NCBI RefSeq assembly: GCF_000754815.1
Contig: NZ_KN150747.1
Coordinates: 219,647 to 283,646 of the forward strand
From: Yersinia ruckeri ATCC 29473
Lineage (GTDB): Bacteria; Pseudomonadota; Gammaproteobacteria; Enterobacterales; Enterobacteriaceae
DNA length: 64,000 nt
Reading direction: 5' to 3'
Of the stretch, positions 1-64,000 are shown piece by piece (position 1 is the first letter of the stretch; each line of letters opens with the position of its first letter). The translations under genes and the position numbers were made by a program. The notes below the pieces were generated by a model, which was given only the letters and a program-made list of their open reading frames with translations, was not told the DNA's origin and did no database searches.

Positions 1-365
1 AACCTGAGATAGTGACCATTGATAAAAGTGGTGCTAACACGGCAGCGCAGACCACACTTTCAACACTGACAAGCCAGAAGAAAACATGATCACTATCAGG
101 CATGACAATCTATATGAATAATCGGGTTGGGCAAGATCACCGGAATATCGAACGACGGATACGGCTGATGCTGGGATTTAAATCATTTCGTCGGGCTTAG
201 ACGATATTGGCGAGCATTGACAGTTAGTGCATATGATACGTGAAGGGCAATATCAGCACCCACACGGGGAGGATTATCCCCCCGACAGAGCAATTTTATT
301 TGTTGGCTGCCTAAAAGATCGGCAGCGCAACTTTTGCTGACTTGCCTACGCTAATGCGACAGAGC
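1..365 (+). pseudogene. IS6-family transposase, decayed 3' part with IS end
   Basis: Translation shows the C-terminal half of an IS6 (IS26-like) transposase: PEIVTIDKSGAN near the window start, then QDHRNIERRIR, LMLGFKSFRRA and, after stops, GNISTHTG and TEQFYLLAA. Several in-frame stops (in the 100-230 region) show it is dead. The element continues left of the window. Its terminal end is near 365, where the sequence reads outward into GACAGAGC, the mirror of the GGCTCTGTC type of IS6-family ends. The last 119 bases (247-365) recur inverted at 5041-5157, so this is the left arm of a pair flanking the McrBC-like module. Confidence 0.85.
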
Positions 366-463
366 AATTTTTATTGAGCAACATACAAACTTTACCATTT
401 AACATTTTGAAAATATGGGCTAATTGTTAACGAAAACTTGCGAATCTCCCTGTACATCAGCTA

Positions 464-2995
464 ATGTATAAAACTGATATTTTATGTAATTTAATGGGGT
501 TACCTATGGTATATCAGGATCCGTTGCCAAAACTTATCGTAAAAAAATCAACGCTATTAAACGAGAATCAGGGATTTGTAATCCCACTTTTGGAAGAAAT
601 TGAACCAGATGTTTTTAAACCTATAAGTAAGCAGGATTATCCAAGCGATATACTGATTACAAAGGGTTTTCCAAGTGTTGACGAACGTTTTGGAGTAACT
701 GATTTATTCGTATTAGCTGCCCACTCTTACGATGAGACGAAAAGTATAAAGGATGGAAAATCACGATACTGGGCAATGGGCTCTGATGCAGAAAATCTTG
801 CTCAGAATACGCTATTACCAGTATTAGAAATTAGTCTGCCGGATAAGCAAAATGGAATGTTGCCGCAGGATGTTATTCCGTTAAAACAACCATTTTTTAT
901 TCTTGATGGTACGGATTTATATGGCCCACTAACTAGTACTCAAAATGATGACAAACGTTATATAATTGAACCTCATGTCCACTCATTGCTAAGTTATGGA
1001 AAAGGTTTTTTAGGATGCTTCAAAGTTAGTGATTTAGAAAAAGCACTTGTTACAGTTATAGAAAACAATGTTGAAACATTATATGTATCGTCTTTCAAGA
1101 CTATTTCAAAATATAAATCAAAAAGTATTGACTATCTTTCTGACGATCAATTAATTAAAGTTGTTAATGCTCAAGGTTTTGGCAAAAAAGCACAGCCTTT
1201 AGGAAAAAAAGAAGCCCAACGTCTCCAACAAATAATTGCTGAAAGTGAGAAAACCAATCAGATTTTTAAACAATATGAAAGAGTTGAACGATTAAAGAAT
1301 TTACTAGATCGGTACTTGTCAGAGTCTGATATTGGTTATTCCTTGATAAAGGAATATTTAAACACGAATGCTGGAATGCGTTTTTTAGAAACGTATATCG
1401 AAGATAATAAGTCTTCACTCTTGCAAGAACATTTGGAAAAAGTAAGAGATGATGTTGAACAAGAGGAAAGTCGAATTCGTTCCAGCCTGAGTCGTCTTGA
1501 AGAGACATTAGTTAGTAAAGAAAATCAGCTACATGAATATGAACAAAAAGTTGAAAGTAAGAAGCGTGAAGTCGAAAATAAAATCGCTGAATTTGAAGCT
1601 GAAAAAGAAGATGCTATAAAGAAAAAATTAGAAGAAAAACAATTAAAACTTTCAACTGAAATTGACAAAGCTAAAGAGAATCTATCCCAAATAAATATAG
1701 ATATAGAAAAAAGAGCAAATTTACTTAATATCGCTAATGAGGCTGTGCAATTAAATAAAAGAAAAGACTATCTTGAAGAACATAATATGCTTCTCAAGTC
1801 TACTGCTGATGGATATCAAGATGTCTTAAGAACTACAAACAATCAAGATCTTGCTAAAAAAATTGGTGAGATGGAAGCCATCAATAAAGTATTAAATGGT
1901 CAGTCCTATCTTGATACGACAATGTTTGATGCTAAGCCTGTTGTATTTACTAGTGATGAACCTGAGCGAGTCGAAGATCTGATTGATTGCTTATGCTCCA
2001 AATTTTCCGAGGATGGTGGTAGAGATTTCTCTCAAGAGGAAATGACCAATCTTATAGTTTCAATTAATCAATCTTTCCTTACAGTTCTTAGTGGCCCCCC
2101 TGGGACTGGGAAAACATCAACTGCTACGAGACTTGCTGAGTCCCTGCATCTAGGGAGCCCCGCAGGCGATAAGAATTTTTTGTTTGTGCCTGTCGGGCGC
2201 GGTTGGGTATCAAGCCGGGATATTCTAGGCTTTTATAACTCTCTGAAGGGTGTTTACCAAGAATCACGTACAGGGTTATATGGTTTTTTACAGCATAAGA
2301 GTAATGGTGCTCAAAAATTAATACTTCTAGATGAAGCAAATTTATCATCAATGGAACATTATTGGTCTGATTTTATAGGGCTATGTGATGCTGAATATTG
2401 CTCAAGGGCGATAGATACAGGAATACCAAAAGATGATCTAAGATTCATCAATATTGATAATTCCGTTAGGTTTATTGCAACTATAAATAATGATTCAACA
2501 ACTGAACGATTATCTCCTAGGCTAATTGATAGGGCTCCTATAATAAACTTAGATATTTCTAATGATATGGCGCACAATTTTGCTGGAAAAAAATTGGAAG
2601 GGACAATAAGAATCGAGACTTTGAATAAACTATTATCCCCTCGAGAAGACATTGAATTATCAAAAGCAAATGACTTAATATTAAATCGTATTATTGAACA
2701 TTTATCAAAAAGAGACTCAAAATTAGGGAATTCAGTTCATATTAGTAAACGAAAAGTTAATGCCATTACGAACTACTGTTCCGTTGTTAGCCCTATTTTA
2801 GATAATGAAATTGCGATGGATTTCTCGATTGAACAACATATATTACCTCATATAGAGGGTTATGGTCAGGGCTTCAAAAATCGGTTAGGAGAACTCTCGG
2901 ATATTCTTGGACGTTCTTACCCTAGGTCATCCGCACAATTAGAACGAATTATTACTACTGGAAATGAGTTTACGAGCTCTTTCTCATACTTTTAA
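464..2995 (+). CDS. McrB-like AAA+ ATPase with long coiled coil (restriction-type motor)
   Basis: An 843-residue protein, much longer than E. coli McrB. Residues about 325-470 are Glu/Lys-rich heptads, a predicted coiled coil. The AAA+ core follows: Walker A GPPGTGKT at residues 544-551, Walker B LILLDEAN with D623-E624, and a sensor region near 670-690 reading ATINNDSTTERLSP and ending LIDRA. In McrB the equivalent segment carries the MNTADR-type GTPase signature; here it is of the NxD-TT kind, so nucleotide preference (GTP or ATP) is open. The N-terminal 300 residues may be the target sensor, but I recognise no domain there. It lies 15 bases upstream of the nuclease gene, clearly one operon. 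The start is uncertain: ATG 464 has a weak ribosome site, while ATG 506 is preceded by GGGG at good spacing. Function as a Type IV-like anti-phage motor is inferred. Confidence 0.8.
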   Translation: MYKTDILCNLMGLPMVYQDPLPKLIVKKSTLLNENQGFVIPLLEEIEPDVFKPISKQDYPSDILITKGFPSVDERFGVTDLFVLAAHSYDETKSIKDGKSRYWAMGSDAENLAQNTLLPVLEISLPDKQNGMLPQDVIPLKQPFFILDGTDLYGPLTSTQNDDKRYIIEPHVHSLLSYGKGFLGCFKVSDLEKALVTVIENNVETLYVSSFKTISKYKSKSIDYLSDDQLIKVVNAQGFGKKAQPLGKKEAQRLQQIIAESEKTNQIFKQYERVERLKNLLDRYLSESDIGYSLIKEYLNTNAGMRFLETYIEDNKSSLLQEHLEKVRDDVEQEESRIRSSLSRLEETLVSKENQLHEYEQKVESKKREVENKIAEFEAEKEDAIKKKLEEKQLKLSTEIDKAKENLSQINIDIEKRANLLNIANEAVQLNKRKDYLEEHNMLLKSTADGYQDVLRTTNNQDLAKKIGEMEAINKVLNGQSYLDTTMFDAKPVVFTSDEPERVEDLIDCLCSKFSEDGGRDFSQEEMTNLIVSINQSFLTVLSGPPGTGKTSTATRLAESLHLGSPAGDKNFLFVPVGRGWVSSRDILGFYNSLKGVYQESRTGLYGFLQHKSNGAQKLILLDEANLSSMEHYWSDFIGLCDAEYCSRAIDTGIPKDDLRFINIDNSVRFIATINNDSTTERLSPRLIDRAPIINLDISNDMAHNFAGKKLEGTIRIETLNKLLSPREDIELSKANDLILNRIIEHLSKRDSKLGNSVHISKRKVNAITNYCSVVSPILDNEIAMDFSIEQHILPHIEGYGQGFKNRLGELSDILGRSYPRSSAQLERIITTGNEFTSSFSYF

Positions 2996-3010
2996 GTTCG
3001 GGATGCGAAC

Positions 3011-4849
3011 ATGCAACTTGATATTATAATACTTTCAGGTGATCGTAGTGGGTTAGTAATAAATTTGGGTGAGCTGAGTTCACACAGTTCCATTACTTCA
3101 TGGGTAAAGGAAAATGAAGCATTAGAGTTGCGCTTAGAAGTTATAGGTTCGTATTCAGAAGCTGAAATAGTGTTATATGACCACCAGATAATAGCAACGG
3201 AAATCCTCGAAGATGAAGGGCGTACTGTTTTTGTTTGGAAGCCTAAACGTAGGTGGGGTGAACAGTATGAGTACTTATTCTTTAATTATTTTGGCATTGC
3301 AGAGTTTACGGTAAAACTTTTTAGCCATTCTTTCATTGATCCTGATTTCATCAACTTCCAACCTATAGAGGTACTTGCATCTAAAGCTAATGCTAAAAAT
3401 GTAGAATATATGTTATCTTATTTGGCAAAATTAAATGATGATGAACTCCATTCTATTTTCCAAACTACAAAATATAACTCGGGCTTTAAGGATGGAGTAA
3501 ACTCCCCTCGAAGTAATTTAGAACGATTGGAATATGCATTTCAACTTGTTTGTACTTTATTACCAGAAATTTTGAAAAAACCCATAACTAAACTTTTACC
3601 TATTCAGAAGATAATTAGCCCTAATGACTATAATGTTTTTGATGATTCATCATTAGGTTGGCTAATGTCAAACCTCTCTGTATTAGATGAGTGCGATGAT
3701 ATAAATCAATCTCATTTAATATATGGCACTAGAATGTATAGAGCATCTTCTCTTCAAGTATCTGAACTTGAGGAAAATACCGATGTTTATGAAAACTGGG
3801 TCGTTCATGGTTTCTTAGACCTTTTGATTGTTGAAATTTCCAATCAAATTTCCTCATACGATAATATTTTTCCTCAATCATCTAAATTATCAATCCCAAA
3901 ACCAGATGGATACTCTTCATTTTTTGATCAAATTAACAAATTCAGAAAGAGTTTATTAAATGGTCAGATAACAAGATGTGAGAAGTTAGCTAGTTCAGCA
4001 ACAAAGTTAAAATTTCATTTAGATAATTATCTTCCTGTTAGTCAAGTATTGAAACAAAGGCCTATCCTTACTCCAAAGGCGGCGGCAAATACAGCTTATC
4101 GTTCAATTTTTATTAATTTCATCAATTGGTTTGAAAAAAGCTCTCCTGATTGGTCAGTTTATGAAAATCTATTTGCGATAAAAAGTATTCCTATTTTATT
4201 TGAATCATACTCTTTTTATAGAGTAGCAGAGACGCTATCTGGTATTTTTGATGGTAAACAGAAAATAGGTAATTACTGGGAGGATAGTGTTGGAAATGAA
4301 ATAACATTGTTCCGTGAGCCTATTTACTGGATGAATAAGAATCGGAATATAGCAGATTCGATTTTTATTAACACTGAAGGCCTTTCTTCCACGAAAACAG
4401 GTATTAGAAAGCGAGACTATTCACATAGATACGCTCATCGAAGTCCAGATATTGTTATTGAGATTAAATTACCCAATGGTTTTCGAAAGCTACTTATTTT
4501 AGATGCTAAATATACTAGCGCTAAATTGGCTGTAGATAAACACTTGCCTGAATGTACAATGAAATATGTTCATGGAATACACTTGAAAGGGAGTGGGGCA
4601 ACGGTTGTTGATGCATTTACTATATTATATCCAGATGTGCAGGGTAATTTATATAGCTTTCATTCTTTTGAACATGATGTGTTTAGCGATAATCCAGTTA
4701 CCCCATCATTGCAATGTGTTGGGCTGGAGTTAAGTGAGTCAGAACATCAAGATAATTTATTTAAAGTTATAAACGCTACTCTATTAAATGCACTACGTCA
4801 TAGTTATAATAGTGAAGATATAAATAAATTAGAAAAAAAAGTAAATTAA
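3011..4849 (+). CDS. DUF2357 / PD-(D/E)XK nuclease, McrC-like partner
   Basis: A 612-residue protein. The N-terminal half resembles DUF2357 proteins (beta-rich start, then a stretch near residue 258 reading YENWVVHGFLD). The C-terminal part has a PD-(D/E)XK nuclease signature: PDIVIEIK with D480 and E484, then LLILDAKY with D498 and K500. Known two-gene systems couple such a nuclease to an McrB-like AAA+ motor, which is exactly the upstream neighbour, 15 bases away. By analogy with McrBC the motor would recruit and drive this subunit to cut modified or otherwise marked DNA; the substrate cannot be read from sequence. Both genes are intact and AT-rich compared with the core, consistent with transfer. 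Confidence 0.8.
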   Translation: MQLDIIILSGDRSGLVINLGELSSHSSITSWVKENEALELRLEVIGSYSEAEIVLYDHQIIATEILEDEGRTVFVWKPKRRWGEQYEYLFFNYFGIAEFTVKLFSHSFIDPDFINFQPIEVLASKANAKNVEYMLSYLAKLNDDELHSIFQTTKYNSGFKDGVNSPRSNLERLEYAFQLVCTLLPEILKKPITKLLPIQKIISPNDYNVFDDSSLGWLMSNLSVLDECDDINQSHLIYGTRMYRASSLQVSELEENTDVYENWVVHGFLDLLIVEISNQISSYDNIFPQSSKLSIPKPDGYSSFFDQINKFRKSLLNGQITRCEKLASSATKLKFHLDNYLPVSQVLKQRPILTPKAAANTAYRSIFINFINWFEKSSPDWSVYENLFAIKSIPILFESYSFYRVAETLSGIFDGKQKIGNYWEDSVGNEITLFREPIYWMNKNRNIADSIFINTEGLSSTKTGIRKRDYSHRYAHRSPDIVIEIKLPNGFRKLLILDAKYTSAKLAVDKHLPECTMKYVHGIHLKGSGATVVDAFTILYPDVQGNLYSFHSFEHDVFSDNPVTPSLQCVGLELSESEHQDNLFKVINATLLNALRHSYNSEDINKLEKKVN

Positions 4850-5037
4850 AGATACTGAGTTCAGATAAAATATCTAGACCCACTGTTATTGGGAAATATT
4901 GAGTTAAAGCTTGGGAATAAGTAAAGAGCGTGAGGCATCCATGCTCTTATGACGCAATAGCTAATTTTGAATTGTATCGTTCTGTCTGATAAGTCCCCCT
5001 CTTACTGACATCAAAAAACGCAGGTAACAGAGTTTTG
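4850..5037. other. Intergenic gap after the McrBC-like module
   Basis: No convincing coding region or strong hairpin was seen between the nuclease gene stop and the inverted IS6-family end that begins near 5038. Confidence 0.5.
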
Positions 5038-5157
5038 GGGCTCTGTCGCATTAGCGTAGGCAAGTCAGTAAAAGCTGCGCTGCTGATCTTTTAGCCAGCC
5101 AACAAATAAAATTGCTCCGACGGGGATAATCCTCCCCGTGTGGGTGCTGATATTGCC
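5038..5157 (-). mobile_element. IS6-family end remnant, inverted copy of the left arm
   Basis: Read on the minus strand this is over 90% identical by eye to 247-365: the same GGGCAATATCAGCACC start, CACACGGGGAGG core and CTAATGCGACAGAGCC end. It encodes the very C-terminus of an IS6-type transposase and the terminal repeat. The first copy faces right and this one left, so the McrBC-like pair lies between two inverted IS ends, as in a composite or pseudo-composite transposon. Confidence 0.85.
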
Positions 5158-5178
5158 CCACACTTTTTCATGCTCTCC

Positions 5179-5207
5179 TTGACAGCTTAAGACATCAGGC
5201 ATAGTAT
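5179..5207 (+). promoter_or_regulatory. Colicin gene promoter
   Basis: A perfect -35 TTGACA (5179-5184) and a 17-base spacer lead to TAGTAT (5202-5207) as -10. It points at the colicin gene and sits just upstream of the LexA box. Confidence 0.7.
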
Positions 5208-5217
5208 TTTGAAAGCA

Positions 5218-5233
5218 CTGTGTTTATATACAG
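5218..5233. promoter_or_regulatory. LexA (SOS) box of the colicin gene
   Basis: CTGT-N8-ACAG with the AT-rich centre GTTTATAT matches the LexA operator. It covers the expected transcription start about 10 bases after the -10 element. Many colicin genes have two overlapping boxes; a second clear one is not visible here. Confidence 0.8.
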
Positions 5234-5278
5234 TTGTTTCTTTGTTTTATTTTTAATTATGTCGAAGAGGAAAATACG

Positions 5279-6646
5279 ATGAGTGGTGGAGATGGTAAAG
5301 GCCATAACAGCGGAGCCCATAGTACAGGTGGAGTAAATGGTGGCCCGACTGGCCTTGGTGGAGGAGGAAGTCATGGAGGCGGAGTCGGTTCGGGTGAGGG
5401 GGCGTTTAAAGTGGCCTCACAGCGGTCAGAAGGCGGTTGGCTAAACAGCTATAACGCTGCAGGTCAGTTGATAGGTTCGACACGCCAATCAGGCAATGGC
5501 AGTGGTAATAGCGGTAACGGTGGCGGGTCTGCTAATAATGACGCGGAAAAGGCTAGACTGGCGGCCGAAGAGGCTAAACGTCAGGCCGAAGAGGCAGAGA
5601 TAAAACGAAAAGCGGCGGAAGATGCGGCTAAGTGGGATGCGGCCCATCCCGTAGAAGTGGCAGAACGGCAGGTGAATGAAGCTCAGCAACGTATGGATCA
5701 GGCCCTGCAGGATAAATCATCCGCAGAACAGCGAGCCGCGAACCATGATGCTGTTGCTAATGGTCTCCAGAATGAAGTCTCACCACTGCTAAAAGAAGCT
5801 CAGGAGTTCAGGGATAAATTCGCGAATCTCGCTAAAGGGGGGGCATTAGACCCTTCAATCCCCGCGCTTTATCATATGGCGCTGACTATGAATGCGGAAG
5901 CATCGCGTAAGAAGCAAGCCGCTGATCAGAAGCAAGCAAGTGCTAACAGCGAGCGCGCGGCTGCGGTTCAGTCCCGAAACGAAGCCAATGCAGCGAGTCA
6001 GCGTTTAGAACAAATGCGGCAGGAGAAAATCAAAGCGGAAGCTCACCTGAATGCGGTTCGTCAAAAAGTAGCAGAGGATAAAAAAGCTCAAGAAGAAAAT
6101 GACGCGGTGAAAGATGCGGTTAAATTTACTGCGGATTTTTATCAGACAGTGACAGAAAAGTATGGTGTTCAGTCGGCTAAAATAGCACAGGAATTGGCCG
6201 AGGCGGCTAAAGGAAAGCAGCTCCGTAGTGTTGATGAAGCATTAAAGGCTTTTGATAATTATAAGGATGTACTGAATAAAAAATTTAGCGTGAAAGACCG
6301 AGAGGCGATAGCGAAGGCGCTGGAATCGATTGACCGAGACCTGATGGCAAAGAATTTGGCCAAGTTCAGTAAGGCGTTTGGATTAGTAGGTAAGGCCATT
6401 GATGGAGTAGATGTTGTAAAAGAAATTAATAACGGTATGGAAACGGGAAATTGGAGACCTTTACTCGTTAAGCTAGAAACGTTGGCTGCTGGGAGAGGGG
6501 CAGCTTCGTTAGTTGCATTTACTTTTGGAGTCATGACTGCATCTCCATTAGGAATTTTAGGTTTTGGTTTGCTAATGGTCATTACCAGCACATTAATTAA
6601 TGATGCGTTAATTGAAAAGATAAATAAATACGTGTTTGACTTATAA
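5279..6646 (+). CDS. Pore-forming colicin (E-type N-terminus, E1-like channel)
   Basis: A 455-residue colicin. The ATG at 5279 is chosen because GAAGAGG lies 8 bases upstream and the protein then begins MSGGDGKGHNSGAHS, like E-group colicins. Residues 1-85 are a glycine-rich translocation segment, far shorter than in E2/E9. Residues about 90-285 form an alanine-rich coiled coil including KWDAAHPVEVAERQ, resembling the BtuB-binding domain of E2/E9-type colicins. From about 285 onward (AVKFTADFYQTVTEKYG, FDNYKDVLNKKFS, ending with a hydrophobic hairpin at 411-440) it matches colicin E1-type channel domains. It would depolarise the inner membrane of sensitive relatives. The receptor is inferred from resemblance only. 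The gene is SOS-regulated and convergent with its immunity gene. No lysis gene was found. Confidence 0.92.
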   Translation: MSGGDGKGHNSGAHSTGGVNGGPTGLGGGGSHGGGVGSGEGAFKVASQRSEGGWLNSYNAAGQLIGSTRQSGNGSGNSGNGGGSANNDAEKARLAAEEAKRQAEEAEIKRKAAEDAAKWDAAHPVEVAERQVNEAQQRMDQALQDKSSAEQRAANHDAVANGLQNEVSPLLKEAQEFRDKFANLAKGGALDPSIPALYHMALTMNAEASRKKQAADQKQASANSERAAAVQSRNEANAASQRLEQMRQEKIKAEAHLNAVRQKVAEDKKAQEENDAVKDAVKFTADFYQTVTEKYGVQSAKIAQELAEAAKGKQLRSVDEALKAFDNYKDVLNKKFSVKDREAIAKALESIDRDLMAKNLAKFSKAFGLVGKAIDGVDVVKEINNGMETGNWRPLLVKLETLAAGRGAASLVAFTFGVMTASPLGILGFGLLMVITSTLINDALIEKINKYVFDL

Positions 6647-6662
6647 TGTTTTAAAATTTAAG

Positions 6663-6690
6663 GCCCTATCGACTGATAGGGCTTTTTTTT
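6663..6690 (+). terminator. Colicin gene terminator
   Basis: Perfect 8-bp stem GCCCTATC/GATAGGGC with loop GACT, followed by eight T. The stop codon of the convergent immunity gene lies inside this hairpin. Confidence 0.9.
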
Positions 6691-7004
6691 ATACTTAAAA
6701 AAATAATACATAAAACTCCAAGTGGAATAGAAAATATAAAGCAAAATATATAATAAATGGCGTAAAGCCCATTCTTACCTATATCTTCGCTAAAAATTCC
6801 TTTATGCCAAAATTCTTTTTTAGTATAAATAAGAGCTATTATTTCGATTAGTTTTTTTGAAAAAGGGTATAGTAATGTACTTATAATTAATATGGACCAA
6901 GCTAAAATTAAATTATTTTCTAGCCAAGTGTTACTTTGCCATAAAAAAACGCACAGAAAAAAAACACCCCAGCCGACATTATTTATATAGTATTTCTTAT
7001 CCAT
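6666..7004 (-). CDS. Colicin E1-type immunity protein
   Basis: A 112-residue hydrophobic protein with three likely membrane segments (about 10-28, 32-50 and 82-105). It aligns with the colicin E1 immunity protein along its whole length: YYINNVGWG, YPFSKKLIEIIAL, a KKEF motif and IPLGVL...IKK near the C-terminus. It would sit in the inner membrane and block this colicin's channel domain. Its position, convergent with the colicin and starting beyond the shared terminator, is the standard layout for pore-forming colicins and allows constitutive expression. Its E1 resemblance independently supports the E1-type assignment of the channel domain. Confidence 0.88.
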   Translation of the reverse strand: MDKKYYINNVGWGVFFLCVFLWQSNTWLENNLILAWSILIISTLLYPFSKKLIEIIALIYTKKEFWHKGIFSEDIGKNGLYAIYYIFCFIFSIPLGVLCIIFLSIKKSPISR

Positions 7005-7163
7005 GTAAATACCTCATTTTCATTTGTGTCTATTTGTCTTTCTATTCATTTTATATAAGAATAATTATCTTATCTATACAGAAACACAGATAACTTGCTA
7101 ATTTTAAGTGTGCACTTTTAGATCTATTTTGTAAAGTCCGAAAAAATTTGGCAAATGAACTTC

Positions 7164-7500
7164 TTGAGATCCTTTTATTCTGAGCGTAATCTTCTGTCCA
7201 GAAACGAAAAAACCGCCTTTCGGCGGTTTCTCGCCGGATCCTTGAGCATCGAACTCTTGAATCCGGACGGTAACTGAGCTCTTCGCGGGAATTAGTCACC
7301 AAATCAGTTCTTGTAGTTTAGCCTCTAGAGGTAGACTTGGGGTTTGAAGTCCAGTGATGTTAAAAACCACTGCTAAGCAGTCTCATAAATCGACTCTGAT
7401 ACGATCCAGTCTCAAAATGACCAAAAATAGATATTTGGAACCACTTTTTCGCCCCTAATATGTAGTCTCATAAACCTAGATATTTCAGAATATTAGCTTC
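7164..7500 (+). ncRNA. ColE1-type RNA II promoter and 5' part of replication primer
   Basis: TTGAGA (7164-7169), a 17-base spacer and TAATCT (7187-7192) correspond to the RNA II promoter of ColE1/pMB1 plasmids, and the following bases match it segment by segment: GAGATCCTTTTATTCTGAG, then the hairpin, GCCGGATC, AACTCTT, CGGTAACTG and CCAAAT. Only about 300 bases of the primer region are visible before IS6-family sequence begins (about 7537). I could not find the downstream origin portion, so the replicon is truncated and presumably cannot replicate. The end coordinate is approximate. Confidence 0.8.
7206..7309 (-). ncRNA. ColE1-type RNA I (antisense copy-number RNA)
   Basis: On the minus strand, opposite the RNA II 5' region, a -10 TAAACT (7320-7315) precedes a start near 7309. 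The transcript would end at a terminator with stem AAACCGCC/GGCGGTTT (7210-7229) followed by T residues on the minus strand. The resulting length of about 104 nt fits the 108 nt of ColE1 RNA I. The -35 region looks degenerate, so expression is doubtful. Confidence 0.75.
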
Positions 7501-7759
7501 TTAACGTGTTTTTTCGCACCGTTGGCCCTCGAACCCCTAACTCAATACCCGCCAATATAGTTTGCGCCCGATGAAATGATTTAAATCCCAGCATCGGCCA
7601 TATCCGTTGTTTGATATTCCGATGATCTTATCCAACCCGGCTATTCATATAGATTTTTCTGCCTGATAATGATGATGTTTTTGTAAGTATCCCCTCAAAA
7701 CGGCCCATTCACTTTTAGAGATCTTCCGACATACTGATTATGTCCCCGAGGAGATCGCT

Positions 7760-8016
7760 ATGTGTAAAATCCGATTCACCGAGCACCAGATCATCGCCGT
7801 TCTGAAGTCTGTCGAAGCCAGACGCACCGGTGCCGCGAGGCCGCTATTTCCGAAGCCAGCTATTACAATTGGAAGGCGAAATATGGCGGGATGGAAGCCG
7901 CTGATATCAAAAAGATCAAAGATCTTGAAGACGAAAATCGTCGTCTGAAGCAGATGTTTGCCGAACTGAGTTTGGAATGCCGGACTCTGAAAGACATCAT
8001 CAAAAAAAAGCTTTAA
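7760..8016 (+). pseudogene. IS3-family OrfA, frameshifted
   Basis: It begins with the expected MCKIRFTEHQIIAVLK, but a small deletion/frameshift near 7825-7850 breaks the frame. In the next frame the usual OrfA C-terminus resumes: [31 protein letters not shown] and KDIIKKKL. The run of eight A before G (8002-8010) is the likely -1 programmed frameshift site used in IS3 elements to make OrfAB. With a broken OrfA, autonomous transposition is unlikely. Confidence 0.8.
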
Positions 8017-8861
8017 AACCAGCGATAAAGCGTGAGCTTGTCAACTATTTGACCGCGCAGTTTACGATGAGCATACGCCAGGCATGCAGGGCGTTATCGC
8101 TCAGCAGGACGGTGTTTTGTTACCAACTGGATACGCGACGTGATGAACCGGTGAGCCAGGTGCTGACCGAGGCGGCCGAGCGCTATCCTCGTTACGGCTT
8201 TAAGAAGCTTTTTCAGGTAATTCGCAGGCAGGGGCACGTCTGGAACCACAAGCGTATACACCGGATTTACTGTCTGTTGAAACTGAATTTTTGTCGTAAG
8301 GGTAAACAACGCCTGCCGGTGCCCAATCCGGCTCCGCTGGCAACGCCGGAAGCACTTAACCAAAGTTGGTCCATCGATTTTATGCCCGACGCATTGACAT
8401 GTGGTCGACGTTTTAGGACTTTCAACGTCGTGGATGATTTAACCAGCGAGGCGCTGGCTATCGACATTGACCTGAATATCCCTGCTCAGCGGGTCGTCCG
8501 GGTGCTGGACAGGATAGTAGCAAACCGTGGATATTCGCTGAAGATGCGGATGGATAATGGGCCGGAACTGATATCACTGACTTTGGCGCAATGGGCTGAA
8601 GAGCATGGTGTAGTGCTGGAATTTATCAAGCCAGGTAAGCCAACACAAAACGCGTTTATCGAACGATTTAACCGAACGTACCGGACAGAAATACTGGATT
8701 TTTATCTGTTCAGAACACTGAATGAAGTACGGGAAATCACGGAGCGCTGGCTGAATGAATACAACAGTGAGCGTCCCCATAAATCCCTGAATAACCTGAC
8801 ACCGGAAGAATACCGGCTAATGGCTGAGAAACCGGAAATCTCAAAAAGTGTGTGGAACTAA
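7977..8861 (+). CDS. IS3-family transposase OrfB (DDE integrase core)
   Basis: Encodes a complete IS407-type OrfB of about 290 residues with the DDE triad in SWSIDFM, RMDNGPE and NAFIERFNRTYR, and the C-terminal ERPHKSLNNLTPEEY motif. Normally produced as an OrfAB fusion by -1 frameshifting; the shown start is simply the open frame and translation from it alone is not expected. It lies within the IS at 7682-8877. Confidence 0.88.
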   Translation: MPDSERHHQKKALKPAIKRELVNYLTAQFTMSIRQACRALSLSRTVFCYQLDTRRDEPVSQVLTEAAERYPRYGFKKLFQVIRRQGHVWNHKRIHRIYCLLKLNFCRKGKQRLPVPNPAPLATPEALNQSWSIDFMPDALTCGRRFRTFNVVDDLTSEALAIDIDLNIPAQRVVRVLDRIVANRGYSLKMRMDNGPELISLTLAQWAEEHGVVLEFIKPGKPTQNAFIERFNRTYRTEILDFYLFRTLNEVREITERWLNEYNSERPHKSLNNLTPEEYRLMAEKPEISKSVWN

Positions 8862-9252
8862 AGTTGGGATACTTACATTTTCTTCTGGCTTGCCGGTGTT
8901 GAGTGTGGTCGGCGCTGCCGTGTTGGCGCCATTGTCACTATCTCAGGTTAATCGTGGTGTCGAATTGCCTTGTGAAAGAAGCGTAATGCAGCTGCCGCGC
9001 CCTGTTTGGCGGTCAGTGAGAAGTCGACGTTTTGACCCGCAGTATCTGTAAGTACTGGATATCGGAATGCTGGAGGAGCCGCTTGTGAAGCCATTTTTAC
9101 GATAATGGATAACAGTCAATTAGGGATATTCTTGTAAACAATAGGAAATAGCAATACTGCCAAAGTAAGAGATTTTTACTATCAAAATGAATAAGCCTAA
9201 TATTAAACTAACAAGCGGACTTTAGTTTCAGGGGATAACTAAATGAGAATAC

Positions 9253-10278
9253 TCAATAGTCTAGGGTGCTAACTCCAAGATCATTAGCCAATGGAATCAG
9301 CATCTTTCTGTCTAACGGCCAGTTATCTAACAGCTTATTTTTCTTGTATTTAAGCATCCAATAAATAAGTAAAATAGTGCTTTGTTTATAGAGAGCGCCA
9401 TCAGTATATTTGGACTTAATAATTTCTGGGATAACTTTATTCTTTCTCACAAATATCTCAATCTTTCCAATTAATTCTGAATCTATTAAATCTTCAAATT
9501 CATCCAGAATAGTCAGAATTGATTTCTGAGTCTCGGCTTTTATTCCTGTAAAACTGTAATACAAAGCATCAAGTTTGGAAATGATACCTAGTTCTTCTAT
9601 TGCACCTTGATTAAGCTCTTGACTTACCTGAGTAAAAAAATCATCAGTTGTTTCTATAAGGGCCATACACTTAGCAACAGTCCTGTGAACTTTTGGTTTT
9701 ATCGCTGTTTTAGCCTTATAAATAGCATCATGAGTTAACTCAGCATGTGCATGCTGAAGTAACGTTCTAATTTGAACTTCGCAGGGGATATCAATTGGGA
9801 TATCAACAGAATTAAAGGTTATTGCATGTTTAGGCCGCAAGACAAAATGAACTGATTGATAAGTAAATAATAACGGAGCATTTTCTTTGTCTATATTAAA
9901 ATGTTTACAGGCATCGAATGACCAAAATTCAGACGATTTTATGATATCACATATAAGCTCAATATCTTCAATGACAAGTACTACAAACCGTGCACCTACT
10001 TTATCCTCAATCTCATTGTATGGGTCAGCGTAATGCTTACCAGCGCGATAAAATGCTTTGTCGATTAGTGACTTTTCATCTTTTAACCGATGTTTGGCAG
10101 GCAATTTGAGAAAGGTATCTAGATCCTTACCTCTCTCCTTTATAGAAGAAGTAATTTCTTGAACAATAAATTGGCCCCAAGATTTATAGACAGACTCTTC
10201 TTGGAGCCATTTTGCTTGAAATTCAGCTTCGGTCATTCCTGCGTCACTATTTTGTCCTTGATAATCACTTGTGTCCAC
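9253..10278 (-). CDS. RelA/SpoT-type nucleotide synthetase domain protein (toxSAS candidate)
   Basis: 341 residues from GTG 10278, or 327 from ATG 10236, which overlaps the upstream stop as ATGA; neither has a well-spaced ribosome site. Synthetase-domain signatures are in order: HRLKDEKSLIDK (R64, K66, S70, K74, nucleotide contacts), DKVGARFV (D92, R97), YQSVHFVL (140-147, G-loop tyrosine) and EVQIRTLLQHAHAELTHD (167-184). No HD hydrolase, TGS or ACT domain is visible; the C-terminal 150 residues are helical and unassigned. Families of stand-alone synthetases include alarmone makers and toxSAS toxins that make ppApp or pyrophosphorylate tRNA. The second-gene position after an NdpA-like gene suggests a paired function. 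Role in defence or toxin-antitoxin is inference. Confidence 0.8.
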   Translation of the reverse strand: MDTSDYQGQNSDAGMTEAEFQAKWLQEESVYKSWGQFIVQEITSSIKERGKDLDTFLKLPAKHRLKDEKSLIDKAFYRAGKHYADPYNEIEDKVGARFVVLVIEDIELICDIIKSSEFWSFDACKHFNIDKENAPLLFTYQSVHFVLRPKHAITFNSVDIPIDIPCEVQIRTLLQHAHAELTHDAIYKAKTAIKPKVHRTVAKCMALIETTDDFFTQVSQELNQGAIEELGIISKLDALYYSFTGIKAETQKSILTILDEFEDLIDSELIGKIEIFVRKNKVIPEIIKSKYTDGALYKQSTILLIYWMLKYKKNKLLDNWPLDRKMLIPLANDLGVSTLDY

Positions 10279-11330
10279 TCCGCCGCCACCCCTGATTCAT
10301 CTTTGTCTCCATCTATTGTTGTCATGGTTATCAACTCCTTGAAGGACTCTGACGGTGCGGAGATTTTAACATTCTTACTGAAGCTAACTTTTCTGAACTT
10401 CAGACTACCTGAAATGTGTTCAATATCTTTAGTAAAAGAAGCTGTCGGAATGCCAGCGTTTTCCATATATTCAGAAAAAGCATCCTGAACATCTGATTCA
10501 AAATATGTTGCACCAAAATCCGCAGTGCCAATAGAAGATGAGGTGTCTACCTTGAGATAAGTTGTTAGGGCATTAATATAATCACTCTTCTTGGATTCAG
10601 GTACATCTAGTTCGGCAATGAACTTCTTAGTTTCATCATAAAATTGTTTAGTAGTTCTCGCACTCGTTTGGGGATATCCGCAACCGAGGAAGTCAGCATA
10701 AAAATATTTAGCAGCAGCTTTTCCTCCTGTTTTACTTATCTGAGAATCAGATACCATCACAACCCATTTGTCATTTAAGTTGCTATAGGGTGAATCATAG
10801 ACATCCTTTTCAAAAAAACCCGCTGTTTTATATAGCCTGGAGCTAGGTGTTAAGAGTACTTCTTCAACATACTTCAATGATATTTCACCCGTTTTGTCAT
10901 CAACTTCTTTTTCATAGGCACTGTGTGTTTCTGCTTTGATAATTCCTAAGAAATTTTTGGCTGGATGACCTTGGGTACCAGTAAATACAACTACAATTCC
11001 ACCCGGTATTGTTCTGATTTGCTGGGCATCTGAAAGTGATGTGGCAAAGTCGTAAGATGACACTGCGAAAGTATCATCAGCTTCCTCTACAGCTCTTTCA
11101 ACAATCAGAGGAAGATCCTTAGCTTCTTTTTGATTGGTAATTTCCATTTGTACTGCCCGCGAGCTTGACCCCAGAGCCTCAATAACTCTTTGTTTGAAAG
11201 TTTCCATTGCCTCATAAGAAAAACGGGTAAAATCTCGGCTTTGCATTGGTTTTTTTTTCTGGCCTTCAGCGTCTCTTTGGTAGACCTGATGGATGATGAT
11301 ACGGTCAATATTTAAATTTAATAACTGCAT
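10233..11330 (-). CDS. NdpA/YejK-like nucleoid-associated protein
   Basis: A 365-residue protein similar in outline to the 37-kDa nucleoid-associated family (YejK, NdpA; PF04245). The start LLNLNIDRIIIHQVYQRD matches the family's opening strand, and YFYADFLGCGY followed by TTKQFYDETKKFI matches its central FFMDFLG region; the C-terminus KFRKVSFSKNVKIS fits the last beta unit. It is encoded first in an operon with the RelA/SpoT-like gene, ending inside or next to that gene's start (4 or 46 bp overlap), so the two are translationally coupled. E. coli YejK binds the nucleoid; phage and island homologues are of unknown role. It could sense DNA state or hold the synthetase inactive. Confidence 0.72.
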   Translation of the reverse strand: MQLLNLNIDRIIIHQVYQRDAEGQKKKPMQSRDFTRFSYEAMETFKQRVIEALGSSSRAVQMEITNQKEAKDLPLIVERAVEEADDTFAVSSYDFATSLSDAQQIRTIPGGIVVVFTGTQGHPAKNFLGIIKAETHSAYEKEVDDKTGEISLKYVEEVLLTPSSRLYKTAGFFEKDVYDSPYSNLNDKWVVMVSDSQISKTGGKAAAKYFYADFLGCGYPQTSARTTKQFYDETKKFIAELDVPESKKSDYINALTTYLKVDTSSSIGTADFGATYFESDVQDAFSEYMENAGIPTASFTKDIEHISGSLKFRKVSFSKNVKISAPSESFKELITMTTIDGDKDESGVAAEWTQVIIKDKIVTQE

Positions 11331-11709
11331 CTCATTACCTTGTAATAATTTTTTATCCTGAATTCCAATAGGGAATAGATTAGGATAATTTAACCCTGTT
11401 TACTACATATACCATTGCCTTTTGATATGGGGTATAGATATTTTTCTACGTATATCTATGAGTGGGGGTGCTAGAAACAAAGCGAAATTGTATACGTTTC
11501 GTTAAACCAGTTGTGATTATTCATCAAGGTGGCCGTCAGCAACATAATGGCCACTACGTCTAATTTATGACTGAAAAATCGCAACCCGCAACCATGTTGG
11601 ACACGGTGCTTTAAAGATTTTTGGTTCTGCCATGTGACTTTTCCAGCGTGTTAGCTCTGTTTATAAGAATATTGTATCAAATTACAGGAATCAATTTACC
11701 CAGTTAACA
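11331..11709. other. Intergenic stretch upstream of the NdpA-like operon
   Basis: About 380 bases with no supportable gene. It must contain the promoter for the leftward NdpA-RelA operon. A short inverted repeat built on GTGGCCGTC/GGCCAC lies near 11530-11555. Nothing else was recognised. Confidence 0.4.
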
Positions 11710-11765
11710 GACAAACTTTATTGTCTGATTTGCCCATAAGGGACAAACATTATTGTTCTTACACA
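11710..11765. repeat. Tn7-like end (outer element, TnsB-type sites)
   Basis: Two sites of the type GACAAACTTTATTGTC (11710-11725) and GGACAAACATTATTGTT (about 11741-11757), then CTTACACA ending at 11765. The layout equals the distal end at 23110-23166. It faces the left side, so it is the end of a different, adjacent Tn7-like element whose body would lie leftward. Confidence 0.75.
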
Positions 11766-11769
11766 AACT

Positions 11770-11851
11770 TGTGCAGAGACAATAAAGTTTGCCCGTAAGC
11801 AATAAAGTTTGCCCGTAAGCGCATTTTTATACAACAAAGTTTGCCCGCATG
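11770..11851. repeat. Tn7-like left end with three TnsB-type sites
   Basis: Three copies of the core ACAATAAAGTTTGCCCGTAAG: at 11778-11799, 11799-11819 and, slightly diverged, 11831-11851. The first two abut; the third is spaced by 11 bases. They precede tnsA by about 50 bases, so they probably also overlap the tns promoter and could allow TnsB self-control. Confidence 0.82.
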
Positions 11852-11899
11852 TTTTTCATAGACTAAATTTTAATCATGTGAAATGTTTGTGGAAACCTT

Positions 11900-12343
11900 A
11901 TGGGAAAAGGACGAAAGCTTGAAACTCTCGGGGACTATCAGCGGGCACTAAAAGACAAATATGGGATTGGCGCTGGCGTTGAGTACAAACCTTGGTTAAG
12001 AGTTCAGGATGTAAAATCTCAAGGAGTCCGCTCTCAAGTTTTCGGCAGAAAGGTTCCGAGGGTGCACCATTTTCTATCCTCATTAGAAACACAATTCTTT
12101 TACTTGGCCGAATTTACTGATGATGTTATAGACATACGAGAGCAGTTTCCCCTTCTCCCACTGAATGTATCTCAAAAAATAGCTAAAACAATTGGTGTCG
12201 AACATCCAACTCACCCCAATACTGGCGAGCCAATAATTGTCACCACTGATTTTCTTCTCACTTTGCAAACTGTTCACGGCGAGAGATACCAAGCTGTTTC
12301 GGTCAAGCCTGAAAGCGAATTTAATAACCAGCGTTCGCTTTGA
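11900..12343 (+). pseudogene. tnsA: TnsA endonuclease, N-terminal catalytic part only
   Basis: 147 residues against about 270 in Tn7 TnsA. The catalytic triad is visible and nearly at Tn7 numbering: E63 in SSLETQFFYLAEF, D117 in VTTDFLL and K136 in YQAVSVKP. After about residue 140 the homology stops and the frame ends. The C-terminal domain that binds TnsC is lost. TnsA cuts the 5' ends of the element during cut-and-paste transposition. The following gene fragment is TnsD-like, so a deletion of several kilobases removed the rest of tnsA, tnsB, tnsC and the N-terminal part of tnsD. Confidence 0.85.
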
Positions 12344-12345
12344 CC

Positions 12346-13076
12346 TGCTCCCAGTTTCTATTCCTCTAACATTAATTCAGAGAGATGTGACGCTCGAACA
12401 ACGTTGTTGTGATTTGTTATATCGGGGTATTTCTATGGAAAATGTTGGGTTGCATATTGGCAAAAGTAGATGTTATGTGAAAACAGTAGCGCTCAAGTAT
12501 AATATCCCAGTCAAACTTAAGCCAAAAAAAATCACAGAAAACATTAAACTCCATGTGATTCAACTGGCTAGAAAAGGTTTTCATCGAAAAGAAATTGCAC
12601 GTCGATTTAATATATCAAAAGGTAGCGTTGAGATAATCATTTCGACAACAAGTGGGCTTGTCGATTTTCGAAAAAAATGTAAATTTGAATCTAAGCGACG
12701 TTCCTATAAATGCCAAATAATTCGATTCATTCAAAATAATCCATATGCATGCAGGCAAGATATTAAAAGATCTTGTAGTAATGCATTCTTTTGGTTATAT
12801 CAGCGCTGTCCATCGTGGCTTGAGTGCCATTTACCTGCTGCCAATAAGCCAAAATGTGTGATTCGTGTGGATTGGGCTATAAGGGATAAAATTCTATCGA
12901 AAGAAGTCGCTTTTATTATAGAGGAACAAGGAGGTACAATTACACGTACTCAACTTGATAGAATTCTTGGGGGGCATGGCTGGTTAACAAAAAATAAAAA
13001 AAGACTACCATTAACGCTAGATGTTTTTAGTCGTTTAACTAAGGAAATAGATAAAGTAAATATACTTTCGGAGTAA
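12346..13076 (+). pseudogene. TnsD-like target selector, C-terminal part
   Basis: The open frame encodes a C-terminal TnsD-like region: repeated HTH-like units (CCDLLYRGISMENVGLHIG, QLARKGFHRKEIARRFNIS), then SNAFFWLYQRCPSWLE, IRVDWAIRDKILSKEV and RTQLDRILGGHGWL, the pattern of the TnsD C-terminal DNA-binding domain. The zinc-containing TniQ N-terminal half is absent. The upstream junction is with truncated tnsA in another frame; I see no initiation signal belonging to this fragment. In Tn7, TnsD binds the attachment site. Confidence 0.72.
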
Positions 13077-13093
13077 TACTATAAATAAAACTT

Positions 13094-14203
13094 ATGAGGG
13101 TGCTTATTATTGCTAATACTATTTTTCCGGATGAATCATTAAGTGGATTTGTATTTCGTATTTTGTATTGTTATGGAGCTTTGATAAATGAAAATGATTT
13201 GTTAGGTGTGGTTAATTCGGCAGGTAGTAAATGGATTTTCTTTCCTAATATAAAAACAGACTATCAATATATGTTTCAACCATATCCGCCATTGGATATG
13301 TATGATTCTTTTAACCGAAGATTAAAGCAGTCTTCATTAATTTATAAAACAAATCCAAAATCTGTCTTGTCAATTTTTTCTAAAATCTTCTACAATAGAT
13401 ATGTAGATCATGATTTTTATAGAAAAAATAAAAAAATACCTGACATTGAAATAAAATTTTGTGTAGATTGTTTTTACGAGCAAATAAAAGAAAATGGTAT
13501 CTCTTGGTTTAAGAGTGATTGGGAAGAGCCACATAGTAGATGTCGTATTCATCATAAGAATCTTATCAAGACTTCTCATTTAATTTCTTGCTGTAAACGT
13601 GACCGGCTACAAAAAATTCAAGCAGCATTGACTGGAGTATGTCCATGTTGCTTAACAACCTGTTGGCCAAATATAAATAATGAGACATATTTTGATTTGG
13701 GGTTACCTAGGGATAATGAAACTCTTGATTCTTTTATATCACCTTGCGCAATAGAAATCTTTGTACATTGGATAGTCATTTTTAATAAAGGAAATGCTTT
13801 TAATCTTGATTTTAATGCAGCTCATTGGATTAATATAATTAGATACTCTTCAAATGGTAATCTAAAACCAAACATTGAAAGTCTAGAGCATATCCTAGCA
13901 AGTTTTAAATATTATATACCGGTAGCATATGATTACTTTATTAACCATTTTTTAGATGAATTAAAAATTTCATGTGAAGATTGTTTTCCACACGAAATTA
14001 AGATTCCTTTTTTAGTTAGTAAAAATAGAAATTGCTTTGAGTGTATTCATCACAAAAAAACATGTCCACTTAGTCATTCTATAAAATTATTTAGTTTATC
14101 AGATAATTCAGATGATATTGTTCTAGGGCGAAGGAATTTTTGTGATGCTAGATTTGTAAAGCCATTTAGCCAAGATAATATATTTTTTTATATTGATAGA
14201 TAA
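13094..14203 (+). CDS. tniQ: TniQ family protein
   Basis: A 369-residue TniQ protein. Its start FPDESLSGFVFRILYCYGA matches the family's opening helix. A zinc-knuckle pattern follows: FCVDCFYEQ (about 121-125), then CRIHHKNL about 30 residues later, and further Cys pairs CPCC (about 190) and CFECIHHKKTCP near residue 320. TniQ proteins link target recognition to the TnsC ATPase in Tn7-like elements. It follows the truncated tnsD with an 18-base gap. Since two TniQ/TnsD-type genes were present, the ancestral element may have had two targeting routes. The gene itself looks intact. Confidence 0.78.
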   Translation: MRVLIIANTIFPDESLSGFVFRILYCYGALINENDLLGVVNSAGSKWIFFPNIKTDYQYMFQPYPPLDMYDSFNRRLKQSSLIYKTNPKSVLSIFSKIFYNRYVDHDFYRKNKKIPDIEIKFCVDCFYEQIKENGISWFKSDWEEPHSRCRIHHKNLIKTSHLISCCKRDRLQKIQAALTGVCPCCLTTCWPNINNETYFDLGLPRDNETLDSFISPCAIEIFVHWIVIFNKGNAFNLDFNAAHWINIIRYSSNGNLKPNIESLEHILASFKYYIPVAYDYFINHFLDELKISCEDCFPHEIKIPFLVSKNRNCFECIHHKKTCPLSHSIKLFSLSDNSDDIVLGRRNFCDARFVKPFSQDNIFFYIDR

Positions 14204-14256
14204 TGGATATAATTTATAATATAGTTATATTCTCTATTAACAGGTGGGTTAAATGT

Positions 14257-14748
14257 ATGTTGATTTTCATCGACACCGAGTATACAAACCCTTCAGTTCC
14301 AGAGTTAATCAGCATTGGTATGGTTTCCGAGGATGGTCAGTACCAATTTTATGCTGAGCTTGATGATTTTGACTCAACTCTTTGCAATAGATTTGTTACT
14401 GAAAATGTATTACCTCAACTAAATTTTATATATAAAATGTCAAGGCAAGAGCTAACAAATAAATTGTACTCTTGGTTTTTAACCCTACCTCGTTCAATAA
14501 CAATATGTGCTGATGATTCTCTTGATGTAAAATTATTAACGGATCTTTTTGCGGAACGACCTCTTAATTTAAATGCTGGTTGGTTTGATTTAAGACACCT
14601 TATTAATACAAGTATCTATCACGATGCTGTTTGCCATTATCATGATAAATATGGACCTTGGCATCATGCACTAAATGATGCCAAGGCTCATCGCATTGGA
14701 TGGCTGGCTTGGATGGACAATAGGAAACGGAAATTTTTCTCAAAATAA
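14257..14748 (+). CDS. DEDD-type 3'-5' exonuclease
   Basis: 163 residues. The ATG at 14257 is chosen over 14203 because AGGTGG lies 9 bases upstream and the catalytic strand then starts at once: MLIFIDTEYT (D6, E8). ISIGMVSEDGQ and a later acidic motif ICADDSLD follow, and near the C-terminus HHALNDAKAHRIGW supplies the His and last Asp of a DEDDh site. It resembles small 3'-5' exoribonuclease-like proteins found in phages and islands. It is the first cargo gene after tniQ. Substrate (RNA or DNA) is unknown. Confidence 0.78.
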   Translation: MLIFIDTEYTNPSVPELISIGMVSEDGQYQFYAELDDFDSTLCNRFVTENVLPQLNFIYKMSRQELTNKLYSWFLTLPRSITICADDSLDVKLLTDLFAERPLNLNAGWFDLRHLINTSIYHDAVCHYHDKYGPWHHALNDAKAHRIGWLAWMDNRKRKFFSK

Positions 14749-14826
14749 TGAAATTATTAAAGATAAGAAGTTAATATTGTATGTATGTTGTGCAATAATC
14801 TACCATAGATAGGGGACTTAAAATAT

Positions 14827-15276
14827 CTAGTTAACAACCCTGTGAGTTTTGATGAGAATATCCCTATGGTCTACAACTTTCAGTGCTGAAATTAATATTT
14901 TCCCATCAGATGTTAAAGCAAATTGTGAGCATTTTTTTATATCACGTAAATTGCCTTCCGTCGGTTTATCATCCCAGCCCTTACCATGTTTTGCGCCTCT
15001 AATATTCTCAGCACCGAACTGATTCGCATAATGTATCGCTACGAGGATTTCCGCTTTCTCATGGGCGCAGAAAGACTGGATCTGATAGTCTCTAATTTCA
15101 AAAACTTTATCTATAGCAATAGCCTTACGCTGCTTTGTTGCTATAGAGCCTCCTTGACCAAAATGGCTACGCATTCTGTTTTCAAATCTTTTTGTTGAAC
15201 CAACATACCAACTTCCCCCTTCAAGACGTAAGACATAAATATAGTATATCTCATCTTTTGCTATTGATTTTCCCAT
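14827..15276 (-). CDS. GIY-YIG nuclease domain protein
   Basis: 149 residues, opposite in direction to its neighbours. The N-terminus contains the GIY-YIG core: IYYIYVLRLEGGSWYVGSTKRFENRMRSH is read across residues 10-39, with the two tyrosine motifs YYIYVL and WYVGS and the catalytic Arg in FENRMRSH. A conserved acidic residue (E) follows near 70-74. The rest matches single-domain GIY-YIG proteins common in mobile DNA. No homing or methylase partner is nearby, and what DNA it cuts is unknown. Confidence 0.78.
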   Translation of the reverse strand: MGKSIAKDEIYYIYVLRLEGGSWYVGSTKRFENRMRSHFGQGGSIATKQRKAIAIDKVFEIRDYQIQSFCAHEKAEILVAIHYANQFGAENIRGAKHGKGWDDKPTEGNLRDIKKCSQFALTSDGKILISALKVVDHRDILIKTHRVVN

Positions 15277-15321
15277 GCTTATAGTCCGAATATGTCATAT
15301 TAAAAATGTTTATGTAGAATA

Positions 15322-15558
15322 ATGTATAAGTACTTAGACTGCAATGATATTACTATTTTTCATTTTAATTCAATTAGATACAACCCTTGGCTTTTAGTAA
15401 AAATATTACCATTTATAGTTAAGTTTAAGGGTTTTTACCCAAAAATAATTTTTAGAGAAGCAGGTGAACTATCTAAAAACTGCCATTTTCATTGGCAATA
15501 TGACCGAGAATTGCTATATTATCATTTAGAGTTAAATATTTTAAGGTCTATTATATGA
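15322..15558 (+). CDS. Small hypothetical protein, first of three overlapping genes
   Basis: 78 residues, no family recognised. Rich in aromatic residues and Ile; one moderately hydrophobic stretch (YNPWLLVKILPFIVKF, about 20-35) could be amphipathic. It overlaps the next gene by 4 bases (ATGA), so it is the first member of a coupled operon. Confidence 0.5.
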   Translation: MYKYLDCNDITIFHFNSIRYNPWLLVKILPFIVKFKGFYPKIIFREAGELSKNCHFHWQYDRELLYYHLELNILRSII

Positions 15559-15932
15559 TGATAAATGCAAAGTTAGGGAAAAGAAAATATCTTGGTGGCG
15601 CGTCCTTCCTTATTCCAGTTGATATGAATTTTGAATTTATATTAACCTTAGAGGAAAAAGACTGTCCATCATTATCCAAAACGACTGATTTTCCAATGAT
15701 ATTAAAATTTAATGATTATGCAGATAATCAATCTGTATCATTTTCAACTATCGATGGCAAGATGGTTATGACATTACATAATTGGAATGGTGTGGCCACA
15801 ACGCTAAATGAACCGTTTAAACTTATAAAAATAGAAACTAATGCCGATGTGGAAATGATGATGGCTAATAGTAGAGTTGGGACTACTAATCATTTATCAT
15901 TACAGTTCTGGTTAAATACATATGAAGAATGA
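15555..15932 (+). CDS. Hypothetical protein, second of three overlapping genes
   Basis: 125 residues, no family recognised. It starts in the ATGA overlap with the preceding gene and overlaps the next one by 11 bases. Alternating hydrophobic stretches (FEFILTLEE, SVSFSTIDGKMVMTLHNWNG) suggest a beta-rich soluble fold. Confidence 0.55.
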   Translation: MMINAKLGKRKYLGGASFLIPVDMNFEFILTLEEKDCPSLSKTTDFPMILKFNDYADNQSVSFSTIDGKMVMTLHNWNGVATTLNEPFKLIKIETNADVEMMMANSRVGTTNHLSLQFWLNTYEE

Positions 15933-16290
15933 AACTCCACGATTTGAATTGCCTGAAGCTATTCCATTAGGTGGTTTATCAAAAAACACAACAACATACT
16001 TAATTCAAGTAACAGAGGATAAGCTGCTACGTATTTTAGATAAATATCGGGATAAAGCGATACGCTCTAAGTCTTGGGAGTTGCCTTGTGGGATTTTTTT
16101 TACTTTGATAATTACTATATTTACAGCTGATTTTAAAGATTTTCAGTATATAACTTCCAGCTCACTTAACTTGATATTCTCCATTTCAGCATTTATTTCA
16201 CTTGTATTAACGGTTAAGAATTTTTGTGCTAATAAAAGCTTACCTTCAGTCGAGGATTTAGTTTCTGAAATAAAAGGGGAGAATAAATAA
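15922..16290 (+). CDS. Small membrane protein, third of three overlapping genes
   Basis: 122 residues with two predicted membrane helices (about 52-70 and 82-100, the second reading LIFSISAFISLVLTV). The N-terminal 50 residues and the C-terminal tail are polar. No family recognised. The tight overlaps with the two upstream genes suggest that the three products work together, possibly with this one as a membrane effector; that is inference. Confidence 0.55.
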   Translation: MKNETPRFELPEAIPLGGLSKNTTTYLIQVTEDKLLRILDKYRDKAIRSKSWELPCGIFFTLIITIFTADFKDFQYITSSSLNLIFSISAFISLVLTVKNFCANKSLPSVEDLVSEIKGENK

Positions 16291-16379
16291 ATTATTAATC
16301 TGATAATTATAACTGAAATATAATAATTTGATGATAACTTACTTAATTCATGTTTCTAGTAAGTTTTTGGGAGAGCACA

Positions 16380-17378
16380 ATGGATATTTTAAAGGTACCT
16401 TTTGGTCTTGATACTTACGGGAATTTAGTTTCTGTTGACAATATAGTTAAAGGTCAATCATATTTCTGCCCTGCTTGTAGTACTCAGCTGGTGTATAAAT
16501 CAGGAGAAATTCGTGCAAAGCATTTTTCTCATCCTGCTGAATCTGGCTGTAGTCCTGAGTCAATCTTGCACAAGACAGCTAAGAGGTTAATAAAAAATGT
16601 TATCATCAGTAACTCAAATGAAACTAATGAAATTGAATTAGTTAATTATTGTCGTAGTTGTGGCGACGAATATGTAGTTCGTTTAAAAAAAGGGTTTTTC
16701 TCAGGAGCGGAAGAAGAAGTATCAATACCTCCTTATATTTGTGATATTGTTGGATTTAAAAATAATGAAATGAGACTTGCTATAGAGATTTTTGTTACTA
16801 ATGAAGTAAATAGTGAAAAGGCAAAAGGACTAAAGTTATTTTGGATTGAACTTGATGCCCAGTCTGTAATTAATAATCCTTACTATTGGCGGCCGAAAAA
16901 AAGTAGACTTAAAGATGGCTTCTGTGATAGCTGTAATATAGAAATAAAACATATTCAAACAGTCGCTGATCATTATAGTATTAATCGAGATTTATATTCT
17001 CCCATTTCAGATTCTCGAGTTTTTTACTATATTGCCGGTGTTGAGGTATGTTTTAAATGTAAAAATGAGATTCCGGTTTTCTGGTGGCCTGGCGTCCCAT
17101 TTTCTTCTGATGAGCCTTTATTACCGAGACCGCATACTATTAAATTAATTTATTCTAAAAAATTTCATGGCTCTTATTGGGCCAATACATGCGCTTATTG
17201 TAATTCTACACAAGGGGATAATTATTTGTTCATTTTAAATGGGGCCATATTCGGAAAGTTTCCATTATGTTATGAAAATATTCCTAATAACAATAATATT
17301 GAAACTCAAACATCCAATTCTATATCTACTGTTATGAAACGATTGATAGATAAAAACATTGGCTGGCTTGATGATTAA
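16380..17378 (+). CDS. CoiA-like zinc-finger/nuclease-fold protein
   Basis: 332 residues from ATG 16380, preceded by GGGAGAG at good spacing; the longer open frame starting at 16350 is not needed. The N-terminus FCPACSTQLVYKSG followed by RAKHFSHP is the zinc-binding start of competence protein CoiA-like proteins. PYICDIVGFKNNEMRLAIEIFVTN matches the nuclease-like core (D...E-x-hydrophobic) of that family. More Cys pairs follow (FCDSCNIE, CFKCKNE, CAYCNS), so it binds several zinc ions. CoiA-like proteins in mobile islands are of unclear role. It stands alone with a promoter region of about 90 bases. Confidence 0.65.
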   Translation: MDILKVPFGLDTYGNLVSVDNIVKGQSYFCPACSTQLVYKSGEIRAKHFSHPAESGCSPESILHKTAKRLIKNVIISNSNETNEIELVNYCRSCGDEYVVRLKKGFFSGAEEEVSIPPYICDIVGFKNNEMRLAIEIFVTNEVNSEKAKGLKLFWIELDAQSVINNPYYWRPKKSRLKDGFCDSCNIEIKHIQTVADHYSINRDLYSPISDSRVFYYIAGVEVCFKCKNEIPVFWWPGVPFSSDEPLLPRPHTIKLIYSKKFHGSYWANTCAYCNSTQGDNYLFILNGAIFGKFPLCYENIPNNNNIETQTSNSISTVMKRLIDKNIGWLDD

Positions 17379-17725
17379 GTTGTGTTAATAAATAAAATGT
17401 TAGTATATTTTTTTATACTTTAACCTAAATTTTATCTTATAATTATAGTACTGCATATTCTATTTTAATTAATAATAACCAGAGATGTTTATAGGCTCAG
17501 ATAAGAAGAACTCTAAATGTGAATGATACGATTATGCGGGATAACTACAGTTTTACTTCATTCGCTTCTACCGCATAACGTCCATAACTTTGTTTCTGCT
17601 CTTCAGTCAAAAAAATCGATAGGCATTTAGCACTCCTTGCATAATTATGACGTTGGTCTATTTTTAATTATCTCAAATGTTATAAGTTTTAAGACTACCC
17701 AAAACGGCACTAAACATGAGTATAA
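17379..17725. other. AT-rich gap before the recombinase remnant
   Basis: About 350 bases without a supportable gene. The last part may include the lost N-terminal region of the serine recombinase or its resolution site; nothing firm can be said. Confidence 0.35.
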
Positions 17726-18276
<551 letters not shown>

Positions 18277-19253
18277 ATTAACCTTGATTGACAACTACCT
18301 ATTTGAATAAAAGAATAGGTAATACAAAACGAATTATGATAGGGAATTAAAATCTATGGAAAAAATAAATATACTTAAAGAAATTCGCGAGCTAAAAAGT
18401 CAACTATCTTATGCTAAAAATATTGGCTTTTTTATGGGGGCCGGTACTTCCTGTGCTTTGGGCTTGCCAAACATAGCTCAATTAACTGTTCAAGTCGAAA
18501 AAGCATTAATAGAGCCATTATCAGATCTTTTTAATATTATTAAAACTGACTTATCGAAACCTGACGAGACGATTAGTATCGAAGATATTCTTAACCAGAT
18601 AAGACGAATTCGTGAAATTACGGAAGAGAGAGCTGATAGGGCGTTTCTTGGCGTTACTGGCACGAATGCACGTGATCTGGATGTGGAAATTTGCAGAAAT
18701 ATTTATAATCTAATCACTGAGAAGGAAGCTAGCGCTGATCTGACTGCACCAAAGAAATTTTTCGCATGGTTAAATATGCAAAACAGAGATTTTTCAAAAG
18801 AAATTTTTACTACAAATTATGACCTGATAATAGAAAAATCTCTTGAAGCAATTCGCGCACCATATTTTGATGGTTTTGTTGGCTCTTATGAGCCTTTTTT
18901 TTGGCAAGAAAGTGTCGAAACACTTGTTCGTAGAAACGATCTAACTCAGAACTGGATTCGATTATGGAAGATACATGGTTCCCTTAGCTGGTTTTGGAAA
19001 AAAAGAGAAAATCTAAAATCTCATAAAGTTATACGCCTTGGGAAAATAGATAAAATTGAAGAAGAGAAAAATGAAATAGTCATTTATCCATCAAAAGAGA
19101 AATATGACTTATCTCGTAGGCAACCCTTTTTAGTTTACTTCGATCGACTTAAGAATTATTTATTAAGTGGTGAGCTTCTATTCATTTTCACCGGATATTC
19201 TTTTTTAGATCAGCAGGTAATCGCCCCATTTTTAACGGAGGCAATAAGTAGAA

Positions 19254-20081
19254 TCAGGCCATACGCTGTATATGCTGCATCGGTGTGTAGCCATTCAACG
19301 CCATATTCGGACGTTCGTTATTATAAAACCATTGCCACTGAGTGGCATAGTTCTGCAATTCATCCAGTGATGTAAACAGGTACTGCCCCAGCAAGTCATA
19401 ACGCACCGTCCGGTTATATCGCTCAATATAGGCATTCTGCTGAGGTTTGTCGGGCTGAATAAAACGAAGGGTTATATTCTGATGAACCGCCCATGACATC
19501 AGCATCTTGCCCGTATATTCCGGCCCGTTATCACACCGTATTGCTGTCGGTTTCCCTTTCCACTCAATGAGTTGTTCGAGCGTTCTGATTACCCGACTCG
19601 CGGGCAGGGAGAAATCCACCTCAATTGCCAGCGCTTCACGATTAAAGTCGTCAATAACATTCAGTAAACGGACTGAACGACCATCCGATAGCTGATCATG
19701 CATGAAGTCCATCGACCAGCATTCGTTTCTGTTTTCAGGCACTACCAGCGGTTCAGGTTTATCCCGTTTCAGTCGTTTCTTCGGCTTTATTCGCATGTTC
19801 AGCGACAACTCGCAGTAAATCCGGTATACCCTTTTGTGGTTGAACCGGAAGCCTTTGACATTACGCAGGTATAAAAAACACAGGCCAAATCCCCAGTTGC
19901 GCTGACTGTCAGTGATGCGGAGCAACCAGTCAGCAATGAGATCATTTTCTTCATTCAGATGAGGCTGATAGCGATAACAGCTTTCGCTGACAACAAACAA
20001 CTGGCAGGCAAAACGCACACTGACGTTTCGGTTTCTGACCGCATCCTGTGCCATCTGCTTTCGACGCGATGGCGTCACCAC
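19254..20081 (-). CDS. IS3-family transposase OrfB
   Basis: 275 residues of the DDE integrase core: [21 protein letters not shown] and [14 protein letters not shown] carry D, D and E; an HTH_21-like segment ([18 protein letters not shown]) precedes them. It overlaps orfA by 7 bases; the A6G run on the minus strand (T at 20082-20087) is the probable -1 frameshift site that makes the OrfAB transposase. Confidence 0.92.
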
Positions 20082-20341
20082 TTTTTTGCCATGGCCTCCT
20101 GAATGATTTCGGCTTTGAGCCGTTCTTCAGCATACATTTTTTTGAGGCGACGGTTTTCGTCTTCCAGTTCTTTCAGACGGGTCATCATGGAGGCGTCCAT
20201 ACCGCCAAAACGAGAACGCCACTTATAGAAACTGGCATTGCTCATGCCATGCTCGCGGCACAGTTCGGTCACAGGTGTTCCGGCCTCGGCTTGCTTCAGG
20301 ATGGACATGATCTGGCTGTCAGTAAAACGTGATTTTTTCAT
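20075..20341 (-). CDS. IS3-family OrfA
   Basis: 88 residues: an HTH segment ([34 protein letters not shown]) followed by a leucine-zipper-like helix ([18 protein letters not shown]). It is complete, with a good ribosome site GGGGAGATCTCT before the ATG at 20341. Confidence 0.9.
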
Positions 20342-20738
20342 AGAGATCTCCCCGGTTCAGATTACGAGAAAATTCTACTTATAAATACACCGGTTTTTCG
20401 GGGGGATTACCAGCATATAAATGAAATTATTTTCAATTGTTTGAGGCAAAACAATAGGCTTAGTGTTGTTGTCTTTTTCTATGCAGATAGTGAAGTCAAA
20501 AAATTGCATTTACTCTCAGCTGGGTATCTAAATTTATCGGTATTCGGACCAACAACTGCGATTATAAACGGAACGTTAGGGAGTTGGGTTTTTGATCAAT
20601 CTGAGCTAAAAAATAAAGAAAAAGGTGATGGTTTTTGGAATGCTGAGGAAGAAAGGTTCTTGCTGGGTGATTTTAATTATTTGGTTGAGTTCTTAGTTGG
20701 TAATTCTGGTCGAAGCAGCGAGATCGAGGTATCAATAA

Positions 20739-22499
20739 ATGAAGAGTGACTCTACATATTTAGGCAAGGTTATTCGTGTTGACTCCAGTACTGTAGAGGT
20801 AGAGGTTTCATCAGAAATACCTTCCGCAGCTCCGATAATTAACGGTCGCCTGTATAAAATAGGCCAGATCGGCACATTTGTAAAAATGCCAATGGGAAAT
20901 ATTACTATCTACGCTATCGTTGCTGCGGTAAGTGACAGACCATTTGCAGAAAACAGTGATGACGAATATAGAATCAGCTCGAAATTCCTTTCAGTTCAGC
21001 TTATTGGTGAAAAAATAGGTGACAGTGAGTTTGAAAAAGGTGTGGGAACTTACCCTACAATAGGCGATGAGGTACACCTTGTAATTGAACACGATTTATT
21101 TGAAATTTATGGCGAAAAAGATGCCGGTTCCATTGAGGTTGGGAAACATTCTTCTTCTGAAAACTTAGGCGTTTATGTAGATACACATAATTTGATTCTA
21201 CGCCATTGTGGAATTTTAGGCTCAACAGGAAGCGGGAAATCTAATACTACCGTAAGTATTTTGAAATCTATTTTACATGGCTATATTGGCTCAAGGATTA
21301 TACTGGTAGATCCCCATGGGGAATATGCATCTGCATTTCCTGATGCCAAAGTACTTAGAATTAATGAAGTAGAATCCCCATTGGTAATACCATTTTGGCT
21401 TATGACATTTGAAGAGCTTGCCTATTTTCTTGTAGGTGCTGATTACCGTGATGAACAAAGAATAGAATATCGTTTACTGAGAGATCTTGTAACAAAACTT
21501 AAGAAAGAAAATCTAAATTTAAAATCTGGGATTGTTAATGAAAATCTTATTACAGCGGACTCACCCATTCCATTTAGTGCTAGGCGGCTATGGTATGAGA
21601 TGAATTGGTTACTTAATGCATCATTTTCTTCTGCAAAGAAAGATGAACAAACTAGAGATACAGCAAATGAACTGGTTGCTGGGGATGCAGAAAAATTGAC
21701 TCCGGCAACCTTTGAAGCATATGCAATGGGCAACATAGCCCCATATAAATCTCAACACGCAGAGTATTTTTCTTACGAAAAGAAATTACTTTCTCGACTC
21801 AGAGATACCCGATACGATTTTCTGTTCAATCCAGGTGATTACAAAACAGCAGATTCTAAAAAAGATTTGCATGATTTACTAACTGATTGGATCGGCTGTG
21901 AACAGCGATTAACAATACTAGATCTTAGCGGCGTACCATTTGAGGTGTTAGATATAACCATAGGCTTAATTACAAGATTTGTTTACGACAGCATGTTCTG
22001 GGGACGTAAAGAGTCATATACTGGTAAGCAAAGACCATTGCTCTTAGCATTCGAGGAAGCTCATACGTATCTAGGGAAAAATGATAAGAGTAATTATTCG
22101 AAAGCTGCTGTTGAAAAAATCTTTAAAGAGGGTAGAAAGTTTGGCGTAGGGGCGCTGGTAATTTCTCAACGCCCCTCAGAGCTGTCAGAGACTATACTTT
22201 CCCAAATTGGTACACTGATAGCTCTTAGGCTTACCAATTCAAGCGATCAATCTATAGTAAAATCATCAGCGCCTGATAATCTAAACAGTCTTATGGATCT
22301 TCTTGCATCTTTGCGTATAGGTGAAGCCGTTATCTCTGGTGAAGCTATAAAAATCCCATCACGAGTTCGGTTAAAATTGAACCACCCGAGACCAACCAGT
22401 GAAGATCCAAAATTAATTGAATGTTGGACAAAAATATTCCCTCAAGATGCAGATAATTATAAAGTCGTTGTAACTAAAATACGTGAGCAAAAAATATAA
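20739..22499 (+). CDS. HerA-type hexameric ATPase (SIR2-HerA defence partner)
   Basis: 586 residues. Residues 1-110 form a beta-rich HAS-barrel-like domain. The motor follows: Walker A GSTGSGKS at 161-168, then ILVDPHGEYASAFP, Walker B LLLAFEEAH (E439-E440), and VISQRPSELSETILSQIGT with the conserved QRP and the arginine-rich end typical of HerA/FtsK-fold ATPases. The long insertion at about 215-400 is usual in defence HerA proteins. The gene overlaps the SIR2 stop by 11 bases, so translation was coupled; with the IS in SIR2, its expression is likely reduced unless an internal promoter serves it. Reading frame is intact. Confidence 0.9.
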   Translation: MKSDSTYLGKVIRVDSSTVEVEVSSEIPSAAPIINGRLYKIGQIGTFVKMPMGNITIYAIVAAVSDRPFAENSDDEYRISSKFLSVQLIGEKIGDSEFEKGVGTYPTIGDEVHLVIEHDLFEIYGEKDAGSIEVGKHSSSENLGVYVDTHNLILRHCGILGSTGSGKSNTTVSILKSILHGYIGSRIILVDPHGEYASAFPDAKVLRINEVESPLVIPFWLMTFEELAYFLVGADYRDEQRIEYRLLRDLVTKLKKENLNLKSGIVNENLITADSPIPFSARRLWYEMNWLLNASFSSAKKDEQTRDTANELVAGDAEKLTPATFEAYAMGNIAPYKSQHAEYFSYEKKLLSRLRDTRYDFLFNPGDYKTADSKKDLHDLLTDWIGCEQRLTILDLSGVPFEVLDITIGLITRFVYDSMFWGRKESYTGKQRPLLLAFEEAHTYLGKNDKSNYSKAAVEKIFKEGRKFGVGALVISQRPSELSETILSQIGTLIALRLTNSSDQSIVKSSAPDNLNSLMDLLASLRIGEAVISGEAIKIPSRVRLKLNHPRPTSEDPKLIECWTKIFPQDADNYKVVVTKIREQKI

Positions 22500-22515
22500 T
22501 TAATGGAGAATAAAA

Positions 22516-22728
22516 ATGGAACGAAGAAATGTCTCATCAAGCATGATTCGGAGTATTGGGTACGACGAGTCTATTTCTTTATTAGAGATTGAATTTAATA
22601 GTGGAGCGGTCTGGAACTACCATGATTTTCCGCTTGCGAGTTGGTATGAATTCGATGGAGCAGAATCACACGGTAAATTTTTTCGTAGCTCCATAAAGAA
22701 TAATTATCGAGAGTCACAAGTAGGGTAA
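22516..22728 (+). CDS. KTSC-domain small protein
   Basis: 70 residues, almost entirely one KTSC domain: RNVSSSMIRSIGYDES, LLEIEFNSGAVWNYHDFP and a C-terminal SHGKFFRSSIKNNYRES. It begins 17 bases after herA with a GGAG ribosome site, so it belongs to the same transcript. The family is common in phage and island genomes; a nucleic-acid or RNase-related role has been suggested but not settled. Confidence 0.75.
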   Translation: MERRNVSSSMIRSIGYDESISLLEIEFNSGAVWNYHDFPLASWYEFDGAESHGKFFRSSIKNNYRESQVG

Positions 22729-23109
22729 CCTATGGGTGAACTGCCACCGAATCATATGGTATGACCAGTGGTAGTCACTATTTTATCTTATGCTGAATAG
22801 TAAAAATAACTATTAATCAATTGGTTATTTTATTTCCCTGTCATTTAGCGTAGGTTTTCGCCCCATTGGGCCTCAACCCCCCAATTCTACAGTTTCATTC
22901 TTTCAACTCTACTAATAACAGCCTATCGTGTGTAATTATTAGACAGTCTATTTCCATGGAGCCTTAGTTATGAGCTACGACTAAACCGGCATAAGCATGC
23001 CAACTATTCTGAAATTCACTTTATAGTGCTAGGTGGCTGAGATTGAAAGTTGTTCAGATATATCTTGTGGGTAGGGTCTTTATTCCATTGCTGTTGTAGT
23101 GGCTTTAGT
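22729..23109. other. Gene-free stretch before the distal Tn7-like end
   Basis: About 380 bases with no gene. A GC-rich segment at about 22845-22880 (TTAGCGTAGGTTTTCGCC onward) resembles 7503-7535, next to an IS6-family remnant, and may be part of a further mobile-element end. Confidence 0.35.
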
Positions 23110-23166
23110 GGGCAAACTTTATTGTCTGATTTTAACCTTACGGGCAAACTTTATTGTCGCTACACA
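23110..23166. repeat. Tn7-like distal end with two TnsB-type sites
   Basis: Two sites GGGCAAACTTTATTGTC at 23110-23126 and CTTACGGGCAAACTTTATTG onward (23137-23158), followed by GCTACACA ending at 23166. They are in inverted orientation to the sites at 11778-11851 and close the element. Confidence 0.82.
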
Positions 23167-23170
23167 CAAC

Positions 23171-23330
23171 TGTGCAGAGGCAATAAAATCAAGCCGTGTT
23201 GTCACAATGGCAGGAGATACAGCAGTTTCTATCCCGAAGAATAATCGCCATTTAATCAGTTTTAGCCACACTAATAGCGGTAAATGGCCTTGCTGAATAA
23301 AGCGAACTTTTGCCCGATTGTTGGACAAGT
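23171..23330. mobile_element. Second Tn7-like terminus and IS903-like end fragment
   Basis: Directly after the distal end, TGTGCAGA + GGCAATAAAAT (23171 onward) repeats the tnsA-side terminus of the Tn7-like element but then diverges. Near 23287 GGCCTTGCTGAATAAAGCGA closely resembles the terminal repeat of IS903-type IS5-family elements (GGCTTTGTTGAATAAATC). Both look like truncated leftovers between the island and leuE. Confidence 0.55.
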
Positions 23331-23369
23331 CATGGCGTCTGATTATGACGCCATGTTTACTGGCAGATA

Positions 23370-23999
23370 TTAGGCTGCGGTAGCCAGTTTGGTGGCAAAA
23401 CCAAGGAAAAGCAGGCCAACCAGTGAGTTGCCCAACTTGGCGAGACGTTTTTTCTCGCTCAGGAAGTGAGTTAATGCTGCGCCGGAGAAAATCAGCAATG
23501 ACATATAGAAAAAGCTGATTAGTTCCAGAATCACCGCCAGTATCACAAAGGAGAGGCCGGTGTGAGCATAACTCTGGTCGATAAATTGCACAAAGAACGA
23601 AACATAAAACAGAATGGCCTTGGGATTAGTCAGGCTCAACGTTAGCGCTTTACGGAAAGTGTGTTGCGCTGCCTCGGTTGTTTCGCTCGCGCCTTTCTTC
23701 ACCAGTGTGCTGTAGAGAATCTTAATCCCTAGATACAACAGGTAAATGGCCCCCAGCATCTTGACCAGCGTGAATAAAAACGGCGAAGAACGGATCAGTG
23801 ACGCGATGCCGACATAAGCGAAAAATATCAGTATTGCATCGCCGATAAATACCGCAGATGCCGCTTTATAGCCTTCTTTGACGCCGCGGGTAATACCCGT
23901 TTTCAATACAAACAGGGTGTTTGGCCCCGGCACGATAATGATAAAAATGGCACCCAGGACGTAAGTCCAAAGATAGAGTACTCCATAACTCTCAAACAC
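23370..23999 (-). CDS. leuE: Leucine exporter LeuE (RhtB/LysE family)
   Basis: 209 residues with six predicted membrane helices. The N-terminus ([28 protein letters not shown]) and the central [23 protein letters not shown] are close to E. coli LeuE (YeaS), which exports leucine and some other amino acids out of the cytoplasm. It is the first core gene beyond the island. An inverted repeat ATGGCGTC/GACGCCAT at about 23334-23356 just after its stop could be its terminator, though no T run follows. Confidence 0.88.
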
Positions 24000-24229
24000 A
24001 ACAACCTCATCATCAATTCACACTGTGAGTGACTATTTTGTCGGACGTTTAGTCCATTAAAAGCGAATGTATTCTACGCCTTTTCGTTCGCTTATGGCAG
24101 TCGAGTGTGATCCGTGTCATGTTTTTATTTCAGGAGAATATAAGGCAGCGATTGTGCGGAGATCGTCCACGATCGTGAGGCTAATGTAGCGGTGCATCCA
24201 AAAGCTATCGTCAACTTGGCCGCTATTTT

Positions 24230-24496
24230 TTATTTTGGCTCGATCACTCTGGCCATATAGGCAATATCCACATACTGACCATCGCGGAAGGCAAAGCGTT
24301 TACCGGTTCCCTCAGTTTCAAAACCAAATTTCTTATACAAGGCAATGGCTGCGGTATTAGCGATTTTTTTCGCCCAGATATCTTGGGTTGGAAGCGGGAG
24401 CTGAAGTGTATCGCGATAGACCTTCGGATGGGCATATAGCGGTTGTAGCGCCAAATAATCCGCAGGTTCTACCGAGCGTATATACACATTATTCAT
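24230..24496 (-). pseudogene. yhhY: YhhY-type N-acetyltransferase with internal deletion
   Basis: Only 88 residues remain of about 162. The N-terminus (VYIRSVEPADYLALQPLYAHP, VYRDTLQLP) and the C-terminus (LYKKFGFETEGTGKRFA, DGQYVDIAYMARV) match E. coli YhhY, but about 75 residues between are missing in frame, including the acetyl-CoA binding strand and loop (R/Q-x-x-G-x-A) of the GNAT fold. The join is at IWAKKI-ANTAAIALY. The product cannot bind acetyl-CoA normally. Its position beside ryhB and yhhW is ancestral. Confidence 0.85.
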
Positions 24497-24605
24497 AAGG
24501 GCTATCCAGACGATTAATATTTGAATAACCTAACAAAATATCGATATATTCACTGTAGTCAATGATATTCGTGCTGATTAAAAATAATGCTTTACAGTTG
24601 AGAGT

Positions 24606-24624
24606 GATAATGATTATCATTGTC
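24606..24624. promoter_or_regulatory. Fur box of ryhB
   Basis: GATAATGATTATCATTGTC matches the 19-base Fur consensus at 17 positions. It overlaps the -10 (TATCAT, 24615-24620); a -35 TTTACA lies at 24591-24596. Fe2+-Fur would block ryhB here. Confidence 0.88.
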
Positions 24625-24625
24625 G

Positions 24626-24734
24626 TGCTTTCAGATGAGGCCACCAACTTTTAGGTGTTCACATGATGAAAGCACGACATTGCTCACATTGCTTCCAGTG
24701 TTTACTTAGCCAGCCGGGTGCTGGCTTTTTTTTT
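24626..24734 (+). ncRNA. ryhB: RyhB iron-responsive small RNA
   Basis: The segment from 24668 reads GAAAGCACGACATTGCTCAC, then ATTGCTTCCAGTG, TTACTTAGCCAGC and a CGGGTGCTGGC hairpin with nine T: the conserved core, Hfq-binding part and terminator of E. coli RyhB, in the same neighbourhood (next to yhhY). RyhB pairs with mRNAs of iron-using proteins to spare iron. The 5' region (about 24626-24667) differs from E. coli; GTGCTTTCA at 24626 could pair with TGAAAGCAC at 24667 and hide part of the seed. The exact start is estimated from the -10. Confidence 0.88.
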
Positions 24735-24902
24735 CTCTTCCCACACCACATTGTCTGCTTTATGGCTGTTTTTCTTCCTCGTCAGATCATTTTTTTTAGG
24801 TATTTTTCTTGGTCTAATTTTTTGAACAGAGAAGTGAGTTTTTTGCGCTTTCATATTTTCCTACGGCATCTAGACTAAAGAAAACGTTGAGGAGAATTGA
24901 AT

Positions 24903-25598
24903 ATGATTTATCTACGCAAAGCAGAAGAACGTGGTCACGCTAATCACGGCTGGTTAGATAGCTGGCATACCTTCTCATTCGCTGATTATTACGATGCCAA
25001 TTTTATGGGATTTTCGGCACTGCGGGTGATTAACGAAGATGTTATCGATCCCGGCCAGGGTTTCGGTACCCATCCCCATAAAGATATGGAAATTTTAACC
25101 TATGTATTGTCTGGCACCGTGGAACATCAGGACAGCATGGGCAATAAAGAACAAATCCATGCGGGTGAGTTCCAGATAATGAGTGCCGGGACGGGTATAC
25201 GTCATTCCGAATACAATGGCCGTGACGATCAGCCGCTGCACCTTTATCAAATCTGGATTATTCCAGAGACAAAGGGCTTAGCGCCGCGTTATGAACAGAA
25301 GATGTTCGATAAACCACAGGGGCGTCAGTGGGTGCTGTCGCCAGATGCTCGCGAAGGCTCGCTGAAAGTATTCCAGGACATGACGTTGTCGCGCTGGGCG
25401 CTGAAAAAAGAGGAACAGTCGATCTACCCGATTCAGGCGGAACGTCGTATCTGGATTCAGGTTGTGCGTGGAAAAGTGTCTATTAATGGTCATCATGCCA
25501 GTACCAGCGACGCATTCGCCATTTGGGATGAAACGGCGCTGTCGGTTCATGCCGATGAAGACAGTGAAATATTATTGTTTGATCTGCCGCCGGTGTAA
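24903..25598 (+). CDS. yhhW: Pirin-like quercetinase YhhW
   Basis: 231 residues, same length as E. coli YhhW and nearly collinear: MIYLRKAEERGHANHGWLD, FGTHPHKDMEILTYVLSGTV, MSAGTGIRHSEYN. The two cupin folds carry the metal ligands in HPHKDME (two His) and in GTGIRHSE. It is a cytoplasmic dioxygenase able to open quercetin in vitro; its natural role is unclear. ATG 24903 is preferred to the in-frame upstream TTG because TTGAGGAGAA lies just upstream. Confidence 0.92.
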   Translation: MIYLRKAEERGHANHGWLDSWHTFSFADYYDANFMGFSALRVINEDVIDPGQGFGTHPHKDMEILTYVLSGTVEHQDSMGNKEQIHAGEFQIMSAGTGIRHSEYNGRDDQPLHLYQIWIIPETKGLAPRYEQKMFDKPQGRQWVLSPDAREGSLKVFQDMTLSRWALKKEEQSIYPIQAERRIWIQVVRGKVSINGHHASTSDAFAIWDETALSVHADEDSEILLFDLPPV

Positions 25599-25669
25599 AA
25601 GTGTGTTTGACCGAGTCATGTTGTCGGTGATTTTGACCTGAGTAGCCTATCAGGCTCATTTCTCGGCTA

Positions 25670-25706
25670 AAAAGGGTATGCGCATCGCGTTATACCCTTT
25701 TTTTTG
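25670..25706 (+). terminator. yhhW terminator
   Basis: Stem AAAAGGGTAT/ATACCCTTTT with a 12-base loop and a T run, between yhhW and gntR. Confidence 0.8.
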
Positions 25707-25747
25707 TTAAAATCCCCGGCCAACCCTCTTGTGCCAGTTCATTGATA

Positions 25748-26743
25748 ATGAAGAAAAAAAGGCCAGTGCTTCAAGATGTTGCCGATATGGTGGGCGTCAC
25801 TAAAATGACGGTCAGCCGCTATTTGCGTAATCCGCAGCAGGTTTCCGCTGTTTTGCAGGGGAAAATTGCGCTGGCATTGGATGAACTGGGCTACATCCCC
25901 AATCGGGCTCCCGATATTTTGTCGAATGCCACCAGCATGGCAATCGGCGTGCTATTGCCTTCATTAACCAACCAAGTTTTCGCCGAGGTCTTACGTGGCA
26001 TTGAGAGTGTAACCGATGCGCACGGTTATCAAACCATGTTGGCCCATTATGGTTACCAGAAAGCGTTGGAAGAACAGCGGCTGACTTCACTGCTCTCCTA
26101 TAATATCGATGGTTTAATTCTTTCTGAACGGGATCATACTCCGCGGACTTTGCAGATGATTCAGATTGCTGGAATCCCGGTTATTGAGTTGATGGACTGC
26201 ATCTCTCCCTGTATTGATTTAGCCGTTGGTTTTAATAATTTTGAAGCTGCCCGCCAGATGACGCAGCAGATCATTGCACGAGGTCACCGTCACGTCGTTT
26301 ATTTTGGCGCGCGTCAGGATGAGCGGACGGTGATTAAGCAGCAAGGTTATGAGCAAGCAATGCGCGAATCCGGTTTAGAACCGGTGAGTGTCATGACCCG
26401 CCGTTCATCTTCCTACTCTGCCGGTGGTGAACTATTGCGTGAAGCGCAGATTAGCTATCCGCAGATTGACAGTATTTTTTGTACCAATGATGATTTGGCG
26501 ATCGGCGCATTTTTTGAATGCCAGCGTCAGGGGCTGTCAATTCCGCAGGACATGGCGATTGCGGGTTTCCATGGTCACGATATCGGTCAGTCGATGGTTC
26601 CCCGTTTGGCCAGTGTACTGACACCGCGCGAAAGAATGGGGCAAATTGGGGCAGAACGGCTAATAGCCAAACTGCGTGGCGAGTCGGTTCACCCCAAAAT
26701 GGTGGATGTCGGATTTACTATTCTACCCGGTGGTAGCATCTGA
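25748..26743 (+). CDS. gntR: Gluconate operon repressor GntR (LacI family)
   Basis: 331 residues from ATG 25748, equal to E. coli GntR and collinear. The N-terminal LacI-type HTH is RPVLQDVADMVGVTKMTVSR followed by the hinge (NRAPDILSNATS). The sensor domain (IGVLLPSLTNQVFAEVLRG, TNDDLAIGAFFECQR, AGFHGHDIG) binds gluconate. It represses gntT, gntK and related genes; the palindrome in the gntT-gntK gap at 28778-28805 is its likely operator. Confidence 0.95.
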   Translation: MKKKRPVLQDVADMVGVTKMTVSRYLRNPQQVSAVLQGKIALALDELGYIPNRAPDILSNATSMAIGVLLPSLTNQVFAEVLRGIESVTDAHGYQTMLAHYGYQKALEEQRLTSLLSYNIDGLILSERDHTPRTLQMIQIAGIPVIELMDCISPCIDLAVGFNNFEAARQMTQQIIARGHRHVVYFGARQDERTVIKQQGYEQAMRESGLEPVSVMTRRSSSYSAGGELLREAQISYPQIDSIFCTNDDLAIGAFFECQRQGLSIPQDMAIAGFHGHDIGQSMVPRLASVLTPRERMGQIGAERLIAKLRGESVHPKMVDVGFTILPGGSI

Positions 26744-26801
26744 ACGCTGGCCGCTTCTGTGTTAAAGAAATACCCCCAATCTTACGATAAAGGGGGATTT
26801 T

Positions 26802-26872
26802 AGACTGCTGACAAACCTCGCTCCTGCGATCTGCCGGTTTTCACCGCGGCGAGCACTTTGTCATTAACCTCA
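26802..26872. repeat. 71-bp dispersed repeat, copy 1
   Basis: AGACTGCTGACAAACCTCG ... CCGCGGCGAGCACTTTGT ... ATTAACCTCA. Nearly identical to 29410-29479. It lies in the gap between the convergent genes gntR and gntT and contains CTCGC/GCGAG and CCGGT/ACCG complementary parts, so it may fold and stop transcription. I do not recognise it as a named repeat. Confidence 0.75.
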
Positions 26873-26905
26873 TTTCTGTGTTGATCTTGGCGGGCAACGC
26901 TGGCG

Positions 26906-28222
26906 CTAAATTACCATTGCCAATAACAGGCAGCCGATCAGTCCACATAGCGAAATAATGGTTTCCAACACTGACCAGGATTTAACGGTTTCCATAATGG
27001 TCAGGTTGAAATACTCCTTGAACAACCAAAAGCCAGGATCGTTCACGTGAGAGAAAATCACGCTACCGGAACCGACGGCGATCACCATTAATTCAGGGCT
27101 GACACCGGTAGTGGCAATTAGCGGTGCCACAATACCGCCCGCAGTAATCGCCGCCACTGTGGCCGAGCCAAGCGCAATACGCAGCAAGGCGGCAATCGAC
27201 CACGCCATCAGAATCGGTGAAACGCCACTACCATTCATTATCCCAGCAATATATTGTTCAATACCGCTATCGACCAACACCTGCTTGAAGGCACCGCCAC
27301 CACCGATAACCAAGAGCATCATGGCGATAATCTTGATGGAATCCGTCACGGTCTCCATCACTGACTCCATTGAACGCCCACGGTTAAGACCAAAGGTGAA
27401 AATGGCAATTAACACGGCGATCAAGGTAGCGATAACCGGATCGCCGAAGAATTCAGCGAAAGCCAGCATCGGGTGGCCTTTCGGCAGAATCATTTCGGCC
27501 ACCGCCCGCAGCGCCATCAGAATAACCGGCACCAATGCCGTGCTGACGCTAACGCCAAAACTTGGCATCTCTGCATCGGTAAAGGTTTTTGGGTTATACA
27601 AACCCTCAGGAACCGGTTTATCAATCCCTTTCAGGAACCGCGCATAAACCGGCCCCGCCAGAATGACGGTAGGAATGGCCAGCAAAGTCCCGTACAACAG
27701 CGTCTTGCCCATATCCGCATGGAAAATAGTCGCAATGGCCGTAGGACCAGGATGCGGCGGCAAAAAACCGTGAGTCACCGACAACGCAGCAGCCATCGGT
27801 ACCCCAACATACAGCAAGGGAATGCGAGCAGAAGCCGCGATACTGAAGACCAGCGGGAGTAACAGCACGAAACCGACTTCATAAAAGAGAGCAAAACCCA
27901 CAGTAAAACCGGTCAATAGCACCGCCCACTGAATATGTTTTTTGCCGAACTTATCGATCAACGTCGTAGCTATGCGTTGAGCGCCACCACAATCCGCCAA
28001 CAGTTTGCCCAGCATGGCACCAAAGCCCATAATCAAAGCCAAACTACCCAGCGTACCCCCCACCCCAGCTTTAATAGACCCCACCACTTTATCGATCGGC
28101 ATTCCCTGCATAATACCGACCGCCAGCGCGACCAATATCAGCGAAATAAAGCCGTTCAGTTTGAAGCGGATCATCAGTAACAGCAGCATGGCAACGCCAA
28201 CCGCGACAATGACTAATGGCAT
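26906..28222 (-). CDS. gntT: High-affinity gluconate permease GntT
   Basis: 438 residues, the same length as E. coli GntT and closer to it than to GntU by the segments KVVGSIKAGVGGTLGSLAL, LLADCGGAQRIATTLI and IFSHVNDPGFWLFKEYFNLT. About 12-14 membrane segments; a gluconate:H+ symporter of the inner membrane. Upstream lie three ERIC units and then the GntR/CRP control region, which is nearer to gntK, about 530 bases from this start. Confidence 0.94.
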   Translation of the reverse strand: MPLVIVAVGVAMLLLLMIRFKLNGFISLILVALAVGIMQGMPIDKVVGSIKAGVGGTLGSLALIMGFGAMLGKLLADCGGAQRIATTLIDKFGKKHIQWAVLLTGFTVGFALFYEVGFVLLLPLVFSIAASARIPLLYVGVPMAAALSVTHGFLPPHPGPTAIATIFHADMGKTLLYGTLLAIPTVILAGPVYARFLKGIDKPVPEGLYNPKTFTDAEMPSFGVSVSTALVPVILMALRAVAEMILPKGHPMLAFAEFFGDPVIATLIAVLIAIFTFGLNRGRSMESVMETVTDSIKIIAMMLLVIGGGGAFKQVLVDSGIEQYIAGIMNGSGVSPILMAWSIAALLRIALGSATVAAITAGGIVAPLIATTGVSPELMVIAVGSGSVIFSHVNDPGFWLFKEYFNLTIMETVKSWSVLETIISLCGLIGCLLLAMVI

Positions 28223-28267
28223 AGCATTTCTCCAATATATTTATCGCTTTTAGTTATAATTTATATA

Positions 28268-28391
28268 CCCTGCATCTTTCCCGCCGCAGCTGTGTTGGCT
28301 GCTTTTGCTCACCCCAGTCACTTAGTGGACTAAGCTCCTGGGAATTCGCGCCATTGCCGCCTTGCTGCAACGCGAAATCTATTGGGTATTG
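28268..28391 (-). repeat. ERIC repeat, unit 1
   Basis: The complement contains the ERIC hallmark AGGAGCTTAG...CTAAGTGACTGGGGTGAGC and GCAGCCAACACAGCTGC. The unit is 124 bp, near the 127 bp of full ERIC/IRU elements. Confidence 0.9.
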
Positions 28392-28515
28392 CCCTGCATC
28401 TTTCCCGCCGCAGCTGTGTTGGCTGCTTTTGCTCACCCCAGTCACTTAGTGGACTAAGCTCCTGGGGATCCGCGCCATTGCTGCCTTGCTGCAACGCGAA
28501 ATCTATTGGGTATTG
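28392..28515 (-). repeat. ERIC repeat, unit 2
   Basis: Direct tandem copy of unit 1 with very few changes (GGGGATCC instead of GGGAATTC in the middle). Confidence 0.9.
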
Positions 28516-28627
28516 CCCTGCATCTTTCCCGCCGCAGCTGTGTTGGCTGCTTTTGCTCACCCCAGTCACTTAGTGGACTAAGCTCCTGGGGATCCGCGCC
28601 ATTGCCGCCTTGCTGCAACGCGAAATT
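28516..28627 (-). repeat. ERIC repeat, unit 3 (slightly shorter)
   Basis: Third tandem copy, diverging after CAACGCGAAAT near 28627. Practically identical to unit 2, which suggests a recent duplication. Confidence 0.88.
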
Positions 28628-28753
28628 GGCTGGATATAGTGCTGATCCAGCACAGGCTACGGGACCCGCAGCATGGTTTTATTATTACGCTCAGACATGA
28701 GTGCAGGCTGGCGTGATGGCGCGATTGAGTACAAAAATTGATGTTCTTCCCTT

Positions 28754-28769
28754 TGTGATAACCGTCACA
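28754..28769. promoter_or_regulatory. CRP site of gntK
   Basis: TGTGATAACCGTCACA is a perfect TGTGA-N6-TCACA site, 97 bases before the gntK start and next to the GntR operator. Confidence 0.85.
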
Positions 28770-28777
28770 TCTCCATT

Positions 28778-28805
28778 TGTTACCGGTATCATGATACCGG
28801 TAACA
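28778..28805. promoter_or_regulatory. GntR operator, 28-bp perfect palindrome
   Basis: A perfect inverted repeat with arms TGTTACCGGTATCA and centre CATG, holding two overlapping GntR-like half sites (TTACCGGTA). It lies immediately upstream of gntK and just after the CRP site. Confidence 0.8.
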
Positions 28806-28865
28806 TGATAAAATACGGAACCGTCGAACAGGGTAAATTCCCATTCTGAGATAGAGATCAAACTT

Positions 28866-29378
28866 ATGGCAGGACAGAGCATCATTGTGATGGGCGTATC
28901 GGGCAGCGGTAAAACGACGGTTGGTGAAGCCGTTGCTCGTGAAATTCACGCCAAGTTTATTGACGGTGATGATTTGCATCCTCGGGCCAATATCCAAAAA
29001 ATGGCCAGCGGGCATCCTCTGAATGATGAAGATCGCATGCCATGGCTGGAACGTTTGAATGACGTGGCCTTCAGTCTGAACCACAAAAATGAAACTGGGA
29101 TTATTGTCTGTTCTGCGCTCAAGCGTCGTTACCGCGATCGTTTACGCGCAGGCAATGAAGAGATGGTTTTTCTGTATCTGAAAGGGAGTTTTGACGTGAT
29201 CATGCAGCGTTTAAAAGCTCGTGCCGGCCATTTTATGCCGACAGAATTACTGAAAAGCCAGTTTGAAGCGCTGGAAGAACCACCGGTAGACGAGAAAGGT
29301 GTCATTTTCGTGGATATCGATGCCGATATTGATGAAGTGGTACGACGCTGCGTTGCAGCACTGGATAAAACGGAGTGA
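28866..29378 (+). CDS. gntK: Gluconokinase GntK
   Basis: 170 residues. P-loop GVSGSGKTT at 10-18, FIDGDDLHPRANIQKM (gluconate site), and the lid/base segments CSALKRRYRDRLR and ARAGHFMPTELLKSQF. It phosphorylates gluconate to 6-phosphogluconate, feeding the Entner-Doudoroff and pentose phosphate pathways. A GAGAT ribosome site precedes the ATG. The gene faces away from gntT, and the shared control region lets GntR and CRP regulate both. Confidence 0.95.
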   Translation: MAGQSIIVMGVSGSGKTTVGEAVAREIHAKFIDGDDLHPRANIQKMASGHPLNDEDRMPWLERLNDVAFSLNHKNETGIIVCSALKRRYRDRLRAGNEEMVFLYLKGSFDVIMQRLKARAGHFMPTELLKSQFEALEEPPVDEKGVIFVDIDADIDEVVRRCVAALDKTE

Positions 29379-29409
29379 GTGTCGCACCAAGTGCCAATAC
29401 TGACCCTTC

Positions 29410-29479
29410 AGACTGCTGACAAACCTCGATCCAGCGATCTGCCGGTTTCACCGCGGCGAGCACTTTGTTATTAACCTCA
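29410..29479. repeat. 71-bp dispersed repeat, copy 2
   Basis: Second copy of 26802-26872 with a few substitutions and a one-base gap, again between convergent genes (gntK and yhgN). Directly followed by AAGGGCC-AATACC-GGCCCTTTT (29479-29499), which looks like the gntK terminator. Confidence 0.75.
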
Positions 29480-29529
29480 AGGGCCAATACCGGCCCTTTT
29501 GCATTATTTTTCGCTTTTTGGCTGAACAA

Positions 29530-30123
29530 TCACGCCATGAGATAAGCTCTGACGCCGTCCAAAAACATCTGCGTAGAAAGCATCACCAAAATCAATCCCA
29601 TTAGACGCTCTAACGCGCTAACACCTTTATCTCCCAACAACCGTAAGAACAAGCCTGACATTAGCAGGATCACCGCAGACAAACCCCAGGCAATCAGCAA
29701 CGCCAGCACCAAATGGCTCATGCGGTTCGGGTATTGATGAGAAAGTAGCATCAGCGTAGCCAAAATTGATGGGCCAGCCATCAGTGGGATTGCCAGTGGC
29801 ACCAGGAAAGGTTCCTCGCCAGCAGAAAGGCCGGTGGAGTTACCTTCATGGGATGGAAAAATCATCTTAATCGCGATCAGGAACAGGATGATACCGCCGG
29901 AAATAGACACAGTTTCGGTGCGCAAATTCAGAAACTCTAGAATCTTCTCCCCAGCAAAAAGGAAAATAAGCATTAATATTAAAGAGATAAGTAACTCTCT
30001 AATCAATACGACCCGTCGCCTTTTCGGTTCCAGGTGCTTGAGAACCGACATAAAGATAGGCAGGTTGCCTAAGGGATCCATAATCAAAAACAGCAACACG
30101 GTTGCTGCAATCATTTCTGTCAT
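29530..30123 (-). CDS. yhgN: MarC-family inner membrane protein YhgN
   Basis: 197 residues from ATG 30123 (GAGG at good spacing; 18 more bases are open upstream). Six predicted membrane helices; IMDPLGNLPIFMSVLKHLEP at the start and GGIILFLIAIKMIFP match E. coli YhgN (same length). The MarC family is of uncertain function. It is transcribed away from asd. Confidence 0.9.
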   Translation of the reverse strand: MTEMIAATVLLFLIMDPLGNLPIFMSVLKHLEPKRRRVVLIRELLISLILMLIFLFAGEKILEFLNLRTETVSISGGIILFLIAIKMIFPSHEGNSTGLSAGEEPFLVPLAIPLMAGPSILATLMLLSHQYPNRMSHLVLALLIAWGLSAVILLMSGLFLRLLGDKGVSALERLMGLILVMLSTQMFLDGVRAYLMA

Positions 30124-30357
30124 TGTGACCTCAACGAACAAAGAAACTCTGGTATATCAAACCAGATAAGCTCAGACATTAGGAGGATTACTGGGAATTC
30201 CTCCGGTATCGAATAAATTAACTTGCCACTTTTTACATATTTTGTAAGGTGGTATCAGGTCTTTCTTAGTTAGTCTGCCATGCCTTGCGGGCGTGCAGCG
30301 CCACAAGACAGGCATCCCTTAATCGGTTGTCACCTCTTCCAAGGCAGGACAGTAAAC

Positions 30358-31464
30358 ATGAAAAACGTTGGTTTTATCGGCTGGCGCGGTATGGTCGGCT
30401 CGGTGCTCATGCAGCGCATGATCGAAGAACGCGATTTTGACGGCATCCGCCCGGTCTTTTTCTCTACCTCCCAGCACGGCCAGGCAGCACCGAGCTTTAG
30501 TGGTCAGCAAGGTACTTTGCAAGACGCCTATGATATTGATGCGCTTAACGCGTTGGATATTATCATTAGTTGTCAGGGTGGCGATTATACCAACGAAATA
30601 TATCCTAAGCTGCGTGAAAGCGGTTGGCAGGGATACTGGATCGATGCAGCTTCTTCTCTGCGTATGAAGGATGATGCCATTATTATCCTCGACCCAGTGA
30701 ACAGCCAAGTGATTCAGCAGGGGCTGAATAACGGCATTAAAACTTTCGTCGGTGGTAACTGCACCGTTAGCCTGATGCTGATGTCGTTGGGCGGTCTGTT
30801 TGCCAATAATTTGGTCGAGTGGGCATCGGTGGCGACCTATCAGGCAGCGTCAGGCGGTGGCGCACGTCATATGCGTGAGTTACTGACCCAAATGGGCATG
30901 CTGCATGCCGGTGTCGCGAAAGAGCTACAAGATCCGGCCTCGGCGATTCTGGAAATCGAGCGCAAAGTTACGACCGCCACTCGCAGTGGCACCTTGCCGA
31001 CCGATAATTTTGGCGTGCCATTGGCGGGTAGCTTGATTCCATGGATTGATAAAGCGTTGGATAACGGCCAAAGCCGTGAAGAGTGGAAAGGTCAGGCAGA
31101 AACTAACAAAATTCTGAACACGGGTAGCATCATTCCGGTGGATGGTTTGTGCGTACGCGTTGGTGCGCTACGCTGCCATAGCCAGGCGTTTACTCTGAAA
31201 CTGAAAAAAGACATTCCGTTACCGGAAATTGAACAATTATTGGCAACGCATAATGATTGGGTTCGGGTGATTCCAAACGATCGTGAATTGACTATGCGAG
31301 AGCTGACACCTGCTGCCGTGACCGGTACGCTTAATACGCCGGTAGGGCGGTTGCGTAAGCTGAATATGGGGCCGGAATATCTGTCCGCCTTTACCGTTGG
31401 CGACCAGTTATTATGGGGTGCAGCAGAACCGCTGCGTCGGATGCTGCGCATTCTACTGAAATAG
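30358..31464 (+). CDS. asd: Aspartate-semialdehyde dehydrogenase Asd
   Basis: 368 residues from ATG 30358 (open frame extends upstream to 30280, but the family start is [17 protein letters not shown]). NADP-binding motif GWRGMVGS, catalytic cysteine in [11 protein letters not shown], and substrate residues in [11 protein letters not shown]. It reduces aspartyl phosphate to aspartate semialdehyde, the branch point to lysine, diaminopimelate, methionine and threonine. It has its own promoter region of about 230 bases shared with divergent yhgN; no lysine riboswitch was recognised there. Confidence 0.95.
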
Positions 31465-31542
31465 TGGCTGATGGCCTGGTGCCGTTCGCTCAGAATGATG
31501 AGAGGTTGTCGTGTAGCGGCAACCTGTTTTTATACGTTGAAA

Positions 31543-33240
31543 TCAGTGTTCCTCCGCGGTATTAAATGGCACTTTAATCGTAATGCGGGTGAATTTCTCC
31601 GCCTCACAGTTAACGGTGACGCCGTATTGATCGCCGTAGCGCACTTTGATACGCCTATCGACCAAATTCATGCCTAAACCATCGCCCCCCAGTTTTGGCT
31701 GATACAAACCGGCATTGTCCTCGACATCCAGTGTCAAAATATCGTCCTGCAACTTCCCGCGCAGCGTGATTTGTCCATTGTTGAACATCTGTGAAATCCC
31801 GTGCTTGATGGCGTTTTCTACTATGGGTTGTAGAGAAAATGCAGGTAAACGAGCCTCCAGAACGTGATCCGGCAAGTGGATGTTCACGCTTAAACGATCG
31901 GCAAAACGGGCCTTTTCGATTTCCAGATAGGCATTTACATGCTCGATTTCATCACTGAGAGTGACAATATCGTGGCTGCGCTTCAGGTTTTTACGAAAGA
32001 AAGTGGAGAGAGAAAGCACCAGCTTCCGGGCATGATTTGGGTCACGGCGGATCACGACTGATAAGGTATTGAGGGCATTAAACAGAAAGTGAGGATTAAC
32101 CTGTGCATGGAGCAGTTTGATTTCTGACTGCGCTAATAGTTGTTTTTGGTGCTCAAATTTGCCGGCCAGAATCTGTGCTGATAACAGGTGGGCAATACCT
32201 TCACCCAAGGTTCGGTTGATACTGGAAAATAGCTTGGTTTTCGGTTCATACAGCTTGATCGTGCCAATGACCCGATGTTCTTCACCCCGCAGTGGGATCA
32301 CCAACGTCGAACCCAGTTTACACGTCGGTGAAATGGAACAGGTATAGGCCACCGCATTGCCGTCGGCATAAACTACCTGATTCATCTCAATGGCTCTATG
32401 AGTGTGGTTTGAGGTAATGGCAGAGCCGACAATGTGGTGATCTGATCCGGTACCGATAAAGGCCAGCAATTTCTCCCGGTCGGTAATGGCAACCGCGCCG
32501 ACGCCCAGTTCTTCATAGAGAATGCGAGCGACCCGCATACTGTTTTGCTGATCAAAACCGTGGCGCAATAAACCCTCGGATCGGGCCGCAATCTGCAAAG
32601 CTTTGGCCGAGAACGCCGTGGTGTATTTTTCAAATATCGCCCGCCGGTCTAATAAGATACGCATAAACATAGCTGCACCAATGGTATTTGTGATCATCAT
32701 TGGCAGGGCAATATTCTCTACCAATTCTAGCGCTTCGGAAAATGGGCGTGAAACTGCCAGAATGATCGCCATTTGCAAGACTTCGGCCGCCAGAGTGACG
32801 CCTGCAATCACCAGTGGTTGAAATAATAGATCCAGCCGATTTTTGCGGATCAAATAATTATGCAGAAAACCGCCAATCAATCCTTCGGCTACGGTGGACA
32901 GCATACAAGCGGTAGCAGTCATTCCTCCCATCGAATATCGATGCAACCCGCCGGTTAAGCCCACCAGAAATCCAACCGATGGCCCACCCAATACACCACC
33001 TAATACTGCACCAATAGCGCGAGTATTGGCGATTGAATCGTCAATATGCAGGCCGAAATAAGTCCCCATGATACAAAACATGGAAAAAGTGAGGTAACAA
33101 ACCAACTTGTGTGGCAAGCGGATTGTTACCTGCATCAAAGGGATAAATAGCGGTGTTTTACTGAGTAGATATGCGATGACCAGATAAACGCACATTTGTT
33201 GTAGTAATGAAAAGATCAGTTCGACCTGGCTAACGCCCAT
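31543..33240 (-). CDS. btsS: Sensor histidine kinase BtsS (LytS/YehU type)
   Basis: 565 residues. The N-terminal 190 residues form the LytS-type membrane domain (LLSKTPLFIPLMQVTIRLPH, HIDDSIANTRAIGAVLGG, GLTGGLHRYSMGGMTA), essentially as in E. coli BtsS (YehU), the high-affinity pyruvate sensor. A GAF-like cytoplasmic part follows (VAITDREKLLAFIGTG, STLVIPLRGEEHRVIGTIKLYE), then the kinase with QVNPHFLFNALNTLS (phospho-acceptor His) and the ATPase lobe VENAIKHG. It converges with asd. The usual partner btsR (LytTR response regulator) is not next to it here, which is odd for this family. Confidence 0.9.
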   Translation of the reverse strand: MGVSQVELIFSLLQQMCVYLVIAYLLSKTPLFIPLMQVTIRLPHKLVCYLTFSMFCIMGTYFGLHIDDSIANTRAIGAVLGGVLGGPSVGFLVGLTGGLHRYSMGGMTATACMLSTVAEGLIGGFLHNYLIRKNRLDLLFQPLVIAGVTLAAEVLQMAIILAVSRPFSEALELVENIALPMMITNTIGAAMFMRILLDRRAIFEKYTTAFSAKALQIAARSEGLLRHGFDQQNSMRVARILYEELGVGAVAITDREKLLAFIGTGSDHHIVGSAITSNHTHRAIEMNQVVYADGNAVAYTCSISPTCKLGSTLVIPLRGEEHRVIGTIKLYEPKTKLFSSINRTLGEGIAHLLSAQILAGKFEHQKQLLAQSEIKLLHAQVNPHFLFNALNTLSVVIRRDPNHARKLVLSLSTFFRKNLKRSHDIVTLSDEIEHVNAYLEIEKARFADRLSVNIHLPDHVLEARLPAFSLQPIVENAIKHGISQMFNNGQITLRGKLQDDILTLDVEDNAGLYQPKLGGDGLGMNLVDRRIKVRYGDQYGVTVNCEAEKFTRITIKVPFNTAEEH

Positions 33241-33688
33241 GCTGGATTGCCTCCGTTATTCTTGAAGCTATTGTAACCAATCAATAGATAAGAAAACTTT
33301 AACCGGAACAATTAAATATAAAAAAATTGCAGACCGTGATATCTGCTGCTAATGCATGGATTTAGCCAAGAAGATGCCACAACCAGAAGCAAAATAACGG
33401 CATTACCATGATTTTCTCATGAATAAAATTATCATTGATAAGTAACCCTTTTTTTTACGAAGCTTTGACTATGCTTATAGTTTGGGGCGTGCGTTACACG
33501 CAGTGGATCGCGCTTGCGTATGTGGTTTCACCAACGCACATTTTGGAATTTTGGATGGAACAGGCCCCGCCTTTGATCTTGATCATTAATTATCCATTGA
33601 ATGGACTGCATGATAGATAGGTTAATAAATTTAATTTATATGGAAATAATTGCTTATAAATCATGATATTAATAACGGGAATGATGAT
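33241..33688. other. Gap between btsS and glgB
   Basis: About 450 bases with divergent promoters expected for btsS and the glg operon. AT-rich; no gene, repeat or named operator could be supported. A short open frame at 33435-33620 lacks a ribosome site and family features. Confidence 0.45.
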
Positions 33689-35872
33689 ATGTCAGTACTT
33701 CCATCTCTAGATGTAATTGATCAGGTTATTTCTGGCAATTATTCTGATCCTTTCTCCATTCTTGGCATGCATAAAATTGCCGATTGTTTGCAAGTTCGAG
33801 CGCTGTTTCCAGATGCGCAAGAAGTATGGGTGATTGACGGAAAGACCAGTAAAAGAGTGACTCAACTGGATTGTCTTGATCCGCGTGGGTTCTTTGCTTC
33901 CACGATCCCCAGACGCAAAAATCCATTTTTTTATCAGTTAGAAGTAAAATGGTCGGGTAACACCCAAATTGTTGATGATGTGTATCGATTTGGACCATTA
34001 CTACAAGATATAGATAGTTGGCTACTGGCTGAAGGTACCCACTTACGACCTTATGAACGTTTAGGGGCTCATCCAATGTCTCTGGATGGGGTTAATGGTG
34101 TAAGTTTTGCCGTTTGGGCACCTAATGCCAGGCGAGTGTCGGTTGTTGGTGAGTTTAACTTCTGGGATGGCCGACGACACCCGATGCGGCTGCGTAAAGA
34201 AAATGGTGTTTGGGAGTTGTTTTTACCCGCGGTTAGCATTGGACAGTTATATAAATACGAGATTATCGACAGTAATGGCAATATAAGGCTAAAAGCAGAC
34301 CCTTATGCATTTGAAGCTCAGATGCGACCAGAAACTGCCTCACTAGTCAGCCCGTTACCCGATATTGTTGAAAACTCACCAGCCAGACAACGCGCTAATG
34401 CTCTGAATGCACCAATCTCCATTTATGAAGTTCATCTCGGTTCTTGGCGAAGACATACTGAAAACAATCATTGGTTGAGCTACGGCGAATTGGCCGAGCA
34501 GTTAGTGAATTACGTCAAATACATGGGTTTTACCCATATCGAATTACTTCCTATTAGTGAGCATCCATTCGACGGCAGTTGGGGCTATCAGCCTTTGGGA
34601 ATGTATGCGCCTACTCGCCGTTTTGGTACGCCGCAGGATTTCAAACAATTTATCGAGAAAGCCCATCAGGCTGGACTCAACGTCATTCTGGACTGGGTGC
34701 CGGGGCACTTCCCCAGCGATGAATACGGTTTAGCACAATTCGATGGTACGGCGCTGTATGAATATGCCGACCCGCGCGAAGGCTACCATCAGGACTGGAA
34801 TACCCTGATTTATAACTACGGCCGTAATGAAGTGCGTAATTATCTGGCAGGTAATGCTTTTTACTGGCTGGAACGTTTTGGTATTGATGGCCTGCGTATT
34901 GATGCCGTGGCCTCGATGATCTATCGGGATTACAGCCGGGCAGAAGGGGAGTGGGTACCCAATAAATACGGTGGTAGAGATAATCTGGAAGCCATCGAAT
35001 TCCTGCGTTACACCAATCATACTCTTGGTGTTGAGCGGCCAGGTGCGGTGACATTGGCTGAAGAATCAACCGACTATCCTGGCGTGACCTTACCGCCAGA
35101 AATGAATGGTCTGGGCTTCAACTACAAATGGAATATGGGTTGGATGCACGACACGCTTAACTATATGCAGTGCGACCCTGTTCACCGCAAATACCACCAC
35201 AATCTAATGACTTTCGGTATGTTGTACGCTTACACCGAAAACTTTGTGTTACCGATTTCCCATGATGAAGTTGTACACGGTAAACGCTCGATTCTGGATC
35301 GGATGCCCGGTGATGCTTGGCAGAAGTTTGCCAATCTACGTGCCTACTACGCCTTTATGTGGGCGCATCCCGGTAAGAAGTTGCTGTTTATGGGTTGCGA
35401 ATTTGCCCAGGGGCGCGAATGGGATTTTAACCACAGTTTAGACTGGCATCTATTGGACGACGAAGAGGGTTGGCACTGTGGTGTTCAGCGTTTGGTGCGG
35501 GATCTTAACCACTGTTACCAACAAAATGCGCCGCTGTATGAATTGGATTATCAGCACGAAGGTTTTGAATGGCTGGTGGTTGATGACAGTGACAACTCGG
35601 TCTTTGCGTTTTTACGCCGCGATGCTGCCGGGAATGAACTGATTGCGATCAGTAACTTTACGCCAGTGCCGCGTTATGGCTATCGGATTGGTGTTCCTCA
35701 TTCCGGTTGTTATCGGGAAATCTTGAATACAGATTCGATGCATTATTGCGGCAGTAATCAGGGGAATCACGGCGAAATACTCAGTCAGTACATTGGTAGC
35801 CATCACCACGCCCATTCATTGGAATTGACCTTGCCGCCGCTGGCAACCTTGTATCTACTGCGAGAGAGATGA
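33689..35872 (+). CDS. glgB: 1,4-alpha-glucan branching enzyme GlgB
   Basis: 727 residues from ATG 33689 (open frame begins at 33650, but family members start MSxxxxxDVI). N-terminal modules include a CBM48 domain ([21 protein letters not shown]). The GH13 core has the nucleophile in [16 protein letters not shown], the acid Glu in TLAEESTD and the third acid in [10 protein letters not shown]. It makes alpha-1,6 branches in glycogen. First gene of glgBXCAP; the glgX start follows its stop by one base. Confidence 0.95.
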
Positions 35873-35873
35873 A

Positions 35874-37874
35874 ATGGCAACTCTACTTGCGGGATCGCCT
35901 ACACCTTTGGGGGCTAATTTTGACGGTAGCGGCATAAATTTTGCCTTTTTTTCCGCTCATGCCGAAGGTGTGGAGCTGTGCCTGTTTGATGCTGAAGGGC
36001 TGGAAATCCGCATCCCGCTTCCTGTGCGCAGCGGCAATATCTGGCATGGTTATCTGCCCGCCGGTAAACCTGGGCAGCGTTACGGTTTCCGCGTTAGCGG
36101 ACCGTTTGAGCCTCGACAGGGACATCGTTTTAACTCACATAAGTTATTGCTCGACCCCCGAGCCAGAGCGGTAGAGGGGCAGTTGTTAGACAGCCCGAGT
36201 CTGGCTGGTGGCCGCGATCAGCCGGATTTGCAGGACAGCGCAGCGGTAATGCCAAAATCAGTGGTCGTGCATGAAGAATATGATTGGCAGCACGATGCTC
36301 CTCCGGCAGTTCCTTGGGGAAATACGGTTATTTACGAAGCCCATGTTCGTGGACTGACCCAGTTGCATCCCGATATTCCGGCTGATCTGCGTGGTACTTA
36401 CGGCGCGCTAGCTCATCCGGTGATGATTGATTACCTGAAAAAGTTGGGTATTACCGCACTGGAGCTGCTGCCAGTTCAGCACCATGTTGATGAACCTCGG
36501 CTGCAAAAAATGGGGTTGGAAAATTACTGGGGCTACAACGTCTTGGCAACTTATGCCATTGAACCGGCTTATGCCTCGCACCGCGTCGGTATTTCACCAC
36601 TCACGGAATTCAGGGATGCGGTGAAGGCTCTGCATCGTGCTGGTATTGAAGTTATTCTGGATGTGGTGTTCAACCACACAGCCGAGCTGGATGTAGAAGG
36701 GCCAACCCTGTCTCTGCGTGGCATTGATAACGCCAGCTACTATTGGTTAAGCCCACAGGGTGACTATGAAAACCCAACCGGATGTGGCAATGCACTCAAG
36801 CTGGATCAGCCTGAAGTGGTTTGCTGGGTAATCGATTGTCTGCGTTATTGGGTTGAAAGCTGCCATGTGGATGGTTTTCGTTTTGATCTGGGAACAACTT
36901 TGGGGCGAACGCCGTCTTTCTCGCCAGAGGCTCCATTCTTCAACGCGTTAAGAGCCGATCCTATTCTAGCCCATTGCAAACTGATCGCAGAGCCTTGGGA
37001 TATCGGCTGGGGCGGTTATCAGGTCGGTAATTTCCCCACTGGTTTTAGCGAATGGAATGACCGGTTCCGCGATGATATCCGTTGTTTCTGGTTGCGGGAT
37101 GATCTTTCGTTGGGGCAGTTTGCCCGGCGCTTTGCCGGATCCAGCGATTTGTTTGAACGCCGTGAACGGCGGCCTTCAGCCAGCATTAATCAAATCACGG
37201 CCCACGATGGTTTTACCCTGCTCGACCTATTGTGCTTTGAGCAAAAGCATAATCAGGCCAACGGCGAGAATAATCGAGATGGTACCGCAAATAACCATAG
37301 CAACAATTTTGGCTGTGAAGGGTTAACGGCAGATGAAGAGGTTTGGCAGCGTCGCCGAGCCTGTCAGCGCGCCTTACTCAGTACATTACTGCTTTCGCAA
37401 GGAACGCCAATGCTGCTGGCTGGCGATGAACATGGACATAGTCAGCAAGGCAACAATAACGCTTATTGTCAAAATAATATCCTCACTTGGCTAGATTGGT
37501 CGCGAGCTGATAGCGCGCTGATAGCTTTTACCTCTGGGCTTATTCACCTGCGGCAAAAAATTCCTGCGTTAACCCAAGACCGTTGGTGGCAGGACAGTGA
37601 TGGCAATGTGCAATGGCTGGATTATCGCGGGCAAGCCATCGACGCGGCCGCTTGGGAGCGGAGAGATCAAAAGTGGCTTCAAATTCGGCTATCTCAACGA
37701 TGGCTGGTGGTGATCAATGCTACTGATCAGCCTTGCGAGATGACTTTACCTGCCGGGGAGTGGCAACTGGCTTTCCCCTTTGAGCCACAAAATATCACTC
37801 AGGCACAGCAGACATATCCATTGATCTGGCATAGCTCAGTATTTTCAGTGTTTGTGTTTGAACAGAAAATTTAA
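35874..37874 (+). CDS. glgX: Glycogen debranching enzyme GlgX
   Basis: 666 residues (E. coli 657). CBM48-like N-terminus, then a GH13 core with catalytic motifs [11 protein letters not shown] (Asp), [10 protein letters not shown] (Glu) and [11 protein letters not shown] (Asp). It removes the short alpha-1,6 stubs left by phosphorylase. ATG at 35874 is one base after the glgB stop, and the end is 11 bases before the glgC start, so translation is coupled. Confidence 0.95.
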
Positions 37875-37884
37875 GGAACTTTCC

Positions 37885-39162
37885 ATGGCTAAATTCGAAA
37901 ATAGAGATCCGTTTATGTTGGCCAGACAATTGCCGATTAAATCTGTTGCGTTGATTCTGGCCGGTGGGCGCGGCTCGCGCTTAAAGGATCTGACCGCTAC
38001 CCGGGCTAAACCGGCAGTACATTTTGGCGGCAAGTTTCGGATTATCGATTTTGCGTTATCCAACTGTCTAAATTCAGGCATTCGCCGTATTGGTGTGATT
38101 ACTCAGTATCAATCCCATTCCTTGGTACAACATATTCAACGTGGCTGGTCCTTCCTGAACGAAGAGATGAATGAATTCGTTGATCTTTTGCCCGCCCAGC
38201 AACGTCTGAGTAATGAAGAATGGTACAAAGGTACCGCAGACGCGGTTTATCAGAATCTGGATATTATTCACCGTTACAACGCAGACTATATTGTCATTTT
38301 GGCGGGCGATCACATTTACAAAATGGATTACTCGCGCATGCTGATTGACCATGTCGAAAAAGGGGCTAAATGCAGCGTAGCTTGTATTCCGGTGCCGATT
38401 CAGGAAGCTTCTGAATTTGGCGTCATACAAGTCTCAGATGACTATCAGATCGTTTCTTTTATGGAGAAACCAGCCAATCCGCCAGCCATGCCAGGCAATC
38501 CAGAGATGGCGCTGGCCAGCATGGGAATCTATATTTTTAATGCTGATTATTTGTACAAATTATTACTGGAAGATATGAATACGCTGGGATCGAATCATGA
38601 TTTCGGCAAGGATTTGATTCCTAAAATTACCGAGCGCGGAGAGGCATGGGCGCATCCATTTACCCTGTCATGCGTCACCTCCAACTCGGAATTACCACCT
38701 TACTGGCGTGATGTTGGGACACTGGATGCTTACTGGCGTGCCAATCTGGATTTGGCGTCGGTCACGCCTGAGTTGGATATGTATGACCGCAGTTGGCCGA
38801 TTCGTACCCATATGGAGCCGCTTCCACCGGCAAAGTTTGTGCAGGATCGAGACGGTAGCCACGGCATGACCATGAATTCGCTGGTTTCTGGCTGTTGTAT
38901 TGTGTCTGGTTCGGTGGTGGTGCATTCAGTTTTGTTCCCGCGTGTGCGGGTTAACTCATTTTGTCATATCGATTCGGCGGTGCTACTGCCCGATGTCCGT
39001 GTTGGGCGCTCCTGTCGCTTGCGGCGCTGTGTTATTGACCGCGCCTGCCAAATACCGGAAGGCATGGTGATTGGTGAGAACGCAGATGAAGACAGCTCGC
39101 GTTTTTATCGTTCGGAACATGGGATAGTCCTGGTAACGCGGGAGATGCTCGCCAAGCTATAA
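37885..39162 (+). CDS. glgC: Glucose-1-phosphate adenylyltransferase GlgC
   Basis: 425 residues from ATG 37885 (AAGGAAC upstream; a longer frame starting at 37852 lies inside glgX). Nucleotidyl-transferase signature [15 protein letters not shown], allosteric/substrate region [30 protein letters not shown] (catalytic Asp) and SFMEKP (substrate Lys). The C-terminal left-handed beta-helix ([19 protein letters not shown]) is present. It makes ADP-glucose, the committed step of glycogen synthesis. Confidence 0.95.
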
Positions 39163-39251
39163 CAACATCCTGGGTTGGCGTGAAAACGGCAGCCTCGATA
39201 CAGTATGTTGTCTGTAACCCTATCGACAACTGATGAAATACAGGAGTGATA

Positions 39252-40685
39252 ATGCGGGTTTTACATGTCTGTTCTGAGTTGTTCCCTTTATTGAAAACCG
39301 GGGGGCTCGCGGATGTTGTGGGGGCGTTACCTGCCGCCCAGATCGCCGGTGGTACTGATGTGCGGGTCATTTTACCGGCATTCCCTGATTTAATGCAGGG
39401 CATTCCTCATACCGAACTGGTCAAAGAACTCGATACCTTTGCTGGGCACGTGACATTACGTTACGGTATCTATAATGGGGTAGGTATTTATCTGATTGAT
39501 GTGCCTGGTTTGTATGATCGCCCCGGCAGCCCGTATCACGACCAATCACTGAATGCCTATAGCGATAACCATCGCCGTTTTGCGTTGTTGGGCTGGATGG
39601 CCTGCGAACTGGCCTGCGGATTAGACAGCTATTGGCGACCGACTATGGTACATGCGCACGATTGGCATGCGGGTTTGACCTGCGCCTATCTGGCCGCTCG
39701 AGGTCGCCCTGCACGTTCGGTCTTTACCGTACATAATCTGGCTTATCAGGGGTTGTTCTCCGCCCATCATATGGCCGAGTTACAACTGCCACCGTCGTTC
39801 TTTAATATTTATGGCCTGGAGTTTTACGGTCAAATCTCATTCCTCAAAGCCGGATTGTTCTACGCCGACCATATCACTACCGTTAGCCCGACTTATGCCA
39901 AAGAAATCACCCAGCCTGCCTTTGGTTACGGTATGGAGGGTCTGCTACAACAGCGAGCACAGGAAGGGCGGTTGACCGGTGTACTAAATGGCGTTGATGA
40001 GAGTATCTGGGATCCGGCCACGGATAAATTACTGGCTGAGTGTTATGACAGCGAGAATTTGGGCGGCAAAGCCATTAATAAGGCACAGTTGCAAAAATCC
40101 ATGGGATTAGAGGTGACGGATAAAAAACCGGTCTTTGCGGTAGTGAGTCGTTTAACCTCACAAAAAGGATTGGATCTGGTGCTACAGGTATTGCCTGAAC
40201 TGCTCAGAGCTGGTGGACAGCTAGCGGTGCTTGGGTCTGGGGACGCAGTATTGCAGGATGCCTTTTTGGCTGCGTCGGCGGATTATCCCGATCAGGTTGG
40301 TGTACAAATTGGTTACCACGAGGCATTTTCGCACCGAATTATCGCTGGCGCGGATGTTATTTTAGTTCCGAGTCGGTTTGAACCTTGCGGTTTGACACAA
40401 TTGTATGGCTTGAAATACGGTACCTTGCCATTGGTGCGCCACACTGGCGGCTTAGCGGATACCGTCGTGGATTGTGCTTTGGAAAATCTGGCCGATGGTA
40501 GCGCCTCGGGGTTTGTGTTTGATGAATGTGAAGCAACGGAGCTAGAAAGGGCGATTCGACGAGCCTTTGTTCTCTGGCTTCGACCAAAACATTGGCGGCA
40601 TGTACAGCGTCATGCGATGGGGCTTGATTTTGGTTGGCAGGTAGCCGCAGCGGACTATCGGTCTCTTTATCAGCACTTGTTGTAA
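39252..40685 (+). CDS. glgA: Glycogen synthase GlgA
   Basis: 477 residues, identical in length to E. coli GlgA. The ATG at 39252 follows CAGGAG by 5 bases. GT5 features: [15 protein letters not shown] (ADP-glucose binding), HAHDWHAGL, and in the C-terminal lobe [21 protein letters not shown]. It adds glucose from ADP-glucose to the growing glycogen chain. Confidence 0.95.
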
Positions 40686-40709
40686 CCACGAACTAGGGAA
40701 ATATCGCTT

Positions 40710-43157
40710 ATGACTACACCCTTCAGTTATACCTCGCCGATAGTCAGTGTGGATGCTCTAAAACATTCCATTGCTTATAAACTGATGTTTATCGTTGGTA
40801 AGGATCCCGGTATTGCGACCCGACATGATTGGCTGAATGCGACGCTGTTTGCGGTGCGTGATCGTATGGTGGAGCGTTGGCTTCGCTCGAATCGGGCGCA
40901 GCTTTCCCAAGATGTGCGTCAGGTTTATTACTTATCGATGGAGTTCTTGCTGGGGCGGACGTTATCTAATGCTCTGTTATCCATGGGTATTTATAATGAT
41001 ATTGAAGTAGCATTGGATGAAATGGGCATCGATCTGAGCGAATTGCTGGCGGAAGAAAGCGATCCGGGATTGGGCAACGGCGGTCTGGGACGTCTGGCCG
41101 CCTGCTTCCTTGATTCTTTGGCTACTCTGGCACTGCCGGGACGTGGTTACGGTATTCGCTATGAATACGGTATGTTTAGCCAGAAAATCGTGAATGGTCA
41201 ACAGGCAGAATCTCCAGATAACTGGCTGGAATACGGCAATGCTTGGGAGTTTCCTCGCCACAATACTCGCTATAAAGTGCGATTTGGCGGCCGCGTTCAA
41301 CAGGAGGGTGCCAAAATTCGTTGGCTGGAGACCGAGGAAATTCTGGCTTGCGCCTATGATCAGATTATCCCCGGATTTGATACTGACGCTACCAATACAC
41401 TGCGGTTATGGTCAGCTCGAGCCAGTAATGAAATCAATTTGGGCAAATTCAATCAGGGTGACTACTTTGCTGCGGTAGAGGATAAGAACCACTCAGAAAA
41501 CGTATCGCGCGTGTTGTATCCGGATGATTCCACCTATTCTGGTCGCGAATTGCGACTGCGACAGGAATACTTCCTGGTTTCCGCCACGGTGCAGGATATT
41601 CTGGCCCGTCACTGGGCATTGCATCATACCTTCGACAATCTGGCGGATAAAATTGCTATCCACCTTAATGACACCCACCCGGTATTGTCCATTCCCGAAT
41701 TAATGCGTCTACTGATTGATGAGCATAAATTTACTTGGATAAAAGCCTGGGGAATGGTGGAAAAAATCTTCTCTTACACTAACCATACTTTAATGACCGA
41801 AGCGCTGGAAACCTGGCCGATTGATATGATTGGTCGAATTCTGCCGCGTCACCTGCAAATCATTTTCGATATCAATGACTACTTCTTGAAACAGGTACAA
41901 GAATTGTTCCCCAGCGACAATGAGTTGTTGTCCAGAGTTTCTATCATTGATGAAAGCCATGGGCGGCGGGTGCGTATGGCGTGGTTAGCCGTAGTCGTCA
42001 GTCATAAGGTGAATGGTGTTTCTGCCCTGCACTCCGAATTAATGGTGCAATCACTGTTTGCCGATTTTGCTCGTATTTTCCCCGATCGTTTCTGCAATAA
42101 AACCAACGGGGTCACGCCGCGTCGTTGGCTCGGGTTGGCGAACCGTCCGTTGGCGGCGGTATTGGATGACAGCATTGGTCATAACTGGCGAACCGACCTT
42201 AGCCAACTGAGTGATATCAAACCCAATATTGATTACCCGAGCTTCTTGCTGGCAATACAAAAAGCCAAGCTGGAGAACAAAAAACGGCTGGCTATTTATA
42301 TCGCGAAAAACCTGAACATTGTGTTGAATCCGGAGGCATTGTTCGATGTGCAAATTAAACGTATTCATGAATATAAACGGCAACTGCTGAATGTATTACA
42401 TGTGATCACGCGTTATAACCGTATTTTGCAGGATCCTGATGCCAATTGGGTCGGGCGAGTGGTAATTTTTGCCGGTAAAGCGGCATCGGCTTATTACAAT
42501 GCCAAACAAATTATCCGCCTGATCAATGATGTGGCTAAAGTGATCAATAATGATGAACGTATCAATAACTTATTAAAAGTGGTCTTTATTCCTAACTATG
42601 GCGTGAGCCTGGCTCAGATCATTATTCCGGCAGCAGATCTTTCCGAGCAAATATCGCTGGCGGGAACCGAGGCTTCGGGGACCAGTAATATGAAATTTGC
42701 ACTAAACGGTGCGCTCACCATTGGTACTCTGGATGGTGCCAATGTAGAAATTCGCGAGCATGTCGGGGAAGATAATATCTTTATCTTCGGTAATACCGCT
42801 GAGCAGGTAGAGGATTTGCGATCTAATGGCTATAACCCGCGTAAATACTATGATGAGGATCCCGAGCTTCATCAGGCGTTGACGCAAATGGCGACCGGCA
42901 CTTTTAGTCCGGAAGAACCTAATCGTTATACTGGACTGTTTGATTCCCTGGTTAATTTGGGGGATCACTACCAATTATTGGCAGATTATCGCAGTTATAT
43001 TGATACGCAGGATAAAGTGGATGAGTTATATCAGCAACCGGATGAATGGGCTCGTCGTACCGTGTTGAATATTGCCAATATGGGGTATTTCTCATCTGAC
43101 AGAACCATTCAGGAATATGCCGATGATATTTGGCATATTAAGCCGATAAAACTGTAA
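40710..43157 (+). CDS. glgP: Glycogen phosphorylase GlgP
   Basis: 815 residues, the same as E. coli GlgP. Conserved segments: [39 protein letters not shown], and the pyridoxal-phosphate lysine in [16 protein letters not shown]. It releases glucose-1-phosphate from glycogen. Last gene of the glg operon, 24 bases after glgA and followed by a strong terminator. A paralogue, malP, lies at 50484. Confidence 0.95.
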
Positions 43158-43180
43158 GGTAATTTATTCTCTGTCCACTT

Positions 43181-43216
43181 AATAAACCCTTTCATTTGAA
43201 AGGGTTTATTGTTTGG
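43181..43216. terminator. glgP terminator (bidirectional)
   Basis: Perfect 13-bp stem AATAAACCCTTTC/GAAAGGGTTTATT with loop ATTT and T-rich exit. It can serve glgP and the convergent glpD. Confidence 0.9.
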
Positions 43217-43338
43217 TTTGTCGATGTTGAATATTGGCAGGTTTATCTGGCATATCACACCGTTTTTCTGATTTTCCCACCTCAGCAAACTGCCCCAGAT
43301 TTGCCGATTTATCTGGTGCAGTTTGGCTGATATCAGGT

Positions 43339-44853
43339 TCAGGAAACCAGTGAGAGCGACTGAATTTTTTCTGCCTGTACAGCGGCTAGCCAAACAGCAA
43401 CTCGTTGTTTTTGCACATCATCTAGTAACATGCCCAGTTTGGTACGACGCCAAATGGCATCATCTAGCTCAACAACCCATTCATGTTCGACCAAATAACG
43501 CAGCTCTGCTTCGTACAGGCCATGACCGAAATCTTCGCCCAAATCGCTGAGGCAGGTTGCATTGGCCAGAATGATTTCGCTATGGCTACCGTAAGTCCGG
43601 GTATAACGGCGAGCCACAGCTTCCGGCAACCAATTGTAACGATGGCGCAGTTTGACCGTATAAAGGTCGCGATCGCCGCCGATATCACCACCTGGCAATG
43701 AACCATTTTTGGTCCAGGCCGGGCCAACTTTTGGGTAATACTGCGTCAGTTTTTCCAGCGCATGTTCGGCCAGTTTGCGGTAGGTCGTTAGTTTGCCACC
43801 AAAGACGGACAGTAATGGTGCTTTACCCTGCTCGTCGGCGACATCCAGTGTGTAATCACGGGTGATGGCTTGCGGTGAGTCAGATTCATCATCACACAGT
43901 GGACGCACACCAGAATAGGTCCAGACGATATCGTCACGGCTCAGTTGCTGTTTAAAGTGATCGTTATACACTTTCAGCAGATAGCCGATTTCTTGATCGT
44001 CAATTTTCACCTCTTTTGGATCGCCTTGGTACTCCACATCGGTGGTACCAATAATGGAGTAATCATCAAGCCAAGGAATCACGAACACGATACGGTGGTC
44101 TTCGTTTTGCAGAATATAGGCTTGTGGCTGATGGTGTACTCGCGGTACGACGATATGGCTGCCTTTGATCAGGCGGATACCGTAAGGCGATTTCAATTTC
44201 AGACCATCGTCAAAGAACTGTTTCACCCACGGACCTGTGGCATTAACCAGACCTTTGGCGCGCCAGGTTAAGGTTTTACCGGTGTTGTTATCGGTCGCTT
44301 CAATCACCCACAGGCCGTTTTCACGCCATGCGCGGGTGACTTTGGTTCGCGTGCGCACTTCGCCGCCGCGTTCAACCACTTCCTGAGCATTCAAAACGAC
44401 CAGACGGGCATCATCGACCCAGCAGTCGGAATATTCGAAACCGCGCACTAATTCTGGCTTCAGTACCGAGTCTGCGCCAAAACGTAGCCCTTTACTGGCT
44501 GGCAAGGTGGTACGTTTACCCAAATGGTCGTACAGGAACAAACCCGCCCGAATCATCCAGGCTGGGCGCAGATGGGGCTGATGCGGTAAACGGAAACGCA
44601 TAGGGAAAGCGATATGCGGAGCCATTCTCAGCAACACTTCACGTTCGGCCAGTGCTTCACTCACCAGACGGAATTCGTAATGTTCCAGATAGCGCAGGCC
44701 ACCGTGGATAAGTTTGGAACTGGCGGAAGACGTAGCACAGGCCAAGTCTTGCGCTTCCAGCAGCAATACTGACAGGCCACGTCCGGCAGCATCCGCAGCG
44801 ATGCCGGCACCGTTAATGCCACCACCGATCACGATCAAGTCTTTGGTTTCCAT
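43339..44853 (-). CDS. glpD: Aerobic glycerol-3-phosphate dehydrogenase GlpD
   Basis: 504 residues from ATG 44853, preceded on its strand by GGAGGAAGG; the longer frame is ignored. FAD motif IVIGGGINGAGIAADAAGRG, then LLLEAQDLACATSSASSKLIHGG; VWTYSGVRPLCDDES and GGKLTTYRKLAEHAL are family landmarks. A peripheral inner-membrane flavoenzyme passing electrons from glycerol-3-phosphate to quinone. Transcribed in the same direction as glpR, glpG and glpE, unlike E. coli, where glpD faces away from them. Confidence 0.95.
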   Translation of the reverse strand: METKDLIVIGGGINGAGIAADAAGRGLSVLLLEAQDLACATSSASSKLIHGGLRYLEHYEFRLVSEALAEREVLLRMAPHIAFPMRFRLPHQPHLRPAWMIRAGLFLYDHLGKRTTLPASKGLRFGADSVLKPELVRGFEYSDCWVDDARLVVLNAQEVVERGGEVRTRTKVTRAWRENGLWVIEATDNNTGKTLTWRAKGLVNATGPWVKQFFDDGLKLKSPYGIRLIKGSHIVVPRVHHQPQAYILQNEDHRIVFVIPWLDDYSIIGTTDVEYQGDPKEVKIDDQEIGYLLKVYNDHFKQQLSRDDIVWTYSGVRPLCDDESDSPQAITRDYTLDVADEQGKAPLLSVFGGKLTTYRKLAEHALEKLTQYYPKVGPAWTKNGSLPGGDIGGDRDLYTVKLRHRYNWLPEAVARRYTRTYGSHSEIILANATCLSDLGEDFGHGLYEAELRYLVEHEWVVELDDAIWRRTKLGMLLDDVQKQRVAVWLAAVQAEKIQSLSLVS

Positions 44854-44888
44854 GTAACCTTCCTCCAGATGTTCGAAACAGCGCTTTA

Positions 44889-44908
44889 ATGTTCGTTTTC
44901 GCTCATGA
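44889..44908. promoter_or_regulatory. GlpR operator at glpD
   Basis: AATGTTCGTTTTCGCTCATG fits the GlpR palindrome built on ATGTTCG/CGAACAT. A second half site ATGTTCGAAAC lies at about 44869, closer to glpD. The stretch 44909-45192 up to glpR shows nothing else clear. Confidence 0.72.
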
Positions 44909-45192
44909 TTGTAATCAAAAACCAACAAACAAGCCAAGAGTTAACCAAAAAAAAACATTCATGCGTGATGGTGGTAACGTTTTTGTTGCTGAATCATTTT
45001 ACAGATGTAACTCATTAGGCTGAAACAAGACGCATTTTTATTTTTAGTGTGATGGTTATGGTAAGGCAGATCGACGAAGCGATATTTATTGGTGATAAAT
45101 AGTGTCGAAATAATAGAGGCGAGGGATGCGGTGAGCGGGGGCTTAATCCCCTTACACCGCAAAAATGCATGATGGCTATCGAAGGGTGTTGA

Positions 45193-45951
45193 TCAGCACA
45201 ATTCCAGTTGGACTCCGTGCTGCTCGATGATTTTCATCACGCTGGCTGGTGGTGGTTGATCGGTAAACAGGTAATTGATCAGATTCATATTACCCAGATT
45301 GACCATGGCATTACGGCCAAATTTGGAGTGGTCAGTTACCAGCATGACGCAGCGGGAGTTTTCAATAATGGCGCGTTTGGTACGTACTTCATGGTAGTCA
45401 AATTCTAGTAGAGAACCGTCCATATCGATGCCACTGATACCCAAAATGCCGTAATCAAGACGGAATTGGGAGATGAAATCCAACGTGGCCTCGCCGATGA
45501 TTCCACCGTCACGAGTGCGGACTTCACCACCGGCCAGAATCAAACGAAAATCTTCTTTGGCGGTCAATAAAGTGGCTACGTTAAGATTATTGGTTACCAC
45601 CCGTAGATTTTTATGGTTAAGCAAGGCATGTGCGACAGCTTCAGGTGTGGTTCCAATATCAATAAACAAGGTTGCACCGTCAGGAATCTGGCTGGCAACC
45701 CGTTGGGCGATACGGGCTTTTTCTTCCGACCACATAACCTTACGATCATTATAGGCTGCATTCACCGAGCTGGACGGTAACGCCGCTCCGCCGTGGTGGC
45801 GATGAATTTTGTTCTGATCGGCCAGATCATTCAGGTCGCGCCGAATGGTTTGTGGGCTAACGGCAAAGTGTTCTACCAACTCTTCGGTGCTGACGTAACC
45901 CTGCTGACGCACCAGTTCAATAATCGCATCATGTCGCTGCGTTTGCTTCAC
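45193..45951 (-). CDS. glpR: Glycerol-3-phosphate regulon repressor GlpR (DeoR family)
   Basis: 252 residues. DeoR-type HTH at the N-terminus (HDAIIELVRQQGYVSTEELVEHFAVSPQTIRRDLN), then the sugar-phosphate sensor (IPDGATLFIDIGTTPEAVA, LVTDHSKFG). It represses glpD and other glp genes until glycerol-3-phosphate binds. 35 bases downstream of glpG, one operon. Confidence 0.94.
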   Translation of the reverse strand: MKQTQRHDAIIELVRQQGYVSTEELVEHFAVSPQTIRRDLNDLADQNKIHRHHGGAALPSSSVNAAYNDRKVMWSEEKARIAQRVASQIPDGATLFIDIGTTPEAVAHALLNHKNLRVVTNNLNVATLLTAKEDFRLILAGGEVRTRDGGIIGEATLDFISQFRLDYGILGISGIDMDGSLLEFDYHEVRTKRAIIENSRCVMLVTDHSKFGRNAMVNLGNMNLINYLFTDQPPPASVMKIIEQHGVQLELC

Positions 45952-45986
45952 GATAATCCCCTAATTTGCCCAGTTATGGTGGACAG

Positions 45987-46823
45987 TTATTGTGTGGTTC
46001 GGGTGCTGTTACGCGTATCCCAAAATGCCATCAGTAAGCCGATTATCAGGCCAGAAACATGTGCTGCATTAGCGATCGATAGACCTAGAATATCGAAATA
46101 CCCAGCGACAAGCCAAAGTACCGAGAAGGCCATCAGGCCGTTTGGCAGGGAAATGCCTCTTTCAGGTGCCCGTTGTCCAGTGAGCCAAACATAGCCCATT
46201 AACGCATAAACCACGCCAGACAAACCACCAAAGTTGGAACCGCTGAACAGGGATTGTCCCCAGCCACTGAACACGGCGGAAACAATGGTTAATACCACCA
46301 GTTTTCCCGTGCCAAGCCGCTTTTCCATTTGCCCCCCCAGATACCACCACCACATCAAATTAAACAAAATGTGCATCAGGGAAAAGTGCAGTAAACCATG
46401 GCTGACCCAGCGCCAAAATTCGAAATATTGACTGCTATTACGCGGCCATGCCAGCCAACTCATTACCGTATTATCGCCGACAATCTGCATCAGGATATAA
46501 ACGGCAATACAAACGACCATCATGCTCAGGGTTAATGGGCCAGCCTGACTGCGTAAATTTTGTAGCAGCGAGACGGGTTGGTAAGGTATCTCGGTATGAA
46601 GATTACCAGATTGCCAGCTCGCGGCTTGATAGCGTGGATTGAGCGGATCCAATAAAAATTGTTCCAGTTCATGCTGAACCTGGGGGAGTTTTTCATCCTC
46701 GGCTAACCAGATTTCTGCATCTTGAGTGCCATGTCGGACGCTAAGTTCCACCTTTTGGGTAGCCATGTAGTCCACAAAGGCCTGCGCCAGACGTAGGTTA
46801 GAAATTACTATTACACGAATCAT
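45987..46823 (-). CDS. glpG: Rhomboid intramembrane serine protease GlpG
   Basis: 278 residues. The cytoplasmic N-terminal domain (first 90 residues) precedes six membrane segments. The catalytic pair is visible: Ser in [13 protein letters not shown] and His in [33 protein letters not shown] holds the conserved loop residues. It cleaves membrane proteins within the bilayer. Between glpE and glpR; a hairpin at 47017-47038 lies in the 234-base gap to glpE. Confidence 0.94.
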
Positions 46824-47057
46824 ATTTATAGTTTACCGTCTAACGTTATGATCTATAAAACATCTCAGTAGTTATCGCCTTGACTGAGCCTGTTAGCAAG
46901 CTGATTCTCCCTTTTCGCTGTAGGGATGTCATCCGTTGTTTAAAAAAGCGTGTCGTAATTACGTTAAAAAAGCCGACGAATCGCGGTTTTCACCTGTGGT
47001 AGGGCAAGAGATCAGACAGAGGCCGGAAATGGCCTCTGCATAGGAAAAGAACGAAAC

Positions 47058-47387
47058 TCAGGCTTTCTCGGTTGCGATATCTTGCGGGTAATGTTTGGCC
47101 CACGCTTCGAAACCGCCGTTAATACTGTAGACCGCGTCAAATCCTTGTTCCAGAAGATACTGGGCTGCGCCTCGGCTACTGTTACCGTGGTAGCACATGA
47201 CCATCACCGGTTGATCAACATCGGTGTGCTGTATAAAAGCGGGTAAGCTACCATTGGTGAGATGGAATGCTCCCGGTGTGTGACCCGCTTCATAGCTTTG
47301 TGGATCGCGAATATCTACCAGAACAGTCTGGCCTTCTTTCCAGCGGGTATAGGCTTGCTCAATATCGATTACTTCAAATTGTTCCAT
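47058..47387 (-). CDS. glpE: Thiosulfate sulfurtransferase GlpE (single rhodanese)
   Basis: 109 residues. Active-site loop [11 protein letters not shown] with the catalytic Cys; [20 protein letters not shown] is the rhodanese N-terminal motif. It transfers sulfane sulfur from thiosulfate to cyanide or thioredoxin. First gene of the glpEGR cluster. Confidence 0.93.
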
Positions 47388-47493
47388 GCTACTGACGCCC
47401 TTTTATTGGCTACTGATTGCGGTTATGCCGCTATTGTAATCAATTCTGCGCCGATTAAGACCAGTGCATTAGTGTGGATAAAGATTTTGGCGG

Positions 47494-50208
47494 CTAAATG
47501 CCGTATCCCATCATCTGTAACAGCCTCTGGGCTTGTTGCACGGCTTCTTGGCGATGCGCAACGCCGAGTTTCTGATACAAGTTGCGAATGTGTGTTTTGA
47601 TGGTGGTTGCTGCCACATCCAGTTCACCGGCAATCTGATCGTTACTGTAACCGGAATAAATCAGCCCCAATACTTGCCACTCTCGCTGTGTTAACGGACT
47701 GGTTCTAATCAGCTCTGGTACCTGCGGATGGGTCAATAATTTATCGACAAAACATTCATCAAAATGCGCAAATTTATGACGATGATGCTGATTAATATCT
47801 TTGAGAATACGTTGAGCGCGGTGTTGCTCCAATTCAGGTAATGCATTCAACTGAATGAGCTGACGCAACTGTTGCGCCATCGCTTCCCCTTCGGTCACGA
47901 AGTGGCTGATAAAACCGGTACGGTTGGCCAGAGTCAGAGATTCGATCAAGGCTTTCTGCGCTTCGCCTTTGCGTCCGGTCTGCCAGTACAAAATATTACT
48001 GAGTAGCAAATTACGGTTGAGGTCGCTGGTCAGGCGCAAGCGGCGCGCATTTTCGTTTAATTCATCCAGCACCACTTCGGCCTCATCAAAATAGCCGAGC
48101 ATAATTTGTACTCTGGCGATATTGCGCCATTGACCTTGCAGGAAATGATTATCGGCCATACCCGGTTTTTCGGCCTGACGTAGCCAGTTGGCTGCCGCCG
48201 CTTTATCGCCGGTCATCTGCCAGTAAATCACCCGTGGTTTATCCGCATTGGTCACCCAATCGCGGTGATATTGCGTGTCGTGAAGCAACGCTTCGCAGCT
48301 CTGGAGATACCGATGAGCATTATCCAGATCGCCACGCGCCAAGGAGCATTTTGACAGCATGGCCAGGCACTGTAATTGCTGCTGTGGCTGATAGTTAGCG
48401 AGGATCGCAATTCCCTGACGAGCGGCTTCTTCTGCTTCGTCCAGTCGTGACCAAGACCACAGAACCTGCGCGCGAATACGTAGTAAGAATTCATGCATTG
48501 GTAATTGTTCAAGGTGCTGCTCGCGTACCAGTTCGAAGGCTTTTTCCTGGGTTTCAAACGCGGCTTGCAGAAAACCTTGAGCAATCAGAATTTCACTTTG
48601 TTGCAGTAATGCCCAGAGCGCATAGTGATAAGCCTGATGACGGCGAGCCATTTGCTCGGTTTGTTGCATCATGGGTAATGCGCGCGCCAGCTCCCCTTTG
48701 CAGTGGTGAACTTCACCGGTGACGGACGTGGCAACAATCCGGCTGTAGTAGCTGGCCATCGGCAAATATTTCAGGGCGTCGGCCGCCAGCCTTTCCGCTT
48801 CATCAGGTTTACCAGCATTAATGGCAACTTGTGCTCGCAGGGCATCAAACTCGGCGCTGAGCGCAGCATCAATCGGAATTTTTCGTTCCTGCATGGCCGA
48901 TTCAGCCTGACCCAGTAGGGTATTGACCTCGCTGTAGCGATGTTGGCTTTGTGCCAGCCACGCCTGTAACAACGCCAATTCGGGATGTTGCACTAACACC
49001 GAATAGGGGAGCGCGTTCAGGCATTGTTCCAGTAACGCCAATTCGCTGTGATTGAACAGCGACCAGGCATGTTGCAGTAAAATATCCCTCAGCATCCCGA
49101 CATCGCCAGCGGCTAGAGCATGGTGAATGGCTTCCGCTGGATAGCCCAGCGCTAGCCAGCCTTCGGCAGCGGCATGGTGTAGATCCGGCAATTCCAGCGC
49201 CAGCTCCCATTGGCAACGTTGGCGTAGGAACGTGGCAAACAGCGGGTGGAAACAGAACCACTCGCCGGTATCATCCATGCGATGAATAAACAGGCCTTGC
49301 CGTTCCAACTCCTCTAATCGCTGCTGACCGTTATCTTCACCCGTCAGGCGTACAATCAGTGCGTCGTTCATTGAACGCAGCACCGAACAGCGCAGCAAGA
49401 ATGCGCGGGCGTTGGTCTCCACCTGATCCAGAACTTCATCGACCAGATAATCGGACAGATGGCTGGCATTCAGCCCAGCCAGACGCTTGGCAGATTTTTG
49501 CGCCGATGAATTGGGTTGACGGGAAGATAGCGCAATAAGCTGTAACGCCGTTGCCCAGCCTTCTACCTCGTCACACAGGCGGCTGCTGTCGCTCTGATCT
49601 ATAGGCTCAGGCAGGCGACAATCAAAGAATTGTTGTGCTTCCTGATGATTGAAAGCCAACTGCTGTATACCCAGTTCCAGCAATTGATCACGCACGCGTA
49701 GATTGGCAATGCCGAGAGGTGGCAAGGTGCGAGATAACATAATTAGCGTTAGGTTTTCCGGTTGATGGCGCAGGAAAAAACGCATGGCTTCATGAACGGC
49801 ATCGTTGATGATCAGATGATAATCGTCAATCACCAGATACAGAGGGCCATCCCAGTCGGATAACTCGACAAACAATTGGGCAAATAGGGCTGAAAGGTTA
49901 GCATATTGATGCTTTTGGCTGAGAGCTTCACTCTTGCTGCAATGACCGCCAGTCGCCTGTTGTATTGCCGCGACTAAATAGGTTGCGAAACGTTCTGACT
50001 GATTATCGCTTTCATCCAGTGAATACCATCCAAGATTGGATTGACCAGACGCCCATTGCGCAACTAATGTCGTTTTTCCATATCCTGCCGGGCAGTTAAC
50101 CAATGTCAGGCGATAGTTCGCTGCGCCAGAGAGTTTGACCAATAGGCGATCGCGAACAACGGTATTTTGCAGCCGTACCGGCCGGCTCAGTTTTGATGGG
50201 ATCAGCAT
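47494..50208 (-). CDS. malT: Maltose regulon activator MalT
   Basis: 904 residues (E. coli 901). STAND-type ATPase: Walker [11 protein letters not shown] near residue 39-48, Walker [10 protein letters not shown], then superhelical repeats in the middle, and a C-terminal LuxR-type HTH ([39 protein letters not shown] read at about 830-870). It activates malPQ and other mal genes when bound to maltotriose and ATP. Divergent from malPQ. Confidence 0.95.
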
Positions 50209-50348
50209 ATTATTCCAGACTCAAATGGCGGCTACAGGCGTACGCATTCATAAGGATAATTATTTTAAGCCTCGTAATTAATCACCCCTGTTAAGGTCTG
50301 ATAACGGCTATGTTATTGCAATAACGTTAGTGCTTCCTATGGTTGTAA

Positions 50349-50393
50349 GTTGCACCTGATCACATTTTTAGCTACGCCCTGCGACTCATCCCC
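50349..50393. promoter_or_regulatory. malT-malP control region: CRP-like and MalT sites
   Basis: The 275-base divergent gap holds a CRP-like site GTTGCACCTGATCACA (50349-50364; good right half) and, on the minus strand, GGGGATGAGT (50384-50393), a near-perfect MalT box. Weaker GGATGATG and GAGGAGAA motifs follow at 50410-50438. This fits MalT/CRP control of malPQ and CRP control of malT. Confidence 0.65.
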
Positions 50394-50483
50394 AGCTAAT
50401 CCTCTGGCAGGATGATGCTCTTGCCACTTCTCCTCGGCAGGATAAGGGTAAAATTACCCCACTCACAGGATAGAGACCTCCCT

Positions 50484-52889
50484 ATGTCACAGCCCACGCT
50501 CAAAAAGGATGATTTTCTGGCAGCACTGACTCGTCAGTGGCAGCACTTTGGCCTTGGTTCAGCGCAACAGATGACTCAACACCAATGGTGGCAAGCGGTT
50601 AGTGCTGCATTGGCCGAGCAGTTGGCTGCTCAGCCGGCACCCACCAAGGTGAAAAAGGTACAGCGCCATGTGAATTACATTTCAATGGAGTTTTTGATTG
50701 GCCGCCTGACGGCGAATAACCTGATTAACCTCGGTTGGTATGAAACCGTAGAGACGCTGCTGGCTGAACAGCAGGTCAATTTGAGTGACTTGCTGGAGCA
50801 GGAAACCGATCCTGCATTAGGCAACGGTGGATTGGGACGTCTGGCTGCCTGTTTCCTTGATTCGATGGCCACGGTGGAGCAACCGGCTACCGGTTATGGC
50901 CTGAATTATCAATATGGGCTTTTCCGTCAGTCTTTTAGTGCCGGAAAGCAGCAGGAAGCACCGGATAACTGGCAGCGTGAAAGCTACCCGTGGTTCCGCC
51001 ATAACGCGGCATTAGCTGTGGATGTCAGTTTCGGCGGCAAGCTGGAGAAACAGACGGATGGTCGCCAAATTTGGCGTCCGGACTTTACTCTGCGTGGCGA
51101 AGCCTGGGATCTTCCGGTGCTCGGGTTCCGCAATGGTGTAACCCAACCGCTGCGTTTATGGCAGGCAACCCATGTTCATCCATTCGATCTGACTCGCTTT
51201 AACGACGGTAAATTCCTGCTGGCCGAACAAAATGGCATTGAGGCAGAAAAACTGACCAAGGTGCTGTATCCCAACGATAATCATCAGGCCGGTAAGCGTC
51301 TGCGTCTGATGCAGCAATATTTCCAATGCGCTTGTTCTGTTGCCGATATTCTGCGTAAACACCATGTTGCTGGTCGCGCGCTGGCCGATTTGCCCGAATA
51401 CGAAGTGATTCAGCTAAATGATACTCATCCGACGATCGCGATCCCTGAAATGCTGCGGGTGCTGTTGGATGAGCATCAATTGAGTTGGGATGCCGCCTGG
51501 GCGATTACCAGCAAAACTTTTGCCTACACCAACCATACTTTGATGCCGGAAGCTCTTGAATGCTGGGATGAAAGATTGGTTCGCAGCCTGCTGCCGCGCC
51601 ATTTTGCCATTATCAAACAGATTAACGCGCAGTTTAAAAAACAGGTGGATAAACAGTGGCCAGGCGATAAAGCGCTGTGGAGCAAACTGGCGGTCCACCA
51701 TGATAAACAAGTGCGGATGGCCAATCTATGTGTAGTCAGCGGCTTTGCCGTGAACGGCGTGGCGCAACTGCATTCAGATTTGGTGGTTAAAGATCTGTTC
51801 CCAGAATATTTTCAGCTGTGGCCAAATAAATTCCACAACGTCACTAACGGTATTACGCCACGCCGCTGGCTTAAACAATGTAACCCGGCGCTTTCCACGC
51901 TGATCGACGAAACGTTGAAAGTGGAGTGGGCTAACGATCTGGATGCGCTACAAGGGTTGGAGTCTTACGCCGCCGATCCGCAATTCTGCGCGCGTTATCA
52001 GCAAATTAAATATGACAACAAGGTCAAACTGGCCGAATACGTACATCGGACTATGGGTTTGACCTTAAACCCTGATGCAATATTTGATGTGCAAATCAAA
52101 CGCTTGCATGAGTACAAACGTCAGCATCTGAATTTGTTACATATTCTTTCCCTATATCGTCAAATCCGCGATAACCCAGATCTGGATATTGCTCCACGAG
52201 TGTTCCTGTTTGGCGCTAAAGCGGCTCCGGGCTATTACTTGGCGAAAAATATTATTTATGCGATTAATCAGGTGGCCGAAAAGATCAATAACGATCCGAT
52301 CGTGCGTGATCGACTGAAAGTGGTGTTTATTCCTGACTATAAAGTCTCCGTTGCCGAATTGATGATTCCGGCGGCAGACGTATCTGAGCAAATCTCTACC
52401 GCCGGGAAAGAAGCCTCTGGTACTGGCAACATGAAGCTGGCGCTAAATGGAGCACTGACCGTGGGTACGCTGGATGGAGCCAACGTTGAGATTGCTGAGC
52501 AGGTCGGCGAAGACAATATCTTTATTTTCGGTAATACCGTAGAGCAGGTGAAAGCAATTCTGGCGAAAGGTTATCAGCCACTGAAAGTGTTGAAGGCCAA
52601 TGCCCATCTGAAAGGTATTTTGGATGAATTGGCCAGCGGTGCTTTCAGCAACGGCGATAAACATGCTTTCGATATGCTGCTGCACAGCCTGCGTGAAGGT
52701 GGCGATCCTTATTTGGTATTAGCTGATTTTGCATCATATTGTGAGGCGCAACAGCATATCGATTCCCTATACCGTGATAAAGATGAATGGACACGCCGCA
52801 CCATTCTGAATACTGCCCGAGTGGGAATGTTTAGTTCAGATCGTTCAATTCGCGATTATCAACAGCGAATTTGGCAAGCCAAACGTTGA
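50484..52889 (+). CDS. malP: Maltodextrin phosphorylase MalP
   Basis: 801 residues from ATG 50484 (AGGATAGAG upstream; a longer frame exists). [40 protein letters not shown] and the pyridoxal-phosphate Lys in [16 protein letters not shown]. It phosphorolyses maltodextrins to glucose-1-phosphate. A paralogue of glgP at 40710; both keep the [18 protein letters not shown] type segments. 11 bases before malQ. Confidence 0.95.
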
Positions 52890-52900
52890 GGAGAGACTGC

Positions 52901-55000
52901 ATGGATCGTAAATCGCTCGATCAAGCAGCGGCGCTGGCGGGGATAGCCGCCAGCTACATTAATGCACACGGTAAGCAGCAGGCTATCCCGGCGGAAACCA
53001 AGCAAAAATTACTGGAAGCTATGGGGCGAGATCCAGATACTGCGCGATTGCCAGTAAATGAAAAAACGCCGCTGCCAGTGGTAAAAGTGTTTACCTATGG
53101 CAATCCGATGACGTTGATGGTTGCCGGTGAAGGTGATTACCACTGGCTCTTGGAAACGGAAGAAGGAAAACCTTATCAAGGGCGCGTCGGTGCCCAGAAG
53201 ACACTGACGCTGCCGGCATTTCTACCTCTTGGCTATCATTGTTTGACGCTAATACAAGGCACTCGGCAATGGTCATGTTCTGTCATCGTTGCGCCACAGC
53301 GTTGCTACGAACCCGATGCGCTGCTAACAGGAAAGAAACTGTGGGGTGCCTGTGTACAGCTGTATACATTGCGTTCGGATCGTAACTGGGGCATCGGTGA
53401 TTTTGGCGATTTAGGCCAGATGATAGAACAGGTAGGCGAGCGCGGCGGTGCATTTATTGGTTTAAACCCGATTCATGCGCTCTATCCGGCTAACCCGAAC
53501 AGCGTGAGTCCCTATAGCCCTTCATCTCGCCGCTGGTTGAATGTGATTTATATCGATGTGAATGGTGTTGAGGAGTTTCAGCGAAGCGAAGCTGCCCAAT
53601 GCTGGTGGCAGTTACCGCAGACGCAAAGTACGCTGGCAGCGATACGTACCGCCGAATATGTTGACTATGCACAGGTAATAGCGCTGAAATTGGCTGGTTT
53701 ACGCTTGGCTTTCCCGTTGTTTTTAGCCCGAGCGGCAACCGATGCACGTATGCAGGCATTTCGCCTGTTTGTCAGCCAAGGCGGTAAGAGTTTGCAGCAG
53801 CAGGCGGCTTTTGATGCATTGCATGCGTATTTAAGTCAGCAGGATGCCTCAATGTGGGGCTGGCCGGTATGGCCAGAAAAATATCGAGATGGACAGGGTC
53901 AAGGTGTCGCTGAGTTTTGTCAGCAACATAGCGATGACGTGACTTTCTATCTATGGCTGCAATGGCTGGCGGCAAGTCAGTTCGCCCATTGTTTCCACCA
54001 GAGTCGGCAGCAAGAGATGCCAATAGGTTTATATCGGGATCTGGCTGTGGGGGTCGCCGAGGGCGGCGCGGAAACCTGGTGCGATCGCGAGCTGTATTGC
54101 CTGAAAGCCTCGGTTGGCGCACCACCTGATATTCTTGGTCCGTTAGGCCAAAATTGGGGGCTGCCGCCGATGGATCCACATGTGATGGTCGCCCGTGCTT
54201 ATCAGCCTTTTATCGATTTGCTGCGTGCTAATATGACCAGCTGTGGCGCATTGCGTATCGACCACGTTATGGCATTGCTGCGTTTGTGGTGGATACCTTA
54301 CGGTGAAACTGCCGATCAGGGCGCTTATGTGAAGTACCCGGTTGATGACCTGATGGCTGTATTGGCGCTGGAAAGTCAGCGTCATCATTGCATGGTGATC
54401 GGCGAAGATTTGGGTACTGTGCCTGTTGAGATCGTCAGTAAACTGCGTGATAGCGGCGTCTATTCTTACAAAGTGCTCTACTTTGAACGGGACAGTGAAA
54501 ATACTTTCCGCGCGCCGCAGTCTTATCCGGTACAGGCGATGGCGACTATCACCACTCATGATCTACCTACACTACGTGGCTACTGGCAAAGTGATGACCT
54601 AACCTTGGGCAATTCGCTGGGTTTGTATCCTGACCAGACTATCCTGAAACAGCTATATGTGGATCGGGAAAGAGCTAAACAAGGGTTGCTAGAAGGTTTG
54701 CATCATTATGGCTGTGTACCGAAAAAGGTGGGTCATAAAGCGGCGTTGCTGTCGATGAGTCCGGTGCTAAATCGCGGATTACAGCGCTATGTCGCTGACA
54801 GTGCCAGTGCGCTATTGGGGCTACAGCCGGAAGATTGGTTGGATATGGCAACGCCGGTTAATATTCCCGGAACCAGTGATGAATACCCGAATTGGCGGCG
54901 CAAGCTGAGTCAATCTCTTGAAGAAATGTTTGCCGATCAACGAATTAATCGCCTGTTGAAAGATTTGGACAAACGGCGGAAGAACGTCTCGGCAAGCTAG
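52901..55000 (+). CDS. malQ: 4-alpha-glucanotransferase (amylomaltase) MalQ
   Basis: 699 residues (E. coli 694) from ATG 52901, preceded by GAGGAGAG. GH77 catalytic residues appear in GALRIDHVMALLRLWWIP (nucleophile Asp), MVIGEDLGTVP (acid Glu) and TTHDLPTLRGYW (third Asp). It disproportionates maltose and maltodextrins, feeding MalP. Transcription ends at the hairpin downstream. Confidence 0.95.
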   Translation: MDRKSLDQAAALAGIAASYINAHGKQQAIPAETKQKLLEAMGRDPDTARLPVNEKTPLPVVKVFTYGNPMTLMVAGEGDYHWLLETEEGKPYQGRVGAQKTLTLPAFLPLGYHCLTLIQGTRQWSCSVIVAPQRCYEPDALLTGKKLWGACVQLYTLRSDRNWGIGDFGDLGQMIEQVGERGGAFIGLNPIHALYPANPNSVSPYSPSSRRWLNVIYIDVNGVEEFQRSEAAQCWWQLPQTQSTLAAIRTAEYVDYAQVIALKLAGLRLAFPLFLARAATDARMQAFRLFVSQGGKSLQQQAAFDALHAYLSQQDASMWGWPVWPEKYRDGQGQGVAEFCQQHSDDVTFYLWLQWLAASQFAHCFHQSRQQEMPIGLYRDLAVGVAEGGAETWCDRELYCLKASVGAPPDILGPLGQNWGLPPMDPHVMVARAYQPFIDLLRANMTSCGALRIDHVMALLRLWWIPYGETADQGAYVKYPVDDLMAVLALESQRHHCMVIGEDLGTVPVEIVSKLRDSGVYSYKVLYFERDSENTFRAPQSYPVQAMATITTHDLPTLRGYWQSDDLTLGNSLGLYPDQTILKQLYVDRERAKQGLLEGLHHYGCVPKKVGHKAALLSMSPVLNRGLQRYVADSASALLGLQPEDWLDMATPVNIPGTSDEYPNWRRKLSQSLEEMFADQRINRLLKDLDKRRKNVSAS

Positions 55001-55056
55001 CTGGGTACGGTGGCTGCCGGAATCCGCTAAATACGCATAGCAAGAAAGCATAAAAA

Positions 55057-55096
55057 GGGGAGCCGATGGGTTATTGGCTCCCCGTTTGGTTTTCAT
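55057..55096 (+). terminator. malQ terminator
   Basis: Stem GGGGAGCC/GGCTCCCC (55057-55064 and 55076-55083) with an 11-base loop, followed by T-rich sequence. Confidence 0.8.
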
Positions 55097-55189
55097 CACA
55101 TCTTAACGTTGGCGGCGTGAGTAATACATCGCACTTCGCATGAGATGCGGCGAAAACTGCAATCAGAATCAATAAATCAAAATAATAAA

Positions 55190-55765
55190 TCAGTAGTAAG
55201 AATGCTCACCGCGCTGGTGTTCGGTTAAGTCTCTGACGCCTTTCAATTCCGGGAATTTCTGCAACAGTTCTTTTTCGATGCCTTCTTTCAGAGTGACATC
55301 AACCATTGAACATCCGTTACAACCACCGCCGAACTGTAAGATAGCCAGTGCGTCATCGGTGATTTCCATCAGCGTGACACGGCCACCGTGGCCGGCAAGC
55401 TGCGGATTAATTTGAGACTGCAACACGTATTCAACCCGTTCCATCAGCGGGGCGGAATCATCCACTTTACGCATTTTGGCATTAGGCGCTTTCAGGGTGA
55501 GTTGAGAGCCTAACTGGTCAGTAACGAAGTCGATTTCGGCATCTTGCAGATAAGGCACACTCAATTCATCAACATAAGCTGATAATTGCTCGAATTTCAG
55601 CTCAGTATCTGTTGCTTCAACTGCATCCGGTGGACAATAAGAAACACCGCATTCCGCCGTTGGGGTACCGGGGTTGATAACAAATACGCGGATTTGGGTG
55701 CCTTCTTCTTGATTTGCCAGCAATTTGGCAAAATGAGATTGTGCTGCATCTGTTATTTTGATCAT
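55190..55765 (-). CDS. nfuA: Fe-S cluster carrier NfuA
   Basis: 191 residues. The N-terminal A-type-like domain lacks the ligand cysteines, and the C-terminal Nfu domain has [20 protein letters not shown] with the CxxC that binds a [4Fe-4S] cluster at the dimer interface. It delivers clusters to client enzymes under stress or iron limitation. Downstream of gntX in the same direction, 59 bases apart. Confidence 0.95.
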
Positions 55766-55824
55766 GGCATTAGCTCAATAGTTGACTACTCTAGTCGGTT
55801 ATAATACGCCCATTGACGTCGTGA

Positions 55825-56511
55825 CTACAAGGTGCGGCAAATACACCATACCTGCAATGAACTGACCTTCTGCTCCATGAGTGTATGACTTATCTCACTC
55901 ACCGTGCTGCCGGTTGTTATCACGTCATCCAATAACACCACATCCTGACCTCGGAAATCTTCGGTGAAGCGAAAAACACCCCGTAGGTTTTTTCTGCGTG
56001 CGCGTGCATTAAGTTGTTGCTGGGGAGGTGTTGCTACCAGACGTTGCAGGCTTCCGGGATGATAATCGCAACTTAGCCAACGGGCCAGCGATCTCGCCAG
56101 CAGGTCGCTTTGGTTGAATCCCCGTCGCCAGTTTCGCTGATGGTGTAAGGGAACGCTAATCAGCCGCTGCGGTTTACTGGCTGTTTCATCGGCATATTTT
56201 ACGGCGCGCCAGCGTAAAAACAATAATCGAGCCAGCGCGGGGGCCAGCTGCGATATGCCGCCAAATTTCAGTTTTTTAATCAGAGTACTCAGCGGTGGCT
56301 GATAGGCGCTGACAAACAGCATTCGTTGCCATGGGGGGGAGTGCAGCAGACAGCGGCCGCAGGGCAAATCAGGTTGTGAGGATGGCAAGCCACAACAAAA
56401 GCAGCAGGGCGGCGGCATCGGTAGATGGCGTAAACAGAAGCAACAAATTCCATGATAAGCCAGATGTAATGGCTGTTGGCATAGCCAACACAGCCCGGTG
56501 ATTGTTAGCAT
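55825..56511 (-). CDS. gntX: ComF-family protein GntX
   Basis: 228 residues starting at ATG 56511; AAGGAAG sits 8 bases upstream, and E. coli GntX begins alike (MLTxxGLCWLC). N-terminal zinc-finger-like Cys pairs (CWLC, CCFC, CCFCCG, CGRC), and a C-terminal phosphoribosyltransferase motif VVLLDDVITTGSTV. Relative of ComF proteins used in DNA uptake; in enterobacteria linked to use of DNA as nutrient. Divergent from bioH. Confidence 0.9.
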   Translation of the reverse strand: MLTITGLCWLCQQPLHLAYHGICCFCLRHLPMPPPCCFCCGLPSSQPDLPCGRCLLHSPPWQRMLFVSAYQPPLSTLIKKLKFGGISQLAPALARLLFLRWRAVKYADETASKPQRLISVPLHHQRNWRRGFNQSDLLARSLARWLSCDYHPGSLQRLVATPPQQQLNARARRKNLRGVFRFTEDFRGQDVVLLDDVITTGSTVSEISHTLMEQKVSSLQVWCICRTL

Positions 56512-56552
56512 AGACATCTTCCTTGATGGTGAAGGCAACTGGATAATAACCT

Positions 56553-57335
56553 ATGACAAAGCTTTACTGGCAGACCTGCGGCGAAGGCGATCGCGATCTT
56601 GTGCTACTGCACGGATGGGGACTGAATGCCGAGGTCTGGCGTTGCATGATTGAGCGGCTCGCGCCGCATTTTCGTCTCCACTTGGTTGATTTACCGGGCT
56701 ATGGTCGCAGCCGAGGTTATGGTGCGATGTCACTGCATGATATGGCGGCGATGGTATTGGAGCAGGCTCCGCGAAAGGCTCTGTGGCTGGGCTGGTCAAT
56801 GGGCGGGTTGGTCGCGAGTAAGATAGCGTTAGACCACCCAGAGCGTGTGAGTGGATTGATGACGGTTTCCTCTTCTCCCTGTTTTACTGCCCATGATGAA
56901 TGGCCGGGGATACGTCCGGAAGTTCTTGCCGGTTTCCAGCAACAGCTTAATGAGGATTTCCAGCGCACCGTTGAGCGTTTTCTGGCATTACAAACATTGG
57001 GAACGGAAAGCGCCCGACAGGATGCTCGCCTGTTGAAATCGGTGGTATTGAATCACCAAATGCCCGAAGTGGATGTATTGACTGGTGGTTTGGAAATTTT
57101 GCGGACCGTGGATTTATGCCGTGCATTGGTCGATTGCTCGGTACCGTTTCTGCGCATTTATGGTTATCTGGATGGTTTGGTGCCGCGCAAAGTGGCCACG
57201 TTGCTGGATGCGTCTTTACCGCGTAGTCGGTCAGTAGTGATGAAAGGGGCTGCTCATGCACCGTTTATCTCTCATCCTGACGATTTCGCTGAACTCATTA
57301 TTAATTTTTCCTGTGAGATAGCGCTGAATTCCTGA
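56553..57335 (+). CDS. bioH: Pimeloyl-ACP methyl ester carboxylesterase BioH
   Basis: 260 residues, alpha/beta hydrolase. Oxyanion [10 protein letters not shown], nucleophile Ser in [10 protein letters not shown], Asp in GYLDGLVPR and His in [11 protein letters not shown]. It frees pimeloyl-ACP, the biotin precursor. 41 bases from divergent gntX. Confidence 0.95.
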
Positions 57336-57619
57336 TTCACTCTCGCCGTTGGGGGAGGGGGTATCCGCGTTATCCCCAACGGTAGCGAAATAAATGGGTC
57401 ATTTAGTGGCTAAATGGTGAATCTACTCAATAATTATAAGGGTTAGATAGGGTGCTACAGAAGAACGGGCAGTTTATCGCATTGTTATCTCTGTAACCCT
57501 TCCTCTGGGATGACGCCCTGCTTGTGGGGGCATCAATGCAAATCAAATCTAACTCATATCGTTATTACTTTTCTCAATTTTTCGTATACGCACCCATAAA
57601 TTTAATGCGAGGTATTATA

Positions 57620-57889
57620 ATGAAATTATTGAAAAATTTATCAATTGCTCTGATTGTTGGTGGTTTGTCTTTTGGCGCTCTGGCGGCGAAAGAAATCACC
57701 AAAGAAGAAGCGAAAGATAAAGGTTATGAATTGATTGGCACTATTTCTTCTAATGGCGAAGCCACCTCTCCAATGGGTGTGAAACAGGATTTGTCGGCGA
57801 AGGCTGATGAAAAGGGCGGTAAGTACTACGTCATCATCGCGGAAAATGAAAAGAAAAAATTCGATGCTACGGCAGAAGTGTATAAATAA
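57620..57889 (+). CDS. DUF1471 (YhcN/BhsA-type) small periplasmic protein
   Basis: 89 residues from ATG 57620 (GAGG 8 bases upstream); the longer frame to 57524 is not used. A signal peptide (KLLKNLSIALIVGGLSFGALAA) is cleaved near residue 23. The remainder is one DUF1471 domain (YELIGTISSNGEATSPMGV, ADEKGGKYYVIIAEN). Such proteins are linked to stress and biofilm responses. Single gene with its own terminator. Confidence 0.85.
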   Translation: MKLLKNLSIALIVGGLSFGALAAKEITKEEAKDKGYELIGTISSNGEATSPMGVKQDLSAKADEKGGKYYVIIAENEKKKFDATAEVYK

Positions 57890-57908
57890 GTCATTTTAGA
57901 TGACAGAA

Positions 57909-57942
57909 AGGTGATGTCATTGCTGACATCACCTCTTTTTTT
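57909..57942 (+). terminator. Terminator after the DUF1471 gene
   Basis: 11-bp stem AGGTGATGTCA/TGACATCACCT, loop TTGC, followed by C and seven T. Confidence 0.92.
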
Positions 57943-57970
57943 AGCAAAATCTGCCGTAAGTTCTCGCCTA

Positions 57971-58219
57971 TCAATGGGTTTTTAACTGATATACCACGGT
58001 ATTGCATTTCGGGCCTTCTGGGCAGCTTTTACAACCGCCACTCAGGCATCCGCTATTATCCTGCTCAATCCGCTTCAGTTTTCCCATTGCTATCAACCGT
58101 TCCAGCATCGCTTCAATCAATGGCAGGGGCGCAGCCAACAACTGGCTTAATTGACTGGCTTCCATACGACCATTGAGTGCGATAGCGTCACGTAGTTGCA
58201 TTAAGCTGGCCATGCACAT
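57971..58219 (-). CDS. feoC: Ferrous iron transport protein FeoC
   Basis: 82 residues (start possibly ATG 58213, giving MASLMQLRDAIALNGRM as in E. coli). Winged-helix fold with the cysteine cluster CLSGGCKSCPEGPKC that may hold an Fe-S cluster. Last gene of feoABC, 11 bases after feoB. Confidence 0.92.
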   Translation of the reverse strand: MCMASLMQLRDAIALNGRMEASQLSQLLAAPLPLIEAMLERLIAMGKLKRIEQDNSGCLSGGCKSCPEGPKCNTVVYQLKTH

Positions 58220-58230
58220 GTCCCCGCAAA

Positions 58231-60543
58231 TTAATGACAGTTACCGCTACTTTGGCAGCAACTGTTTGACGTGTTGTTCTGTAACCGGAAAGTCACCCGG
58301 CTACGAGCGCGACGCAGAGCAAACAGAATCAACCCGTTAAAGACCACGATCGCAGTGATGAATCCCAGACTTTGCTGTGGGTGGCTGCTAAAGGTCGCGG
58401 TCTGGTAAAACAGCGTTGCGAGGGAATAAGCCACGTTCAACCCCCATAAGATTGAGAAGGTCATCCAGCCACGGCTGGTTTCTCGCGCAATGGCACCCAT
58501 CACCGAAACGCAGGGAACATATAACAGCACAAAAATCAGGTAGCTGTAGGCCGCAATACTGGAACCGAATTTAGCGCTCATCATACCCATGGAGCCTGCA
58601 GCCATTTCCCCATCGCCTTTACTGGCTTCAATGGGGTTGGATAACACGCTCAGGCTGAAAGTATCTTTCAATCCCTGCCAGGTTTCGTTTACCGCACCAT
58701 TCAATTCATCCAGCAAATTAAAACCTTCTGCATCAAAAGGTTCATTCTTGATTTGTTCTGCGGTGTATAAAGTATTTAGCGTACCGACTACCACTTCTTT
58801 CGCCATTGCACCAGTGACCAATCCGACGGTTGCCTGCCAGTTATCGGCATGAACACCCATCGGTATCAGTAGCGGCGTCAGCACCTTACTGACGGAAGCC
58901 AGAGCGGAATCATTGATGCTATCAGCAGTTTGACCACTAAAGGTAAAACTGTTTAAGCCGCCGATCAGGATACTGGCGACTACGATGACTTTCCCTGCGC
59001 GCAGCACAAAGCCTTTTAGGCGTTGCCAAGTTTGCAGCAGCAGGCTTTTCAGATGTGGAACGTGGTAAATCGGTAACTCCATGACGAAAGGCGCAGCCTC
59101 ACCGCGCATGATGGTGTGTTTGAGTACCAGTCCGGTGAGAATCGCTACCACAATACCGAGTAAATACAGCGAGAAAACGATACCTGCGCCGTCCTGACCG
59201 AAGAAAGCCGCAGCGAAAACGGCGAAGATGGCCAGCCGAGCTCCACAGGACATAAAGGGCGCCATCATCACGGTAATCAGGCGCTCGCGCTGAGCGTCCA
59301 GTGTGCGGGCACCCATAATGGAAGGCACATTACAGCCGAAGCCGACAATCAGTGGGACGAAAGACTTACCGGGTAGACCCAGTGATTGCATTAGTCGATC
59401 CATAACAAAGGCCGCGCGAGCCATATAACCGGAGTCTTCCAGAAAGGACAGAAACAGATACATCATGCCAATTTGTGGTACCAGCGGTAATACGGTGTTG
59501 ATGCCGCCACCAATGCCTTGTGCCAGGAATAGTGTCAGCCAATCAGGGAAGTGCAGGGTGTAACCGACCCATTGCAAGCCCTGAATAAAAATAGCGGCAG
59601 AACCAATATCAAAGATGGGTTGTAGTGCGCCGCCAATATTGATGGCCAACACAAACATCAGGTACATCACGAATAAGAAAATGGGCACGCCCAGCCAGCG
59701 ATTCAGAATAACGCTGTCCAGTATTTGAGTCAGCCGGTTGGGTTCAGCCTGTTGCGCATTACTGACGGCATCGCACAGCGTGGAGATACTTTGATAACGG
59801 GCGTCAGCGATCACCAGCTCAGGATCTTCATGTTGTTGGTCTTTTAGCTGTTGGCGGGATTCGGCCAGCAGTGCAGGCGAAACGCCAGAGCGAGCCAGGC
59901 TATAAATGTCACCTTCCAGCATTTGCAGCGCCAACCAGCGCCGTTGCTGCATTGGCAAGTTTTCCGGCATGGCGACAGTGAGTTTCTCCACTTCTTCTAG
60001 CAGAATGGGCGGGTAGTTGACCAAGGCGCTGTCGGTGTTGGGCTGATATTGATCGATACTGTTTTTTAGCTCGGTAATACCGGTAGCACGAGTTGATACC
60101 AATGGAATCACTGGGCAGCCGAGACGTTGAGCCAAGGCTGCAACATCAATGTTTATCCGCTGACTTTGCGCGATATCCAGCATATTTAGCGCAACAATGC
60201 AGGGAATGCCTAGCTCGAGTAGTTGCAGCGTTAAATAGAGGTTGCGTTCCAGGTTTGACGCATCGATAACGTTGATCAACAGGTCGGCTTCGCCGCTGAG
60301 AATGTAATGGCAGGCAATTTGTTCATCCAACGAGGTCTGTTCGGAAATGGTCGTCAGAGAATAGGTTCCGGGCAGGTCGACTAATGTCACCTGATGCTGT
60401 GCCGTGGAAAAATGGCCTTCTTTCCGTTCTACCGTCACCCCGGACCAATTACCTACCCGTTGACGAGCTCCGGTGAGTTGGTTAAATAGCGTGGTTTTAC
60501 CTGCATTGGGGTTGCCAATTAAGCCGATTGTGAGTGCTTTCAT
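58231..60543 (-). CDS. feoB: Ferrous iron transporter FeoB
   Basis: 770 residues. N-terminal G domain: GNPNAGKTTLFNQLTG (G1), VDLPGTYSL (G3), and NMLD (G4); then a helical GDI-like region and the C-terminal membrane part with the Gate motifs (GFGCNVPSIMGARTL, FMSCGARLAIF). Fe2+ uptake across the inner membrane. C-terminal Cys/His tail (SNSCCQSSGNCH) is present as in enterobacteria. In operon with feoA and feoC. Confidence 0.95.
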   Translation of the reverse strand: MKALTIGLIGNPNAGKTTLFNQLTGARQRVGNWSGVTVERKEGHFSTAQHQVTLVDLPGTYSLTTISEQTSLDEQIACHYILSGEADLLINVIDASNLERNLYLTLQLLELGIPCIVALNMLDIAQSQRINIDVAALAQRLGCPVIPLVSTRATGITELKNSIDQYQPNTDSALVNYPPILLEEVEKLTVAMPENLPMQQRRWLALQMLEGDIYSLARSGVSPALLAESRQQLKDQQHEDPELVIADARYQSISTLCDAVSNAQQAEPNRLTQILDSVILNRWLGVPIFLFVMYLMFVLAINIGGALQPIFDIGSAAIFIQGLQWVGYTLHFPDWLTLFLAQGIGGGINTVLPLVPQIGMMYLFLSFLEDSGYMARAAFVMDRLMQSLGLPGKSFVPLIVGFGCNVPSIMGARTLDAQRERLITVMMAPFMSCGARLAIFAVFAAAFFGQDGAGIVFSLYLLGIVVAILTGLVLKHTIMRGEAAPFVMELPIYHVPHLKSLLLQTWQRLKGFVLRAGKVIVVASILIGGLNSFTFSGQTADSINDSALASVSKVLTPLLIPMGVHADNWQATVGLVTGAMAKEVVVGTLNTLYTAEQIKNEPFDAEGFNLLDELNGAVNETWQGLKDTFSLSVLSNPIEASKGDGEMAAGSMGMMSAKFGSSIAAYSYLIFVLLYVPCVSVMGAIARETSRGWMTFSILWGLNVAYSLATLFYQTATFSSHPQQSLGFITAIVVFNGLILFALRRARSRVTFRLQNNTSNSCCQSSGNCH

Positions 60544-60633
60544 GATCCAACGTGATATATGAGTAAATTGAAGTTAAGCCAGACAAGGTGAGAGACCCAA
60601 CCAAGCAGCAGAAAATAAAAAAGAACCTGAAAA

Positions 60634-60858
60634 TTAAGGCTGTAGGTCCAAAGTGAGAAAGTCTAAATCTTTTTTGCGTAATACCAAGCTGACCCGGCGA
60701 GTTTCAATCTGAATGGGATCGCCTAATGGTGCGACGCGCACAACATTAAATGATGAGCCAGGCAACATGCCAAGAGACAATAATTTCTGCCGGTAAGCCG
60801 GACTGATTTCAGGAGAAAAACCTAAAATCTTATAAGCACGTTGAGGAAGAAGATGCAT
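60634..60858 (-). CDS. feoA: Ferrous iron transport protein FeoA
   Basis: 74 residues from ATG 60858 (GAGGG upstream), an SH3-like domain: [29 protein letters not shown] and [17 protein letters not shown]. It supports FeoB function. First gene of feoABC; control sites lie at about 61012-61253. Confidence 0.93.
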
Positions 60859-61011
60859 ATAACCCTCGTGATAATAAAAAAATGACATTATCGGCAACTG
60901 GATGACTCACTCAACACAACGCAGCATCATGGTGTAAATAACTCATTATCTGTCTGGGATACTGCGCTAACTTTTGAGTAATAGACTGTAGCGCCAAGCG
61001 AGAATAGATAA

Positions 61012-61036
61012 GATAATGATAGTGAGAACCGTTATC
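61012..61036. promoter_or_regulatory. Fur box upstream of feoABC
   Basis: GATAATGATAGTGAGAACC followed by GTTATC: 14 of 19 positions match the Fur consensus, with the outer GATAA/TTATC arms kept. About 155 bases before feoA. Confidence 0.75.
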
Positions 61037-61239
61037 GTATTCAACTACAACTAAAGGCCTAATGGTAAATATTCATTACGACATTAGGAATATTATATTC
61101 AGAATAGAAATTTTCTTTGTTTTAGCACCAAAATTCGGCATTCGCAAATGAGAACGGTACGTTAAATCAGTTAAGAAATGGTATTTCTCTCACCAATCTA
61201 GATGAAAATAATTTTAATTTACAACATTCTTAATTCACC

Positions 61240-61253
61240 ATGATTTGAATCAA
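61240..61253. promoter_or_regulatory. FNR-like site upstream of feoABC
   Basis: ATGAT-TTGA-ATCAA matches TTGAT-N4-ATCAA at nine of ten bases. It lies 380 bases from feoA, so a distant promoter or upstream transcript start must be assumed. A CRP-like TGTGAAGTTCAGCACA is at 61341-61356. Confidence 0.65.
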
Positions 61254-61492
61254 TAAATGTTGGAACTTATATTTTATTGGTTTCTCTGTTTTGTTTCTCA
61301 ATCAATTTTTATGGTTACGTGTAGTGTCTGTACTATTTTGTGAAGTTCAGCACAGAATGGGTCAGAGAGGCATTTCAATGCCATGATTTATTACGCCAAC
61401 TTAATGATGAATATAAATATTCGGCTGAATAGACCGAAAGATTTTCAAAGAAAAGATGGAATATGGTGAAACAGAAACATGGCGTGATGCAG

Positions 61493-61520
61493 AAAAAAAG
61501 CGCCGCTGATACAGCGGCGC
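61493..61520 (-). terminator. tex terminator
   Basis: Stem GCGCCGCTG/CAGCGGCGC (61500-61508 and 61512-61520) with three-base loop; seven T on the minus strand. Follows the tex stop. Confidence 0.92.
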
Positions 61521-61527
61521 AGCAGAA

Positions 61528-63876
61528 CTAGCGTTTTTTACCTAAGGCAGCGGCCAAGGCATCACTCATAGCGCTGTTGCCTACCGAGGTCGTATTTGCC
61601 CGCCCTTTTGCTGACGATTTATCCCGAGCATCGGCGTTATGACGTCCAGCCTGACTCGGTACGTGACTCTTTTCGCTGCTGCCGCGGCGAGAATGGCTTT
61701 CCCCTGGCTGTTCATCCAGACGCATGGTCAGTGCGATACGTTTCCGCTGTAGATCCACTTCCATCACTTTGACTTTGACAATATCGCCCGCTTTCACCAC
61801 TTTGTGCGGATCGTCGACAAATTTATCGGCCAGTGAGGAAATATGCACCAGACCATCCTGATGGACGCCGATATCGACAAAAGCACCAAAATTGGTCACG
61901 TTAGTCACTGAGCCTTCCAGAATCATGCCGACGGTGAGGTCGTTCATGGTTTCTACGCCTTCGGCGAAAGTCGCCGTTTTAAACTCAGGTCGTGGATCGC
62001 GCCCCGGTTTTTCCAGCTCTTTCAGAATATCGGTTACTGTTGGTACCCCAAAGCGCTCGGTGGTGAAATCCCGTGGTTGAAGATTACGTAGAACACTCGG
62101 GTTGCCCATCAAATCTTGTAATGCCTGTTCTGTCGCAGCCAGAATACGTTCGACCACCGGATAGGTTTCAGGATGCACCGTGGAGGCATCCAACGGATTA
62201 TCGCCGTGGTTGATACGCAGGAAACCTGCGCATTGCTCAAAGGCTTTTGGCCCCAATCGGCTGACTTTCAAAAGTTGTTCCCGGTTGCGGAAACGACCAT
62301 TTTCGTCACGCCAGTTAACGATATTTTGCGCCATCATGCGGGTTAAGCCGGCTACCCGTGTCAACAGGGGCACTGATGCGGTATTCAAGTCTACGCCGAC
62401 GGCGTTTACGCAGTCTTCTACCACGGCATCCAGTTTTTTCGCCAGTTGGCTTTGGCTAACGTCGTGCTGATACTGGCCGACGCCGATGGATTTTGGATCG
62501 ATTTTAACCAATTCAGCCAGCGGGTCTTGCAGACGGCGGGCGATGGAGACGGCACCACGAATGGAGACGTCCAGATCTGGGAATTCCAATGCTGCCAGTT
62601 CAGATGCTGAGTAAACTGAGGCCCCAGCTTCGCTGACAATCACTTTCTGCGCGGTTACCGCCGGATATTGCTGCTGCAACTCGGTAAAGAAGCGTTCGGT
62701 TTCCCGCGAGGCAGTACCGTTGCCAATAGCAACCAGTTCGACCTGATGTTTAAGACATAAAGCTGCTACAGTTGCCGCCGCTTTGGCTGTCTGCCCGGTA
62801 TGTGGGTAAACCGTGTCGTAGGCCACCAGTTTGCCGGTAGAATCGACCACGGCAACTTTCACTCCGGTACGCAAACCCGGATCGAGGCCCATAGTTGCAC
62901 GCATCCCGGCAGGAGCCGCCATCAGCAAATCCTGCATATTTCGCGCAAATACCTTAATGGCTTCCTCTTCCGCTCGCTCGCGTAGGGTGCTCATCAGTTC
63001 GGTTTCCAGATGCAACAATACCTTGATACGCCACGTCCAGTTAATTACCGCTTTGCGCCATGCATCTGCTGGGGCGTTATTCAGACGTAAATCCAGATGG
63101 TTGATAATGATCTGCTCACCCTGACTTTCGCGTGGCGGTTCGTCAAATTGAGGATCGGCATTCAGCGCCAGTTGCAGAATGCCTTCATTACGACCACGGA
63201 ACATGGCCAGTGCACGGTGGGAAGGAACCTGAGCGATAGGTTCGTGGTGATCAAAGTAATCGCGGAATTTTGCCCCTTCCTGCTGTTTACCTTCCACTAC
63301 TTTTGAAACCAAATGTGCATTCTTCCATAAGTAATGACGTACTTTGGCCAGCAGCGTGGCGTCTTCGGCGAAACGCTCCATCAGAATATAGCGTGCGCCA
63401 TCTAACGCAGCTTTGGTGTCGGCTACGCCTTTATTGGCGTCAATATAGGCGGACGCAACGGACTCTGGCTCTTGTTGCGGATGACTCCATAGACTGTCAG
63501 CCAGCGGTTCCAGACCGGCTTCAATCGCGATCTGGCCACGAGTACGGCGTTTCGGTTTATAAGGCAGATACAGGTCTTCCAGCTCGGTTTTGCTCATGGT
63601 GCTGTTAATCGCACCAGCAAGTTGCTCGGTTAGCTTGCCTTGATCTTCGATAGATTTAAGAATGGTTTGGCGGCGGTCTTCCAATTCACGCAGATAACCC
63701 AGGCGGGTTTCCAACTGACGCAACTGGGTATCATCCAAGCCGCCGGTAACTTCCTTACGATACCGTGCAATAAAGGGCACGGTATTACCTTCATCAAGCA
63801 GGCGGATAGCGGAGATGACTTGCTCCGGCCGGGCCTGTAGTTCGCTTGCAATAATGCGGCTCAGTGGTTCATTCAT
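61528..63876 (-). CDS. yhgF: Tex-family transcription accessory protein (YhgF)
   Basis: 782 residues (E. coli 773). N-terminal Tex domain ([41 protein letters not shown]), a YqgF/RNase H-like region ([21 protein letters not shown]), helix-hairpin-helix motifs ([21 protein letters not shown]) and a C-terminal S1 domain ([22 protein letters not shown]). It binds nucleic acid; linked to transcription, stress and virulence. The last 55 residues are basic and low-complexity. Confidence 0.95.
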
Positions 63877-64000
63877 AAGTCTGGTATCAAGTTGATAGAT
63901 GAATAGGGAAATCAGAGAAGACAGTTATACGGATTGCGGCGAAGAAATGCCAGTGCGACGGTTATGCCAGCAAGCCAGAGAAAGTAGTCTCTTAACATTC

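What the first reader, a model, noticed from the sequence alone, without database searches (positions are those of the whole stretch)
9253..11330. NdpA-like protein plus stand-alone RelA/SpoT synthetase: candidate new defence or toxin-antitoxin pair
An operon of two translationally coupled genes pairs a YejK/NdpA-like nucleoid protein with a synthetase carrying nearly all catalytic signatures but no hydrolase domain. A synthetase without hydrolase is toxic if unchecked (toxSAS), so the partner may act as inhibitor, sensor or target. It sits between mobile elements and beside a defence-rich Tn7-like element. I know of no described system with this pair.
Basis: partly seen in the sequence, partly recalled or inferred. 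Interest (0 to 1): 0.8.

Follow-up and report, generated by a model that had tools for sequence, protein, structure and literature searches.

The report
Nucleoid-like protein paired with alarmone synthetase
Two overlapping genes, one for a relative of a DNA-binding protein and one for a maker of stress-alarm nucleotides, travel together on mobile DNA in many bacteria and look like an anti-virus or self-poisoning module, although we found no experiment on this pair.

The parts
10233..11330 (-). Gene A: NA37/YejK-family protein, 365 aa, first gene of the pair
9253..10236 (-). Gene B: stand-alone RelA/SpoT synthetase, 327 aa, no hydrolase domain
10233..10236 (-). ATGA overlap of the stop of A with the start of B
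   Evidence: Read in the sequence; in 62 pairs from other loci the start codon nearest to A's stop overlaps it by 4 bases in 31 and by 1 base in 20
9709..10092 (-). Synthetase core of B (residues 49-176), with invariant R50 K52 K60 D78 G81 R83 Y126 S128 H130 E153 Q155 R157
   Evidence: Pfam span; invariant in 61 of 61 aligned sequences
9256..9606 (-). C-terminal helical part of B (residues 211-327), no Pfam family
   Evidence: 0 Pfam hits at E up to 1; helices in the model
9260..11354 (-). Approximate extent of DNA similarity shared with five other hosts: the two genes and at most 27 bases upstream
   Evidence: blastn against L001, L002, L004, L005, L006; edges vary from 9246-9266 to 11330-11357
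7977..8861 (+). Context: IS3-type integrase-core transposase gene next to the pair
   Evidence: Pfam rve_3 E 1.4e-26; the IS3 label is my reading
11900..13076 (+). Context: TnsA-N fragment (11900-12343) overlapping a TnsD-like ORF (12237-13076), a Tn7-like remnant
   Evidence: Pfam Tn7_TnsA-like_N E 5.8e-9 and TnsD E 1.3e-19

Best explanation
The pair is a mobile two-gene module of the abortive-infection or toxin-antitoxin kind. NA37 (A) and the synthetase (B) are made together and act together (strongly supported by conservation). A probably holds B in check and reads a signal of infection, such as disturbed or foreign DNA or a phage protein (inferred from the family and the gene order). Once released, B pyrophosphorylates a nucleotide or a tRNA 3' end and stops growth before the phage is made (inferred). 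In part of the family a SLATT-like two-TM protein is a third, dispensable gene. This suggests that B's product is at least sometimes a small nucleotide that also acts on a membrane effector. The window's version lacks that gene and would work through the synthetase alone.
For: Pairing: 19 of 19 genome-contig loci; 57 of 59 and 59 of 61 viral-contig loci, the four exceptions at contig ends. In a class sample A and full-length B sit side by side in the same 3 of 369 genomes. Trees agree: r 0.94 over 65 pairs, 0 of 999 permutations as high. B looks intact: 12 catalytic or motif residues invariant in 61 of 61; fold like RelQ/RelP. Mobile and patchy: full-length in 2 of 25 genomes of the genus and found in 6 of 5,426 E. 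coli genomes, in islands at tRNA-Thr or by guaA, a prophage and plasmids. SLATT-like genes in 13 of 65 pairs, 4 changes on the tree; the six of them scanned match PADLOC '2TM Effector' models, best E 5.9e-11. Four of nine other NA37 regions have a different coupled partner. One E. coli unit with a YejK domain was validated against phage (PMC13092281).
Against: No toxicity, binding, product or phage data exist for this pair in what I could read. Defence genes beside the pair are not shown to be common: of 10 flank proteins that I chose, only the two PsyrTA proteins of L017 matched PADLOC at E 1e-30; in the scan of 128 flank proteins all but one of the 25 families shown had a single member. The window pair has no SLATT-like gene. 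SLATT genes also occur with reverse-transcriptase defence systems (RTasSLATT models hit), so they do not prove a nucleotide messenger. The window's A protein found nothing in 50,697 phage records (tblastn), and B only three partial matches.
Confidence: 0.55

Rival explanations
1. A plain type II toxin-antitoxin (addiction) pair: A is only the antitoxin of B and keeps the mobile element in the cell; phage sensing plays no part.
For: Regulator-first order with mostly 4- or 1-base overlap; stand-alone synthetase; carried by plasmids, islands and prophages. In the N. gonorrhoeae record L026 A is intact while B is in two pieces.
Against: The toxSAS antitoxins described in PMC11782079 (passages) are pZFD, Tis1-like or PanA domains; the only family recognised in A is NA37, though the other three were not tested one by one. 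A third gene, SLATT-like, recurs in 13 of 65 pairs. In L061 and L073/L074 B is intact although A keeps only its C-terminal part. Addiction and defence can coincide.
Confidence: 0.25
2. B is a tRNA-pyrophosphorylating toxSAS, like CapRel or FaRel2, and blocks translation; it makes no messenger.
Confidence: 0.3
3. A prophage or plasmid fitness gene pair (a moron) that tunes host growth or DNA topology, with no role against other phages.
For: 59 relatives on viral contigs; in E. coli L725 the pair sits inside a prophage with P2-type genes; YejK is described as binding DNA and topoisomerase IV (quoted in PMC10561277, passages).
Against: The same pair occurs in integrative islands, on a conjugative plasmid and beside PsyrTA; other NA37 partners and SLATT-like genes resemble conflict systems.
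Confidence: 0.15
4. Chance neighbours.
For: None beyond the single window.
Confidence: 0.01

Closest known systems
toxSAS toxin-antitoxin systems (FaRel2, CapRel, PhRel, FaRel) and Tas1
   Different: The recognised family of the partner is NA37, while the antitoxins in PMC11782079 are pZFD, Tis1-like or PanA (passages); extra C-terminal helical part
Small alarmone synthetases RelQ/RelP (YjbM, YwaC)
   Different: Longer loop before the YQS motif, about 115 extra C-terminal residues, NA37 partner in every locus where the contig allows it to be seen
YejK/NdpA (NA37)
   Different: Low similarity to the Pfam model (44 bits against 375 for the genome's own YejK type); mobile and paired
CBASS with 2TM (SLATT) effectors
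   Same: Nucleotide-making enzyme plus a SLATT-like gene in 13 of 65 pairs; that PADLOC's '2TM Effector' models are CBASS effectors is recalled
   Different: Enzyme is RelA/SpoT, not a CD-NTase; the SLATT-like gene is optional and absent here
DefensePredictor unit with a YejK domain (PMC13092281; abstract, sections 5, 7 and 15 read)
   Same: YejK/NA37 domain in a unit that protected E. coli MG1655 against phage
   Different: Partner and accession not given in the parts read, so identity with this pair is unknown
Kiwa (KwaB)
   Different: No profile-level similarity in an insensitive test; KwaA was not looked for

Membership tests
RelA/SpoT synthetase superfamily (small alarmone synthetases) | Synthetase domain with catalytic residues | tested here: met
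RelA/SpoT synthetase superfamily (small alarmone synthetases) | No hydrolase domain | tested here: met
   Only RelA_SpoT found at E up to 1 in 327 aa
toxSAS toxin-antitoxin | Antitoxin of the pZFD, Tis1-like or PanA type | tested here: inconclusive
   Only NA37 was found in the partner at E up to 1 and its best fold match is YejK; the three antitoxin types, listed in PMC11782079 passages, were not compared directly
toxSAS toxin-antitoxin | Toxic when expressed alone, neutralised by the partner | not testable with these tools
   Needs expression tests
NA37/YejK | Pfam NA37 match and YejK fold | tested here: met
NA37/YejK | DNA or topoisomerase IV binding | not testable with these tools
   Reported for YejK in PMC10561277 passages, not for this protein
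CBASS | CD-NTase enzyme | tested here: not met
   The enzyme of the pair is RelA_SpoT; no CD-NTase model among the Pfam and PADLOC hits of the two proteins
CBASS | Nucleotide-activated effector gene in the operon | tested here: not met
   No ORF of 80 aa or more at 8862-9252 or 11331-11899; 13 of 65 rows of the tree do have a SLATT-like neighbour
Kiwa | KwaB protein | tested here: inconclusive
PADLOC PDC-S33 (candidate) | Full-length match to the model | tested here: inconclusive
   E 3.6e-7 over residues 20-165 only

The most novel reading that the evidence does not exclude
Mobile NA37 proteins are an unrecognised class of infection-sensing regulator with interchangeable effectors: an alarmone synthetase (this pair), a roughly 400-aa protein with C-terminal hydrophobic segments, or a 306-aa plus 379-aa pair. 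Where the SLATT-like gene is present, the RelA/SpoT enzyme acts as a second-messenger synthase for a membrane effector, a CBASS-like circuit built on alarmones in place of cyclic nucleotides.
Probability: 0.3. Interest if true: 0.87.

Novelty: new variant of a known kind. Interest (0 to 1): 0.7.

Why it matters
If it works as proposed, it adds a new kind of control (a nucleoid-type protein) to synthetase-based immunity and gives the little-understood NA37/YejK family a testable role. It would also link alarmone synthetases to SLATT membrane effectors. The pairing is sharp and simple: two genes, invariant catalytic residues, natural versions with and without the SLATT-like gene, and other NA37 genes with other partners. 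A small set of clones could therefore test sensor and effector directly.

Full report
What is there. Two genes on the minus strand. A (10233-11330, 365 aa) matches Pfam NA37 at E 1.7e-11; B (9253-10236, 327 aa) matches RelA_SpoT at E 1.6e-12, both over the curated cut-offs, and B has no other Pfam hit at E up to 1. B's start is best placed at ATG 10236, which overlaps A's stop as ATGA; homologues align from that residue. The genome has two other RelA/SpoT matches (open frames of 747 and 707 aa) and one other NA37 match with 375 bits, against 44 bits for A. The pair is thus an extra, diverged set beside the housekeeping ones. Its G+C (A 0.393, B 0.347) is below that of the window (0.447).

Conservation of the pair. 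One genome-contig scan with B gave 19 loci; 19 of 19 have an A homologue directly upstream on the same strand, in one of them (L008) cut by the contig end. A viral-contig scan with a B profile gave 59 loci: 57 have A upstream, and in the other two (L094, L109) the B frame begins at the contig end. Of the 57, one (L108) has both genes in pieces, and in three (L061, L073, L074) only the C-terminal part of A is NA37-like. The reverse scan with an A profile gave 61 loci: 58 have B adjacent, one (L166, the same contig as L108) has it in pieces, and the other two (L130, L164) end at the contig edge. The two viral scans hit largely the same contigs, and L051 looks like the same contig as L009, so these counts overlap. 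After dropping short or broken B genes and near-copies, 61 B sequences remained from the 78 loci of the two B scans. Alignment A3 holds the window and 60 of them; the Y. thracica near-copy was left out.

Genome samples. In the genus, 3 of 25 genomes match the B profile, two of them over its full length. In a class sample, 17 of 369 genomes match the B profile but only 3 over its full length; the A profile hits those same 3 of 369, side by side with B. In a phylum sample, 54 of 299 genomes match the B profile, three over its full length (G000, G557, G599); A was seen beside B in all three. Loci were fetched for seven of the weaker phylum matches and fifteen weaker ones from the other samples; 0 of these 22 has A within about 1.5 kb. 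In E. coli, 6 of 5,426 complete genomes matched by blastn. I read four of the regions and each has the pair; for the other two the listings name both products. Two more searches with divergent prophage pairs added no genome with the pair among the rows shown: in the second, 32 genomes matched, 20 were listed, and 18 of those were end matches over 3% of the query. In plasmids, 9 of 72,556 records matched the B protein, 4 of them over most of its length; 5 matched the A protein, including a Streptomyces plasmid whose next gene is a RelA_SpoT protein. In 50,697 phage records A had no match and B three partial ones.

Coupling and co-inheritance. In 62 pairs from other loci the start codon nearest to A's stop overlaps it by 4 bases in 31 and by 1 base in 20; choosing the nearest start favours such overlaps. 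Distances on the A and B trees correlate at r 0.94 over 65 pairs, and 0 of 999 permutations reach it; nearest neighbours agree in 39 of 65. DNA similarity to five hosts (L001, L002, L004, L005, L006) covers the two genes and at most 27 bases upstream, as expected of a mobile cassette.

The optional third gene. SLATT-like genes adjoin the pair in 13 of 65 tree rows: upstream in eleven related rows and, with a different SLATT, in L086; downstream in L087. The tree needs at least four changes (three if only well supported branches count), against 12.1 on average for shuffled labels. I scanned 6 of the 13 in Pfam and PADLOC: all six match PADLOC '2TM Effector' models, E 5.9e-11 to 3.5e-3, and two pass a Pfam cut-off (DUF4231, in L021 and L087); the other four have only below-cut-off SLATT or DUF4231 matches. 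The window's clade of 18 rows without SLATT lies inside a 29-row clade with SLATT in its other branches, so loss in the window's lineage is likely; the forks concerned have support of 82-87.

Other NA37 partners. Of nine regions with additional or diverged NA37 genes taken from the window's genus, family and order, four have a different gene in tight coupling. L199, L200 and L202 carry roughly 400-aa proteins related to each other (E down to 8e-20) with one or two hydrophobic stretches; L204 carries a 306-aa and a 379-aa gene. None of these five has a Pfam family at E up to 0.05. L203 is another SLATT-NA37-synthetase set. In L201 the NA37 gene is cut by the contig end and an AbiEii gene lies near; in L205-L207 I saw no such partner downstream. 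This is why I favour A as the sensing and controlling part.

Context in the window. An IS3-type gene (7977-8858) and Tn7-like remnants (11900-13076) flank the pair. In Y. thracica L003 the pair lies roughly 600 bases from an AAA-ATPase gene and a gene with a weak PD-(D/E)XK hit, which in the window are at 464-4849; the block between, with a pore-forming colicin gene and its immunity gene, is absent at that place. HerA lies at 20739-22496. In L017 the SLATT-NA37-synthetase set is near PsyrTA.

Literature. DefensePredictor (PMC13092281; abstract, sections 5, 7 and 15 read) reports 42 validated E. coli units, one with a YejK nucleoid-associated domain not earlier validated in defence. Its main text has no occurrence of ppGpp, SpoT or alarmone, nor of RelA as a word (listing). 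The toxSAS papers PMC11782079 and PMC11559606 (passages) describe antitoxins of other kinds. PMC7159879 (passages) gives SLATT as a predicted nucleotide-responsive pore former. PMC7824862 (passages and part of the reference list) mentions alarmone-based immune systems and cites Burroughs 2015, not held here. PMC8649781 (passages) lists RelA-SpoT toxins as Tn7-like cargo. PMC10561277 (passages) reports an NdpA/YejK gene in an integrated element. PMC10305613 (passages) reports NdpA/YejK in two Pseudomonas phages. No title or abstract start in the listings describes this pair; one search listed none.

Judgement. That A and B form one functional unit: about 0.97. That B is an active enzyme: about 0.9. 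That the unit is a defence or addiction module: about 0.75. That A senses and restrains: about 0.55. That the product is a free nucleotide and not modified tRNA: about 0.6. The last three are inferred.

Noticed in passing
window 5279-6643 and 6669-7004: A pore-forming colicin gene (Pfam Colicin E 8.1e-65) with a colicin E1-type immunity gene on the opposite strand; absent at this place in Y. thracica L003.
   Followed up: partly
L199:1776-4137, L200:262-2500, L202:2963-5316: NA37 genes coupled to a family of roughly 400-aa proteins with one or two C-terminal hydrophobic stretches and no Pfam family; a second candidate NA37 two-gene system.
   Followed up: partly
L204:1073-4132: NA37 gene followed by a 306-aa and a 379-aa gene without Pfam family; the first has a weak PADLOC Unk_02 hit (E 0.001).
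   Followed up: no
L061:7330-8004 and L073:3194-4036: Chimeric A genes: NinB (L061) or a stretch with a weak Pol-beta palm hit (L073) fused to the C-terminal part of NA37, upstream of an intact synthetase gene.
   Followed up: partly
L026:6949-8995: In this N. gonorrhoeae record, listed among plasmids but of chromosome size, A is intact and B is in two overlapping frames.
   Followed up: no
window 464-4849: An 843-aa AAA ATPase gene and a 612-aa gene with a sub-threshold PD-(D/E)XK hit, possibly a McrBC-like restriction pair (the name is my inference).
   Followed up: no
L076:8996-9571: A 191-aa protein with two hydrophobic stretches directly downstream of B and no clear family; perhaps another membrane partner.
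   Followed up: no
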